Source: an uncultured Burkholderiales bacterium (lineage in GTDB: Bacteria > Pseudomonadota > Gammaproteobacteria > Burkholderiales > Burkholderiaceae_C). Taken from it: a DNA stretch of 64,000 nucleotides. The notes beneath the pieces were generated by a model. It did no database searches and was not told the DNA's origin. It saw nothing but the letters and a program-made list of their open reading frames with translations. Made by a program: the position numbers and the translations under genes. Location of the stretch: NCBI GenBank assembly GCA_903956845.1, contig CAJBOO010000180.1:1-64000 (forward strand). Direction: 5' to 3'. The stretch's first letter is position 1. Each line of letters begins with the position of its first letter. This document shows positions 1 to 64,000 of this stretch, in pieces.

Positions 1-1179
1 TGTTGCTGATGGTGTTGTCGCTGATGCGGCCAATCAAGGCGGCCAGTTGGGCGGCGCTGACCGGCAGTTCCTCAAACGACACTTCGCCGCTGTTCAAGCG
101 TCTCGACACCTCACCCATGATCCAGTTGCTCGCCAACTTGGGCTGACCGCAAGCCTTGGCAGCGGCTTCAAAGTAAGCCGCCATCGCCTTGCTTTGGGTC
201 AGTTGCGTGGCGTCATATTCGGGCAAACTGTATTGAGTGACAAAGCGCTCGGCCATCACGCGTGGCAACTCGGCCATCTCGCTTTTCACACGCTCGACCC
301 AGTCGCGGCCAATCACCAGCGGTGGCAGGTCGGGGTCGGGGAAGTAGCGGTAATCGGCGGCGTCTTCCTTGGTGCGCATGGCGCGGGTTTCGCCGGTGTC
401 GGGGTTGAACAGCACCGTCGCCTGTTGGATCGCATGGCCGTCTTCGATTTGCTCAATTTGCCAGCGCACCTCGTAGTCGATGGCTTGCTGCATGAACTTG
501 AAGCTGTTCAAGTTTTTGATTTCACGGCGTGTGCCCAGCGGTTGGCCAGGTTTGCGCACCGACACGTTGGCGTCGCAACGGAAGGAGCCCTCTTGCATGT
601 TGCCGTCGCAAATGCCGATCCAAGTAACGATCTTGTGCAGCTCTTTGGCATAAGCCACGGCCTCGGCGCTGCTGCGCATGTCGGGCTCGGTCACGATCTC
701 CAAGAGCGGTGTGCCCGCACGGTTCAGGTCGATGCCGCTTTGACCAATGAAGTCTTCGTGCAATGACTTGCCCGCGTCTTCTTCCAAATGCGCGCGCACC
801 AAGCGCACGGTTTTGTGGACGGTGTCTTTGCCCTCTTCCATGAAAAACGACACCTCGCCGCCTTGCACCACCGGGATCTCAAACTGGCTGATCTGGTAGC
901 CCTTGGGCAGGTCGGGGTAGAAGTAGTTTTTGCGCGCAAAGATGCTGCGCTCGGCGATGTGCGAGCCCAGCGCCAAACCGAGTTGGATCGCGCGCTCCAC
1001 CGCGGCTTTGTTCATCACCGGCAGCGTGCCGGGCAGGGCCAGGTCCACCGCGCAGGCTTGCGTGTTGGGTTCGGCACCAAAAGCGGTCGAGGCGCGGCTG
1101 AAAATTTTGCTTTGGGTCGAGAGTTGGGCGTGTGTTTCAAAGCCAATGACGACTTCGTAGCCGTGAACGAGTGGCGAGC

Positions 1180-1183
<4 letters not shown>
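1..1183 (-). CDS. gatB: Aspartyl/glutamyl-tRNA amidotransferase subunit B (partial, runs off the left edge)
   Basis: Subunit B of the GatCAB complex, which binds misacylated Glu-tRNA(Gln) (and Asp-tRNA(Asn)), activates the acyl group with ATP and receives ammonia from GatA. The 394 visible codons start [20 protein letters not shown] and include the family stretch [16 protein letters not shown] and the segment [15 protein letters not shown]. The start ATG (1183-1181) overlaps the gatA stop codon, as in a translationally coupled operon gatC-gatA-gatB. The family is usually about 480-490 residues, so roughly the last 90 residues, the tail domain that contacts tRNA, lie outside the window. Its presence implies an indirect route to Gln-tRNA. 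Confidence 0.95.
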
Positions 1184-4128
<2,945 letters not shown>

Positions 4129-5046
4129 ATGCCACTCGGCACGCTGGACCGTTCACCGCCGCCTTTTTTCAAACAAGGCACCTCGGCGCTGACCAAGCTG
4201 GTGATCTTCAGTGCCATTTCGCTGGCGCTGATGTTCACCGACCAGCACTACAACATCGTTCAGCCCGCCCGCTGGGTGCTCTCGCTCATCGTCTACCCGG
4301 TGCAATGGATGGCGTTGCGGCCCCAGGTCATGCTCGACCACATGGGCAACATGTGGGAAGGCAAAGAAGAGGCTCAAACAGAAACTGAAAAAGCCCGCGC
4401 GCAATTGCTGGCGCAATCGGTGCGGACCACGCAACTCGAGCAACTCACCCTGGAAAACCAGCATCTGCGTGAGCTGCTGCAGTTGCAGGCGCGGCTCAGC
4501 ACACCGGCCATCGCGGCAGAGGTGTTGTACGAGGCGGCCGACCCGTTCACGCGCAAAATGATTTTGAACAAAGGTGCCAACACCGGCGTCTTGACCAGCT
4601 CCCCGGTGATGGACGAGCTGGGCATCCTTGGCCAAGTCACCCGTGTGCACCCCCTGGTGAGTGAAATCACCTTGGTCACCGACCGTGAGCATTCGATCCC
4701 CGTGCTCAACACACGAACAGGCGCACGTGGCGTGGCGTTTGGGGAGTCCGGCGGGGCGCCGTTGCTCGAGTTGCGCTACATGGCCACCAATGCCGACATC
4801 GAAGTGGACGACATCCTCACCACCAGCGGCGTCGACGGTGTCTACCCTCCAGGCATTCCCGTGGCCAAAGTGGTCAAGGTGGAGCGCCGCGCAGATTCCG
4901 TGTTTGCGCGCATCTTGTGCGAATCCCTGGCACGTGTGCAAGGGGCTCGTCATGTCATGGTGCTCAGCCCCATGAAATCAGCCTTGCCCAATTTCGACGA
5001 ATTACCTCCTGCACCGCAGCCTGTCCACAAAGGGGGTCGCCGATGA
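4129..5046 (+). CDS. mreC: Rod shape-determining protein MreC
   Basis: Bitopic inner-membrane protein with a periplasmic domain that links MreB filaments to PBP2. It has 305 residues. A membrane segment around residues 22-42 (LVIFSAISLALMF) is followed by a glutamate/glutamine-rich coiled coil at about 80-120, then the paired beta-barrel domain typical of MreC (NKGANTGV, LVTDREHSIPV, GVYPPGIPVAKV). It begins immediately after mreB and its stop overlaps the mreD start (ATGA), showing tight coupling in the operon. Confidence 0.95.
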   Translation: MPLGTLDRSPPPFFKQGTSALTKLVIFSAISLALMFTDQHYNIVQPARWVLSLIVYPVQWMALRPQVMLDHMGNMWEGKEEAQTETEKARAQLLAQSVRTTQLEQLTLENQHLRELLQLQARLSTPAIAAEVLYEAADPFTRKMILNKGANTGVLTSSPVMDELGILGQVTRVHPLVSEITLVTDREHSIPVLNTRTGARGVAFGESGGAPLLELRYMATNADIEVDDILTTSGVDGVYPPGIPVAKVVKVERRADSVFARILCESLARVQGARHVMVLSPMKSALPNFDELPPAPQPVHKGGRR

Positions 5047-5573
5047 TCATGCCGCGCGGTCACCAGTTGCTGTTGCCAGCCAACCCCTTGTTCATGCTGC
5101 TGACCTTGGCCTTGGCGTTGTTGCTCAACATGGTGCAAAGCATGGCCTGGTTGGGAAACGCCGCGTGGGCACCCGATTGGCTGGCCTTGGTGCTGGTGTT
5201 TTGGTGCATCCACCAGCCCCTCAAAGTTGGGGTGGGTGTGGCGTTTGTGCTGGGCTTGCTCACCGATGTGCACCAAACCTCTTTGCTGGGCCAACACGCG
5301 CTCACCTACACCGTTCAAGGCTTTTTGGCAACCATGATTCACCGCCGGATTTTGTGGTTTGACGTGCCTTCCCAAGCCTTGCAAGTCTTGCCTGTTTTCT
5401 TGGCGGCTCAAGTCCTGGAGTTGACGGTGCGCATCACCGCAGGCGGCTTGTTCCCAGGATGGGCCATGATGGTGGCGCCTGTGTTGCAAGCCATGTTGTG
5501 GCCGCTCATCACGGTACTGCTGTTGGCGCCTCAGCGTCGTGCCCCCGACCCCGATAAACACCGGCCTTTATGA
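5043..5573 (+). CDS. mreD: Rod shape-determining protein MreD
   Basis: Small integral membrane protein of the elongasome. Starting at the ATG overlapping the mreC stop (5043) it has 176 residues, normal for the family; the frame is open further upstream but that part lies inside mreC. Almost the whole chain is hydrophobic, with about five membrane segments (for example LFMLLTLALALLLNMV and LVLVFWCIHQPL). The central region GLLTDVHQTSLLGQHALTY contains the G-L-x-x-D motif typical of MreD. It ends in a 4-base overlap with mrdA. Confidence 0.92.
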   Translation: MIMPRGHQLLLPANPLFMLLTLALALLLNMVQSMAWLGNAAWAPDWLALVLVFWCIHQPLKVGVGVAFVLGLLTDVHQTSLLGQHALTYTVQGFLATMIHRRILWFDVPSQALQVLPVFLAAQVLELTVRITAGGLFPGWAMMVAPVLQAMLWPLITVLLLAPQRRAPDPDKHRPL

Positions 5574-7561
5574 GTTTGCTGCGCAACGTCGAATACGACC
5601 TTCGACGCTTTCGCGCGAGGGTGGTGGTTGCGACCATGGTGGTTTTTTTCGCCTTTGGACTGCTGTTCTTGCGCTTGGTCTATTTGCAGTTGTGGCGTTA
5701 CCAAGAGTTCAATGCCCAAGCCGAAAGCAACCGCACCGCCATCGTGCCGATCGTGCCCAACCGTGGCGTGATCATGGACCGCAATGGCGTGGTGCTGGCC
5801 ACCAACTATTCCGCCTACACCTTGGAGATCACGCCATCCAAAGTGGTGGCCCCGTTGGACGAGGTGATCGAACAATTGGGTACCTTGATCGATATCCAGG
5901 GCCGTGACAAACGCCGCTTTCGCAAGTTGCGCGAAGAATCCAAGAGTTTTGAATCGGTGCCTATCCGTACCCGTTTGACAGATGAGGAAGTGGCTCGTTT
6001 TGCCGCCCAGCGCTACCGCTTTCCGGGGGTTGAAATCCGCGCCCGTTTGTTTCGCAACTACCCCTACAACGAATTGGCCAGCCACGTGATTGGCTACATC
6101 GGGCGCATCAACCAGTCGGAAAAAGAAAAGCTCGAAGAGTCTGACAACGTGGGCAACTACCGTGGCACGGATTACATCGGCAAGTTGGGCGTCGAGCAAA
6201 GTTACGAGCGGCAACTCCATGGCCAAACCGGCGTTCACCAAATGGAGACTTCGGCTGGCGGTCGAGCGGTGCGCCGCTTGCGCAGCAGCCCCGCCACCCC
6301 AGGCAACACCGTGGTGCTGTCCCTCGACATCAAACTGCAAAAGTTGGTGGAAGATTTGTACGGTGAGCGTCGTGGTGCCTTGGTGGCCTTGGACCCGAGC
6401 AATGGCGAGGTACTGGCCTTTGTCAGCAAGCCCACGTTTGACCCCAACTTGTTTGTCGAGGGGATCGACACCAACAATTGGCAAAAACTCAATGAGTCGC
6501 CTGACAAGCCCTTGCTCAACCGTGCTTTGCGCGGCACCTATCCGCCAGGTTCGACGTACAAGCCCTTCATGTCCTTGGCGGCATTGAACACCGGCAAGCG
6601 TTCGCCCAGTTTCTTGGTGAGTGACCCAGGTTTTTTCATGTTCGGTAACCACCGCTTCCGCGACGACAAAGAGGGCGGGCATGGTTCGGTTGACATGTAC
6701 AAGTCGATTGTGGAGTCGTGCGACACCTACTACTACACCTTGGCGCGTGACATGGGTGTGGATGCGATCCACGACCAAATGAAGCCCTTGGGTTTTGGGC
6801 AACTCACCGGCATCGATATCCAAGGCGAGTCGCGTGGCATCTTGCCCTCCACCGAATGGAAGCGCTCCAGTTACAAACGAGCCGAGCAGCAGCGCTGGTA
6901 TTCGGGTGAAACCATTTCTTTGGGCATTGGACAGGGCTACAACAGCTTCACCATGCTGCAGTTGGCCAATGCCACAGCCATCTTGGCCAATGGCGGCGCC
7001 CGCACCCGCCCGCACTTGGTCCGCGAGGTCAAAGACGTGGAGACCAAAGAAAGCCAGCAGGTGGTGAAGGATCCGCCCCAAAGCATGGGCTTCAAACCCG
7101 AGGACATCGAGGTCATCCGACAGGCCATGATCGGTGTGAATTTGGAGGGCACCTCCGCAGCCAGTTTCGCCAGCGCGAGTTACACGAGTGCAGGCAAAAC
7201 CGGCACGGCCCAGGTTTTCACGATCAAGCAAAACGAAAAATACAACGCGGGCAAGATCGATGAACGCCTGCGCGACCATGCCTTGTTCATTGCATTCGCT
7301 CCCGCAGAAAACCCCAAAGTGGCGCTGGCCATGGTGGTGGAAAACGCCGGTTTTGGAGCCCAAAGTGCGGCTCCCATCGCCAGACGGGTGTTTGATTTTG
7401 TGCTCATGGGCATGTATCCCTCGCAAGAAGACTTGGAGGCAGTGCAAAAAGGCTTGGCAACGCGACCGATCGGCAAACCCCGCCCAGTCGCCAGCATCCC
7501 TTGGCCACCCAAAGCCACCAACGTGCCTGATGAAACCGCCTTGGGCGAAGAATCAGAATAA
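5570..7561 (+). CDS. mrdA: Penicillin-binding protein 2, peptidoglycan D,D-transpeptidase
   Basis: Class B PBP that cross-links peptidoglycan during elongation. It has 663 residues with one N-terminal membrane segment (about 18-40, VVVATMVVFFAFGLLFL), a pedestal domain (VPNRGVIMDRNGVVLATNYS) and the transpeptidase domain. Active-site motifs are visible: Ser328-x-x-Lys331 in PPGSTYKPF, Ser383-Cys-Asp385 (the SxD form also seen in E. coli PBP2) and Lys543-Thr-Gly545. Last gene of mreBCD-mrdA; rodA, its usual partner, does not follow and a terminator does. Confidence 0.96.
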   Translation: MSLLRNVEYDLRRFRARVVVATMVVFFAFGLLFLRLVYLQLWRYQEFNAQAESNRTAIVPIVPNRGVIMDRNGVVLATNYSAYTLEITPSKVVAPLDEVIEQLGTLIDIQGRDKRRFRKLREESKSFESVPIRTRLTDEEVARFAAQRYRFPGVEIRARLFRNYPYNELASHVIGYIGRINQSEKEKLEESDNVGNYRGTDYIGKLGVEQSYERQLHGQTGVHQMETSAGGRAVRRLRSSPATPGNTVVLSLDIKLQKLVEDLYGERRGALVALDPSNGEVLAFVSKPTFDPNLFVEGIDTNNWQKLNESPDKPLLNRALRGTYPPGSTYKPFMSLAALNTGKRSPSFLVSDPGFFMFGNHRFRDDKEGGHGSVDMYKSIVESCDTYYYTLARDMGVDAIHDQMKPLGFGQLTGIDIQGESRGILPSTEWKRSSYKRAEQQRWYSGETISLGIGQGYNSFTMLQLANATAILANGGARTRPHLVREVKDVETKESQQVVKDPPQSMGFKPEDIEVIRQAMIGVNLEGTSAASFASASYTSAGKTGTAQVFTIKQNEKYNAGKIDERLRDHALFIAFAPAENPKVALAMVVENAGFGAQSAAPIARRVFDFVLMGMYPSQEDLEAVQKGLATRPIGKPRPVASIPWPPKATNVPDETALGEESE

Positions 7562-7654
7562 GCGCCCGCCCACAACGGCGTCGACAAAGCCAGCCAAGGC
7601 GGACAGTCAGGTGACGATGAGCAGGCCCATGGGGCAGGGATGACTTTGGCGAAA

Positions 7655-7681
7655 AAAAAGCACCGTTGTGCGGTGCTTTTT
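7655..7681. terminator. Bidirectional rho-independent terminator after mrdA
   Basis: A perfect 11-bp stem (7655-7665 with 7671-7681, core AGCACCG/CGGTGCT) has a 5-base loop TTGTG. Its A/T-rich base provides a T run on both strands. It can end the mreBCD-mrdA message and, from the other side, the minus-strand operon that finishes at 7820. The remaining spacer (7562-7654 and 7682-7819) shows no gene or other signal I can support. Confidence 0.88.
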
Positions 7682-7819
7682 CCATGTCACGCTGACGGGC
7701 GGTTGACCATCGCGTGTTGTTTATCTCCTCGTACCCTCGTTGACCGGACACCAAGGCCCGGGCGAGTCAGTGAACTTTAGAGCTAAACGGCGGCGCAGTG
7801 TCCTAGGGCTTACCCCGAT

Positions 7820-9469
7820 TCAAGGCGTTTTGGCGGCCTGAATCAGCAACTCTGCTGCGCGTTCAGCCAGCATCAGCACCGGGCTGTTGGTGTTGCCACT
7901 GGTGATGCTGGGCATCACGCTGGCGTCCACCACGCGCAAGCCCTGCACCAGACCGCCCCGACCATCGCGCACCCGCAACTCGGGGTCGACCACCGCCAAG
8001 GGGTCATCCAAGCGGCCCATGCGGGCAGTACCCACTGGGTGAAAGATGGTGGTGCCAATGTCACCCGCCAGCCTCGCCAAGTCTTCGTCGGTTTGAAACT
8101 GCGTGCCGGGTTTGTACTCCTCTGGCTGGTACTTGGCCAGCGCAGGTTGCGCCGCGATGCGGCGCGTGAGGCGCAATGAATCGGCAGCCACTTGGCGGTC
8201 TTGGTCGGTGGCCAGGTAGTTGGGTGCGATCAGGGGTGCTTGGGCGAAGTGGGCGCTTTGGATCTGCACGGTGCCACGGCTGGTGGGGTTCAAGTTGCAC
8301 ACGCTGGCGGTGAAGGCAGGAAAGCGGTGCAGCGGTTCACCAAAGGCATCCAAGCTCAGTGGCTGGACGTGGTATTCGATATTGGGCCAAGGCTGGCTGG
8401 GGTCGCTGCGGGTGAAGGCACCGAGTTGCGAAGGCGCCATGCTCATGGGGCCACTGCGTTTGAACAGGTATTCCATGCCGATCTTGGCTTTGCCCCACCC
8501 ACTGTTGGCCAAGGTGTTCAAGGTGGTCACGCCCTTGACCTTGAAGACCGCGCGGATTTGCAAATGGTCTTGCAAGTTGTCGCCTACGCCCGGCAGGTCA
8601 ATCGCAGGCGTGATGCCGTGTTGCTGAAGCAGCGCAGCCGGCCCGATGCCAGACAGCTGCAAGAGGTGTGGCGAGCCGATCGCGCCGGCGGCCAGCACCA
8701 CGGCTTGGCTGGCGTGTGCGGTCACCATCTCGTGGCCGTTCCACACCTGCACACCTGCGCAACGCGTGCGGCCATCGGGCAGGTTTTCCAGCAACAAGCG
8801 ACTGACTTGCGCGTTTGTCCACATTTCGAAGTTTGGGCGGCCATAGCAGGTGGGTCGCAAAAAAGCTTTGGCCGTGTTCCAGCGCCAGCCGTTTTTTTGG
8901 TTCACCTCGAAATAGCCCACGCCTTCGTTCGTGCCTCGGTTGAAATCCGGGGTTGCGGGAATGCCCGCTTGCACCGCTGCTTGGGCAAAGGCGTCCAACA
9001 CATCCCAGCGCAAGCGTTGTTTGTCGACTCGCCATTCGCCACCCGCCCCGTGCAGGGCGTCGCCGCCCAAATGGTGGTCTTCATGGCGTTTGAAATAGGG
9101 CAGCGCGTTGTCCCAACGCCAGCGAGCGTCACCGGTGACCTCGGCCCAGTGGTCGTAGTCACGCGACTGGCCGCGCATGTAAATCATGCCGTTGATGCTC
9201 GAGCACCCCCCCAAGACCTTGCCACGCGGGTAGCGCAGGCTGCGTCCATTCAAACCCGCTGAGGGCTCGGTGTTGAACAGCCAGTCTGTGCGTGGGTTGC
9301 CGATGCAATACAAATACCCCACAGGGATGTGCACCCAGTGGTAATCGTCTTTGCGGCCTGCCTCGATCAGCAAAACCCGTTTGCTGGCCTTGGCGCTCAG
9401 GCGGTTGGCCAGTAAACAGCCGGCCGTGCCAGCGCCAACGATGATGTAGTCGAAATCGGTGTCGCTCAT
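7820..9469 (-). CDS. GMC family FAD-dependent alcohol/choline dehydrogenase-like oxidoreductase
   Basis: Flavoenzyme of the glucose-methanol-choline family that oxidises a primary alcohol to an aldehyde, probably passing electrons to an acceptor other than oxygen. It has 549 residues. The Rossmann motif G12-x-G14-x-x-G17 (VGAGTAGCLLANRL) is at the N-terminus, the GMC signature GGCSSINGMIYMRG follows, and the C-terminal active-site regions FHPVGTARMG and ITSGNTNSPV are intact. It is the last gene of the operon SDR-MaoC-mmsA-GMC, 15 bases after mmsA. That position suggests it feeds an aldehyde to the adjacent dehydrogenase; the substrate is unknown. Confidence 0.85.
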   Translation of the reverse strand: MSDTDFDYIIVGAGTAGCLLANRLSAKASKRVLLIEAGRKDDYHWVHIPVGYLYCIGNPRTDWLFNTEPSAGLNGRSLRYPRGKVLGGCSSINGMIYMRGQSRDYDHWAEVTGDARWRWDNALPYFKRHEDHHLGGDALHGAGGEWRVDKQRLRWDVLDAFAQAAVQAGIPATPDFNRGTNEGVGYFEVNQKNGWRWNTAKAFLRPTCYGRPNFEMWTNAQVSRLLLENLPDGRTRCAGVQVWNGHEMVTAHASQAVVLAAGAIGSPHLLQLSGIGPAALLQQHGITPAIDLPGVGDNLQDHLQIRAVFKVKGVTTLNTLANSGWGKAKIGMEYLFKRSGPMSMAPSQLGAFTRSDPSQPWPNIEYHVQPLSLDAFGEPLHRFPAFTASVCNLNPTSRGTVQIQSAHFAQAPLIAPNYLATDQDRQVAADSLRLTRRIAAQPALAKYQPEEYKPGTQFQTDEDLARLAGDIGTTIFHPVGTARMGRLDDPLAVVDPELRVRDGRGGLVQGLRVVDASVMPSITSGNTNSPVLMLAERAAELLIQAAKTP

Positions 9470-9484
9470 GGTGAGAACACCGCC

Positions 9485-10996
9485 TTAGGTGGAGGTCGGC
9501 ATGACGAACTCGGCACCCTTGGGCGTGCTCTCAGGCCAGCGCTGCATGATGGATTTTTGCTTGGTGTAAAAACGCACACCTTCTTCACCGTAGGCGTGCA
9601 TGTCACCAAACAACGAGCGTTTCCAGCCGCCAAAACCGTGCCAGGCCATGGGCACGGGAATCGGCACGTTGATGCCTACCATGCCTACCTGGATGCGCCG
9701 TGAAAACTCCCGCGCCACGTTGCCATCGCGGGTGAAGCAAGACACGCCGTTGCCAAACTCGTGGTCGTTGATGATCTGCACGGCAGTGGCAAAGTCAGGC
9801 ACCCGCACACAAGCGAGCACGGGCCCAAAAATTTCTTCCTTGTAGATGGTCATGTCGGTGGTGACATGGTCAAACAGCGTGCCGCCCATCCAAAAACCGT
9901 TGTCGCAACCAGCACCTGCGGATGCGCCCTTGAAGCCTCGGCCATCGACCAGCAAGCGTGCGCCTTCTTTTTCGCCTTGGGCGATGTAGCCGGTGATGCG
10001 GTCATGCGCGGCTTGGGTGACGATGGGGCCCATTTCAGCCGCCAGGTTTTCGCCGTTGAGCACTTTCAAGGTTTGGGTGCGTGCTATCAGTTTGGGGATG
10101 ACTTTGTCGGCCACATCGCCGACCAAGACTGCCACGGAAATCGCCATGCAGCGCTCGCCTGCCGATCCGTAAGCCGCACCAATCAGTGCATCGACCACTT
10201 GGTCTAGGTCGGCGTCGGGCATGACCACCATGTGGTTTTTGGCGCCACCCAAGGCTTGCACGCGTTTGCCGTGGTGGGCGCCGGTTTCATAGATGTAGTT
10301 GGCAATCGGCGTAGAGCCGACAAAGCTCACCGCTTTGACGTCGGGGTGAACCAACAACGCGTCGACCGCCTCTTTGTCGCCTTGCACCACGTTGAACACG
10401 CCGTCGGGCAAGCCGGCTTGCTTGAGCAAATCGGCCATCATCAAGGCGGGCGTGGGGTCGATCGGGCTGGGCTTCAACACAAAGGTGTTGCCCGCGGCAA
10501 TGGCCACGGGGAACATCCACATGGGCACCATCACCGGAAAGTTAAAGGGCGTGATGCCCGCCACCACGCCCAAGGGCTGGCGCAGGGTCCAGTTGTCGAT
10601 GCCAGTCGACACCTGCTCGGTGTAGTCGCCCTTGAGCAATTGCGGGATGCCGGTGGCGAACTCCACGATGTCGATGCCACGCGCGACTTCGCCTTGAGCA
10701 TCCGTGAACACCTTGCCATGCTCGGCTGTGATGGCATGGGCCAAGGCGTCTTTGTGTTGATTCAGCAACTCCAAAAACTTGAACATCACGCGCGCACGGC
10801 GCAGCGGGGGCGCATCCGCCCAGGCAGGGAAGGCCGCTTGGGCGGCGGCCACGGCCTGCCTCACATCTTCACTGTCGCCCAAGGCCACTTGCGCGGCGAC
10901 CGCGCCCGTGGCTGGGTTGGTCACGGCTTGTTTGCGGGCGCTGTGCCCAGCGGTGGGGTGGCCGTGGATGTGGTGACCGATCAGGGGTGCGCTCAT
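9485..10996 (-). CDS. mmsA: CoA-acylating methylmalonate-semialdehyde dehydrogenase
   Basis: Oxidises methylmalonate or malonate semialdehyde with NAD and CoA to propionyl- or acetyl-CoA plus CO2, the last step of valine and myo-inositol breakdown. It has 503 residues. The catalytic Cys283 sits in GERCMAIS, and the nucleotide-site motif ITPFNFP is at about 149-155. The segment [17 protein letters not shown] is the MmsA version, lacking the general-base glutamate of hydrolytic aldehyde dehydrogenases; this is the hallmark of the CoA-dependent subfamily. The C-terminus [17 protein letters not shown] is also typical. Second-to-last gene of the operon, so another semialdehyde substrate is possible. 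Confidence 0.88.
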
Positions 10997-11048
10997 GGGT
11001 TTGTCTCTTGGGGATCAATGGATTGACAACCCATTATCCAGAAGTCAG

Positions 11049-11522
11049 TCAAAGACCATCGGATGGCAAGGGTGTCCGGCGCTTGAACATGCCCCAGCCC
11101 TCCATGCGCAGCACCTCGTCGCCGTGCTGGTTGAACATCTCCCACAAGTTGCGGGTCATCCCTAGGTCGGGACGTCGCCCCATGGGTTTGGTTTCGAGCA
11201 CCGTGGATTGCAAACGCAGCGTGTCACCCGGAAACACCGGTTTGCGCCACTGGATGCCTTCCAAGCCGGGCGAGCCCATGCTGGAGGTGTTGTTCAAGAA
11301 GTTGGTCACCATCAAGCGCATGGCCATCGCGCACGTGTGCCAACCGCTGGCGCACAAGCCGCCGAATACCGAGGCTTGGGCAGCTTCATCGTCCAAATGA
11401 AATGGCTGAGGGTCAAACTGGCTGGCAAAGGCGATGATCTCTTCTCGCGTGGGGGTGATGGTGCCCAGGTCACGCACTTGCCCAGCCTCGAAGTCTTCCC
11501 AGTACAGCTTGGTTGGGGACAT
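11049..11522 (-). CDS. MaoC-like hot-dog (R)-enoyl-CoA hydratase family protein
   Basis: A 157-residue protein starting MSPTKLYWEDFEAGQVRDLG, the classic start of single-domain MaoC-like dehydratases. The central FDPQPFHLDDEAAQASVFGGLCASGWHT carries the hydratase-2-like Asp/His motif (D-P-x-x-x-H) and the G-G-x-x-A-S-G-x-H loop. Two ATGs stand in tandem at 11525 and 11522; the second lies 6 bases after GGGAGG and is preferred. It overlaps the stop codon of the SDR gene upstream, so the two are translationally coupled. The acyl substrate is unknown; hydration of an enoyl-CoA is a family inference. Confidence 0.82.
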   Translation of the reverse strand: MSPTKLYWEDFEAGQVRDLGTITPTREEIIAFASQFDPQPFHLDDEAAQASVFGGLCASGWHTCAMAMRLMVTNFLNNTSSMGSPGLEGIQWRKPVFPGDTLRLQSTVLETKPMGRRPDLGMTRNLWEMFNQHGDEVLRMEGWGMFKRRTPLPSDGL

Positions 11523-12280
11523 CATCGGCCTCCCGACACGTCCACCAAACTCATGGTGGTGTAACTGGCCGCGTCGCTGAGCAACCAAACAATGGCTTGT
11601 GCCACCTCTTGGGCGGTGCCGCCGCGACCCATCGGGATGAGGTGCTGCAGGTCTTTCACCCGGTTGGGCTTGCCACCCGAGGCATGGATGTCGGTGTCGA
11701 TCAAACCGGGGCGCACCGCATTGACCCGGATGTTTTCGCCGGCGACTTCTTTGGCCAGCCCCAAGGTGAAGGTGTCGATCGCGCCTTTGGCGCTGGCGTA
11801 ATCCACGTACTGACCGGGCGAACCAATGCGCGAGGCTGCGCTCGAGACATTCACGATGCTGCCGCCTGTGCCGCCATGCTTGGGGCTCATGCGCCGCACG
11901 GCTTCACGGGCGCAAATGAAACTGCCCAACACGTTCACTTCGAACATGCGCTTGAGGCGAGCCACGCTCATTTCATCGACCCGTGCGTAGACATCGACCA
12001 CGCCCGCGTTGTTCACCAGGCCTCTGAGTCGACCCATGTGCGCGTCGATCGCCTCGAACATGGCCATCACCTCGGCTTCTTCGGCCACATTGGCTTGAAA
12101 CGCACGCGCTTGGCCACCGGCGGTTTCGATCTGCGCCACCACCTGGGCAGCCGACTCGGCGTCTTGGGCATAGTTCACCGCCACCGCCCAGCCTTGGCTG
12201 GCGGCCAAGACGGCAGTGGCCGCGCCAATGCCACGGCCGCCGCCGGTAACCAGCAAAATGGGTTTCAAGGTTTGGCTCAA
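11522..12280 (-). CDS. Short-chain dehydrogenase/reductase (SDR)
   Basis: NAD(P)-dependent oxidoreductase of 252 residues. The cofactor motif TGGGRGIG is at 12-19, the structural NNAG at 90-93, and the catalytic Ser in VNVSSAAS near 146 is followed by Tyr161-x-x-x-Lys165. The C-terminal PGLIDTDIHASGG is the usual PG motif region. First gene of the minus-strand catabolic operon; its stop overlaps the MaoC start. FabG-like 3-ketoacyl/3-hydroxyacyl chemistry would suit a MaoC partner, but the substrate cannot be read from sequence. Confidence 0.85.
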   Translation of the reverse strand: MSQTLKPILLVTGGGRGIGAATAVLAASQGWAVAVNYAQDAESAAQVVAQIETAGGQARAFQANVAEEAEVMAMFEAIDAHMGRLRGLVNNAGVVDVYARVDEMSVARLKRMFEVNVLGSFICAREAVRRMSPKHGGTGGSIVNVSSAASRIGSPGQYVDYASAKGAIDTFTLGLAKEVAGENIRVNAVRPGLIDTDIHASGGKPNRVKDLQHLIPMGRGGTAQEVAQAIVWLLSDAASYTTMSLVDVSGGR

Positions 12281-12382
12281 GGTGTCTCCCAGGCGCGGCG
12301 CAGCGCTGCAATGAAATAGTAGGATGCCGCATCAAGGCTTGCGGCGCGGCAAGCGAAAAAGATAACACGACTGGAACGCAGC
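12281..12382. promoter_or_regulatory. Divergent promoter region of the catabolic block, with two dyads
   Basis: This 102-base spacer separates the SDR operon from the isomerase gene. It contains a perfect 10-bp palindrome (GCAGCGCTGC, 12300-12309) and a dyad with 6-bp arms, GCTTGC (12337-12342) and GCAAGC (12349-12354), with 6 bases between. Such a dyad in a divergent promoter is the usual place for a dimeric repressor or activator, but no regulator gene lies next to it. Promoter boxes are not clear. Confidence 0.4.
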
Positions 12383-12988
12383 ATGTCACTCACGATCGAT
12401 TACTACATGGCCCCCCAAAGCCCCTGGACCTATTTGGGCCACGCCCGCTTGACCGACATGGCGCAAGCCCATGGTGCGCAGGTGCGCATCAAGCCGGTGG
12501 ACATTGGCGGACAAATTTTCCCGGCCAGCGGCGGCTTGCCCTTGGGTCAACGCGCACCGCAACGCCAGGCCTACCGTTTGGTCGAGTTGCAGCGCTTTTC
12601 ACACTTGTTGCAATTGCCCCTGAACCTGCATCCCCGGTTTTTCCCGGTTTCGGGCGACGATGCCGCACGGTTGATCATCGCCGTGGCTTCGCAAGATGGC
12701 GATCACGCCGCGATGCAACTGTGCGATGCCTTGCTCAAGGTGGTCTGGGTGCAAGAGCGCAACTTGGCCGACCATGCCGTGTTGGCCGAGGTTGTGCATG
12801 AACAGCAGTTGCCGGCTGAACGCTTGTCGCAATCGCTGCAAGCCAATGTGCAGGCCGTCTACCAAGCCCATACCGAAGAGGCTTTGGCGCTGGGCGTGTT
12901 TGGTGCACCCACCTACGTGGTTCAAGGCGAATTGTTTTGGGGCCAGGACAGGCTTGATTTTTTAGAGCGCCGCTTGCAAGCTGGCTGA
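12383..12988 (+). CDS. 2-hydroxychromene-2-carboxylate isomerase family protein (DsbA/GST-kappa fold)
   Basis: A 201-residue thioredoxin-superfamily protein beginning MSLTIDYYMAPQSPWTYLG. Ser13 in the S-P-W segment occupies the place of the catalytic serine of glutathione-dependent isomerases, and there is no CxxC disulfide motif. The cis-proline region VFGAPTYVVQGELFWGQDRLDFL is typical of the family. Known members isomerise a naphthalene breakdown intermediate, but many paralogues have unknown substrates. It is followed by a dienelactone hydrolase gene 13 bases later, which fits aromatic or lactone catabolism. Confidence 0.8.
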   Translation: MSLTIDYYMAPQSPWTYLGHARLTDMAQAHGAQVRIKPVDIGGQIFPASGGLPLGQRAPQRQAYRLVELQRFSHLLQLPLNLHPRFFPVSGDDAARLIIAVASQDGDHAAMQLCDALLKVVWVQERNLADHAVLAEVVHEQQLPAERLSQSLQANVQAVYQAHTEEALALGVFGAPTYVVQGELFWGQDRLDFLERRLQAG

Positions 12989-13001
12989 AGGAGCAAAGCG
13001 C

Positions 13002-13694
13002 ATGGGACAACTCATCGATTTAAGGGCTGAAGATGGCTTTGTGAGCGAGGCCTATTTGGCTCAGCCCAAGCTCAAGCCGCGGGCAGCGATTGTCATCCTG
13101 CCGGAAATTTTCGGCGTCAACAAACACATCCGCGCGGTCGCAGACGGGTTTGCCATGGCGGGTTTTTTGGCCATCGTGCCAGACACCTTTGCCCGTTTGA
13201 AAACGGGTGTGGAGTTGGGTTACACCCCTGAAGACATTGCCCAGGGCCGCTCGCTCAAAAACCAGGCCGAAGCCTTGCCCGCGCCTGGCGTCTTGGCCGA
13301 GGTGCAAGCTGCCGTTGCCCATGCAGACCAAGCCGCTGGCGGTTTGGTGGGCATCGTTGGTTACTGTTGGGGTGGCTTGTTGACCTGGCGAGCCGCTGGC
13401 CAAATTCAGGGGCTGAGCGCAGCCGTGAGTTATTACGGCGGCGGCATGACCTTGCCCGACGAACGGGCCAGGCAGGCGGTGTGTCCGGTGTTGGCCCACT
13501 TTGGCAACCAAGACCCGATCATCCCCATGGACACGGTAGAGGCCTTTCGACAAGCGCAGCCCCAGGTGCAAGTCGAGGTGTATGACGCTGACCACGGTTT
13601 CAACTGCGACCACCGGGGGTCTTACAACGCACCCGCGGCCGACCTGGCTTTAGAGCGCACCTTGGCGTTTTTCATCCGCCACCTGGGCGACTGA
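13002..13694 (+). CDS. Dienelactone hydrolase family protein
   Basis: Alpha/beta hydrolase of 230 residues with the Cys-His-Asp triad of carboxymethylenebutenolidases: Cys122 in GYCWGG, Asp171 in NQDPIIP and His198 in DADHGFNC. Family members open dienelactone to maleylacetate in chlorocatechol degradation. The start ATG at 13002 follows an AAGGAG site. It appears to be co-transcribed with the isomerase upstream and ends one base from the convergent hemB stop. The true substrate is uncertain because many relatives are general lactonases. Confidence 0.85.
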   Translation: MGQLIDLRAEDGFVSEAYLAQPKLKPRAAIVILPEIFGVNKHIRAVADGFAMAGFLAIVPDTFARLKTGVELGYTPEDIAQGRSLKNQAEALPAPGVLAEVQAAVAHADQAAGGLVGIVGYCWGGLLTWRAAGQIQGLSAAVSYYGGGMTLPDERARQAVCPVLAHFGNQDPIIPMDTVEAFRQAQPQVQVEVYDADHGFNCDHRGSYNAPAADLALERTLAFFIRHLGD

Positions 13695-13695
13695 T

Positions 13696-16353
<2,658 letters not shown>

Positions 16354-16357
16354 AAAG

Positions 16358-16693
16358 ATGAGTTCAAACAGTTACTTCAAACACCACGTGTTTTTTTGCC
16401 TGAACCAGCGTGAGGCGCCGCGCGAAAGCTGCGCCAATCACGCGGCACAAGAGGCCTTCAAGCATTGCAAATCCGCCATCAAACACGCAGAAATGGGTGG
16501 GCCTGGCGGCGTGCGCATCAGCCAAGCGGGTTGCCTGGACCGTTGTGCCGGTGGACCGGTGATGGTGGTGTATCCCGAGGCGGTTTGGTACACCTATGTC
16601 GACAACAAAGACATCGACGAGATCATGCAATCCCACTTGAAAAACGGACAAGTGGTTGAACGCCTGCGCCTGGGCGACGATGTCGGACATTGA
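16358..16693 (+). CDS. (2Fe-2S) thioredoxin-like ferredoxin domain protein
   Basis: A 111-residue protein whose four cysteines Cys14-x10-Cys25 and Cys59-x3-Cys63 (AGCLDRCAGGP) match the pattern of thioredoxin-fold [2Fe-2S] ferredoxins related to the NuoE C-terminal domain. A fifth cysteine, Cys37, is probably not a ligand. The ending PEAVWYTYVDNKDIDEIMQSHL is typical of this stand-alone group. It lies 4 bases after the VanZ gene and 3 bases before an alpha/beta hydrolase, so it is likely part of one transcript. The electron partner is unknown. Confidence 0.85.
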   Translation: MSSNSYFKHHVFFCLNQREAPRESCANHAAQEAFKHCKSAIKHAEMGGPGGVRISQAGCLDRCAGGPVMVVYPEAVWYTYVDNKDIDEIMQSHLKNGQVVERLRLGDDVGH

Positions 16694-16696
16694 GCC

Positions 16697-17317
16697 GTGT
16701 CCCTCAGTCAACGCCTGAGCTTGCAGGTTGACGGCCGGGCCGTCGAAGCGGTGTTGGATCGACCTGACGGCGCGTCGCGTGGCTTGGCGGTGATCGCTCA
16801 TCCGCATCCCTTGTTTGGCGGCACCATGGACAACAAAGTGGTGCAAACCCTGGCGCGAGCCCACGTGCAAACGGGCTGGAACACCTTGCGTTTCAATTTT
16901 CGAGGCGTAGGCATGAGCACTGGCGAACATGACAACGGACTTGGAGAGGCGCAAGACCTGTTGTCCCTCATGGATCAACTGGCGCCCCTGGGTCCCTTGG
17001 CCTTGGCCGGTTTTTCTTTCGGTGCCTATGTGGCGGCTCAGGCGGTGCAAGCCTTGTGGCCAACAGGCCGTTTGGCAACCACCATCCTGGTGGGAACGGC
17101 CGTGCCTAAATTTCCGGCGCCCGCATTGCCGCCTGAGGCCCATGCCCAAACCTTGGTGATCCACGGCGAGCAAGACGACACCGTGGCTTTGGCGGGGGTG
17201 ATGGATTGGGCTCGCCCCCAACAACTGCCGGTGATGGTCGTGCCCGGTGGGGGGCATTTCTTTCATGGACAATTGCCCTTGCTCAAATCCTTGGCCTTGC
17301 GCCACCTCCAGGCCTGA
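16697..17317 (+). CDS. Alpha/beta hydrolase of the short 'KANL3/Tex30-like' group
   Basis: A 206-residue hydrolase with a GTG start placed 3 bases after the previous stop. The nucleophile Ser107 is in the elbow GFSFGAY, with Asp160 (EQDDTV) and His187 (GGGHFF) completing the triad. The early motif HPHPLFGGTMDNKVV marks the bacterial dienelactone-hydrolase-like group found in many proteobacteria. The substrate is unknown. It appears to close the hemJ-VanZ-ferredoxin-hydrolase string; dacA begins 26 bases later. Confidence 0.8.
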   Translation: MSLSQRLSLQVDGRAVEAVLDRPDGASRGLAVIAHPHPLFGGTMDNKVVQTLARAHVQTGWNTLRFNFRGVGMSTGEHDNGLGEAQDLLSLMDQLAPLGPLALAGFSFGAYVAAQAVQALWPTGRLATTILVGTAVPKFPAPALPPEAHAQTLVIHGEQDDTVALAGVMDWARPQQLPVMVVPGGGHFFHGQLPLLKSLALRHLQA

Positions 17318-17343
17318 CACGTCTTCATCTTTCATCGGTTTTC

Positions 17344-18495
17344 ATGACAAAACAGTTTTCACTTTGGTTTGCCGCGTGTGTCCTCAGTTTGTCGGCGCAA
17401 GCCCAGGTACCACAGGCCCCTGATATCGCTGCCCGCGCGTACTTGCTGTTGGATGTCACCGCCAACCAAGTGTTGGCACAAAAAGACGCAGACGTGCCGA
17501 TCGAGCCCGCCTCATTGACCAAGTTGATGACCGCTTACTTGACCTTTGATGCATTGCGCAATAAAAAAATCTCGCTGCAACAAACGCTTTCTGTCAGTCC
17601 GAAAGCCTGGAAGATGCCTGGCTCGCGCATGTTCATCGACCCGAAAATGCAAGTCCCTGTCGAGGACCTGATCAAGGGCATGATCGTGCAGTCCGGCAAT
17701 GACGCCACCATGGCATTGGCCGAAGGTGTGGGCGGCACCAGCGAGCATTTCGTGCAGATGATGAATGCCCAAGCCAAAGCATTGGGCATGCTCAACACGG
17801 CATACAAAAACCCAGAAGGATTGACCGAGTCGGGGCACACCACCACAGCACGTGATTTGTCGATTTTGTCTGTCCGCCTGATGCAAGACTTCCCGGATTT
17901 CGTGGGCTTCTACGCGATCAAAAAATACCGCTATGCAGGCACCCCTGCCGCCAATGACACCAACCGCAACCTGTTGTTGTTCAGGGACCCCACGGTGGAT
18001 GGCCTGAAAACTGGCCACACCGATGCGGCAGGCTTTTGTTTGGTGGCCACGGCCAAACGTGATTTCCCCAACTTGCAAGGCCGTCGATTGGTGGCCATCG
18101 TCCTGGGGGCCAGCAGCGAAAACGCCCGTGCCGAGGAAGCCCAAAAGCTCTTGAACTGGGGCTACACCGCCTATGACGGCATCAAACTGTTTGAAGCCAA
18201 CCAAGCGGTGGTCACGCCTGCCGTGTTCAAAGGCAAAGAAAGCCAAGTGGGTTTGGGTCGCCCTGCACCCATCGTGGTGGCGGTGCCGCAAGGACAAGCA
18301 GCCCGCTTGAAAACCTTGGTCACCCGCCCCGACCCCTTGCTCGCACCGTTGCAAAAAAACCAACAAGTCGCCACCCTCAAAGTCATGTTGGACCAAGTGC
18401 CTTTGGCCGACATTCCCTTGCTGGCGCTGACGTCGGTCGAGGAAGCTGGTTTTGTTGGCCGCACATGGGACTCGCTCACCCTTTGGCTCAAGTGA
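17344..18495 (+). CDS. dacA: Serine-type D-Ala-D-Ala carboxypeptidase (low-molecular-weight PBP)
   Basis: Periplasmic enzyme that removes the terminal D-alanine from peptidoglycan stem peptides. The start at 17344 gives 383 residues with a signal peptide of about 20 residues (MTKQFSLWFAACVLSLSAQA). Active-site motifs are Ser57-x-x-Lys60 (SLTK), Ser117-Gly-Asn119 and Lys222-Thr-Gly224. A C-terminal beta domain follows, and the last residues (WDSLTLWLK) form the amphipathic membrane anchor typical of PBP5/6-like enzymes. The dacA or dacC name is a family-level choice. It immediately precedes the str operon promoter region. Confidence 0.92.
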   Translation: MTKQFSLWFAACVLSLSAQAQVPQAPDIAARAYLLLDVTANQVLAQKDADVPIEPASLTKLMTAYLTFDALRNKKISLQQTLSVSPKAWKMPGSRMFIDPKMQVPVEDLIKGMIVQSGNDATMALAEGVGGTSEHFVQMMNAQAKALGMLNTAYKNPEGLTESGHTTTARDLSILSVRLMQDFPDFVGFYAIKKYRYAGTPAANDTNRNLLLFRDPTVDGLKTGHTDAAGFCLVATAKRDFPNLQGRRLVAIVLGASSENARAEEAQKLLNWGYTAYDGIKLFEANQAVVTPAVFKGKESQVGLGRPAPIVVAVPQGQAARLKTLVTRPDPLLAPLQKNQQVATLKVMLDQVPLADIPLLALTSVEEAGFVGRTWDSLTLWLK

Positions 18496-18553
18496 CTATT
18501 TAGGTATTCATTTCGTGAGCTGATTCGGACAATTAGGCCAACCCCGCCATCAC

Positions 18554-18562
18554 TGCTATACT
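18554..18562 (+). promoter_or_regulatory. Candidate extended -10 promoter of the str operon
   Basis: TG-C-TATACT at 18554-18562 is an extended -10 element lying 52 bases before rpsL; the -35 region (TTAGGC, 18533-18538) is weak, as expected for extended -10 promoters. A short inverted repeat TTCGG/CCGAA (about 18572-18587) follows in the presumed leader. No terminator is seen between dacA and rpsL, so read-through is also possible. Confidence 0.45.
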
Positions 18563-18613
18563 GTCAGGCTTTTCGGAATTTACCGAACCCTGTTACGTTG
18601 AAGGACGTTTTCA

Positions 18614-18991
18614 ATGCCAACCATCAATCAATTGGTGCGTCATGGACGCGAGGTCGAAAAGACCAAGTCCAAGAGCCCTGCGATGCAAAATTCGCCCCAG
18701 CGCCGTGGCGTTTGTACACGCGTGTACACCACCACTCCGATAAAGCCAATCTCTGCGCTGCGTAAAGTAGCCAAGGTTCGCTTGACCAACGGTTTCGAGG
18801 TCATCTCCTACATCGGCGGTGAAGGCCACAACTTGCAAGAGCACTCTGTGGTGTTGGTGCGCGGCGGTCGTGTCAAGGATTTGCCAGGTGTGCGTTATCA
18901 CATCGTGCGCGGTTCACTCGACTTGCAAGGCGTCAAAGACCGCAAGCAATCTCGTTCCAAATACGGCGCCAAGCGCCCCAAGAAAGCCTGA
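18614..18991 (+). CDS. rpsL: 30S ribosomal protein S12 with K43I and N46I in the PNSA loop
   Basis: S12 sits at the 30S decoding centre and helps monitor codon-anticodon pairing. The 125-residue length and the rest of the sequence are normal ([38 protein letters not shown]). However, residues 43-48 read I-K-P-I-S-A instead of the almost universal K-K-P-N-S-A. Codon 43 is ATA and codon 46 is ATC, each one A-to-T change from the expected AAA and AAC. Residue 43 (Lys42 in mature E. coli numbering) is the classical streptomycin-resistance site. The second hot spot, GGRVKDLPG, is unchanged. First gene of the str operon. Confidence 0.97.
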
Positions 18992-19038
18992 TTTTCATCA
19001 GGTGCTGTGCAGGCTCTGGCTGGGCTTGCCGCAGCAAA

Positions 19039-19073
19039 GACCCGTTAGAGCGAACCTGTTGTTCGCGCGGGTC
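19039..19073 (+). promoter_or_regulatory. Stem-loop in the rpsL-rpsG spacer, candidate S7 control site
   Basis: Two stacked perfect helices, GACCCG/CGGGTC (19039-19044 with 19068-19073) and GCGAAC/GTTCGC (19050-19055 with 19061-19066), enclose a 5-base loop. An asymmetric internal loop (TTAGA opposite G) separates them. In E. coli, ribosomal protein S7 represses the str operon by binding the rpsL-rpsG intercistronic RNA. This element has the right position, but S7 binding here is an inference. Confidence 0.5.
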
Positions 19074-19144
19074 GAGTAAGTGGAGGCCTTCATGGTCTTC
19101 GCGGGTGTGCAAAGCACATCCAACTGAAACACAAAGGAAGCAAC

Positions 19145-19615
19145 ATGCCACGTCGTCGCGAAGTCCCGAAACGGGAAATACTGCCTGATCCTAAATACGG
19201 CAACATCGAACTCTCTAAATTCATGAACGTGGTGATGGAAAGCGGCAAAAAAGCTGTCGCTGAACGCATCATCTACGGCGCTCTGGAGCAAATCCAGGCC
19301 AAATCTGGCAAAGACCCCTTGGAGCTCTTTAGCCACGCCATCAACAACGTCAAGCCCATGGTCGAGGTGAAATCCCGCCGCGTCGGTGGTGCCAATTACC
19401 AAGTGCCGGTTGAAGTGCGCCCTGTGCGTCGCTTGGCTTTGTCCATGCGTTGGATCAAAGAAGCCGCCCGCAAGCGTGGTGAGAAATCCATGGCACTGCG
19501 GTTGGCCAACGAATTGCTCGAAGCGGCTGAAGGCCGTGGCGGCGCCATGAAAAAGCGTGACGAAGTTCACCGCATGGCTGAAGCCAACAAGGCCTTCTCA
19601 CACTTCCGCTTCTAA
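19145..19615 (+). CDS. rpsG: 30S ribosomal protein S7
   Basis: Primary 16S-binding protein that nucleates the 30S head and contacts the E-site tRNA. It has 156 residues, normal for the family. It starts [20 protein letters not shown] and ends with the basic helix region [20 protein letters not shown]. It follows rpsL after a structured 153-base spacer and precedes fusA by 155 bases, both wide gaps for ribosomal genes. A ribosome binding site (AAGGAAG) lies before the ATG. Confidence 0.97.
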
Positions 19616-19705
19616 GAGCGCCCGCCAGGCGGGTCTCTTGGCTGGCTGGGGTCGTCGTTGCGTTGTCACGTATTTTTCGCACGACCTGCTTAGACTGAGA
19701 CCTGC

Positions 19706-19739
19706 TCGCTACCCACCACAAGTGGTGTAGCGATTTTTT
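19706..19739 (+). terminator. Intrinsic-terminator-like hairpin between rpsG and fusA
   Basis: The arms TCGCTA (19706-19711) and TAGCGA (19728-19733) flank an inner helix CACCA/TGGTG with loop CAAG and a 2-base CC bulge. The stem is followed directly by six T residues (19734-19739), then by another T run after one G. It ends 31 bases before the fusA start codon. It has the form of a rho-independent terminator inside the str operon and may act as a partial attenuator. Confidence 0.65.
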
Positions 19740-19770
19740 GTTTTTAATTGAATTCCCAAGAGGTTGATCC

Positions 19771-21873
19771 ATGGCACGCAAGACTCCTATCGAGCGCTAT
19801 CGCAATATCGGTATTTCTGCCCACATCGATGCAGGCAAAACCACCACGACCGAGCGCATTCTTTACTACACCGGCGTGAACCACAAAATCGGTGAAGTGC
19901 ACGACGGTGCCGCCACCATGGACTGGATGGAGCAAGAGCAAGAGCGTGGCATCACGATCACGTCAGCGGCCACCACCTGTTTCTGGAAGGGCATGGATGC
20001 CTCTTTCCCTGAGCACCGCATCAACATCATTGACACCCCTGGACACGTTGACTTCACCATCGAAGTGGAGCGTTCTATGCGCGTGCTCGACGGCGCTTGC
20101 ATGGTCTATTGCGCGGTGGGTGGTGTGCAACCCCAATCTGAAACCGTTTGGCGTCAAGCCAACAAATACAAAGTGCCACGCTTGGCCTTTGTGAACAAAA
20201 TGGACCGCACTGGTGCCAATTTCTTCAAGGTCTACGACCAAATGAAATTGCGCTTGAAAGCCAACCCCATTCCCATCGTGATCCCCATTGGCGCAGAAGA
20301 AAACTTCCGTGGCGTGGTTGACTTGCGCAAGATGAAGGCCATCATTTGGGATGAAGCTTCCCAGGGCATGAAATTCACATTCGAAGACATCCCAGCCGAA
20401 CTGGTGGAAGACGCGAAAAAATGGCGTGAAGGCATGGTCGAAGCGGCCGCCGAAGCCTCTGAAGAGTTGATGAACAAGTACCTCGAAGAAGGTGACTTGA
20501 CCGAAGCTGAAATCACCCATGGTCTGCGCATTCGCACCATCGCCAGTGAGATTCAGCCCATGATGTGCGGCACGGCTTTCAAGAACAAAGGCGTGCAGCG
20601 TATGTTGGATGCGGTCATCGAGTTGATGCCTTCCCCCATCGACATCCCGCCTGTGGGTGGCACGGATGACGACGAAAAAGAAGTCTTCCGCAAAGCCGAC
20701 GACAACGAAAAATTCTCTTCACTCGCGTTCAAATTGATGACCGACCCGTTCGTCGGACAACTCACTTTCGTGCGTGTGTACTCCGGCGTCTTGAAAAAGG
20801 GCGACACGGTTTACAACCCGATCAAAGGCAAGAAAGAGCGTATCGGTCGTATCGTGCAAATGCACGCCAACAACCGTGAAGAAGTCGATGAAATTTGCGC
20901 TGGCGACATCGCGGCTTGCGTGGGTTTGAAAGACGTGACCACCGGCGAAACCTTGTGCGATCCCGACAACATCGTGATGCTCGAGCGCATGGTGTTCCCA
21001 GAGCCTGTGATTGCACAGGCTGTCGAGCCCAAGACCAAAGCTGACCAAGAAAAAATGGGCATCGCCTTGCAACGCTTGGCGGCTGAAGATCCTTCCTTCC
21101 GCGTCAAGACCGACGAAGAATCAGGCCAGACCATCATTGCCGGTATGGGCGAATTGCACCTCGAGATCATCGTGGACCGCATGAAGCGTGAGTTCGGTGT
21201 GGAAGCCAACGTGGGCAAGCCTCAAGTGGCTTATCGCGAAACCATCCGCAAAACCATTGAAGACAGCGAAGGCAAGTTTGTTCGTCAGTCTGGTGGTAAA
21301 GGTCAATACGGTCACGTGGTCTTCAAGATCGAGCCCAACGAAGCTGGCAAAGGCTTTGAGTTTGTGGATGCGATCAAGGGTGGTGTGGTTCCCCGCGAAT
21401 ACATCCCTGCCGTGGAAAAAGGCGTGATCGAAGCCTTGACCGCTGGCGTGCTCGCTGGCTACCCCGTGGTGGACGTCAAAGTGACATTGCACTTCGGTTC
21501 TTACCACGATGTCGACTCGTCAGAAATGGCGTTCAAGATGGCGGCCATCTTTGGTTTCAAAGAAGGCTGTAAAAAAGCCAGCCCCGTTATCCTCGAGCCC
21601 ATGATGGCCGTGGAAGTCGAAACCCCTGAAGACTACGCCGGTAACGTGATGGGCGATTTGTCCTCACGCCGTGGCATGGTGCAGGGCATGGAAGACATGG
21701 TTGGTGGCGGCAAAGCCATCAAGGCAGAAGTGCCCTTGTCCGAGATGTTCGGTTACTCCACCACCTTGCGTTCCATGTCTCAAGGTCGCGCGACCTATTC
21801 CATGGAATTCAAACACTACACAGAAGCACCTCGCAACGTCGCAGAAGCGATCGTGGCAGCCAGGGCGAAGTAA
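19771..21873 (+). CDS. fusA: Elongation factor G
   Basis: GTPase that drives mRNA-tRNA translocation and, with RRF, ribosome recycling. It has 700 residues, the full standard length. The GTPase motifs are intact: [12 protein letters not shown] (G1), RGITITSAA (switch I), DTPGHVDF (G3) and NKMDR (G4). Domain IV is recognisable at [13 protein letters not shown], with the loop GSYHDVDSS reaching the decoding centre. It is preceded by a terminator-like hairpin and by an AGAGG site. Confidence 0.98.
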
Positions 21874-22030
21874 ACACAAACAGGTCATCTCAAGCCCTTC
21901 ATGGCTTGGCTGACCTTGCAGACCAAGCGTGTCTGCGACGGTGCGCCGTTTTGTCACCCGTGCAAAACGAATCAGCAGTACCGTGCAGACGTAAAACCAA
22001 ACACGGGCATTGTTCTTTGGAGAATTGAAA
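21874..22030 (+). other. fusA-tuf spacer with small hairpins
   Basis: This 157-base spacer holds no gene. It contains a perfect 6-bp hairpin GCAGAC/GTCTGC (21918-21923 with 21931-21936). A short stem ACGG/CCGT follows (21938-21949) with a few T residues, too weak to call a terminator. The tuf ribosome binding site (TGGAG) is at the end. Its role is unknown; it may set the extra expression of EF-Tu relative to the rest of the operon. Confidence 0.4.
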
Positions 22031-23221
22031 ATGGCAAAAGGCAAGTTTGAGCGGACCAAACCGCACGTGAACGTGGGCACGATTGGCCACGTTGACCATG
22101 GCAAGACGACGCTGACAGCGGCGATCACGACGATTTTGTCGGCTAAGTTTGGTGGTGTGGCCAAGGCCTACGACCAAATTGACGCGGCGCCTGAAGAGAA
22201 GGCTCGCGGCATCACGATCAACACCGCGCACGTGGAGTACGAGACACAAAACCGTCACTACGCGCACGTGGACTGCCCTGGACACGCTGACTATGTGAAG
22301 AACATGATCACGGGTGCGGCGCAGATGGACGGCGCGATTTTGGTGTGCTCGGCCGCTGACGGCCCCATGCCCCAGACGCGTGAACACATTTTGTTGGCAC
22401 GCCAAGTGGGTGTGCCTTACATCATCGTTTTCTTGAACAAGTGCGACATGGTCGACGACGCCGAATTGCTCGAGCTGGTCGAGATGGAAGTGCGCGAGTT
22501 GCTCGACAAATACGATTTCCCTGGCGACACCACACCGATCATCCACGGCTCAGCCAAGCTGGCTTTGGAGGGTGACAAGGGTCCTTTGGGCGAAGAGGCG
22601 ATCTTCAAATTGGCCGAAGCGTTGGACACCTACATCCCCACACCTGAGCGTGCGGTGGATGGCGCGTTCTTGATGCCTGTGGAAGACGTGTTCTCGATCT
22701 CTGGCCGCGGTACCGTGGTGACAGGTCGTGTTGAGCGCGGCATCATCAAGGTGGGTGAAGAGATTGAGATCGTGGGTATCGTTGACACGGTCAAGACCAC
22801 GTGTACTGGCGTGGAGATGTTCCGCAAGCTGCTGGACCAAGGTCAAGCGGGCGACAACGTGGGTATTTTGTTGCGCGGCACCAAGCGCGAAGACGTGCAG
22901 CGCGGCCAAGTGCTGTGCAAGCCCGGTTCGGTCAAGCCACACACGCATTTCACGGCTGAGATTTATGTGTTGAGCAAGGATGAGGGCGGACGCCACACAC
23001 CTTTCTTCAACAACTACCGTCCCCAGTTCTACTTCCGCACAACGGACGTGACCGGCGCGATCGAGTTGCCAGAAGGCAAAGAGATGGTGATGCCTGGTGA
23101 CAACGTGTCGATCACGGTGAAGTTGATCCACCCGATTGCGATGGAAGAAGGTTTGCGCTTCGCGATCCGCGAAGGCGGCAAAACCGTTGGTGCCGGTGTG
23201 GTTGCCAAGATCATTGCTTAA
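22031..23221 (+). CDS. tuf: Elongation factor Tu
   Basis: GTPase that delivers aminoacyl-tRNA to the ribosome. The start [15 protein letters not shown] at 22031 gives 396 residues, the standard length; seven in-frame codons upstream are not part of the protein. Motifs [27 protein letters not shown] and NKCD are intact, and domains 2 and 3 are normal up to [11 protein letters not shown]. Proteobacteria usually carry a second copy near the secE-nusG-rplK cluster, which would lie outside the window. rpsJ begins 9 bases after its stop. Confidence 0.98.
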
Positions 23222-23230
23222 GGAAACAAC

Positions 23231-23545
23231 ATGTCTTCAAAGCAAAAAATCCGCATCCGCCTCAAAGCATTCGACTACAAATTGATCGACCAATCCGCGG
23301 CTGAAATCGTGGACACGGCCAAGCGCACCGGCGCGATTGTCAAAGGCCCCGTGCCTTTGCCAACCCGCATGAAGCGTTTCGACATCTTGCGTTCACCTCA
23401 CGTGAACAAGTCCAGCCGTGACCAACTTGAAATCCGCACCCATCAACGTTTGATGGACATCGTTGACCCCACCGACAAAACAGTTGACGCTTTGATGAAG
23501 CTCGATTTGCCAGCCGGTGTGGACGTCGAAATCAAATTGCAGTAA
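23231..23545 (+). CDS. rpsJ: 30S ribosomal protein S10 / NusE
   Basis: 30S head protein that also serves as NusE in antitermination complexes with NusB. It has 104 residues, normal length. The loop region [34 protein letters not shown], associated with ribosome docking, is well conserved. It follows tuf by 9 bases and so appears to be co-transcribed with the str operon. A 180-base gap with a possible promoter separates it from rplC. Confidence 0.97.
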
Positions 23546-23594
23546 TACAAAAGACGTCTTCACAAGAGACGCTGACGTTGGATTGAGCTGAAGG

Positions 23595-23623
23595 CTGGCA
23601 CATGGCTGGTTTTCAGCTACAAT
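23595..23623 (+). promoter_or_regulatory. Candidate promoter for the rplC-rpsQ part of the S10 operon
   Basis: CTGGCA (23595-23600, 4/6 match to TTGACA) and TACAAT (23618-23623, 5/6 match to TATAAT) are spaced by exactly 17 bases. Transcription would start near 23630 and give a leader of about 95 bases. That leader begins with a small GCGC-AAAA-GCGC hairpin (23634-23645) and ends at the rplC ribosome binding site. It would let the large-subunit genes be expressed independently of the str operon. Confidence 0.5.
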
Positions 23624-23725
23624 CCAAGGCTCTGCGCAAAAGCGCGGGGAAATTATCAACCTTCTTTCATACACCAAACGCAGTTGCCAATTGAAGTGAC
23701 CGCGGTGAAAGTTTTGGAGAACAAC

Positions 23726-24397
23726 ATGAGTCAAAGCAATCGATTGGGATTGCTGGGCCGCAAGGTGGGCATGATGCGTCTGTTCACTGATGATGGGGAC
23801 GCAGTGCCTGTCACAGTGGTAGATGTTTCTAACAACCGCGTGACCCAGGTCAAAACCCAAGAAAATGACGGCTACGTGGCCTTGCAGGTCACCTTCGGCG
23901 CACGCAAAGCTTCGCGTGTCACCAAGCCGCAAGCCGGTCACATGGCCAAAGCTGGCGTTGAAGCCGGTGAAGTCACCCAAGAATTCCGTGTCACCGCAGA
24001 GACCGCAGCGCAATACCCTGCCGGTTCTTCTGTGCCTGCCGCCGCCATCTTCACCGTTGGCGAAAAAGTGGACGTGCAAGGCACTTCCATCGGTAAAGGC
24101 TTTGCGGGCACCATCAAGCGTCACAACTTCCGCTCACAACGTGCGTCTCACGGTAACAGCCGTTCGCACAATGTGCCCGGCTCCATCTCCATGGCACAAG
24201 ACCCCGGTCGCGTGTTCCCAGGCAAAAAAATGTCTGGCCACATGGGCGATGAAACAGTGACCACCCAAAACCTCGACGTGATTCGCATCGACGAAGCCCG
24301 TCAATTGTTGTTGATCAAAGGCGCAGTGCCTGGATCAGCCGGTGGTTTCGTGACTGTTCGTCATGCCATCAAAGCCAAATCCAAGGGAGCCAACTGA
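23726..24397 (+). CDS. rplC: 50S ribosomal protein L3
   Basis: Early-assembly 23S-binding protein near the peptidyl transferase centre. The start [20 protein letters not shown], after a GGAG site, gives 223 residues; an in-frame extension of 14 codons upstream is not supported by the family. The central loop region [20 protein letters not shown] is conserved and contains the glutamine that is methylated in some bacteria. Its stop overlaps the rplD start (TGATG). Confidence 0.97.
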
Positions 24398-25017
24398 TGC
24401 AAATCGAACTCCTGAACGACCAAGGCCAGGCTTCTGCCAAATACGACGCGCCTGAAACATTGTTTGGCCGTGACTACAACGAAGATTTGGTTCACCAGAT
24501 CGTGGTCGCCTACCAAGCCAATGCACGCCAAGGCACACGCGCTCAAAAAGACCGCGAACAAGTCAAGCACTCCACCAAGAAGCCGTTCAAGCAAAAAGGC
24601 ACAGGCCGTGCTCGCGCTGGTATGACTTCTTCGCCCATCTGGCGTGGAGGCGGTCGCGCTTTCCCTAACAGCCCAGAAGAAAACTTCACCCAAAAGATCA
24701 ACAAGAAGATGTACCGCGCAGGCATGGCTGCCATCTTCTCTCAGTTGGTCCGTGAAGGCCGTTTGGCAGTGGTTGACTCCCTCAAAATCGAAGCGCCCAA
24801 AACCAAGTTGCTGGCCTCCAAATTGAAGGCCATGAACCTGCAGTCCGTGTTGGTCATCTCTGAAGAAGTCGATGACAACTTGTACTTCGCAGCACGCAAC
24901 CTGGCCAACGTGTTGGTGGTTGAGCCGCGCTATGCCGACCCCGTCTCTTTGGTCCACTACAAGAAAGTATTGGTCACCAAGGGCGCTGTCGACAAACTCA
25001 AGGAGATGTTCGCATGA
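24397..25017 (+). CDS. rplD: 50S ribosomal protein L4
   Basis: 23S-binding protein lining the exit tunnel. In E. coli it also represses the S10 operon by binding the leader and stimulating termination. It has 206 residues. The extended loop [20 protein letters not shown], which reaches the tunnel constriction, is intact. It overlaps rplC by one base and rplW by four. Whether L4 regulates this operon is unknown; the S10 leader here is short. Confidence 0.97.
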
Positions 25018-25328
25018 GCACCACCAAATACGACGAAGGCCGTTTGATGGCTGTGTTGGTTGCGCCCATCGTGTCTGAAAAAGCCACCATGGTTGCCGAG
25101 AAATCTAACGCAGTCACGTTCAAAGTGCTGCAAAACGCCACCAAGCCCGAAATCAAGGCCGCAGTTGAACTCATGTTCAAGGTCGAGGTGCAAGGCGTGT
25201 CTGTGGTCAATATCAAAGGCAAAACCAAGCGTTTTGGCCGCTCTGTTGGTCGCCGCGATCATGTGCGTAAAGCTTATGTGACGCTCAAGGCCGGACAAGA
25301 GCTGAACCTGTCTGGAGAGGTGGCTTAA
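25014..25328 (+). CDS. rplW: 50S ribosomal protein L23
   Basis: Tunnel-exit protein that docks trigger factor and the signal recognition particle. It has 104 residues. The start overlaps the rplD stop (ATGA). The N-terminal part [24 protein letters not shown] and the loop [19 protein letters not shown] are characteristic. rplB begins 2 bases after its stop. Confidence 0.96.
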
Positions 25329-25330
25329 TC

Positions 25331-26155
25331 ATGGCAGTCATCAAAATGAAACCAACCTCACCCGGTCAACGGGGTGTGGTCAAGGTCACGCGTGACCATT
25401 TGTTCAAAGGCCCAGGTTTTGCACCCCTGCTGGAACCACAGTTCCAAAAAGCGGGTCGCAACAACAATGGTCACATCACCACCCGCCACAAAGGCGGTGG
25501 TCACAAGCACCACTACCGCGTGGTCGACTTCCGTCGCGTCAAGGATGGCATACCTGCCAAAGTTGAACGCATCGAATACGACCCCAACCGCACAGCGCAC
25601 ATTGCACTGGTTTGCTACGCCGATGGCGAGCGCACCTACATCATTGCGCCACGCGGTTTGGAAGTGGGTGCCACGATTCACAGCGGTTCAGAAGCACCGA
25701 TCCGTGCTGGCAACACTTTGCCCATTCGCAACATCCCCGTGGGTTCAACCATCCACTGCATCGAGTTGCGTCCTGGCAAAGGTGCTCAAATCGCTCGCTC
25801 GGCGGGTACTTCAGCCACCTTGTTGGCACGTGAAGGCACCTACGCTCAGGTGCGTATGCGCTCAGGTGAGGTTCGCAAGATCCACATCGAATGCCGCGCA
25901 ACGATTGGTGAAGTCGCCAACGAAGAACACAGCTTGCGCCAATTGGGCAAGGCCGGTGTCAAGCGCTGGATGGGTATCCGCCCAACCGTGCGTGGTGTGG
26001 CCATGAACCCAATTGATCACCCACACGGTGGTGGTGAAGGTCGCACAGGCGAAGGTCGTGCTCCGGTTGACCCATGGGGCAACCTGACCAAAGGCTACCG
26101 CACCCGCAACAACAAGCGCACGCAAGTCATGATCGTCTCGCGTCGCAAGAAATAA
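25331..26155 (+). CDS. rplB: 50S ribosomal protein L2
   Basis: Central 23S-binding protein needed for subunit association and peptidyl transfer. It has 274 residues, standard length. The RNA-binding loops [20 protein letters not shown] and the C-terminal [18 protein letters not shown], containing the functionally important histidine, are intact. It sits between rplW and rpsS in the canonical order. Confidence 0.98.
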
Positions 26156-26165
26156 GGGTTAACAC

Positions 26166-26444
26166 ATGACACGCTCACTCAAAAAAGGCCCGTTTGTGGA
26201 CCACCACTTGTTGGCCAAAACGGAAAAAGCCGTTGCCACCAAGGACAAAAAGCCCATCAAAACTTGGTCACGCCGTTCGATGGTGTTGCCTGATTTCATC
26301 GGCTTGACCATCGCGGTCCACAACGGCAAGCAACATGTGCCGGTCTATATCACCGACCAAATGGTGGGTCACAAGTTGGGCGAATTCGCCTTGACGCGGA
26401 CCTTCAAAGGCCATCCGGCGGACAAAAAAGTCCAGAAGAAGTAA
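26166..26444 (+). CDS. rpsS: 30S ribosomal protein S19
   Basis: 30S head protein that forms an intersubunit bridge with L5 and binds with S13. It has 92 residues, standard. It starts [16 protein letters not shown] and carries the motif [25 protein letters not shown]. It lies 10 bases after rplB and 9 bases before rplV. Confidence 0.97.
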
Positions 26445-26453
26445 GGAGCAGCT

Positions 26454-26783
26454 ATGGAAACACGTGCAGTCCTGCGAGGTGTGCGCTTATCGGTCGACAA
26501 AGGCCGTTTGGTAGCAGACTTGATTCGCGGCAAAAAAGTGGACCAGGCTTTAAACATCCTGACCTTCACACAGAAAAAAGCAGCGGGCATTGTTAAAAAG
26601 GTGCTCGAATCCGCCATCGCCAATGCCGAGCATAACGATGGCGCGGACATTGACGAGTTGCGCGTCAAGACCATTTACGTGGAACAAGGCGCAACCCTCA
26701 AGCGTTTCACAGCGCGTGCTAAAGGCCGCGGCAACAGCATCAGCAAGCCCACATGCCATGTGTATGTGACGGTCGGCAACTGA
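26454..26783 (+). CDS. rplV: 50S ribosomal protein L22
   Basis: 23S-binding protein whose beta-hairpin lines the exit tunnel and is a site of macrolide resistance. It has 109 residues. The hairpin region [23 protein letters not shown] is complete, with no deletion at the macrolide-resistance positions. The residue after GRGN is Ser, where E. coli has Arg; I cannot say whether this is lineage-typical. It follows rpsS in the canonical order. Confidence 0.96.
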
Positions 26784-26798
26784 AAGGTCTAGGAAGAT

Positions 26799-27686
26799 AT
26801 GGGACAAAAAATCCACCCCACCGGGTTCCGCCTGTCGGTCAGCCGCAACTGGGCCAGCCGCTGGTACGCCTCTAACAAAGACTTCGCCGGCATGCTGGCC
26901 GAAGACATCAAGGTGCGTGAGTACCTCAAGGTCAAACTCAAGAACGCGGCTGTGTCGCGCATCTTGATTGAGCGCCCTGCCAAAAATGCCCGCATCACCA
27001 TTTTTTCCGCACGTCCAGGCGTGGTCATCGGTAAAAAAGGTGAGGACATTGAAAACCTCAAGAAAGAATTGGCCGCGCGTTTGGGCGTGCCTGTCGCCGT
27101 CAACATCGAAGAAGTGCGCAAGCCTGAAATCGATGCCCAACTGATCGCAGACAGCATCACCCAGCAGCTCGAAAAGCGGATCATGTTCCGCCGCGCCATG
27201 AAACGCGCCATGCAAAACGCCATGCGTCTGGGTGCCCAAGGCATCAAGATCATGTCTGCAGGTCGTTTGAACGGCATCGAGATTGCACGTACCGAGTGGT
27301 ACCGCGAAGGTCGCGTGCCACTTCATACTTTGCGTGCTGACATCGACTACGCCACCTCTGAAGCCAAAACCACTTACGGCATCATCGGTGTCAAGGTGTG
27401 GGTCTACAAAGGTGACACCTTGGGCCGCAACGATGCACCTGCTGCACAAGAACCCCGTTCAGATGACGAGCGCCGCCCACGCGGTCCCCGTCGCGATGCT
27501 CGCCCCGCAGGCGATCGTCCTCCAGCCCGTGGCGCTCGTCGTCCAGCTGGCACCAATGCCGCACCGGCGGATGGCAGCGATAAACCCGCTGAAGCCACCG
27601 ATGCTCCCAAAACCACCGTCAAGCGCGTCCGCAAGGTAGCCGCGCCCGCATCCACTGGCACGGCTGCGGACGGCAAAGGAGAATAA
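26799..27686 (+). CDS. rpsC: 30S ribosomal protein S3 with long low-complexity C-terminal tail
   Basis: Part of the mRNA entry channel and its helicase activity, with S4 and S5. It has 295 residues against 233 in E. coli. The KH domain with VIGKKGED and the C-terminal domain ending at [12 protein letters not shown] (about residue 210) are normal. The rest, about 85 residues, is an Arg/Pro/Ala-rich tail ([17 protein letters not shown] and so on) that is probably disordered. Similar tails are common in this bacterial order. The tail is in frame and is followed directly by rplP, so it is not a frameshift product. Confidence 0.95.
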
Positions 27687-27688
27687 GC

Positions 27689-28105
27689 ATGCTGCAACCA
27701 GCGCGCCGTAAATACCGCAAGGAACAAAAAGGTCGCAACACCGGCATTGCCACCCGTGGCAACACCGTGGCGTTCGGTGACTTTGGCCTGAAATCAACCG
27801 ACCGCGGTCGCTTGACAGCTCGCCAAATCGAATCCGCTCGCCGTGCGATTTCCCGTCACGTCAAACGTGGTGGACGCATTTGGATTCGTATTTTCCCCGA
27901 CAAACCCATTTCCCAAAAGCCTGCAGAGGTTCGCATGGGTAACGGTAAAGGCAACCCCGAGTACTACGTGGCTGAAATTCAGCCCGGCAAGGTGTTGTAT
28001 GAAATCGTCGGTGTGCCCGAAGAACTCGCGCGTGAAGCATTCCGTTTGGCAGCTGCCAAACTGCCTTTGCGCACCACCTTTGTTTCGCGCCTGATTGGCC
28101 AGTGA
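27689..28105 (+). CDS. rplP: 50S ribosomal protein L16
   Basis: 23S-binding protein that positions tRNA near the A site. It has 138 residues, standard. It starts [21 protein letters not shown] and contains the conserved [24 protein letters not shown] region, which includes the arginine hydroxylated in E. coli. It begins 2 bases after rpsC. Confidence 0.97.
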
Positions 28106-28118
28106 TTCAGGAGACAAC

Positions 28119-28319
28119 ATGAAAACATCTGAATTACGCCAAAAAGACGCCGCTGGTTTGCAAACCGAAATCAAGGAATTGCAAAAAGCGCATTTCAACA
28201 TGCGCATGCAAAAAGCGACTCAACAATTGACCAACACAGCGCAAATGAAAGTGGCCCGTCGCAGCATTGCACGCGCCAAAACCATTTTGGCCGAACAACA
28301 AGCCAAGGCGAAGGAGTGA
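28119..28319 (+). CDS. rpmC: 50S ribosomal protein L29
   Basis: Small helical protein near the tunnel exit, adjacent to L23. The ATG at 28119 follows CAGGAGAC and yields 66 residues ([20 protein letters not shown]), normal for the family. The frame is open 8 codons further back, but that part overlaps rplP. It ends 2 bases before the rpsQ start. Confidence 0.95.
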
Positions 28320-28321
28320 AC

Positions 28322-28591
28322 ATGACAGAAGCCAAGAAATCACTCAAGCGCACCTTGATCGGTAAAGTGGTCAGTGCCAAGCGCGCTAAAACCGTCACCG
28401 TGTTGGTCGAGCGTCGCGTCAAGCACGCGCTGTACGGCAAGATCGTCGGCAAATCGAGCAAATACCATGCGCACGATGAAACCGGTCAATACCATTTGGG
28501 CGACGTGATCGAGATCACCGAAAGCCGTCCCATCTCCAAAACCAAAAACTGGGTGGCTACTCGCCTGGTTGAGAAAGCACCAGCGGTTTAA
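28322..28591 (+). CDS. rpsQ: 30S ribosomal protein S17
   Basis: Primary 16S-binding protein of the 30S body. The ATG at 28322 lies 5 bases after AAGGAG and gives 89 residues; a GTG two codons upstream overlaps the ribosome binding site and is rejected. The OB-fold signature [21 protein letters not shown] is present. It is the last gene of the S10 operon; a terminator follows, and no rplN or other spc operon gene lies downstream. Confidence 0.96.
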
Positions 28592-28624
28592 GACCTATTC
28601 CCTGACCTTCTCACGGTTTTGCCT

Positions 28625-28652
28625 AAATGACCCACAATCGTGGGTCATTTTC
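28625..28652 (+). terminator. Rho-independent terminator of the S10 operon
   Basis: A perfect 11-bp stem (28625-28635 with 28640-28650, core TGACCCAC/GTGGGTCA) with loop AATC is followed by a short T-rich tail. It lies 34 bases after the rpsQ stop and ends the ribosomal protein transcription unit. Confidence 0.85.
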
Positions 28653-28671
28653 ATTTCCAGGAGCAAACAGC

Positions 28672-29178
28672 ATGATCAAAGTTGGCGACACCATCCCCCA
28701 CACCACCCTGATGGAATATTCTGAAGTCGAGGGCAATGGTTGCAGCATAGGCCCCAACCCGGTGGACGTGGCCAAGGCCACCGCTGGCAAGACCATCGCT
28801 TTGTTTGCCCTGCCAGGTGCTTTCACCCCGACGTGTTCAGCCAAGCATGTGCCTGGTTACATCGAACACCATGATGCATTGCTCGCCGCAGGTGTGGATG
28901 AAATTTGGTGTCTGAGCGTGAATGACGCCTTTGTGATGGGCGCTTGGGGGCGCGAATTGCATGCGGCTGGCAAGGTGCGCATGATGGGCGACGGAGACGC
29001 TGATTTCGCCAAGGCCACCGGTCTCACGCTGGACCTCACCGGCAAAGGCTTGGGATTGCGATCTAACCGCTATTCCATGCTGGTCAAAGACGGCAAGGTC
29101 TTGACCTTGAACGTGGAAGGCCCTGGCAAATTCGAGGTGAGTGACGCAGGCACCATGCTGTCACAGGTCAAGCACTGA
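28672..29178 (+). CDS. Peroxiredoxin (Prx5-type, AhpC/TSA family)
   Basis: Thiol peroxidase of 168 residues that reduces hydrogen peroxide and organic hydroperoxides, often with glutathione or glutaredoxin. The peroxidatic Cys55 is in PGAFTPTCSAKHVPGY, the Prx5 signature. The start at 28672 follows CAGGAGC; 15 in-frame codons upstream lie within the terminator of the S10 operon and are rejected. A single-gene unit between the S10 terminator and the convergent CoA-transferase. Confidence 0.92.
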   Translation: MIKVGDTIPHTTLMEYSEVEGNGCSIGPNPVDVAKATAGKTIALFALPGAFTPTCSAKHVPGYIEHHDALLAAGVDEIWCLSVNDAFVMGAWGRELHAAGKVRMMGDGDADFAKATGLTLDLTGKGLGLRSNRYSMLVKDGKVLTLNVEGPGKFEVSDAGTMLSQVKH

Positions 29179-29191
29179 CCCTTGCCTCAAG

Positions 29192-29221
29192 GTGAAGCCT
29201 CAGCCAAGCTGAGGGCTTCAC
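29192..29221. terminator. Weak bidirectional hairpin between convergent genes
   Basis: GTGAAGCCTCAGC (29192-29204) pairs with GCTGAGGGCTTCAC (29208-29221) apart from one bulged G, around a CAA loop. It lies between the convergent peroxiredoxin and CoA-transferase genes. No T run follows on either strand, so termination is possible but not shown. Confidence 0.4.
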
Positions 29222-29240
29222 AGCCCAACCCTCGTGTCAA

Positions 29241-30488
29241 TCAGAGCACGTGTTGGGCTTGCAAGGCAGCGATGTCATTGGCGTCCAGTTGCAGCCAGTC
29301 TTGCAAAACATCCTGGGTGTGCTGTCCCAAGAGGGGCGGTGGCAAGTGATGTTGTACGGGCGTCTCGCTGAGTTTCATCGGGCTGGCCACCAACTTCAAG
29401 TCGGTGCGTAAAGGGTGACGCCACACCTCCACCATGTCGCGTGAGACGACTTGTGGATCGGCAAACACCTCGGCCAAATCATTGATGGGTCCGCAGGGTA
29501 CTTTGGCGGCCTCCAGCTTGGCCAGCCATTGCGCTTTGCCTTGGGTCAACAATACCTCTGCGAGCATGGGCACCAAGACATCGCGGTGACGAACGCGGTC
29601 GGGGTTGCGCACAAACCGTTCATCAACAGCCCACTCTGGGCGACCTAAACATTCACACAGCTTGGCAAATTGCCCGTCGTTGCCCACCGCCACGATCATG
29701 AAATCACGCCCCCCGGTTGGCTTGGCCGCTGTCTCAAAGACTTGGTAAGGCACGATGTTCACGTGCGCGTTGCCCATGCGTCCAGGCGGTGGTTTATTCA
29801 GTGGCAGGTTCACCAAATGGTTGGCACCCAAATTGGCCAACATGGCCACCTGTGTATCCAGCAAGGCCATGTCAATGTGTTGGCCTTGTCCGCTGTGTTG
29901 TGCATGCCGCAAGGCAGCCAAAATTGCCACCGTAGCGTACATGCCAGTGAACAAATCCACCACCGCCACGCCGACCTTTTGGGGGCCGCCGCCCGCGTCA
30001 TCTCGCTCGCCGGTGACGCTCATCAACCCGCCCATGGCTTGAATGGCAAAGTCGTAGCCCGCGCGGTGTTGGTAGGGGCCGGTTTGACCAAAGCCCGTGA
30101 TGCTGCAATAAACCAATTTGGGGTTCATGTGCTTCAGCGCTTCAAAGTCAAGTCCATAGCGCTTCATGTCGCCAACCTTGAAGTTCTCGACCAGCACATC
30201 GGCTTTGGCAGCCAAGCGGCGAATCAAGGCTTGTCCTTCGGCCGTTGAAAAATCGCAAGTCATGGACCGCTTGTTGCGGTTGGCGCCCAAAAAGTAGGCA
30301 GACTCTGCGCTGTCTTGTTGGTCTGCCGTGGGTAAAAACGGCGGGCCCCACCCCCGTGTGTCGTCCCCGCTGCCAGGACGCTCAACCTTGACCACATCAG
30401 CGCCCAAATCTGCCAGCGTTTGGGTGCACCAAGGCCCAGCCAAGACACGTGATAAATCCAAAACGCGGACACCATCTAAAGAGTTCAT
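29241..30488 (-). CDS. CaiB/BaiF family CoA-transferase (class III)
   Basis: Transfers CoA between carboxylic acids through an aspartyl-CoA thioester. Starting at 30488 (MNSLDGVRVLDLSRVLAGPW) it has 415 residues. The conserved N-terminal LSRVLAGPWCTQTLADLGADVVKVERPG and the probable catalytic aspartate Asp178 in VAVVDLFTGMYA are present. It resembles formyl-CoA and succinyl-CoA-linked transferases, but the substrate pair cannot be assigned. It diverges from the PTS EIIA gene with a 60-base spacer. Confidence 0.88.
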   Translation of the reverse strand: MNSLDGVRVLDLSRVLAGPWCTQTLADLGADVVKVERPGSGDDTRGWGPPFLPTADQQDSAESAYFLGANRNKRSMTCDFSTAEGQALIRRLAAKADVLVENFKVGDMKRYGLDFEALKHMNPKLVYCSITGFGQTGPYQHRAGYDFAIQAMGGLMSVTGERDDAGGGPQKVGVAVVDLFTGMYATVAILAALRHAQHSGQGQHIDMALLDTQVAMLANLGANHLVNLPLNKPPPGRMGNAHVNIVPYQVFETAAKPTGGRDFMIVAVGNDGQFAKLCECLGRPEWAVDERFVRNPDRVRHRDVLVPMLAEVLLTQGKAQWLAKLEAAKVPCGPINDLAEVFADPQVVSRDMVEVWRHPLRTDLKLVASPMKLSETPVQHHLPPPLLGQHTQDVLQDWLQLDANDIAALQAQHVL

Positions 30489-30548
30489 GGCCGCATTGTG
30501 ACTCAGCCGGGGGCAAGGGTGATAATGCAGGCAAAGGCCACCGCCCAC

Positions 30549-30956
30549 ATGAGTACACGCATACTTTTAATCGCACACGCCCCCCTTGCCCATGCCTTGC
30601 GCGAGTGCGCCTTGCATGTGTTTCCAGAATGCGCAGAGGCTGTGCTGGCCGTTGATGTGCCGCCACACGAAGCGCCCGAGGACACCTTGACAACGGTGTT
30701 GCAACTGATGGCACAACACCAGGCACAAGACACCCTGATCCTGACCGATGTCTTGGGGGCTACCCCCGCCAACGTGGCACAACGCGTGGCTGACGATGTG
30801 CAGTCCAAGTTGATTGCAGGTGTGAATCTGCCCATGCTGCTGCGAACCGTTTGCTACCGCCATGAAAGCTTGGAAGACCTGGCCAAACGGGCGCTGGACG
30901 GCGGTGCCCAAGGCGTGCTGCAAGTGCCCTGCGTTCCCACAACCCCCACCCACTGA
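30549..30956 (+). CDS. PTS EIIA component, mannose/sorbose family, stand-alone
   Basis: A 135-residue EIIA-Man-type domain. The phosphoryl-accepting His10 is in ILLIAHAPLA, and the conserved LILTDVLGATPANVA motif follows. No EIIB, IIC or IID genes are nearby, so this is likely a regulatory phosphocarrier fed by HPr rather than part of a sugar transporter, as in other betaproteobacteria. The start at 30549 is chosen because the motif begins there; 17 further in-frame codons lie upstream. It forms an operon with ptsH and ptsI. Confidence 0.88.
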   Translation: MSTRILLIAHAPLAHALRECALHVFPECAEAVLAVDVPPHEAPEDTLTTVLQLMAQHQAQDTLILTDVLGATPANVAQRVADDVQSKLIAGVNLPMLLRTVCYRHESLEDLAKRALDGGAQGVLQVPCVPTTPTH

Positions 30957-30963
30957 AACCACT

Positions 30964-31233
30964 GTGATCAAACAAACCACCACCGTTGTCAACAAATTGG
31001 GCTTGCATGCCCGCGCTTCCGCCAAGCTCACCAAAATGGCAGGCAGTTTCCCTTGTGATGTTTGGATTGCGCGCGGCGAACGCCGGGTGAATGCCAAAAG
31101 CATCATGGGCGTGATGATGTTGGCCGCAGGCATGGGCGTGGACATCACACTGGAAACCGATGGCGAACAAGAGCAGGCAGCGATGGATGCTTTGCTGGAA
31201 TTGATCACCAACAAATTTGGTGAAGGCGAGTAA
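30964..31233 (+). CDS. ptsH: Phosphocarrier protein HPr
   Basis: Small phosphocarrier between EI and EIIA proteins. The GTG start at 30964 gives 89 residues. His15, the EI phosphorylation site, is in KLGLHARAS, and Ser46, the target of HPr kinase, is in NAKSIMGVM. Both are at the canonical positions, which fits the presence of hprK at 40746-41705. It sits 7 bases after the EIIA gene and 5 bases before ptsI. Confidence 0.94.
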   Translation: MIKQTTTVVNKLGLHARASAKLTKMAGSFPCDVWIARGERRVNAKSIMGVMMLAAGMGVDITLETDGEQEQAAMDALLELITNKFGEGE

Positions 31234-31238
31234 AGCAG

Positions 31239-33002
31239 ATGACCTTTTCCATCCACGGCTTGGCGGTTGCGCGTGGCATTGCCATTGGACGCGCCGTGCT
31301 GGTCGCATCGAGCCGGGTGGATGTGGCGCACTATTTCATTGAGCACAGCCAAATCGATGCCGAGTTACAGCGCATCACCTCTGCCCGTCAATCGGTGATG
31401 CAAGAGGTGCAACGACTGCACCAATCTGTGCCTAAAGATGCCCCCCCTGAGCTGGCTGCCTTGCTTGAAGTCCACATGATGATGCTTCAGGATGAAATGC
31501 TGGCCGATGGCGTTAAGCATTGGGTGACCGACAGGCTTTACAACGCTGAGTGGGCATTGACCTCCCAGCTCGAAGTCGTGACCCGTCAGTTTGATGAGAT
31601 GGAAGACGCATACCTGCGAGAGCGCAAAGGCGACCTAGAGCAAGTGGTTGAGCGCTTGCTGCGCCACATGAAGGGCTTGCCAACCGCTTTGCCGCAGCCC
31701 ACCCCGCGCAAAAGTGCTGGCGGCTGGCAACAAGACCAGTTGCTCGACGACAGCCATGACGTGCCCTTGGTGTTGATTGCCCATGACTTGTCGCCGGCCG
31801 ATATGCTGCAATTCAAACAAAGTGTGTTCACTGGTTTTGTCACCGATGTCGGCGGCAAAACCTCGCACACCGCCATCGTGGCCCGCAGCTTGGACATCCC
31901 CGCGGTGGTGGGCGCTCGCAATGCCAGTCATCTGGTTCGTCAAGATGATTGGGTGATCATCGACGGCGACGCGGGCGTCATCATCGTGTCGCCATCAACG
32001 ATCATTTTGGAAGAGTACGCCTTCAAGCAACGCCAAGCCCAGTTGGAGCGTGAGCGGTTAGCGCGCTTGAAAAAAACGCCAGCCGTCACCTTGGACGGTC
32101 AAAAAATCGACTTGCTGGCCAACATCGAATTGCCCGAGGACAGCCAGCAGGCGCTGGCCATGGGCGCGGTCGGTGTGGGTTTGTTTCGCAGCGAGTTTTT
32201 GTTCATGGGCCGAGAGGGTCAGTTGCCCAATGAAGAAGAGCAATACCAAGCCTATAAGCGGGCTGTCGAGGGCATGAAGGGCCTGCCGGTCACGATCCGC
32301 ACGGTGGACGTGGGCGCAGACAAGCCGTTGGACCGCACGGCCAAAGACGAGGCGCACCTGAACCCAGCGCTGGGTTTGCGTGCCATTCGCTGGAGTTTGG
32401 CAGACCCAAGCATGTTTTTAAGCCAACTGCGAGCGATTTTGCGATCGGCCGTCCATGGCCAAGTGAACCTGTTGATTCCCATGCTGGCCCATGCGCGTGA
32501 AATACGCCAAACCTTTGAGTTGCTGGTCCAGGCGCGCAAGCAACTCGACAAACGAGGCGTGCCCTATGGCGACGTCAGGGTAGGCGCCATGATCGAAGTG
32601 CCTGCTGCCGCCTTGAGTTTGCCGCTGTTTTTGAAGTATTTTGACTTTTTGTCCATCGGAACCAACGATTTGATCCAATACACCTTGGCGATCGACCGTG
32701 CCGATGAGCAGGTCGCACACCTGTATGACCCTTTGCACCCGGCCATCCTGCATTTGTTGGCCGACACGATTTCGCAAGGTGCCGCAGCGGGCAAAGAGGT
32801 GAGTTTGTGTGGCGAGATGGCGGGCGACCCGTCTCTGACCCGATTGCTCTTGGGCATGGGCCTGCGGCACTTTTCCATGCACCCGACCCAATTGTTGCGG
32901 GTCAAACAAGAGGTGCTGCGTTCTGACGCTACGCGCTTGAAGCCTTGGGCCTTGAAAGTCATTTCAGCCGAGGAGCCTGCGGTTGAGATCCTCAAGAGCT
33001 GA
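31239..33002 (+). CDS. ptsI: PTS enzyme I (phosphoenolpyruvate-protein phosphotransferase)
   Basis: Takes phosphate from phosphoenolpyruvate and passes it to HPr. It has 587 residues. The phosphohistidine His210 is in DVGGKTSHTAIVAR. The PEP-binding TIM barrel contains GAVGVGLFRSEFLFM and the C-terminal DFLSIGTNDLIQYTLAIDR motif, and CGEMAGDP carries the catalytic cysteine. With no transporter nearby, the chain EI-HPr-EIIA probably senses the PEP/pyruvate balance. It converges on the Nudix gene with a 4-base gap. Confidence 0.95.
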   Translation: MTFSIHGLAVARGIAIGRAVLVASSRVDVAHYFIEHSQIDAELQRITSARQSVMQEVQRLHQSVPKDAPPELAALLEVHMMMLQDEMLADGVKHWVTDRLYNAEWALTSQLEVVTRQFDEMEDAYLRERKGDLEQVVERLLRHMKGLPTALPQPTPRKSAGGWQQDQLLDDSHDVPLVLIAHDLSPADMLQFKQSVFTGFVTDVGGKTSHTAIVARSLDIPAVVGARNASHLVRQDDWVIIDGDAGVIIVSPSTIILEEYAFKQRQAQLERERLARLKKTPAVTLDGQKIDLLANIELPEDSQQALAMGAVGVGLFRSEFLFMGREGQLPNEEEQYQAYKRAVEGMKGLPVTIRTVDVGADKPLDRTAKDEAHLNPALGLRAIRWSLADPSMFLSQLRAILRSAVHGQVNLLIPMLAHAREIRQTFELLVQARKQLDKRGVPYGDVRVGAMIEVPAAALSLPLFLKYFDFLSIGTNDLIQYTLAIDRADEQVAHLYDPLHPAILHLLADTISQGAAAGKEVSLCGEMAGDPSLTRLLLGMGLRHFSMHPTQLLRVKQEVLRSDATRLKPWALKVISAEEPAVEILKS

Positions 33003-33006
33003 GGAG

Positions 33007-33510
33007 TCAGGGCAACTGGCCGCCGTTGAACACCGTGAAGTCGGTGTAAACCGTCTCTAAAGGAAACCGTTGCCCACGTGCATGGTCTTCGGCGCACCGG
33101 ATCAAAAGCCTGCTGCGGTGCTTGTCTTGGGTGGCATGCATCTCATCCAAACCCATCCACAGCGTGCGCACAATACCTTCGTCGAGCTGGCGTTGGGGCT
33201 CAAAGTCACCCAATGTCCCGGTGAAAGCAAACCGCAAGTAGGTGATGTCTTCGGCCGGTTCATTTGTTGAGGCGGGCTTTAAAAACCGCGACAGGTAAAT
33301 GCCGACCAAGGCAGTGGGGGTGAAATGGAAGGCCGTTTCTTCCAATACCTCGCGGACACATCCCTCGAGCGGGGATTCGCCCGGGTCCAGATGGCCAGCT
33401 GGGTTGTTGAACATCAAACCCTTAGGCGTGTGCTCTTCCACCAGCAGGTAGCGGCCATCTTTTTCGATGATGCCAGCGACAGTGACACTGGGCTTCCAAC
33501 GTGGGTTCAT
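33007..33510 (-). CDS. Nudix hydrolase (NudJ-like)
   Basis: A 167-residue nucleoside-diphosphate hydrolase starting MNPRWKPSVTVAGIIEKDGR. The Nudix box G39-x5-E45-x7-R53-E-V-L-E-E58 is intact except that the final glycine of GU is Ala60. The architecture (short N-terminal strand, then the box) resembles NudJ, which acts on thiamine pyrophosphates and nucleotides; the substrate is not certain. The long upstream extension of this frame is antisense to pntAA and is rejected. It diverges from pntAA. Confidence 0.87.
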   Translation of the reverse strand: MNPRWKPSVTVAGIIEKDGRYLLVEEHTPKGLMFNNPAGHLDPGESPLEGCVREVLEETAFHFTPTALVGIYLSRFLKPASTNEPAEDITYLRFAFTGTLGDFEPQRQLDEGIVRTLWMGLDEMHATQDKHRSRLLIRCAEDHARGQRFPLETVYTDFTVFNGGQLP

Positions 33511-33585
33511 GGTGGACAATAGGCCTTTTGATGGGTGTTTGTTGAATCTGCGATGATTCTCGCCCAGTGAGTGGAGGAGAAAACC

Positions 33586-34701
33586 ATGCTGATTGGCGTG
33601 CCTGCCGAAACCACGGCGGGCGAAACCCGTGTTGCCGTGACCCCTGAAACGGCCAAAAAAATCATTGCCCAAGGGCACCAAGTCCTGGTGCAGTCTGGCG
33701 CTGGCGTGGCTGCCAGCGTGCCCGATGCCGCTTACGAAGCCGCCGGCGCCCAGATCACCGACGCCGCGGGCGCTTTGGGTGCCGAGTTGGTGCTCAAGGT
33801 GCGTGCACCATCTGCTGCCGAATTGGCGCACATGAAGTCGGGTGCTGCCTTGGTTGGCATGCTCAACCCCTTTGACGCCGAGGGCCTGCAACGCATCGCC
33901 GCAGCGGGTGTCACCAGTTTTGCGCTGGAAGCCGCACCGCGCACCACCCGTGCCCAAAGCATGGACGTGCTCTCTAGCCAAGCCAATATCGCGGGCTATA
34001 AGGCCGTGATGATCGCGTCGGACAAATACCAAAGATTCTTCCCCATGCTGATGACCGCCGCTGGCACCGTCAAGGCTGCCCGCGTGGTGATCCTGGGTGT
34101 CGGCGTGGCAGGATTGCAAGCCATCGCCACCGCCAAGCGTTTGGGCGCGGTGATCGAAGCTTCTGACGTGCGCCCCAGCGTGAAAGAACAGGTTGAGTCC
34201 TTGGGCGCCAAGTTCATCGACGTGCCTTACGAGACCGCTGAAGAAAAAGAAGCCGCCGAAGGCGTGGGCGGCTATGCCCGCCCCATGCCACAAAGCTGGC
34301 TCGACCGCCAAAAGCTCGAGGTCGCCAAACGCGTGGCCCAGGCCGATGTGGTCATCACCACCGCCTTGATCCCTGGCCGCGCCGCACCTGTGCTGGTCAC
34401 GGAAGACATGGTCAAGTCCATGAAGCCGGGCTCGGTCATCGTCGACTTGGCCGCGCCTGCCGGTGGCAACTGCCCCTTGACCGAAGCCGGCCAAACCGTC
34501 ATCAAGCATGGCGTGACTTTGGTGGGTGAAACCAACTTACCCGCCTTGGTGGCCGCCGACGCAAGCGCACTGTATGCCCGCAACGTGTTGGATTTCCTCA
34601 AACTCGTGCTGCCCAAAGACAAGGGCTTCACTGTGGACCTCGAAGACGACATCGTGGCCGCTTGTTTGATGACCCAAGGCGGCGACGTCAAAAGGAAATA
34701 A
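33586..34701 (+). CDS. pntAA: NAD(P) transhydrogenase subunit alpha part 1 (NAD-binding dI domain)
   Basis: Cytoplasmic NAD(H)-binding domain of the proton-translocating transhydrogenase that makes NADPH. The ATG at 33586 after a GGAGG site gives 371 residues ([18 protein letters not shown]). The Rossmann motif [26 protein letters not shown] and the mobile-loop region [19 protein letters not shown] are present. This is the split, three-gene form (AA, AB, B), with the membrane part of alpha encoded separately. Confidence 0.93.
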
Positions 34702-34703
34702 CC

Positions 34704-35006
34704 ATGGACCACACCATCACCAACCTCATCATCTTCGTGCTGGCCATTTACGTGGGCTACCACGTGGTCTGGAACGTCACCCCCGCGCTGCACACGCCTT
34801 TGATGGCGGTGACCAACGCGGTCTCGGCCATCATCATCGTGGGCGCCATGTTGGCCGCCGCGCTCACCGTCACCCCGCTGGGCAAAACCATGGGCGTGTT
34901 GGCCGTGGCCTTGGCGGCGGTCAATGTGTTCGGTGGCTTCTTGGTCACCCGCCGCATGCTGGAGATGTTCAAGAAAAAAGCCCCCAAGGCAGGAGCTGAC
35001 AAATGA
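34704..35006 (+). CDS. pntAB: NAD(P) transhydrogenase subunit alpha part 2 (membrane segment)
   Basis: A 100-residue membrane protein with three predicted helices ([52 protein letters not shown]). It forms part of the proton channel dII domain. The [10 protein letters not shown] motif after helix 1 is diagnostic. It begins 2 bases after pntAA and overlaps pntB by 4 bases, consistent with stoichiometric translation. Confidence 0.93.
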
Positions 35007-36451
35007 GCATGAACCTTGTGGTGCTGCTGTATTTAGTAGCCAGTATTTGTTTCATCCAAGCCCTCAAAGGCTTGTCGCATCCCACCACCTCGATCCGAGG
35101 CAATGTGTTTGGCATGACCGGCATGGCCATTGCGGTCGTGACCACGGCGGCCTTGATCTTCAACCAAGCCGGTCAGCTCGGACAAGTCGACCCCGTGCAA
35201 GGTTTGGGTTGGGTGTTGCTCGGCCTGGTGATTGGCGGCGGCGCCGGCACCGTGATGGCGCAGCGCGTCGAGATGACCAAGATGCCCGAGTTGGTTGCTT
35301 TCATGCACAGCATGATCGGCCTGGCCGCGGTGTTCATCGCCATCGCGGCGGTGGTCGAGCCCGCTGCCTTTGGCATCGTGGCGCAAGGCCTGGGCACCTT
35401 GGACATTCCCAACGGCAACCGCCTCGAGTTGTTCCTGGGTGCAGCGATTGGCGCGATCACCTTCAGTGGCTCGGTCATCGCCTTTGGCAAGCTCTCGGGC
35501 AAGTACAAGTTCCGCTTGTTCCAAGGCGCACCTGTGGTGTTCGCCGGTCAACACATGCTCAACCTGGTGATCGGCTTGGCCACCTTGGGCCTGGGCGTGT
35601 ACTTCATGGTCACGGGCAACTGGGACGCATTCTTGGTGATGCTGGCGCTGTCGTTTGTGCTGGGTGTGTTGATCATCATCCCGATCGGCGGCGCGGACAT
35701 GCCGGTGGTGGTGTCCATGCTCAACAGCTACTCCGGCTGGGCGGCGGCGGGCATTGGCTTCTCCCTCAACAACAGCATGTTGATCATCGCGGGTTCGTTG
35801 GTGGGCTCGTCTGGTGCGATCCTGAGCTACATCATGTGCAAGGCCATGAACCGCTCGTTCTTCAACGTGATCTTGGGTGGCTTCGGCGGCGAGGCTGGCA
35901 CGGCCGCGGCGGGCAGCACCGAGCAACGCCCCGTCAAGAGCGGCAGCGCCGATGACGCGGCTTACATCTTGGCCAATGCCGAGACCGTGATCATCGTCCC
36001 GGGCTATGGTTTGGCGGTGGCACGTGCCCAGCACGCGGTCAACGAATTGGCCGAGAAGCTCACGCACAAAGGTATCACCGTCAAGTACGCCATCCACCCC
36101 GTGGCTGGCCGTATGCCGGGCCACATGAACGTCTTGTTGGCCGAGGCCGAGGTGCCTTACGACCAGGTGTTCGAGATGGAAGACATCAACGGCGAATTTG
36201 GCCAGGCCGATGTGGCCATCATCTTGGGTGCCAATGACGTGGTCAACCCCGCCGCCATGATCAAGGGCTCACCGATTTACGGCATGCCGATTTTGGAGGC
36301 CTACAAAGCCAAGACCATCATCGTCAACAAACGTTCGATGGCCGCGGGTTACGCCGGCTTGGACAACGAACTGTTCTACATGGACAAAACCATGATGGTG
36401 TTTGGCGACGCGAAAAAGGTCGTCGAAGACATGGTGAAAGCGGTGGAGTGA
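35003..36451 (+). CDS. pntB: NAD(P) transhydrogenase subunit beta
   Basis: A 482-residue membrane protein with about nine helices and a C-terminal NADP(H)-binding domain. The NADP motif [15 protein letters not shown] and the segment [18 protein letters not shown] are intact, and [16 protein letters not shown] follows. It completes the pntAA-AB-B operon, converting NADH plus NADP and the proton gradient to NADPH. mtnN follows after 27 bases and may be co-transcribed. Confidence 0.95.
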
Positions 36452-36478
36452 GTTGACAGGTACGCCTGAGGCACGCCC

Positions 36479-37231
36479 ATGAAGCCAGTGGCCATCATGG
36501 GCGCTATGCAAGAGGAATTGGCCGGCCTCAAGCAGGCGTTGCAAGGCCTGCACACCGTCAAGTTAGGCTCGCGCCAAGTCACCACCGGTACCTGGCATGG
36601 GCACCCGGTGGTGTTGGCCCTCTCGCACATTGGCAAGGTGGCAGCAGCCACCACGGCGACCGCCTTGATTGAACGCTTTGATGTCACCGAGGTGATCTTC
36701 ACCGGCGTGGCGGGCGGTTTGGCCCCTGGGGTGAACGTGGGGGACATGGTGGTGGCCACCGAGTTCCTTCAACACGACATGGACGCTTCACCCCTGTTCC
36801 CGCCCATGGAAGTCCCTTTGTATGGCCGCGCCCATTTCCCCACCGATGTGCGCTTGACGCAAAGCCTGACCAAAGCCGCGCAAGACATATTGAAAAACCC
36901 TGGTCAATGGCTGGACCTGGATGTGCTGCACGAGTTGCATGTGCAGTCGCCCAAGGTGCATGCCGGCCTGGTGGTCAGTGGCGACCGATTCGTGTCTACC
37001 TCGGGCGAAAGCAAGGCTTTGCAGCAGCGCTTACCCAAGGCCTTGGCGGTGGAAATGGAAGGCGCTGCGGTGGCACAGGTGTGCTTTGATTACGGCGTGC
37101 CCTTTGCCGCGGTTCGCACGGTGTCAGACCGGGCAGATGACAGCGCCACCCATGATTTCGCGCGTTTCATTCACGAGGTCGCTGGGCGCTACAGCTTGGC
37201 GTTGATCGGCACCTGGCTGGGCCAGCGCTGA
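36479..37231 (+). CDS. mtnN: 5'-methylthioadenosine/S-adenosylhomocysteine nucleosidase
   Basis: Cleaves methylthioadenosine and S-adenosylhomocysteine to adenine and the thioribose, recycling methionine and removing methylation by-products. It has 250 residues. The N-terminal MGAMQEELAGL holds the catalytic Glu. VEMEGAAVAQVC and VSDRADD carry the ribose-binding Glu and the catalytic Asp. It ends 4 bases from the convergent corA. Confidence 0.93.
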   Translation: MKPVAIMGAMQEELAGLKQALQGLHTVKLGSRQVTTGTWHGHPVVLALSHIGKVAAATTATALIERFDVTEVIFTGVAGGLAPGVNVGDMVVATEFLQHDMDASPLFPPMEVPLYGRAHFPTDVRLTQSLTKAAQDILKNPGQWLDLDVLHELHVQSPKVHAGLVVSGDRFVSTSGESKALQQRLPKALAVEMEGAAVAQVCFDYGVPFAAVRTVSDRADDSATHDFARFIHEVAGRYSLALIGTWLGQR

Positions 37232-37235
37232 AGGT

Positions 37236-38222
37236 TTATTTCAGCCAACCGCGCTTGCGGAAATACCACATAGGCACCACCGCACTGGCGGCCATCAAGG
37301 CCACCGCAAAGCCATACCCATACTCCCATTGGATCTCAGGCATGAACTGGAAGTTCATGCCGTAAACGCTGGCGATCAAGGTAGGCGGCAGCAATGCCAC
37401 ACTGGCCACCGAGAAGATCTTGATGATCTTGTTTTGGTTGATGTTAATGAAACCAACGGTGGCATCCATCAAGAAGTTGATCTTGTCAAACAGGAACGCC
37501 GTGTGGCTGTCCAGCGAGTCGATGTCACGCAAAATTTGACGTGCATCCTCGAACTGTTCGGTATCGAGCATGCGCAAACGCATGGCAAAACTCAAGGCGC
37601 GGCGGGTGTCCATCATGTTGCGGCGAATGCGGCCATTCAAATCCTCTTGGCGGGCAATTTCGCCCAGCACTTCGCCGGCCAGTGCGTCGGTCACATCGCC
37701 CGACAACACCATCTTGCTGACTTTTTCGAGTTCGTCGTAAATGCCCTCTAAGGTGTCGGCGGAATACTCTGCATCGGCGGAAAAGAGTTCAAGCAACACA
37801 TCTTTGGCGTCTTCAATCAAGCCGGGGGCGCGGCGAGCTCGCAGTCGCAACAAGCGAAACACCGGCAGGTCTTCATCGTGGATGGAGAACAAGACCCCGT
37901 GGCTTTTGAACGCATCGTTGTGCTGGTTCAAGATGAACGCCACGCGTACCGCACGAGGGTCGTCAGGGTCGGCGATCAAAAAGTCAGAGCGGATGTGCAG
38001 TTCGCCGTTGTCCTCTTCGTAGAAACGCGCAGACTCCTCGATGTCCTCGTCCATCGCGTCTTCAGGGATGGTCACCCCAAAGTGCTGGCTGATCCAGCGT
38101 TTTTCTTCGGGCGTGGGCGACTCCAGGTCTACCCAGATCGGTTGGAATTGGGAAAGCTCTTCTTGTGAAGAGATTTCTTCTTGAAACAAGCGGCCATTGG
38201 CCAGCGAAAAAATGTTGAGCAT
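37236..38222 (-). CDS. corA: Magnesium/cobalt transporter CorA
   Basis: Homopentameric divalent-cation channel of 328 residues. A large cytoplasmic domain rich in Glu/Asp is followed by two C-terminal helices. The selectivity motif YGMNF lies between them (SVYGMNFQFMPEIQW), and the chain ends in a basic tail (FRKRGWLK). It is oriented against mtnN and diverges from the MFS gene across about 207 bases. No magnesium-responsive leader is recognisable. Confidence 0.93.
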   Translation of the reverse strand: MLNIFSLANGRLFQEEISSQEELSQFQPIWVDLESPTPEEKRWISQHFGVTIPEDAMDEDIEESARFYEEDNGELHIRSDFLIADPDDPRAVRVAFILNQHNDAFKSHGVLFSIHDEDLPVFRLLRLRARRAPGLIEDAKDVLLELFSADAEYSADTLEGIYDELEKVSKMVLSGDVTDALAGEVLGEIARQEDLNGRIRRNMMDTRRALSFAMRLRMLDTEQFEDARQILRDIDSLDSHTAFLFDKINFLMDATVGFININQNKIIKIFSVASVALLPPTLIASVYGMNFQFMPEIQWEYGYGFAVALMAASAVVPMWYFRKRGWLK

Positions 38223-38429
38223 GGCAATCTCAGTGCTGAAGTGAGCGGGTCAAAAGGGTTGAGGTGCGCTTTCGACTCGGCTCGGCTGGATGCCGGAGTG
38301 AATCGAAAGCTACCGACTAGGGTAGGTTTCCAAGGATGACTCCATCTGTAGCGATGTTGGAATTATGGCACCGCAACATATCAAGGGCTCGACTGTTAGA
38401 GTCCATGGGTTTTCTCTGTCAGATCCTCC
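38223..38429. other. Spacer between divergent corA and MFS transporter genes
   Basis: This 207-base intergenic region has no gene and no clear promoter boxes, hairpin or repeat that I can support. It must hold the promoters of both flanking genes. Confidence 0.5.
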
Positions 38430-39668
38430 ATGCACACCACCTTGACGCCACGCCGCGAACACTGGCTGTTATTGACCTTGGCCGGTATCCAGTTCACCCA
38501 CATCGTGGACTTCATGATCATGATGCCCCTGGGGCCGCAACTCACCGCCTTGTTTGCCATCACCGATGCCGAGTTTGGCTTGCTGGTCTCGGCCTATACC
38601 TTTGCCGCAGGTGCAGCGGGCCTGTTGGCCGCTTCCTTTGTCGACCGATTTGAGCGCAAGCGCTTGTTGCTGTGGCTCTACCTGATGTTTGGCTTAACCA
38701 CCCTAGGCTGCGCTTGGGCCCCCAGCTATGGCTGGCTGATGAGCGCTCGGATCGCAGCAGGCGTTTTTGGCGGCATCTTGTCGGCCATGACGCAAACCAT
38801 CATTGGCGATGTGATCCCGTTCAACCGCCGCGGCCGCGCAACGGGTTTTGTCATGACCGCCTTTGCCATGGCCAGCGTGGTGGGCGTTCCCAGTGGTTTG
38901 TTTTTAGCCAACCATGGGGGGTGGCACATGTCGTTCTTGGCGATCGCGGTGATGTGCACCTTGATCGGGGGCATGGCGTTGCTGAGCCTGCCACGCTTGA
39001 GTGCCCACATGGCGCAGGCTCGGGGACAACACGTGTTGTTTGCCATCCGTGAGGTGTTGGCTGATGCCAACCACCGCAGGGCTTTGTATCTGTCCGCGGC
39101 CATGATGTTTGCGGGCTTCACCATCATCCCCTACATCACGATTTACACCCAAGCCAACCACGTGTTGCTGCCCAGTGAAATTCCCTACATTTACCTGTGT
39201 GGCGGCGTGGTCACTTTCTTTTCCTCGCGTTGGGTGGGTGGTTTGACGGACCGCATCGGTAAACGTCTTTTGTTTCAGCGCATGGTCTTGTTGGCCATGG
39301 TCCCCATGACCTTGACCACACTCATGCAGCCCATGCCCTTGTTTTGGGTACTGCTGATCTCCACCAGTTTTTTCTTCACCATGAACGGGCGCATGATCCC
39401 TGGCATGGCCTTGTTGACCTCTGCGGCTGTGCCCCAGTTTCGAGGCACTTTCATGGCATTGAATGGCGCGGTCCAGTCGGTGTCGATTGGGCTGGCTTCG
39501 TGGGTAGGGGGCATGCTGATCCAGCGCAATGACCAAGGCCAGGTCACGCACTATTGGCTGTGTGCACTGGCAGGCATGGCGGCTTCGTTGCTGGCCTACC
39601 GATTGGCCAGCCGGGTAAAGGTGCACACGGCTGAGCCCGCGCAGGCAATGCCTGCCGAAGCGGGTTAA
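38430..39668 (+). CDS. MFS transporter (DHA1-like, probable drug or sugar efflux)
   Basis: A 412-residue permease with about 12 predicted helices. The helix 2-3 loop motif is seen as FVDRFERKRLLL, a variant of the MFS signature G-x-x-x-D-R-x-G-R-R. Helix 1 carries IVDFMIMMPLGPQL, typical of the DHA1 efflux group. The central loop spans about residues 190-210. The substrate is unknown, and no regulator gene is adjacent. A short GC-rich tail ends the protein. Confidence 0.85.
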   Translation: MHTTLTPRREHWLLLTLAGIQFTHIVDFMIMMPLGPQLTALFAITDAEFGLLVSAYTFAAGAAGLLAASFVDRFERKRLLLWLYLMFGLTTLGCAWAPSYGWLMSARIAAGVFGGILSAMTQTIIGDVIPFNRRGRATGFVMTAFAMASVVGVPSGLFLANHGGWHMSFLAIAVMCTLIGGMALLSLPRLSAHMAQARGQHVLFAIREVLADANHRRALYLSAAMMFAGFTIIPYITIYTQANHVLLPSEIPYIYLCGGVVTFFSSRWVGGLTDRIGKRLLFQRMVLLAMVPMTLTTLMQPMPLFWVLLISTSFFFTMNGRMIPGMALLTSAAVPQFRGTFMALNGAVQSVSIGLASWVGGMLIQRNDQGQVTHYWLCALAGMAASLLAYRLASRVKVHTAEPAQAMPAEAG

Positions 39669-39696
39669 CGCTTAAGACCACGCCTTTCAGTTCTTT

Positions 39697-39712
39697 TGGG
39701 CACGCGTTTGCT
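39697..39712 (+). promoter_or_regulatory. Possible sigma-54 promoter upstream of hpf
   Basis: TGG-N10-GCT (39697-39712) matches the invariant GG/GC spacing of sigma-54 promoters and the TTGCT end of the -12 element, but not the CACG part of the -24 box. Transcription would begin near 39724. A possible long stem CACCTGT/ACAGGTG (39742-39748 with 39780-39786) lies in the resulting leader. The evidence is weak without footprinting. Confidence 0.3.
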
Positions 39713-39804
39713 TTTTTGGGCGACTGGGTGCATAGTGGAATCACCTGTCTTGGTTCAGGCGTGTGGCTTGAGTCAGCGCACAGGTGCTTTACTGGAGGGT
39801 TCGT

Positions 39805-40140
39805 ATGAATTTAACGATCAGCGGTCACCACCTTGAAGTCACGCCTGCTTTGCGTGGCTACGTCACCCAGAAACTCGACCGCATCACGCGACATTTCGAC
39901 CAAGTCGTTGATGTGCGCGTGCTCTTGTCGGTGGAGAAGCAAAAAGAAAAAGAAGGGCGACAGCGGGCAGAATGCAACATCCACGTCAAAGGCAGCGATC
40001 TGTTTGCCGAATGCGCACACGAAGACTTGTATGCCGCTGTGGATGAACTGGTGGACATCCTCGATCGGCAAGTGGTGAAACACAAAACCCGCTTGCAAGA
40101 CCACCACCATGTGAGCCCCAAACGCGAATACATCAACTGA
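39805..40140 (+). CDS. hpf: Ribosome hibernation-promoting factor / ribosome-associated inhibitor (HPF/YfiA family)
   Basis: Short-form HPF/RaiA protein that binds the 30S decoding channel in stationary phase. The start at 39805 after TGGAGG gives 111 residues ([20 protein letters not shown]). The conserved [20 protein letters not shown] and the [17 protein letters not shown] helix are present. In many proteobacteria this gene lies just after rpoN; here it heads a group with ptsN and hprK while rpoN is 23 kb to the right. A terminator follows. Confidence 0.93.
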
Positions 40141-40160
40141 TCACCCCACCCCAACCCACA

Positions 40161-40186
40161 ACCGCCTGCCCGTCAGGCGGTTTTTT
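40161..40186 (+). terminator. Rho-independent terminator after hpf
   Basis: CCGCCTG (40162-40168) pairs with CAGGCGG (40174-40180) around CCCGT, with an additional A-T pair, followed by T6 (40181-40186). It separates hpf from ptsN-hprK transcription. Confidence 0.93.
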
Positions 40187-40194
40187 CATGGTAT

Positions 40195-40255
40195 TTTTGT
40201 AATTATTTATAACTAAATATTAACCCTAGCTTGACACCTTTTCTGGGTGCATAAT
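40195..40255 (+). promoter_or_regulatory. AT-rich promoter region of ptsN-hprK
   Basis: An unusually AT-rich stretch (40195-40222) precedes a perfect TTGACA (40231-40236) and a CATAAT box (40250-40255). The two boxes are only 13 bases apart, shorter than usual, so either the promoter uses a different pairing or an activator is involved. The AT-rich part resembles an UP element. ptsN begins 13 bases after the -10 candidate. Confidence 0.45.
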
Positions 40256-40267
40256 CAGCCCCCAATC

Positions 40268-40735
40268 ATGAACAGACTCGCTGCCATCTTGCCGACTGCA
40301 CAAGCCCTTGTGCAGGTAGACGCCACCAGCAAAAAACGCGCTTTTGAGGAGGCCGGTTTGCTGTTTGAAAACCTGCATGGCTTGAACCGTGCAATGGTCG
40401 CTGACAGTTTGTTTGCCCGTGAGCGTTTAGGTTCCACGGGTTTGGGCTACGGCGTGGCCATTCCCCACGGGCGCATCAAAGGCATGAAGTCCCCCTTGGC
40501 TGCGGTGTTTCGTCTGCGCGAGCCCATTGGTTTTGACTCGCCCGACGAAAAACCGGTCAGCTTGATGATTTTCTTGCTGGTCCCTGAAGCCTCTACCCAA
40601 AAGCACCTGGAAATCCTGTCTGAAATCGCCGAAATGCTCAGCGATGCCATGCTGCGCGACAAGCTCAAAGCCTGCAACGACGCCACAGAGCTGCATGGCT
40701 TGATCAGCCGTTGGCAATCGATCCAAACCGTTTGA
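40268..40735 (+). CDS. ptsN: PTS IIA-like nitrogen regulatory protein PtsN (EIIA-Ntr)
   Basis: Regulatory phosphocarrier of the nitrogen PTS; it affects potassium and carbon/nitrogen balance in other proteobacteria. The ATG at 40268 gives 155 residues. The phosphorylatable His67 is in [16 protein letters not shown] seven codons upstream is open but lies over the -10 region. It is followed 10 bases later by hprK. EI-Ntr (PtsP) and NPr genes are not in the window, so phosphate may come from HPr and EI at 30.9-33.0 kb. Confidence 0.92.
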
Positions 40736-40745
40736 TTTTCCCGCT

Positions 40746-41705
40746 TTGAAACCCACCGCCATCAGCGCAGATGTCTTGTTCGAGGACTTCAGGCAGAAGC
40801 TGGGTTTGCAATGGGCAGCGGGTCAAGGTGCATCAGAGCGTCACTTTGACGAAGTGGCTGTGCGCATGGCCCGCTCAGGCGCCGATTTGGTCGGCTACCT
40901 CAACTACATCCATCCCTACCGTTTGCAAGTGCTGGGTGAGCGTGAAATCGCCTACTTGCAAGACTGCGAGCCAGCGGTCACCGAGCGACGCATTGACCGC
41001 ATCGTGACCTTGGAGCCGCCTGTCTTGGTGGTGGCCGATGGGCAAACGCCGCCCCCCTCCTTGCTGACTTTGTGCGAGAAAGCTCAGATCCCATTGTTCA
41101 TGACCGATGAGTCGGCCGCCTTCGTGATCGATGTGTTTCGTGCCTACCTGTCCAAGCACTTTGCCGATCGGCTCACCCTTCATGGTGTGTTCCTTGACAT
41201 CTTGGGCATGGGCGTACTGATCACTGGCGAGTCTGGCTTGGGCAAAAGCGAGTTGGGCCTGGAGTTGATTTCACGTGGCCATGGCCTGGTGGCCGATGAC
41301 GCGGTGGACCTGTACCGCATCAACCAAACCATCATTGAGGGGCGCTGCCCAGCGTTGCTGCAAAACTTGCTCGAGGTGCGTGGCATTGGTTTGCTCGACA
41401 TCCAAGCCATTTTTGGGGAAACCGCGGTGCGTCGAAAAATGCGCCTGAAGTTGATCGTGCATTTGGTGCGCAAAGAAACCTTAGAGCGCGATTACGAGCG
41501 CTTGCCGCATGAACCCTTGATACAGGATGTACTGGGCATCGGTGTGCGCAAGGTGGTGATCCAGGTGGTTGCCGGGCGCAACATCGCGGTGTTGGTGGAA
41601 GCTGCAGTGCGCAACACGATTTTGCAGTTGCGCGGCATCGACACCTATGAGAAATTTGTCGAGCGCCATCGGCAAGCGATGAGCAGCAACCCATCTGACG
41701 ATTGA
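40746..41705 (+). CDS. hprK: HPr kinase/phosphorylase
   Basis: Bifunctional enzyme that phosphorylates or dephosphorylates HPr on Ser46. It has 319 residues with a TTG start. The Walker A loop GESGLGKS is at 161-168, His146 is in [10 protein letters not shown], and the family signature [12 protein letters not shown] is at 208-219. Its likely substrate is the HPr encoded at 30964-31233, whose Ser46 is conserved. Gram-negative HprK is known with ptsN in betaproteobacteria. It converges on fur with a 6-base gap; the rapZ gene often found next is absent here. Confidence 0.93.
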
Positions 41706-41711
41706 TTCGCC

Positions 41712-42143
41712 TTAACCGGCTTCTTTGAAAGGGCAGGGCTTGCGGGTGCAGTGGGCATAGAGACTCAAGGCATGGTCCGCAATCTCAAAGCCCTTGGACA
41801 AAGCAATGTCGTGCTGCCGACGTTCGATTTCAGCGTCAAAAAATTCTTCCACACGACCGCAATCCAGACACACCAAATGGTCATGGTGTTGTCCTTCATT
41901 GAGTTCGTAAACCGCTTTGCCGCTTTCGAATTGGCTGCGGGTGAGCAACCCCGCTTGTTCAAACTGCATCAAGACCCGGTAAATCGTGGCCAAACCGATG
42001 TCTGCACGCTCTTGTAAAACCAGGCGGTAGACATCCTCGGCGCTCATGTGTCGCTGCTGGCTTTTTTGGAACAATTCCAAAATCGTCAAGCGGGGCACGG
42101 TGGCTTTCAAACCGGTATTTTTCAAATCACCAATGGACTGCAT
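41712..42143 (-). CDS. fur: Ferric uptake regulator Fur
   Basis: Iron-dependent repressor of iron uptake genes. The start at 42143 gives 143 residues ([25 protein letters not shown]). The winged helix includes the [14 protein letters not shown] recognition region. The metal site [11 protein letters not shown] with its CxxC is present, and the C-terminal CTRKPCPF gives the second cysteine pair. It diverges from bamE, with a 78-base spacer; no Fur box is clearly visible there. Confidence 0.94.
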
Positions 42144-42221
42144 GTTGACCTTTCGCATCCAAGGGCTTCGCGCAAAACCCATCGTTACAATGGTTTCATC
42201 ATAGCCTGCTTGACCTCGATC
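42144..42221. promoter_or_regulatory. Divergent fur / bamE promoter region
   Basis: Candidate -10 boxes are TACAAT (42186-42191, plus strand, for bamE) and TATGAT (42198-42203 read on the minus strand, for fur). No good -35 element accompanies either. The close, overlapping arrangement suggests that one regulator could affect both. Confidence 0.35.
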
Positions 42222-42770
42222 ATGAATCATTTGCGACTCCTTCTGGCCCGCGGCTGGACACTTGTGCTTGCAGGCTTGTTGGCTGCTTGTTCCACCATCG
42301 ACGACCCGGTAGCCAATGCACTGCACAAAGTCACCCCCTACCGGGTTGAAGTGGTTCAAGGCAATTTCGTCTCCAAAGAACAGGTTCAGGCCTTGCGGCC
42401 AGGCATGAGCCGCAACCAAGTCAAAGACATCTTGGGAACGCCCTTGATTGCCAGCGTGTTTCATGCCGACCGTTGGGATTACGCTTTCACCATTCGGCGC
42501 AAAGGCACGGCCCCCCAGCAACGCAAGCTGTCGGTGTTTTTCAACAAAGACGGGTTTGAGCGTGTCGACGCGCAAGACTTGCCCAGCGAGGCCGAGTTCG
42601 CCGAACGCATTGCTGTGCCAGAAGACCGCAAAGCCGTGCCGCGTTTGCAAGCCACCCCTGCCGAGTTGGACAAATTCCGCAAAACCGCACCAAGCAGCGA
42701 ATCAGCGGCGGTCACCCAGTCCGATCAGCCTCGCAAAAATTACCCTCCCTTAGAACCCAACACGCGATAG
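42222..42770 (+). CDS. bamE: Outer membrane protein assembly factor BamE (SmpA/OmlA lipoprotein)
   Basis: Outer-membrane lipoprotein of the BAM complex that inserts beta-barrels. The start at 42222 gives 182 residues. A lipoprotein signal peptide ends in LLAAC with Cys23 as the lipidation site. The SmpA/OmlA fold is recognisable from [36 protein letters not shown] and [11 protein letters not shown]. An extended C-terminal tail (about 60 residues) is Pro/Ser/Gln-rich. dapB begins 6 bases later. Divergent from fur. Confidence 0.93.
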
Positions 42771-42776
42771 AACGCC

Positions 42777-43610
42777 ATGAATGCACCCGCCCAACACCAA
42801 GTCGCTATTGCTGGCGCGAGTGGCCGCATGGGCCGCATGCTGGCCGAGGCCATTGTTCAGGCACCTGATTGCCAACTGGCCGGTGCTTTGGACGTGGCAG
42901 GCTCTCCTCATTTGGGCGAAGACATCGCAGGCTTCACTGGGCAACCCAGTGGCGTGTTGATCACCTCAGACATGTCGCAAGGCTTGCAGCAGGCCAAGGT
43001 GTTGATCGACTTCACGCGCCCCGAAGGCACCATGGCGCACTTGGCGGTGTGTCGTCAACGGGGAGTGCAAATGGTGATTGGCACCACCGGCTTCAGCCCG
43101 GCCCAATTGGCAGAGATCCAAGCGGCCAGTCAAGACATAGCGATCGTGATGGCCCCCAACATGAGTGTGGGTGTGAATGTCACATTGAAGCTGCTGGAGA
43201 TGGCGGCCAAAGCCTTGTCCTCGGGCTATGACATTGAAATCATCGAAGCGCACCACAAACACAAAGTGGACGCGCCTTCCGGCACCGCTTTGAAAATGGG
43301 CGAAGTCATCGCCCAAGCCCAAGGCCGCGATTTGAAAGACTGTGCGGTGTACGCGCGTCAAGGCCACACCGGTGAGCGTGTGACCAACACCATTGGCTTT
43401 TCCACGATCCGCGGCGGCGACATCGTTGGCGACCACACGGTGATGTTTGCCACCGAGGGTGAGCGCATCGAAATCACCCACAAATCATCCAGCCGGGCCA
43501 CTTACGCACAAGGCAGTTTGCGTGCGGTGCGTTTCTTGGCCGACAAACAACGTGGCATGTTTGACATGTTCGATGTGCTGGGCTTGGAAGCCATACGCGC
43601 ACTCGCATGA
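42777..43610 (+). CDS. dapB: 4-hydroxy-tetrahydrodipicolinate reductase
   Basis: NAD(P)H-dependent reductase of lysine and diaminopimelate synthesis. It has 277 residues. The cofactor motif [10 protein letters not shown] lies at the N-terminus, and the active-site region [18 protein letters not shown] carries the catalytic His-His-Lys. The C-terminal segment is complete. It overlaps the next gene by 4 bases, linking lysine synthesis to an ExbB-like gene in one message. Confidence 0.95.
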
Positions 43611-44254
43611 ACGCCCTCGATTTGCTCACCCAAGGCGATGCGGTGACCCGCTTGGTTGCTTGGGTGTTGCTCACCATGTCCGTCATCGCTTGGATGGTGA
43701 TTCTGTATAAAACTGTGTTGTTGCATGTGGCCCAACGCGACTTGGCTGCTTGCAAAGACAGCTTGATGCTGGCCCACGATTGGCGTGAACTGCACACGCA
43801 ATGGACCGCATTGGATGCATGGCAGTTGTTTGTCGGTTTGCTGCATGCCACCCAGACCAAGGCCTCGGGGGCTTTGGCTGCGAGCGCAAGTGCCGAAGAC
43901 CAATTAACGCGCCAGTTGCGCGATGCGCTTTACCGCGTGCGTGCACGTTTGCAATTTGGCCAAGACGCGCTGGCCACCATCGGAGCGACCGCGCCCTTTG
44001 TGGGTCTGTTGGGCACGGTTTGGGGCATTTTTCATGCCTTGAGCCAATTGGCCGGTGCGGGGCAATACACCTTGGACAAGGTGGCACAACCGGTGGGTGA
44101 AGCCTTGGTCATGACCGCAGCCGGCTTGGCCGTGGCCATTCCTGCGGTGATGGCCTACAACCTCTTGGGTCGCCGTTTGACCCGCTTGGAAACCGAGTTA
44201 CAAGCTTTGGTGTTTGACCTGCGCAGCCTGTCGCCAGCCTCAAACAAGGTTTGA
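43607..44254 (+). CDS. MotA/TolQ/ExbB proton channel family protein
   Basis: A 215-residue inner-membrane protein with three helices: near residues 15-38, and two C-terminal ones around [23 protein letters not shown] and [22 protein letters not shown]. These are the ExbB/TolQ signatures. With the ExbD-like partner that follows 3 bases later, it forms a proton-driven energy transducer. No TonB or TolA gene is adjacent, so the energised partner is unknown. It overlaps dapB by 4 bases. Confidence 0.9.
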
Positions 44255-44257
44255 ACC

Positions 44258-44710
44258 ATGGCATTTGGTGAGTTCGACCCCGCCCCCAGCAGCCCTCCCA
44301 TGAGCGACATCAATGTCACGCCCTTGGTGGACGTGATGCTGGTCCTGTTGGTCATCTTCATCATCACCGCGCCCTTGATGACCGGGGCATTGCAACTGGC
44401 CTTGCCCCAGGTGCAGGCGCCCGCTTCGCAAACCAGCGGCACTGCGCCAGTGGTGACGATCGACAGCCATGGGCAGTTGATGTTGGACAACCAGCCCCTG
44501 CCTGTGTCGCAATTGGCTGCGGCTTTGAACCTGCGGTCATCAGACGGCGCAAGCACAGAAGTGCAGCTGCGGGTCGACCAAACCGTGCCTTATGGCCAAG
44601 TGGCCGAGGTGATGGCGGAAATCCAAAAATCCGAGCTGCGCAGTGTCGCCCTGGTGGTGCAAACGCCTGCGCCTAAAATCCCTGCATCCTCCTCACCCCA
44701 GCGCCATTGA
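44258..44710 (+). CDS. ExbD/TolR family biopolymer transport protein
   Basis: A 150-residue protein with one N-terminal membrane segment and a periplasmic domain. The signature [19 protein letters not shown] holds the conserved membrane aspartate that carries protons in ExbD/TolR. It pairs with the ExbB-like gene upstream. The short Pro-rich C-terminus precedes leuS, whose start lies 28 bases after its stop. The pair may belong to a TonB-type system encoded elsewhere. Confidence 0.9.
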
Positions 44711-44738
44711 GCGCGCCAGGGGTATCTCATTGAGCCCC

Positions 44739-47534
44739 ATGCAAGACACCTACATCCCCAAAGACGTCGAAGCGTCAGTCCGCAACGATTGGAACGCAGG
44801 CGACGTTTACCGCGTCACGGAAGACCACAGCCGCCCCAAGTACTACGCCTGCTCCATGCTGCCGTATCCCAGCGGCAAGTTGCACATGGGCCATGTGCGC
44901 AACTACACCATCAACGACATGCTCACGCGCCACTTGCGCATGAAGGGCTACAACGTGTTGATGCCCATGGGCTGGGACGCCTTTGGTCTGCCTGCTGAAA
45001 ACGCTGCACTCAAGAACGGTGTGCCACCCGCCAAGTGGACCTATGAAAACATCGCTTACATGAAAAAGCAGATGCAGGCCATGGGTCTGGCCATCGACTG
45101 GTCGCGCGAAGTGGCCACCTGCGACCCCATTTATTACAAGTGGAACCAATGGCTGTTTTTGAAGATGCTGGAGAAAGGCATCGCCTACCGCAAGACCCAG
45201 GTCGTTAACTGGGACCCGGTGGACCAAACCGTGTTGGCCAACGAGCAGGTCATCGACGGCAAAGGCTGGCGTACCGGTGCGGTGGTGGAAAAGCGCGAGA
45301 TCCCTGGCTATTACTTGAAGATCACGGACTACGCGCAAGAACTGCTCGACCATGTGCAAGTGGGCAACCCCAAGGCCACTTTGAACGGTTGGCCCGACAA
45401 GGTGCGCTTGATGCAGGAAAACTGGATCGGCAAATCCGAGGGCGTGCGCTTTGCATTCCCCCACTCCATCCAAGGTGCTGATGGGGAACTGATCCAAGAT
45501 GGCCGCATGTACGTGTTCACCACCCGCGCCGACACCATCATGGGTGTGACCTTTTGCGCGGTGGCGCCCGAGCACCCCTTGGCGCTGCATGCGGCAGCGG
45601 ACAACCCGACCTTGGCCGCGTTCTTGGAAGAATGCAAAGAGGGTGGCACGACAGAAGCCGAGTTGGCGGTCAAAGACAAGGTGGGCATGCCCACGGGATT
45701 GCATGTCACCCACCCTTTGACGGGCGCGCAAGTGGCGGTGTGGGTCGGCAACTATGTGCTCATGAGTTATGGCGATGGCGCGGTCATGGGCGTGCCCGCG
45801 CATGACGAGCGAGACTTTGCATTTGCGCTCAAGTACCAGTTGCCGATCAAGCAGGTGGTTGGCCTTGGCGGGGTGGCGGCCGATGCGGGGGCAACCCCCG
45901 CACCAGCCGCCTTGGCCAAATCGACTGCCTCTGGCGCTGACGTCTCCGCCAAGTTCCAGTTTGATCAGGGCCAATGGCAAGAGTGGTATGCCACCAAAGA
46001 CGGCGTGTGTGTCCACTCTGGCGAACTAGACGGCTTGAGATTCAAGGCGGCGGTGAGCAAAGTGGCCGACCTCTTGGCTGCCAAAGGCCTGGGCGAGAAA
46101 AAAATCACCTGGCGTTTGCGCGACTGGGGGGTGAGCCGCCAGCGCTACTGGGGCACACCCATCCCCATCATCCATTGCGAAGAACACGGCGCTGTGCCTG
46201 TACCCGAAAAAGACCTGCCCGTGGTGTTGCCGCAAGACTGCATCCCTGACGGGTCAGGCAACCCACTGCACAAGCACGAAGGTTTTCACCATGGCGTGGT
46301 GTGCCCAACCTGCGGCAAGCCCGCACGGCGCGAGACCGACACCATGGACACCTTTGTCGACTCCAGTTGGTACTTCATGCGCTACTGCGACCCGACCGAC
46401 ACCGAGGCGATGGTGGCGGGCGGCACGGACTACTGGATGCGAGATGCACAGCACGCCGTGGGCGGCAGCGGCATGGACCAGTACATCGGCGGGATTGAGC
46501 ACGCTATTTTGCATTTGCTTTATGCGCGGTTTTGGACCAAGGTCATGCGCGATCTTGGTCTGGTCAAGGTCGATGAACCTTTCACCAAGTTGCTCACCCA
46601 GGGCATGGTGCTCAACCACATCTATTCGCGTCGCACGGCCAAGGGTGGCAAAGACTATTTCTGGCCGCACGATGTCGAGCATGTGCTGGGCGAAGACGGC
46701 AAGGTCATCGGCGCCCGCTTGAAGAACGAGGCCGACAGCGGCGATGGCAAGTTGCCCGTGGGCACGCTCATCGACTACGAAGGCGTGGGCACCATGTCCA
46801 AGTCCAAGAACAATGGCGTGGACCCACAAGACTTGATCGAGAGATACGGTGCCGACACCGCACGTCTGTACACCATGTTCACCGCACCACCCGAGGTCAC
46901 CTTGGAGTGGAACGATTCGGCCGTGGAAGGCAGTTTCCGTTTCTTGCGCCGGGTGTGGAACTTCGCGGTCAAACACGAGGCCAGCCTCAAGGCCGCGTGT
47001 GCGGGGGACCTCAGCCAAGCCACACTGCGCAAAGAAGCCGCCGATTTGCGCCGCGAGATGCATGTCGTGCTCAAGCAAGTCAGCTATGACTTCGAGCGCA
47101 TGCAATACAACACCGTGGTCTCGGGCTGCATGAAATTGCTCAACGCGCTCGAAGACTTTAAAACCGATGCCAGCGAAGGCGACCACGCTGTGCGGTGCGA
47201 AGGCATGTCGCTGTTGCTGCGCTTGCTTTACCCCGCCTGCCCCCACATCAGCGCCAAGCTGTGGACCGAGCTGGGCTATGCCGCTCGCTTGGGCGATGTG
47301 CTCGATGCTGCATGGCCGCAAGTGGATGAGTCGGCCTTGGTGCAAGACGAAATCGAATTGATGCTGCAAATCAACGGCAAGCTGCGGGGGTCGGTCCTGG
47401 TCAGTGCCACCGCCTCGAAAGAAGACATCGAGCAAGCGGCCTTGGCCACCGACGCCTTCATCAAGCAAGCCGAGGGTGCAGCACCCAAAAAGGTCATCGT
47501 GGTGCCTGGGCGTTTGGTCAACGTGGTGTTGTGA
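44739..47534 (+). CDS. leuS: Leucyl-tRNA synthetase
   Basis: Charges tRNA(Leu) and edits mischarged products. The start at 44739 ([18 protein letters not shown]) gives 931 residues, longer than E. coli LeuRS (860). The HIGH region [15 protein letters not shown] is intact; the second motif reads T-M-S-K-S instead of K-M-S-K-S. The extra length is mainly an Ala/Pro-rich insertion around [20 protein letters not shown] within the editing-domain half. The stop overlaps lptE. Translation of the rest is normal. Confidence 0.96.
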
Positions 47535-48076
47535 TGAAGCAGCGTGCAAGCACCACACCCTCAAGCTTGAGCAAACGCCACGCCCTGACCCAACTGGGCG
47601 TGTGGGGTCTGGCAGGCATGTTGAGCGCATGCGGTTTCGAGTTGCGTAAAGCGCCAAGCTACCCCTTCAAAACGCTGTTCACGGGCATCCCTGAAGCATC
47701 TGTGTTTGGCCAGGAACTCAAGCGCAACATCGCCGCTTCTGGGCGCGTGGAGGTGATTACCGACCCGCGCGACATCGAGCGAGCCGATGTGATTTTTGAC
47801 CTGTTGGCCGAACTGCCTGAAAAACTGATCTTGAGCCGCACTTCAAGCGGCGCGGTGCGTGAATTCCAGTTGCGCTTGCGTGTGCGGTTTCGATTGCGTA
47901 CCCGTGAAGGTGTCGAGCTGATTCCCGACACCGAGATCGTGCAAGAGCGCGAAATCAGCTTCAACGAATCCGCCGCTTTGTCCAAAGAAACCGAAGAGCA
48001 ACTGCTCTACCGCGACATGCGTTCGGACCTGGTGCAGCAAATCTTGCGTCGCTTAGGCGCGTTGCGGCAACTGTAG
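47534..48076 (+). CDS. lptE: LPS-assembly lipoprotein LptE
   Basis: Outer-membrane lipoprotein that plugs LptD and helps insert lipopolysaccharide. The ATG at 47534 overlaps the leuS stop and gives 180 residues. The signal peptide ends in GMLSAC with Cys33 as the lipidated residue, followed by GFELRKAP, the usual LptE start of the mature protein. The C-terminus ends in a helix with RRLGALRQL. It precedes holA by 2 bases, the conserved leuS-lptE-holA order. Confidence 0.92.
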   Translation: MKQRASTTPSSLSKRHALTQLGVWGLAGMLSACGFELRKAPSYPFKTLFTGIPEASVFGQELKRNIAASGRVEVITDPRDIERADVIFDLLAELPEKLILSRTSSGAVREFQLRLRVRFRLRTREGVELIPDTEIVQEREISFNESAALSKETEEQLLYRDMRSDLVQQILRRLGALRQL

Positions 48077-48078
48077 CC

Positions 48079-49131
48079 ATGCAAGTGGCTGGCAACCGAT
48101 TGCAAGAGCACCTGAGCAAGGGCTTGCGCAGCTTGTATTGTTTGCACGGTGATGAGCCCTTGCTGCAACAAGAGGCCGCTGACCTGATTCGTGCCGCTGC
48201 CCGCGCCCAGGGGTATACCGAGCGGCATGTGTTCACGGTGGCTGGTGCCCATTTCGATTGGGGCGAGGTGCAAGCGGCTGGCGCGTCCATGAGTTTGTTC
48301 GCCGACAAGATGCTGCTGGACCTGCGCATCCCGTCCGGCAAGCCTGGCAAAGAAGGCAGCGTGGCCTTGCAACGTTTGGCGGAAGACGCACCCGGCAACG
48401 ACGGTGTGTTGACCTTGGTGCTCTTGCCTCGCTTGGACAAGGCCAGCAAAACCAGTGGGTGGTTCACCGCACTCGACATGCACGGCGTGTCCGTGCAACT
48501 CGATCCCATAGAGCGTCGGGCCCTGCCCGAGTGGATCGCTCATCGCTTGGCGCAGCAGCAGCAGCGCGTTCGTGAAGGCGAAGAAGGACCTCGCAGCTTG
48601 CAGTTTTTTGCCGATCGCGTCGAAGGCAATTTGCTCGCTGCGCACCAAGAAATCCAAAAACTGGGCTTGCTCTACCCCGAGGGCGAGTTGTCTTTCGAGG
48701 ACATCGAACGCGCCGTCTTGAATGTGGCGCGCTTTGATGTATTCAAGCTGACCGAAGCCGTGTTGGCCGGACAGCACCTGCGGGTGCAGCGCATGTTGGA
48801 CGGCCTGCAAGCCGAAGGTGTGGCAGAGGTCTTGGTGCACTTCACCTTGGCCGAAGACATTCGCGCGCTGAAACGGGTCAAAGACGCGGTGTCGGCTGGC
48901 AGACCGTTGCCCCAGGTCCTGCGCGAACAGCGTGTGTGGGGCAACAAAGAGCGTTTGTTCGAGCGTGTGTTGCCACAGTTGAGCGCCGCCACCTTGGACC
49001 GTTTGCTGCAAAGCGCGCACCAGGTGGATGGCATCGTCAAAGGCCTGAAACAACCGAACTGGCCCAGCGACAACTGGCAAGCCTTGCTGCGCTTGGCGTT
49101 GATGTTGTGCAAGGCTTGCCAAGCACGCTGA
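48079..49131 (+). CDS. holA: DNA polymerase III subunit delta
   Basis: Delta subunit of the clamp loader, which opens the beta sliding clamp. It has 350 residues. The N-terminal [23 protein letters not shown] and the segment [34 protein letters not shown] are characteristic. The C-terminal collar domain is complete. It lies 2 bases after lptE, typical for this operon; proA follows after a 91-base gap. Confidence 0.94.
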
Positions 49132-49222
49132 AACCACCGTTGGTGGCCGCGGCTTTTCAGGCCAAAGCCGGTGTGCCCAGCCCACGGATCGGTGCTTGGG
49201 GCATCTCTGCCAAAATCTACGC

Positions 49223-50503
49223 ATGAACGCGCACAACATCCCCGAACTGATGCAGGCCTTGGGCCAGCAAGCCAAAACCGCCTCCGCCGCCATGGCCAAA
49301 GCCAGCGCCGCGCACAAGAGTGCGGCCTTGCGCCATCTGGCCGCGCTCTTGCGCAGCGAAACCACCGCGCTGGTGGCGGCCAACCAAGAAGATTTGAACC
49401 GATCCAAAACCAATGGCTTGGACGGGCCCATGTTGGACCGATTGAAACTCAGCGCTTCGATTTTGGAAACCTGTGCGGTGGGTTGCGAGCAACTCGCCAC
49501 CATGCCCGACATCATTGGCAGCATCAGCGGCATGACCCAGCAGCCCAGTGGTATTCGCGTGGGTCAAATGCGCGTGCCCATTGGCGTGTTTGGCATGATT
49601 TACGAGAGCCGCCCCAACGTCACCATCGAGGCCGCGTCACTCGCCATCAAGAGCGGCAACGCCTGCATCTTGCGTGGTGGCTCGGAAGCCTTGGCCTCGA
49701 ACACGGCACTCGCAAAGTTGGTGCAACAGGCTTTGCAAGCAGCTGGCTTGCCCGCAGAAGCGGTGCAACTGGTACCCACCACCGACCGCGCTGCCGTGGG
49801 TGAACTCATCGCCATGCCCGCTTATGTGGATGTGATCATCCCGCGCGGCGGCAAGGGACTGATTGAGCGCATCAGCAAAGAAGCGAAGGTGCCGGTCATC
49901 AAACATTTGGACGGCAACTGCCACACCTATGTGGACGACCCGTGTGATGTGGACATGGCGCTCACCGTGGTGGACAACGCCAAAACCCAAAAGTACAGCC
50001 CCTGCAACGCGACAGAGAGCTTGTTGGTGGCGCGTGGTGTGGCGGCGGCGTTTTTACCGCGCATCGGCGCAGTATTGGCAGGCAAAGGCGTGGAGATGCG
50101 CTGCTGCCCCGAGAGCAAAGCCTTGTTGCAAGGCGTGAAAGGCGTGGTGCTGACAGACGCCACCGAGCAAGATTGGTTCGAGGAATATTTGGCGCCGATC
50201 ATCAGCATCAAGCTGGTGAGTGGTGTCGATGAGGCGATTGCCCACATCAACCACTACAGCAGCCACCACACCGATGCCATTCTGACGCTCAACCATGTGC
50301 ACGGCCAACGCTTTGTGCGCGAGGTGGATTCGGCCAGCGTGATGATCAATGCCAGCACCCGCTTTGCCGATGGCTTCGAATATGGCTTGGGTGCCGAGAT
50401 TGGCATCTCTACCGACAAATTCCACGCCCGTGGGCCCGTGGGCATTGAGGGCCTGACCTCGTTGAAGTATGTGGTGCTGGGGGCGGGGGAAGTGCGGAGT
50501 TGA
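49223..50503 (+). CDS. proA: Gamma-glutamyl phosphate reductase
   Basis: Reduces glutamyl phosphate to glutamate semialdehyde in proline synthesis. The ATG at 49223 gives 426 residues ([20 protein letters not shown]). The catalytic cysteine is in [13 protein letters not shown], and the NADPH-binding region [16 protein letters not shown] is conserved. A slightly longer in-frame start is less likely. It is followed by a 234-base spacer containing a REP-like element and no terminator I can identify. Confidence 0.94.
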
Positions 50504-50508
50504 GGGTT

Positions 50509-50537
50509 GTCATTGCGAGCGACAGCGCAGCAATCTC
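50509..50537. repeat. Single REP-like interspersed repeat element
   Basis: The segment TGTCATTGCGAGC then GACAGCGCAGCAATC has the form of the widespread interspersed repeat GTCATTGCGAGC...GCAATC seen between genes in many bacteria, with terminal arms ATTGC and GCAAT. Only one copy is seen in the window, right after proA. The rest of the spacer (50538-50737) has no gene I can support. Confidence 0.6.
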
Positions 50538-50737
50538 AATGCATTGATGGCTTGATTCAAAGCCCTGCTTTGAAGTCGGGTTTGGAGAAAGAAAAGTCCA
50601 TGGCTGCAAGCCTAAAGAGAACTTGCGGACTCTTCTTGAAGGCGCAGTTGCTGCATTTGTAAGCGTCCGGCCATCCCGTCGCTTGAAGCTGTCAGAATCA
50701 CCCCCACATCAAAAATTCACTCTGACGAAGCAACCCC

Positions 50738-52033
50738 ATGGTTCCACACCTCATCACCGCGCTCACCGGCCCGATCAACGAACTCGAGCAACGCATCATC
50801 GATTCCATGCCCGCCATCGAGCGTTGGTTTCGCATGGAGTGGATGGAGCACACGCCGCCTTTTTACAGCTCGGTGGACATTCGCAACGCCGGCTTCAAGC
50901 TCGCCCCTGTGGACACCAACCTGTATCCCGGCGGCTGGAACAACCTCACGCCTGAAATGCTGCCCTTGGCGGTGCAGGCGGCCATGGCTGCGATTGAAAA
51001 AATCTGTCCCGAAGCCCGCAACTTGCTGCTGATTCCCGAGAACCACACCCGCAACACGTTTTATTTGAGCAACGTGGCGCAACTCGCCCGCATCTTCAAC
51101 ATGGCGGGTTTGAATGTGCGCATTGGCTCGATCAACCCTGAGATCAAGGAAGACACGGTCATCGAGTTGCCTAACGGCGACGTGGTGAAGCTCGAGCCCG
51201 TCATTCGCAGCAAAACCCGCTTGGGGCTGAAAGATTTTGACCCCTGCACCATCTTGCTCAACAACGATTTGAGCGCGGGCATCCCGGGCATTTTGGAAGA
51301 CCTGCACGAGCAGTACCTGTTGCCGCCCCTGCATGCAGGCTGGTGTGTGCGTCGCAAAAGCCAGCATTTCGCCAGCTACGAAGAGGTCACCAAGCGCTTT
51401 GGTAAGTTGCTGGGCATCGACCCTTGGCTCATCAACCCCATGTTCACGCAATGTGGCGAGGTCAACTTCGCAGAAGGCACAGGCATGGAATGCCTGACCA
51501 CCAATGTCGACATGCTGCTGACCAAGATCCGTCGCAAATACAAAGAATTTGGCATCCACGACAAACCTTTCGTGATCGTCAAGGCAGACAACGGCACCTA
51601 CGGCATGGGCATCATGACCGTGCGCGATGTCAAAGACCTGGAAGTCCTCAACCGCAAAACCCGCAACAAAATGAGCGTGGTCAAAGATGGCATGGAGGTC
51701 AGCGAGGTCATCATCCAAGAAGGCGTGCAGACCAACGAGCGCATCAACGATGCGGTGGCCGAGCCGGTGGTCTACATGATGGACCGCTATGTGGTGGGCG
51801 GTTTTTACCGGGTTCACGCCGACCGGGGCATTGACGAAAACCTCAACGCCCCAGGCGCCAGTTTCGTGCCTTTGGCGTTCGAACAAAGTGCCCACACGCC
51901 TCAACCTGGCATGAAACCTGGGGCCAGTGCCCCCAACCGCTTCTATATGTATGGTGTGATTGCCCGATTGGCCATGCTGGCAGCCAGCTACGAACTCGAG
52001 GCCACCGACCCGAACGCCGAGGTTTACGAGTAA
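50738..52033 (+). CDS. gshA: Glutamate-cysteine ligase, proteobacterial ferroxidans-type
   Basis: First enzyme of glutathione synthesis, joining glutamate and cysteine with ATP. It has 431 residues and belongs to the short GshA group found in betaproteobacteria and acidophiles, not the E. coli type. It starts [20 protein letters not shown] and includes [20 protein letters not shown] and [16 protein letters not shown]. With kup and gshB it makes up a three-gene cluster, separated from kup by 88 bases. Confidence 0.9.
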
Positions 52034-52121
52034 TAAACAACTCGTTTGCTGCGCTGCAAAATCGGTAAACTCTGCGCTTCCCCAACATTGGCGAAGCGAC
52101 TTGGCGTCGCTTGATGTGCTT

Positions 52122-54005
52122 ATGAGCAATGCAACCCAAGACAACCACACCTCTTCCCTGGCGGGTTTGACCCTCGGTGCCATTGGGGTGGTTTATGGCG
52201 ATATCGGTACCAGCGTGCTGTACTCGATCAAAGAGGTATTCGGTTCAGGGCATGTGGATTTCACGCCCGATAACGTGATGGGCATTCTGTCCATCTTTTT
52301 TTGGACCTTGACCTTCATCGTTTCCCTTAAGTACGTGACCTTGGTGCTGCGGGCAGACAACAACGGTGAAGGCGGCTTGGTGGCCATGTTGGCCTTGGCA
52401 TCTTCTTCGGTGCGCGACAAACCCCGATTACGCAATGTGTTGCTGGTGGTGGGCATTTTTGGTACCTGTTTGTTTTATGGCGATGGTGTCATCACACCAG
52501 CCATTTCGGTGCTGTCGGCAGTGGAAGGTTTGGAGGTGGTATCGCCCAACTTCAAAAAAGCCGTCATTCCACTGACCTTGGTTATCTTGCTGTGCTTGTT
52601 CGCAGTGCAAAAGCGAGGAACCGGCGGCATTGGCAAATTCTTTGGGCCCATCACTTTGGTTTGGTTTGCCACGATTGCGGTGCTGGGTGTGTATCACATC
52701 GCCAGCAACCCATCTATCTTGTTGGCCATCAATCCCTACTATGCAGTGACATTCATGTGGGACCAACCCGGCACCACCTTCTTGATTTTGGGTGCGGTGG
52801 TCTTGTGTGTAACCGGGGGTGAAGCCCTCTATGCAGACATGGGCCACTTTGGTAAAAAGCCCATCCGCTTGGCGTGGTTCGCGGTGGTCATGCCCTGCCT
52901 GACCTTGAACTATTTTGGCCAAGGTGCTTTGCTGCTGACGGACCCTGAGGCGGTGAAAAACCCGTTCTTCAACATGGCACCCGATTGGGCTTTGATCCCT
53001 TTGGTGGTATTGGCCACTGCAGCGACCGTGATCGCGTCACAAGCGCTGATCACTGGTGCGTTCAGCGTGACCAAGCAAGTCATTCAACTGGGCTTCTTGC
53101 CGCGATTGCAAATCCACCACACCAGCGAGAAGGACACCGGCCAAATTTACATGCCGTTTGTAAATTGGGGCTTGTTTGTGGTGATTGTGTTGGCGGTGGT
53201 GATGTTCAAGACCTCCAGCAACCTGGCTGCGGCCTACGGTATCGCCGTGTGTACTGACATGCTGATCACGACTGTGCTCACCTTCTTTGTGATTCGCTAT
53301 GCCTGGAAGATGCCCTTGTGGTTGTGCATTGGCGCCACGTCTGTGTTTTTTGTGGTGGACTTGGCCTTTTGGAGCTCCAACCTCTTGAAACTCGCTGACG
53401 GCGGTTGGTTCCCCCTGTTCATCGGCGGCATGATTTTGATTCTGATGCTGACTTGGCGCGACGGTCGCGCCTTGTTGCACCACAAGACGCGTGATGAAGC
53501 CATGGACTTGCGGTCATTCCTGGATGCCTTGTTCATCGGCCCCCCTACCCGCGTCGAAGGCACAGCCGTGTTCCTCACCACCGAAAACGACATCGTGCCC
53601 AATGCGATGCTTCACAACTTGAAACACAACAAGGTGCTGCATGCGCAAAACCTGTTTGTCACGGTGCGCAGCCACGAGGTGCCTTGGATCGACAAAGCCA
53701 AACGCTCTGAGCTCATCGACCTGGGCCACGGGTGCTGGCAGGTCAAGATCCATTACGGCTTCAAAGACGATCCAGATGTGCCCTTTGCCCTGAGTTTGTT
53801 GCGCGATAAGGTGGGCGACATCAATGGCATGAACACCAGCTATTTCTTGTCTCGTGACAGCATCGTGCCCACCGTGGGCGGTGGCATGGCGCAATGGCGC
53901 GAAAAACTGTTTGCCCAGATGTACCTCAACGCCAGTGCCGCTGCAGATTTCTTGAACCTGCCCAGCAACTCGGTGGTGGAAATGGGCAGCAAGATTGAAA
54001 TTTGA
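52122..54005 (+). CDS. kup: Low-affinity potassium uptake protein Kup
   Basis: Proton-coupled potassium importer of 627 residues with 12 predicted helices followed by a cytoplasmic domain. The early motif [22 protein letters not shown] is diagnostic. The start at 52122 is the ATG before the conserved N-terminus; the frame is open upstream within gshA. It is flanked by gshA and gshB, an arrangement that suggests linked control of glutathione and potassium. The C-terminus VEMGSKIEI is complete. Confidence 0.94.
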
Positions 54006-54047
54006 ACGTTGCTGCGCCTGGCGGGCAGGGCTGTTAACCTCAGTGCC

Positions 54048-54998
54048 ATGAAATTACTCTTCGTTGCCGACCCGCTGCCCACCTTCAAGATCCACAAGGA
54101 CAGCACCTTTGCCATGATGCGCGAGGCACAGGCGCGAGGCCATGAGGTCTGGACTTGCGACACCACAGACTTGCAGTGGCAAAGTGGGCAATCGGTCAGT
54201 GCCGCCCTGCAGCACATCCACCTGACGGGTCAGACTGACGGTTGGTACACCACGCTGCAGACCGAGGTCTTGCCACTGCACCGCATGGACGCGGTGCTGA
54301 TGCGCAAAGACCCGCCTTTTGACAATGAATATTTTTACGCCACCCATTTGTTGAGCCAGGCGGCCAACGAAGGCGCAAAGGTGTTCAACAACCCTGCTGC
54401 TTTGCGTGAGCATCCCGAAAAACTCGCTTTGATGGCCTTTGCGCAGTTCGCCAGCCCCACCTTGGTCACGCGACAAGCCGATGCGGTGCGAGCTTTTCAC
54501 GCCGAGCACCAAGACATCATCTTGAAGCCCTTGGATGGCATGGGCGGCATGGGTATTTTTCGGGTCAAAGCCGACGGGCTCAACCTGGGTTCGATCATTG
54601 AAACCCTCAACCAAGATGGCCGCCAAACCCTGATGGTGCAGAAATTTTTGCCCGCTATCACCCAGGGGGACAAGCGGGTGTTGTTGATCAACGGACAGCC
54701 TGTCCCGTTCGCGCTGGCGCGCATTCCCCAAGGCAATGAGGTGCGTGGCAATTTGGCCGCGGGTGGCAAGGGCGTGGCGCAAGCCTTGAGCGAGCGTGAC
54801 CTGACGATTGCCCAGGCCATGGGCCCTGTCTTGGCCGCGCGTGGCTTGTTCTTGGTGGGTTTGGACATCATCGGTGACTGCTTAACCGAAGTGAATGTGA
54901 CCAGCCCCACAGGCTTTCGCGAAATCATGGACCAAACCGGTTTCGATGTGGCTGCCATGTTCATGGACGCGCTCACCCAGCAAATCCCAAACGCCTGA
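54048..54998 (+). CDS. gshB: Glutathione synthetase
   Basis: Joins gamma-glutamylcysteine and glycine with ATP; an ATP-grasp enzyme. The start at 54048 gives 316 residues (MKLLFVADPLPTFKIHKDST). Substrate and ATP regions RKDPPFDNEYFYATHLL, ILKPLDGMGGMGIFRV and EVNVTSPTGFREI are conserved. It follows kup by 42 bases and precedes the photolyase-like gene by 23 bases. Confidence 0.95.
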   Translation: MKLLFVADPLPTFKIHKDSTFAMMREAQARGHEVWTCDTTDLQWQSGQSVSAALQHIHLTGQTDGWYTTLQTEVLPLHRMDAVLMRKDPPFDNEYFYATHLLSQAANEGAKVFNNPAALREHPEKLALMAFAQFASPTLVTRQADAVRAFHAEHQDIILKPLDGMGGMGIFRVKADGLNLGSIIETLNQDGRQTLMVQKFLPAITQGDKRVLLINGQPVPFALARIPQGNEVRGNLAAGGKGVAQALSERDLTIAQAMGPVLAARGLFLVGLDIIGDCLTEVNVTSPTGFREIMDQTGFDVAAMFMDALTQQIPNA

Positions 54999-55021
54999 AC
55001 GGGCTGTTGAGCTCTCGTGCG

Positions 55022-56239
55022 ATGAAACTCTTTGTGGAACAAGCCCTGTTTGAGCCGAGCGCGTCGGCTGCTCAGTCGCGCTTGACGGCAATACGCCCGT
55101 TTGAGTATTCCCAAAGCCGCAACCATCTTGATGGCGCAGTGAGCATGCTCTCGCCTTACCTCACCCATGGTTTTTTGACCGTGCCCGAAGTGGCCGCGCA
55201 TGTCTACAAAGTACACCGCATGAGCGTTCAGCACAAATTTATTTTCGAGCTGGCTTGGCGCGAATACTTCTTGCACGTGCACGACGCCCTGGGCGACGAC
55301 ATCTTCAAGGATTTGCACGAGGGGGTATTGCCTGCCGACGCCTATAGCCAAAGCCTGCCAGACGATGTGCGCGACGGTTCAACCGGTGTGCCCGTCATCG
55401 ATCAGGCGGTGCGGCAGTTGTATTTCAATGGCTACTTGCACAACCATGCCAGGCTGTGGTTGGCCAGTTACTTGGTACACATGCGCAAGGTGCACTGGCG
55501 GGTGGGCGCGGATTGGATGTACAGCCATTTGCTCGATGGCGACATCGCCAGCAACCACCTGAGCTGGCAATGGGTGGCGGGCACTGGCAGCCGCAAGCCG
55601 TATTTGTTCAACGCGGCCAATGTCGCGGTGCATGCCCCTGAGGTGTGGCACAGCCCGAACACCGTGATCGACAAAGACATGGAGATCATCGAAATGATCT
55701 CTCATAGCCAAGCCACCTTCACCCAAAAAACCTCATACCACGTCAAAGTGCACGAACCCGAGTTGCTGGACAAGCCGCCTCCCGAGGCCGACTTGGTGGC
55801 CAGCGGCTTGGCGGCAGACAAGTTGATTGACCGCGATGTGTGGTGGATTCACCCCTGGTCTTTGTCCGAGCAAGCACCCCCCCATCTGCCTGAGGGAGCG
55901 ATGCGTGTGGCGGCTTGCTGGCATGAATGGACACAGGTGCATCCCTGGAACACCGCGCGTTGGCTGTTTGTGGCGCGAGGCATGCACCAGGTGGCTTCGC
56001 ATTGCTGGTTCGAGGACGCGGCACGCTTGACTGACATCTTTAGCAAGGCGCGCACAGTGCATGTGTGGGACCACCGCGCTTTGCCCGACTGGCCTGGCGT
56101 CCATTGGGTGCGCCACCCCGCACCCCGCTTATGGCCCAGACAAGAGGAGCGCAGCCCCTCTTTCTCTCACTGGTGGAGCAAGGTCACGCGCTACAAGCAG
56201 TCCATACCGCAGTTGCTGCGCAACCTGCAAGGCCCTTAG
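55022..56239 (+). CDS. Photolyase-like FAD-binding protein lacking the N-terminal antenna domain
   Basis: A 405-residue protein that starts almost directly with the photolyase FAD-binding helical domain ([19 protein letters not shown]). That domain is complete: [52 protein letters not shown]. True photolyases and cryptochromes have an alpha/beta domain of about 130-200 residues before this point; here it is absent. Instead about 170 residues follow it ([15 protein letters not shown] onward), with no motif I recognise. Function, repair or signalling, is uncertain. It overlaps the convergent glcB by 4 bases. Confidence 0.85.
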
Positions 56240-58440
56240 GCCGCTTTCACTTTCAAACGCCAGGCATGCAACAAAGGCTCGGTGTAGCCGCTGGGTTGTG
56301 CCTTGCCTTTGAACACCAAGTCGGTGGCCGCCAAGTAGGCTTTGGAGGTGTTGAAGTGCCCAGCCATCGGTTGGTACAAGCGGTCGCCGGCGTTTTGTTT
56401 GTCGACCACGGCGGCCATGCGTTCAAAGCTTGCACGCACCTGTGACTCGCTCACCACGCCATGGTGCAACCAGTTGGCGATGTGTTGGCTGGAGATGCGC
56501 AAAGTGGCGCGGTCTTCCATCAGTCCCACGTTGTGGATGTCGGGGACTTTGGAGCAGCCCACGCCCTGGTCGACCCAGCGCACCACATAGCCCAAGATGC
56601 CTTGCACGTTGTTGTCCAGCTCTTGCTGCTTCTCAGCATCGCTCCAGTTGGCTTTGGCGACCACGGGCACGGTGAGCAGGTCTTTCAACAAAGACGCGCG
56701 TTCTTTGTCGGCATCGATCTTTTCGAGTTCTTTTTGCACATCGCTCACCAGCACTTGGTGGTAGTGCATGGCGTGCAGGGTGGCACCCGTGGGGCTGGGT
56801 ACCCACGCAGTGTTGGCACCTGCTTTGGGATGCGCGATTTTTTGTTTCAGCATCTCGGCCATCAGGTCGGGCATGGCCCACATGCCTTTGCCGATCTGCG
56901 CTTTGCCCCGCAAACCGCAAGCCAAGCCCACCAGGACGTTGTTGCGCTCGTAGGCCTGTATCCAGGCACTGCTCTTCATGTCGCCCTTGCGCAGCATGGG
57001 GCCAGCGAGCATGGCGGTGTGCATTTCGTCGCCGGTGCGGTCCAAGAAGCCGGTGTTGATGAAGGCCACACGGCTGGCTGCAGCGGCGATACAGGCTTTC
57101 AGATTGACGCTGGTGCGGCGCTCTTCGTCCATGATGCCCAGTTTGACCGTGCTGTCAGCCAAGCCCAAGACCTGCTCGACGCGGCTAAACAGCTCGGAGG
57201 CAAAGGCCACTTCGGCTGGGCCGTGCATCTTGGGTTTCACGATGTAGACCGAGCCGGTGCGGGAATTGCGGATGCCATTGGCACCATGACCTTGCAGGTC
57301 ATGCAGGGCGATGGTGGTGGTCACCATGGCGTCCATGATGCCCTCGGGGATTTCATGCATCTGACCATCTGCGCCTTGGTACAGGATGGCGGGGTTGGTC
57401 ATCAAATGACCCACGTTGCGCAAAAACAAGAGCGAGCGGCCATGTAATTTGACTTGGGCATCGCCCTTTGGCGAGTGGTACACACGGTCTGGGTTCAAAC
57501 CGCGCTTGAAACTGCTGCCGCCTTTGCTCACGTCCTCGGTCAGTGTGCCTTTCAAAATGCCCAGCCAGTTGCTGTAAGCAAGGAGTTTGTCGTCCGCATC
57601 CACCGCAGCCACCGAGTCTTCCAGGTCGAGGATGGTGGACAAAGCGGCTTCGACCACCAGGTCGCAGACATGGGCAGGATCGGTCGCGCCGATCGGGTGT
57701 TGGCCATTGATTTGGATGTCCAGGTGCAAGCCGTTGTGCACCAGCAATACCGACGAGGGGTGTGCCGCATCGCCTTGGTAGCCCACCAACTGTTTGGGGT
57801 TGGCCAAACCAACCGATTTGCCGCCTTTGAGCGTGACCAGCAACTGGCCTTTGACGATGCTGTAGCCAGTGGAATGGATGTGCGAGCCGGATGTCAAAGG
57901 AGCCGTGCGATCGAGCACGTAGCGTGCATATTCAATGACTTTGGCGCCGCGTTTGTCGTTGTAGCCAGGGCCTTTGGCGCAACCGTCGGCCTCGGAGATC
58001 GCGTCGGTGCCGTACAAAGCGTCGTACAGCGAACCCCAACGGGCATTGGCTGCGTTCAAGGCGTAACGCGCATTCAAAATGGGCACCACCAGTTGTGGAC
58101 CGGCCTGGGTGGCGAGCTCTGCGTCGACGTTCGCCGTGGTGGCTTTGACTTTGGCGGGCACGGGGACCAAATAACCGATTTGCGTCAAGAAAGCCTGGTA
58201 GGCCTTCATGTCGGTGACGGGACCAGGATGGGCGCTGTGCCAATGGTCCAGTTCGGTTTGCAAACGGTCGCGTTCGGCCAACAAAGCCTGGTTTTTGGGG
58301 GCCAAGTCTTGCACCAAGGCGTCAAAACCTTTCCAAAAAGTCACACTGGACACGCCAGTGCCGGGCAACACCTGTTTGTCAATGAATTCGTACAAATGGG
58401 TGGCCACTTGGAGCTTGTAGAGGGAGGTGCGGTCAGTCAT
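56236..58440 (-). CDS. glcB: Malate synthase G
   Basis: Condenses glyoxylate and acetyl-CoA to malate. It has 734 residues, the long monomeric G form. The conserved TIM-barrel segments [38 protein letters not shown] and [10 protein letters not shown]-like ([17 protein letters not shown]) regions carry the catalytic residues. It is transcribed towards the photolyase-like gene, with overlapping stop codons (TAA on this strand, TAG on the other). It diverges from the outer-membrane barrel gene. No isocitrate lyase is in the window. Confidence 0.95.
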
Positions 58441-58515
58441 GCAGGGCTTTCTTGATATTTGTCAGAGAAGGACAGGGGTTTTCACCGATAATTTTCCATT
58501 TTAAGGAGTCGCGAG

Positions 58516-59151
58516 ATGGGACGTTTGAAAGCACTGTTGTTGGCCATTGGGCTGGTGACCTCTGGGGTGGCCATGGCCGAGTCTGAATTCAGCATCATGA
58601 GTGGCATCCAGGCCTCTCCCCACTCCACAGTTCACACCGCACAAGGCGATTCCTTCTATACCAGTTGGGAAGGCAAGTCCTTGTCCTTTCCGCCTTACTA
58701 CCTGTTTCGCTATACCAACTGGGTCAATGACGACTGGGGCTATGCCGTCAATTTTGCCCACGCCAAAGCGTATGCCGATCCCCCAACCCGGGTCGCGAAT
58801 GGTTTCACCGTGTTGGAGTTCACCGACGGCGCCAACCCCTTGACCATCATGACCATGCGACGCTTTGAAACCATGGGCGGCTACCGTCCTTATGCTGGCC
58901 TGGGTGTGGGCATTTCTTTGCCCCACGTCGAAGAAGAGCGCAACGGCGGTGTCAAAACATTCGGCTACCAATACGGCGGCCCCGTCTTGGTGGGGACAGG
59001 CGGTGTCAGCTATGACCTGAATGACAAATGGCGTTTGAACACCGAACTGCAGGTCCACTACCTGAAATTGGATGTGCGTGTGGCAGGTGGCCGTCTGAAA
59101 ACCAACCTGATCACCAACGCCATCAACATCGGGGCCAGCTACCGCTTCTGA
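58516..59151 (+). CDS. Small outer-membrane beta-barrel protein of unknown function
   Basis: A 211-residue secreted protein with a signal peptide of about 21 residues ([21 protein letters not shown]). The mature part alternates aromatic and polar residues and ends in Y-R-F, the C-terminal aromatic signal of outer-membrane barrels. Repeated strand-turn patterns such as [42 protein letters not shown] suggest an 8-strand barrel of the OmpW/lipid A oxidase-like type. I cannot name it. The ribosome binding site is AAGGAG. argS begins 3 bases after it, so the two appear to be co-transcribed. Confidence 0.75.
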
Positions 59152-59153
59152 CC

Positions 59154-60851
59154 ATGCAACTTGTTCACCAGGAGATGCAAGCTGCGCTGGCGCTGGCACT
59201 CGAAACCGTGTCCCCGGGCAGTGCCAGCAAAGCCCAGTTTGAATCTCCCAAGGTGGCAGCCCATGGCGATTGGGCGGTCACGGCCGCCATGCAATTGGCC
59301 AAGCCACTGCAACGCAATCCACGAGAGGTGGCGCAAGACTTGCAACAACTTTTGCTGGCGTCGCCTGCAGGCCAGCGCTGGTTGGCGGGCGTTGACATTG
59401 CCGGGCCAGGCTTTTTGAACCTGCGCTTGAAGCCCCAAGCTAAGCAACAGGTGGTGCGTGAGGTGCTGCAAGCGGGTGCGCAGTTCGGTCGACAAGCCGC
59501 CAACGGGCAGCGTTTGTTGGTGGAGTTTGTGTCGGCCAATCCCACCGGCCCCTTGCACGTGGGTCACGGGCGGCAAGCCGCCTTGGGTGACGCGATTTGC
59601 CATCTGTTTGATACCCAAGGCTGGTCGGTGCATCGCGAGTTCTATTACAACGACGCGGGCGTGCAAATCCAAACACTGGCCACGTCGACCCAATGCCGTG
59701 CGAAAGGCCTGAAGCCTGGTGATGCCGCATGGCCTGAGAACGCCTACAACGGCGACTACATCCAAGACATCGCCGACGATTTCCAAGCGCAAAAAACCGT
59801 GCAAGCCGATGACCGCGCCTTCACGGCCAATGGGCAAGTCGACGACATCGCCAACATCCGCGATTTCGCGGTGGCTTATTTGCGTCACGAGCAAGACCTG
59901 GATTTACAGGCCTTTGCCGTCCAGTTTGACCATTACTATTTAGAGTCGAGCCTCTACACCGATGGCCGCGTGGCGCGGGCAGTGGCTTCGTTGCAAGCCT
60001 CTGGCCATACCTACGAAAGTGACGGCGCTTTGTGGTTGCGCTCGACCGATTTCGGTGATGACAAAGACCGCGTGATGCGCAAATCCGACGGCAGCTACAC
60101 CTATTTCGTGCCTGACGTGGCCTACCACTTGGCCAAATGGGAGCGCGGCTTCACCAAGGTGATCAACATCCAAGGCACCGACCACCACGGCACCATCGCC
60201 AGGGTGCGGGCGGGCCTGCAAGCGGCGTCACAACAACAAGGCCTGGAGATTCCGCCGGGCTACCCCGATTACGTGTTGCACACCATGGTGCGCGTGATGC
60301 GCGGCGGCGAGGAAGTGAAGATTTCCAAACGCGCGGGCAGTTACGTCACCTTGCGCGACCTGATCGAGTGGACCAGCAAAGACGCGGTGCGTTTCTTTTT
60401 GCTCAGCCGCAAGCCCGACACCGAATATGTGTTTGACGTGGACTTGGCGCTGGCCAAGAACAATGAAAACCCGGTGTACTACGTGCAGTACGCCCACGCC
60501 CGGATTTGCTCTATCTTGAAAACCTGGCAAGACCAAAGCGGCCAATCACTGCCTGCCTTGAGCGCCACCGACCTCACGCCCTTGGACAGCCCTGCTGCGC
60601 AAAGCCTGATGCTGCAACTCGCTCGCTTCCCACAGATGTTGACCCAAGCCTGCCACGACCTGGCTCCGCATGACGTGACTTTTTACCTGCGTGACCTGGC
60701 GGCCAGCTACCACAGCTATTACGATGCAGAGCGTATCTTGGTCGATGAACAAGCGGTGAAAGAGGCTCGCTTGGCCTTGATCGCGGCAACGGCCCAGGTG
60801 CTGCGCAATGGCTTGGCGGTGTTGGGTGTCTCCGCTCCACAAAGTATGTAA
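59154..60851 (+). CDS. argS: Arginyl-tRNA synthetase
   Basis: Charges tRNA(Arg). Starting at 59154 ([20 protein letters not shown]) it has 565 residues. The additional N-terminal domain is followed by the HIGH region [21 protein letters not shown] and [13 protein letters not shown]. The KMSKS equivalent lies at [15 protein letters not shown], and the anticodon domain ends the chain. An upstream in-frame extension lies inside the barrel gene and is rejected. The SPOR gene follows by 10 bases. Confidence 0.95.
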
Positions 60852-60861
60852 AGGATCAAAC

Positions 60862-61446
60862 ATGGCAGGCTTTGGCGCGCAACGCGGCAACACTTTTGTG
60901 GGTTTCATATTGGGCTTGGTGGTGGGCTTGACCGTGGCCTTGGTGGTGGCGATTTACGTCACCAAGGTGCCGATTCCGTTTTTGAACAAGGGATTGAGCC
61001 GCAACGCGGAGCAAGACGCGGCCGAAGAGAAGAAAAACAAAGACTGGGACCCCAATGCCCCTTTGTATGGCAAAAACCCCGCGGCCAACGCCCCAGCCAA
61101 AACAGACGAGCCTGCGCCCAAAGCGGCCGTGCCGCCACCTGCACCTGCACCCTCGGCCGCTGGCGAAGACCCCCTTGGCGATTTGGCCGCGAGCAAAGCC
61201 CGGGGTGACGAATTCCAGTACTTCATTCAGGTAGGCGCATTCCACTCCACAGAAGACGCCGAAGGCCAGCGCGCCAAGCTGGCTTTGGGTGGCTATGACC
61301 CCAAAATCTCCGAGCGCGACCAAGCGGGCAAAATGGTTTACCGTGTGCGTTTGGGGCCCTTTGACAGCAAGTCTGAGGCAGAGCAAATCCAGGCCAAACT
61401 CAAAAGCACTAAATTTGAATCAGCTTTGATTCGCGTCCAACGTTAA
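60862..61446 (+). CDS. SPOR domain protein (FtsN-like)
   Basis: A 194-residue bitopic protein. A membrane helix is at about residues 12-32 (FVGFILGLVVGLTVALVVAIYV), followed by a Pro/Ala-rich periplasmic linker and a C-terminal SPOR domain (FQYFIQVGAFHSTEDAEGQRAKLAL, VRLGPFDSKSEAEQIQAKL). SPOR domains bind glycan strands lacking stem peptides at the division septum. The gene lies between argS and dsbA, a neighbourhood known for the FtsN-like protein in this order. It is short compared with E. coli FtsN (319). Confidence 0.9.
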   Translation: MAGFGAQRGNTFVGFILGLVVGLTVALVVAIYVTKVPIPFLNKGLSRNAEQDAAEEKKNKDWDPNAPLYGKNPAANAPAKTDEPAPKAAVPPPAPAPSAAGEDPLGDLAASKARGDEFQYFIQVGAFHSTEDAEGQRAKLALGGYDPKISERDQAGKMVYRVRLGPFDSKSEAEQIQAKLKSTKFESALIRVQR

Positions 61447-61463
61447 TCGAGAAAGACAGCACC

Positions 61464-62108
61464 ATGAAACGCCGTGAATTCACCGCACTGACTTTGAGCA
61501 CCTTAAGCCCTCTGGCCTTGGCACCTGCTCAGGCACAAACACTCAGCTTCAAAGAAGGCACGGACTACTTGTCGCTCAAAAGCCGTGTACCGACTGAAGT
61601 GGGTAAAGGCAAGATCGAGGTATTGGAGTTCTTTTGGTACAACTGCCCGCACTGCAATGCTTTCGAACCCACGTTGAGCGCTTGGAGCAAGAAACTGCCC
61701 AAAGATGTTGAGCTCAAACGCGTGCCCGTGCGCTTTCGCGAAGACTTCGAGCCGCAGCAACGCGCCTACTATGTGCTCGAAGCCTTGGGCAAGGTAGAAG
61801 AGTTACAAGGCAAGATGTTTGCTGCCATCCATGTCGAACGGCAAAACCTGACTAAGCTGGATGCCTTGTTGGTGTGGTCCGAGAAAAACGGCATTCCTGC
61901 GAAGCAATTCACCGATTTATACAACTCCTTCTCGGTGATCGGCAAAGCCCGCCAAGCGGCCAAACTGCAAGAGCAATTCAAGGTGGAAGGGGTGCCAGCG
62001 CTGGGCATTGGCGGTCGTTTTTATGTAGACGGCAGCTTGTCTGGCAGCATGGAGCGGGCCCTTCAAATCACTGATTTCCTGACCGCGGAAATTCGCAAGG
62101 GACGTTGA
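61464..62108 (+). CDS. dsbA: Thiol:disulfide interchange protein DsbA/DsbL
   Basis: Periplasmic oxidant that forms disulfide bonds. It has 214 residues with a signal peptide of about 25 residues (MKRREFTALTLSTLSPLALA). The active site is Cys61-Pro-His-Cys64 in WYNCPHCNAF and the cis-proline loop is GVPALGIGG. It probably relies on DsbB encoded elsewhere. It follows the SPOR gene by 17 bases and precedes lptA by 61 bases. Confidence 0.94.
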   Translation: MKRREFTALTLSTLSPLALAPAQAQTLSFKEGTDYLSLKSRVPTEVGKGKIEVLEFFWYNCPHCNAFEPTLSAWSKKLPKDVELKRVPVRFREDFEPQQRAYYVLEALGKVEELQGKMFAAIHVERQNLTKLDALLVWSEKNGIPAKQFTDLYNSFSVIGKARQAAKLQEQFKVEGVPALGIGGRFYVDGSLSGSMERALQITDFLTAEIRKGR

Positions 62109-62143
62109 TTTTTGGGCAAGTTATGCCCCTACAATGCGGGCAT
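62105..62143 (+). promoter_or_regulatory. Candidate lptA promoter with a dyad across the -10 box
   Basis: TTGATT (62105-62110) and TACAAT (62130-62135) are 19 bases apart. The -10 box sits inside an inverted repeat with arms ATGCCC (62123-62128) and GGGCAT (62138-62143), which could be an operator. Transcription would start near 62142, after the upstream ATG at 62134, favouring the later start for lptA. Confidence 0.4.
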
Positions 62144-62169
62144 TACCTTGTTCCAGCAATTTCCGTGCC

Positions 62170-62730
62170 TTGAAAAATTCGATCGTTCTTTCTTGTCTGG
62201 CCATCCTGATGGCCTTGCCCGTGCCGGCCCTGGCAGAGCAAGCCGACCGCAACAAGCCCATGAACATCGAAGCCGACAACCTGGACCACGACGAACTCAA
62301 GCAAATCAGTGTGTTCACTGGCCGCGTGGTGGCCACCAAAGGGACCATCACCTTGCGCGGCAGCCGCTTGGAAGTCAGACAAGACCCCGAGGGATACCAA
62401 TACGGCGTGCTCACCGCTGACAAAGGCCAACGCGCATTCTTTCGCCAAAAGCGCGAGGCAGTGGACGAGTGGATGGAAGGCGAGAGCGAACAAATCGATT
62501 ACGACAGCAAGGCCGACCGGGTGGTGCTGCTCAAGCGTGCTGACTTTCGCCGATACCGAGGCACCGTACTGAGCGACCAAATGTCGGGTCAACGCATCGT
62601 GTATGAAAACCTCACAGATCAATTCTCCGTCGACGGGCAGCTCGGGGGCGCTAAACCCACCGGCGGCAGCCCCACGGGTCGTGTGCGAGCGGTGCTGACA
62701 CCGCGCAACAACGACGGGGCCGCCAAGTGA
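62170..62730 (+). CDS. lptA: Lipopolysaccharide transport periplasmic protein LptA
   Basis: Periplasmic bridge that carries lipopolysaccharide to the outer membrane. I choose the TTG at 62170 because it gives a clean signal peptide ([22 protein letters not shown]) and lies after the probable promoter. An ATG at 62134 is open too and would add 12 residues. From 62170 it has 186 residues. The OstA-like repeat region is complete ([28 protein letters not shown]). Its stop overlaps the lptB start. lptC is not directly upstream. Confidence 0.9.
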
Positions 62731-63488
62731 GCACCGCCCCCGCTGTGACAGACCGATTGGTGGCGCAGCATTTGCAAAAGTCCTATACCGGCCGCCAGGT
62801 CGTGCAAGACGTCAGCATCTCCGTGGGCAAAGGCGAAGTCGTGGGCTTGCTCGGCCCCAATGGCGCAGGCAAGACCACGTCCTTCTACATGATCGTTGGT
62901 TTGGTCAGGGCTGACGGCGGCACCATCACCATCGATGGCATTCCAGCTGAACACTTGCCCATTCACCAACGCGCCCGCATGGGCTTGAGTTATTTGCCGC
63001 AAGAGGCCTCGATTTTTCGCAAACTCAATGTGGCTGACAACGTGCGCGCCGTCTTGGAGTTGCAACAGGACCAAGCCGGTCAATCGCTGACCAAGCCCGT
63101 GATCGAAGCGCGCTTGACCGCGCTGCTGCAGGAGTTGCGCATTGAGCACTTGCGCGATTCGTCTGCGCTGTCGTTGTCGGGCGGCGAGCGCCGCCGCGTG
63201 GAAATCGCCCGCGCCTTGGCCACCCAACCACGCTACATCTTGCTTGACGAGCCCTTTGCAGGCATTGACCCGATCGCGGTGTTGGAGATCCAGCGCATCA
63301 TCGGTTTCTTGAAAGCCAAGGGCATCGGCGTGCTGATCACCGACCACAATGTGCGTGAAACCTTGGGCATCTGTGACCACGCCAGCATCATCAGCGATGG
63401 CCGCGTGCTGGCCGAAGGCACGCCACAGTCCATCGTCGCCAACCCCGAGGTGCGTCGGGTGTACCTGGGCGAAAACTTCCGGATGTGA
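62727..63488 (+). CDS. lptB: LPS export ABC transporter ATP-binding protein LptB
   Basis: ATPase that powers lipopolysaccharide extraction from the inner membrane with LptFG. It has 253 residues with a GTG start overlapping the lptA stop. Walker [10 protein letters not shown] is near residues 43-51, the signature [15 protein letters not shown] follows, and Walker [13 protein letters not shown] is intact. The C-terminus [12 protein letters not shown] is the usual LptB ending. rpoN begins 13 bases later, giving the classic lptA-lptB-rpoN order. Confidence 0.96.
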
Positions 63489-63501
63489 GGGGAGGACAGC
63501 C

Positions 63502-64000
63502 ATGAAACAAGGCCTCTCCCTGCGCGTTTCGCAACATTTGGCGCTCACGCCGCAGTTGCAACAGTCGATCCGCTTGCTGCAACTCTCGACCTTGGAGTTG
63601 AGCCAAGAAATCGATCAAATGCTTGACGACAACCCGTTTCTGGAAAAAGAAATGGAAGACTTGGCACCGCGCGAAGACTTTGGCCTGGACCAAGAGAACG
63701 CCCAGGCCACTGGCTCAGACGCTGAGCCCGACAGTTGGGACGGGCCCATGGACCGCATCAGCGAGGTGCGTGTCGAGACGGCCAGCGAAGCTGCTGCGCC
63801 CTTGGATGCCGAAGGCGTGGCCGAGAGTTGGGATGGCGATGGCAGCGTCGAGTTTTCACCCGACGACAGCGAATGGGGGGGTGACGCCCCGGCCCGCAAC
63901 AACAACAACGATGACGATGAGAAAGCGCAAGCCACCGAACTCGCGCGCAACCAAGAGTCGCTCACCGCGTTTCTGCATCGTCAGGCGCTGTCGCTGCGCC
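63502..64000 (+). CDS. rpoN: RNA polymerase sigma-54 factor (partial, cut by the window end)
   Basis: Sigma-54, used for enhancer-dependent promoters. Visible are 166 residues from [19 protein letters not shown]. The glutamine/leucine-rich region I ([19 protein letters not shown]) and the following acidic region II rich in Asp, Glu and Asn are present. The core-binding and DNA-binding regions and the RpoN box lie beyond the window. The start follows a GAGGACAG site. hpf, usually just downstream of rpoN, is instead 23 kb to the left in this window; what follows rpoN is not visible. Confidence 0.95.

Follow-up and report, generated by a model that had tools for sequence, protein, structure and literature searches.

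In canonical class I/III CPD photolyases, the antenna domain precedes the FAD-binding domain. A reversed design, with the FAD domain first and a second domain behind it, has already been published for several groups. NewPHL photolyases were reportedly introduced by Emmerich et al. in 2020 (NAR 48:12845), along with a preference for single strands and a proposed use in place of DASH enzymes, and the SPL group is said to go back to Xu et al. in 2021. Fe–S cysteines are present in only some SPLs. The reversed order is in print for the NewPHL/SPL group (PMC13274461 for NewPHL) and for Phr4–Phr5 and Phr6 (PMC9426592), and CPD repair has been attributed in print to inverted relatives. The Fe–S cysteines of Phr4 are given as C169, C254, C257, and C263, four cysteines are attributed to all Phr4 and Phr6 proteins, and Phr7 is assigned a Z-domain (PMC9426592). 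For NewPHL, published accounts describe a conserved FAD-side Asn (PMC12083526) and, in the Dinoroseobacter protein, a Trp dyad (PMC8948257). The SPLs are reported without an N-terminal domain and proposed as the root or ancestors of the photolyase/cryptochrome family (PMC9649867); they are also named as a possible origin of that family (PMC9498864) and listed as a group (PMC9178010).

The gene considered here is a new branch of this published design. It lies in the window, i.e., the whole stretch of 64,000 nucleotides analyzed from an uncultured Burkholderiales bacterium. Like NewPHL, the encoded protein has its FAD domain first and a second domain behind it, and with SPL, Phr4–Phr5, and Phr6 it shares an order in which the FAD domain is followed by a second domain, here probably of photolyase type. 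Based on its sequence and on structural models, we propose that it is a photolyase with inverted domain order that would split UV dimers by light, a reading to which we assign a probability of about 0.75. A literature search, beyond whose reach the two founding papers (NewPHL and SPL) lay, gave no description of this Burkholderiales family, and the accessible parts of the literature joining photolyases with circular permutation concerned optogenetics and cell signaling.

A FAD-first gene and its relatives

The gene is an open frame on the plus strand at positions 55022–56239, with 405 amino acids from an ATG and a stop codon; a second possible start, TTG, lies at 55007. Its parts are the following:

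55022..56239, plus strand: putative FAD-first (inverted) photolyase-type gene, from the open frame and its relatives
55046..55711, plus strand: FAD-binding helical domain, residues ~9–230, from PF03441 at 55238–55624 and the structural similarity of the whole model to FAD domains of photolyases (Z up to 16.4)
55535..55573, plus strand: equivalents of the FAD-contact residues D380/D382/N386, with the putative electron-transfer and lesion-contact Trp, residues 172–184, from alignment in class I photolyase numbering
55712..55831, plus strand: linker, residues ~231–270, modeled by AlphaFold2 largely as coil, with some short elements and a single helix (262–268)
55832..56236, plus strand: C-terminal alpha/beta domain, probably of antenna type, residues ~271–405, from the model, structural re-ranking, and conservation

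Some match to the window protein was found in 126 of the 149 genomes searched, its own included. The family itself is carried by 62 of the 149, again counting its own, with matches that mostly span both domains and a few that are cut or partial (e.g., in G055 and G139). In the remaining genomes with a match, the match is either to canonical photolyases alone or to distant FAD-first proteins. A scan of named genomes, which are partly the same as in the 149-genome search and from which the best 80 loci were kept, includes Limnohabitans sp. Rim11, Leptothrix discophora, Sphaerotilus natans, Herbaspirillum sp. GW103, Rubrivivax rivuli, and Paraburkholderia bannensis among those loci. The family alignment used below has 72 rows, the window protein and 71 relatives, with 8 of 79 family matches left out as falling short of residue 380; a smaller alignment holds the window protein and 44 of the 71.

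Among 398 genomes sampled evenly from the phylum, none of the matches listed was full-length besides that of the genome of origin. Searches of phages and plasmids with the window protein yielded no locus that matched 80% of its length, and no relative was found in viral contigs scanned with a Deinococcus protein.

Family-wide conservation bears on whether the gene is simply a canonical photolyase gene that has been truncated, inactivated, or misassembled. A stop codon does lie inside the matches of a few relatives, and one match is split over two frames, but both domains are found within long open frames in many genomes, and the C-terminal domain is conserved. A fragment or pseudogene is ruled out by conserved length and residues, and we give this explanation as a whole almost no weight.

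The family also includes some unusual members. Four genomes (G021, G039, G042, and G079) each contain two diverged, near full-length copies. Members are also found under records titled Klebsiella pneumoniae MAG (L128) and Planctomycetota MAG (L142), where the names or bins look wrong. At L047:5609-7190 (G139), the FAD domain and the C-terminal domain occupy two overlapping frames, comparable to the way phr4 and phr5 are split in Synechococcus; this layout may instead come from a sequencing error. In Deinococcus sp. QL22, a two-piece match (NZ_CP097153.1, 50345-51441), annotated as a FAD-binding domain protein and a hypothetical protein, is possibly a split FAD-first photolyase.

The FAD-binding domain and its active-site residues

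The sole Pfam domain is FAD_binding_7 (residues 73–201, E 7.9e-27). No alpha/beta domain precedes it among the Pfam and PDB matches, in agreement with the preliminary description, which had reported the N-terminal domain as absent. That description had also called the FAD domain complete from about residue 30 to 230. Its presence is confirmed by the E value above, and its completeness is not, as the match covers profile positions 1–132 of 203 only. In all eight of the other FAD-first proteins scanned, the match ends at profile position 119–145, which suggests that the final third has been shortened or replaced relative to the canonical domain. This unmatched last third sets the window protein apart from canonical class I/III CPD photolyases, with which it shares the FAD domain, the key residues, the predicted fold of the FAD domain, and probably that of the second domain. 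In the PDB, sequence matches to photolyases and cryptochromes stop by residue 202; the only later match is to a dioxygenase (E 0.37).

All four NCBIfam matches are to photolyase or cryptochrome models, each below its own cut-off. The best of them is the DASH profile (TIGR02765), a point of likeness to Cry-DASH. Identity with Cry-DASH was nevertheless rejected given a score of 109.9 bits, far below the cut-off of 317.05, and the FAD-first order, which Cry-DASH does not have.

Active-site residues were mapped through an alignment to the Synechococcus photolyase, with the FAD residues taken from a published list (PMC9426592). E76, W79, R80, N141, R144, W159, D172, D174, N178, W182, and W184 are identical in 72/72 rows, and the FAD-site equivalents L43 and S44 are kept in all 72 and Y29 in 71. 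We take W182 and W159 to be the electron-transfer Trp of class I photolyase and E76, W79, and W184 to lie on the lesion side, with N141 presumably likewise the equivalent of a lesion-contact residue. Class I R350 is replaced by H142 in every row, T240 by V40 in 71 of 72, and W280 by F or L (position 73) in 71 of 72, replacements that indicate lesion and FAD pockets different from those of class I. M353 is replaced by L in 14 rows, the window among these. Residues 82–120 of the window protein contain no Trp, and E. coli W306, which completes the Trp triad of class I, would presumably fall within this interval; this third Trp appears to have no counterpart. The Trp dyad of the Dinoroseobacter NewPHL is similar, a pair without a partner at the presumed W306 place, and NewPHL proteins share the conserved FAD-side Asn.

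The conserved FAD, lesion-side, and electron-transfer residues, together with the missing third Trp, lead to a prediction of light-driven dimer repair over a short electron path. In the proposed mechanism, the N-terminal helical domain would bind FAD, and the protein would bind UV-damaged DNA containing cyclobutane pyrimidine dimers, perhaps with a preference for single strands. Light would reduce the FAD through the two conserved Trp, W182 and W159, and the dimer would be split by electron transfer from FADH-. The C-terminal alpha/beta domain, as the putative counterpart of the canonical N-terminal antenna domain, would probably pack over the FAD site and close it.

A contrasting possibility is a light-sensing or redox flavoprotein, cryptochrome-like in nature, that has lost repair and uses the C-terminal domain as an output module. 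The lesion-side changes would be compatible with such a protein, both R350 to H142 across the family and M353 to L in the rows that include the window, as would the class I-type photolyase already encoded in the same genome on contig C189. On the other hand, W184, E76, and N141, the presumed equivalents of lesion contacts, are identical in 72/72 rows, Pfam shows no output domain, and CPD repair is ascribed to published inverted relatives. We consider a loss of repair unlikely and favor a repair enzyme with inverted domain order.

The C-terminal domain

The whole protein was modeled confidently by AlphaFold2 with 72 sequences (pLDDT 95.0, pTM 0.92), and the top structural matches of the model are photolyase FAD domains, with Z up to 16.4. 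Residues 247–405, the last 159, modeled alone gave a pLDDT of 92.2 and a pTM of 0.82. The C-terminal part had earlier been described as possibly Rossmann-like, and five strands in alpha/beta order are indeed predicted within a conserved domain. Its motifs are an HPW that follows the first strand and two helices, one with RWxFV and one with SFSxWW. W279, W309, R313, W314, and F381 are identical in 72/72 rows, which argues that this domain is under constraint and not drifting.

A comparison of the C-terminal model (247–405) with antenna domains, which the preliminary description had put forward as a check, came out differently at two levels. Foldseek returned no match with an E of 0.001 or lower; its first photolyase, at rank 14 with E 0.14, exceeds all other rows of the 50 shown in probability (0.69). 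In a structural re-ranking, i.e., a re-alignment of the best 1000 Foldseek chains, N-terminal domains of photolyases and cryptochromes account for ranks 1–20 and for 28 of the top 30 rows, and the alignment begins at chain residue 21 or earlier in all of ranks 1–20. The best match is to residues 2–127 of 8ijy (Z 7.5, 2.3 Å over 99 aligned residues). After rank 20 come HldC (Z 5.5, tied with ranks 19–20), a USP domain (5.4), and then eight more photolyases or cryptochromes. A Z of 7.5 is within the range the tool calls typical of models without a clear match and is weak by itself; for this predicted structure, the weight rests on the unbroken block of photolyases and cryptochromes at the top.

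Profile comparisons were set against decoys, 15 shuffled profiles plus the reversed profile for each pair. For the profiles, 3 of 30 canonical rows were dropped from the antenna profile and 1 of 24 from the NewPHL-type C-terminal profile (no anchor motif). With hhalign, the C-terminal domain of the window family met the antenna profile at 0.5% and 4.4%, both out of register, and a global profile alignment of the two was also out of register. Fuller profiles gave the expected register for the window family against the antenna profile (1.6%, score 18.0 vs decoys 13.9), the Deinococcus C-terminal profile (1.6%, 17.9 vs 13.8), and the Persicobacter C-terminal profile (9.7%, 22.6 vs 14.0). The window family scored 12.0 with the NewPHL-type C-terminal profile, less than its decoys (up to 16.2 shuffled, 17.6 reversed). 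There was likewise no signal between the C-terminal profiles of NewPHL-type and Persicobacter proteins (12.9, decoys 14.7) or of Deinococcus and Persicobacter proteins (12.0, decoys 15.9). The antenna profile gave a marginal result with the Persicobacter profile (18.9, decoys 17.9) and a modest one with the NewPHL-type C-terminal profile (20.9, decoys 16.6).

The FAD-first Deinococcus proteins (L052 and L053) appear from these profiles to form a bridge between the window layout and the antenna domain. Their C-terminal domain (two sequences) matches the canonical antenna profile at 96.9% with E 1.8e-10, scoring 67.1 against decoys of at most 19.4, and matches the NewPHL-type C-terminal domain at 60.5%. 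L052 also has a Pfam DNA_photolyase match at E 7e-4, below the family cut-off. The C-terminal domain of the window protein has no Pfam DNA_photolyase match.

Alternatively, the protein may have lost its antenna domain, its FAD domain having been fused to an unrelated Rossmann-like domain that now forms the C-terminal part. A fusion of this type would account for an antenna profile match that is weak and twice out of register, for the missing signal against the NewPHL-type C-terminal profile, and for the modest Z and lack of a significant Foldseek match. It is harder to reconcile with a ranking in which photolyases and cryptochromes hold ranks 1–20 from Z 7.5 and other alpha/beta folds begin at Z 5.5, with the 96.9% antenna match of Deinococcus proteins that have the same layout and belong to the same clade (95/92), or with in-register alignments of the window family to the antenna, Deinococcus, and Persicobacter profiles above all decoys. 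We regard an unrelated fusion as quite improbable. The structural re-ranking favors the earlier suggestion of an antenna-type domain relocated behind the FAD domain, a probable move to which the profiles of the window protein alone point only weakly.

Placement among FAD-first photolyases and genomic setting

A maximum-likelihood tree was built from 80 FAD domains, comprising 50 FAD-first and 30 canonical rows; it contains neither class II nor Fe–S 6-4 photolyases. The window family is represented by the window and 20 relatives, with L001, L043, L047, L159, L161, and rows under 60 bits left out. The N-terminal antenna motif is present in 27 of the 30 canonical rows. All 50 FAD-first rows fall on one side of a 100/98 branch from the canonical rows, on which the root was placed, and the tree is hence silent on which domain order is older. 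Within the FAD-first side, 24 rows treated as NewPHL on the basis of layout and taxonomy rather than published accessions form one clade (100/99). They consist of three named alphaproteobacteria (Ruegeria, Niveispirillum, and Novosphingobium), two members of the window's own order, and 19 others of the phylum. The sister clade (95/92) is made up of Persicobacter, Deinococcus with L162, and the window family, whose 21 rows are supported at 93/71. The FAD domain of the window protein falls in this sister clade and not inside the presumed NewPHL clade. The presumed NewPHL proteins thus differ from it in their separate FAD-domain clade and in C-terminal profiles no more alike than decoys.

Two genomes of the window's own order (G101 and G105) have a NewPHL-type FAD-first protein (L048 and L049) and no window-type match among those listed. 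A NewPHL-type FAD-first protein is also found in a genome of 1.2 Mb (L187, G498).

Four Fe–S cysteines, attributed to all Phr4 and Phr6 proteins, set the SPL and Phr4–Phr6 group apart from the window family. At the place of the first of these, the family has V, A, L, T, or P in 72/72 rows, and residues 205–224 contain no Cys in 65 of the 72 rows and one Cys in seven. By this alignment, the family lacks the four cysteines and is probably cluster-free. Within the window's clade, the Cys layout of Phr4 is equaled by L162 (spacings 85, 3, and 9) and nearly so by Deinococcus (85, 3, and 10). L162 (G164:C1:4066500-4067084) has four Fe–S-type cysteines and terminates a short way past the FAD domain; its frame encodes no second domain.

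The neighbors of the window gene are confirmed as gshA, kup, and gshB upstream and malate synthase G downstream. Of the 16 closest loci (L002–L017), all have gshB next to the gene, and 15 have malate synthase there. The gshA-kup-gshB neighborhood had been taken to suggest an oxidative or osmotic stress context. This did not hold up across the family, and an oxidative-stress operon was dropped, as none of the neighbors tested was seen at 84 of 126 family loci, many stretches being short so that presence is a lower bound. The position of the gene looks inherited and not that of a stress operon.

The same genome has other photolyase genes. The best NCBIfam profile of the class I-type photolyase on C189 is the 8-HDF type, below cut-off, and a third FAD_binding_7 gene on C194 is cut by the contig end; no DASH cryptochrome over cut-off was found in this genome. 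Among 84 genomes of the same genus, three have both the family and DASH, 50 the family only, 11 DASH only, and 20 neither (Fisher p 0.0007). The counts for those at least 90% complete are 2, 24, 10, and 8 in the same order (p 0.0007), and those for all 149 genomes are 3, 59, 14, and 73 (p 0.027), in tests that ignore relatedness. On a gshA tree covering 44 of these 84 same-genus genomes, independent pairs go in the same direction (about 0 vs 3, p about 0.25) and are too few to reach significance. These counts are suggestive of a tendency for the window family and Cry-DASH not to co-occur, which would fit use in place of DASH.

A broader evolutionary reading, offered tentatively and more doubtful than the functional one, is that one rearrangement was ancestral to all FAD-first photolyases. 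The "missing" antenna domain of short photolyases would then be C-terminal and so diverged as to be hardly recognizable, and the window family would be a cluster-free branch with its own HPW/RW/SFS-type domain. The results also suggest that Burkholderiales genes with only a FAD_binding_7 match deserve a better name. If the single rearrangement is true, FAD-first photolyases would be derived and not domain-poor ancestors of the whole family. The window family, along with the Deinococcus proteins, whose antenna-type domain can still be recognized by sequence, provides test material for a moved-domain alternative to the SPL-ancestor view.
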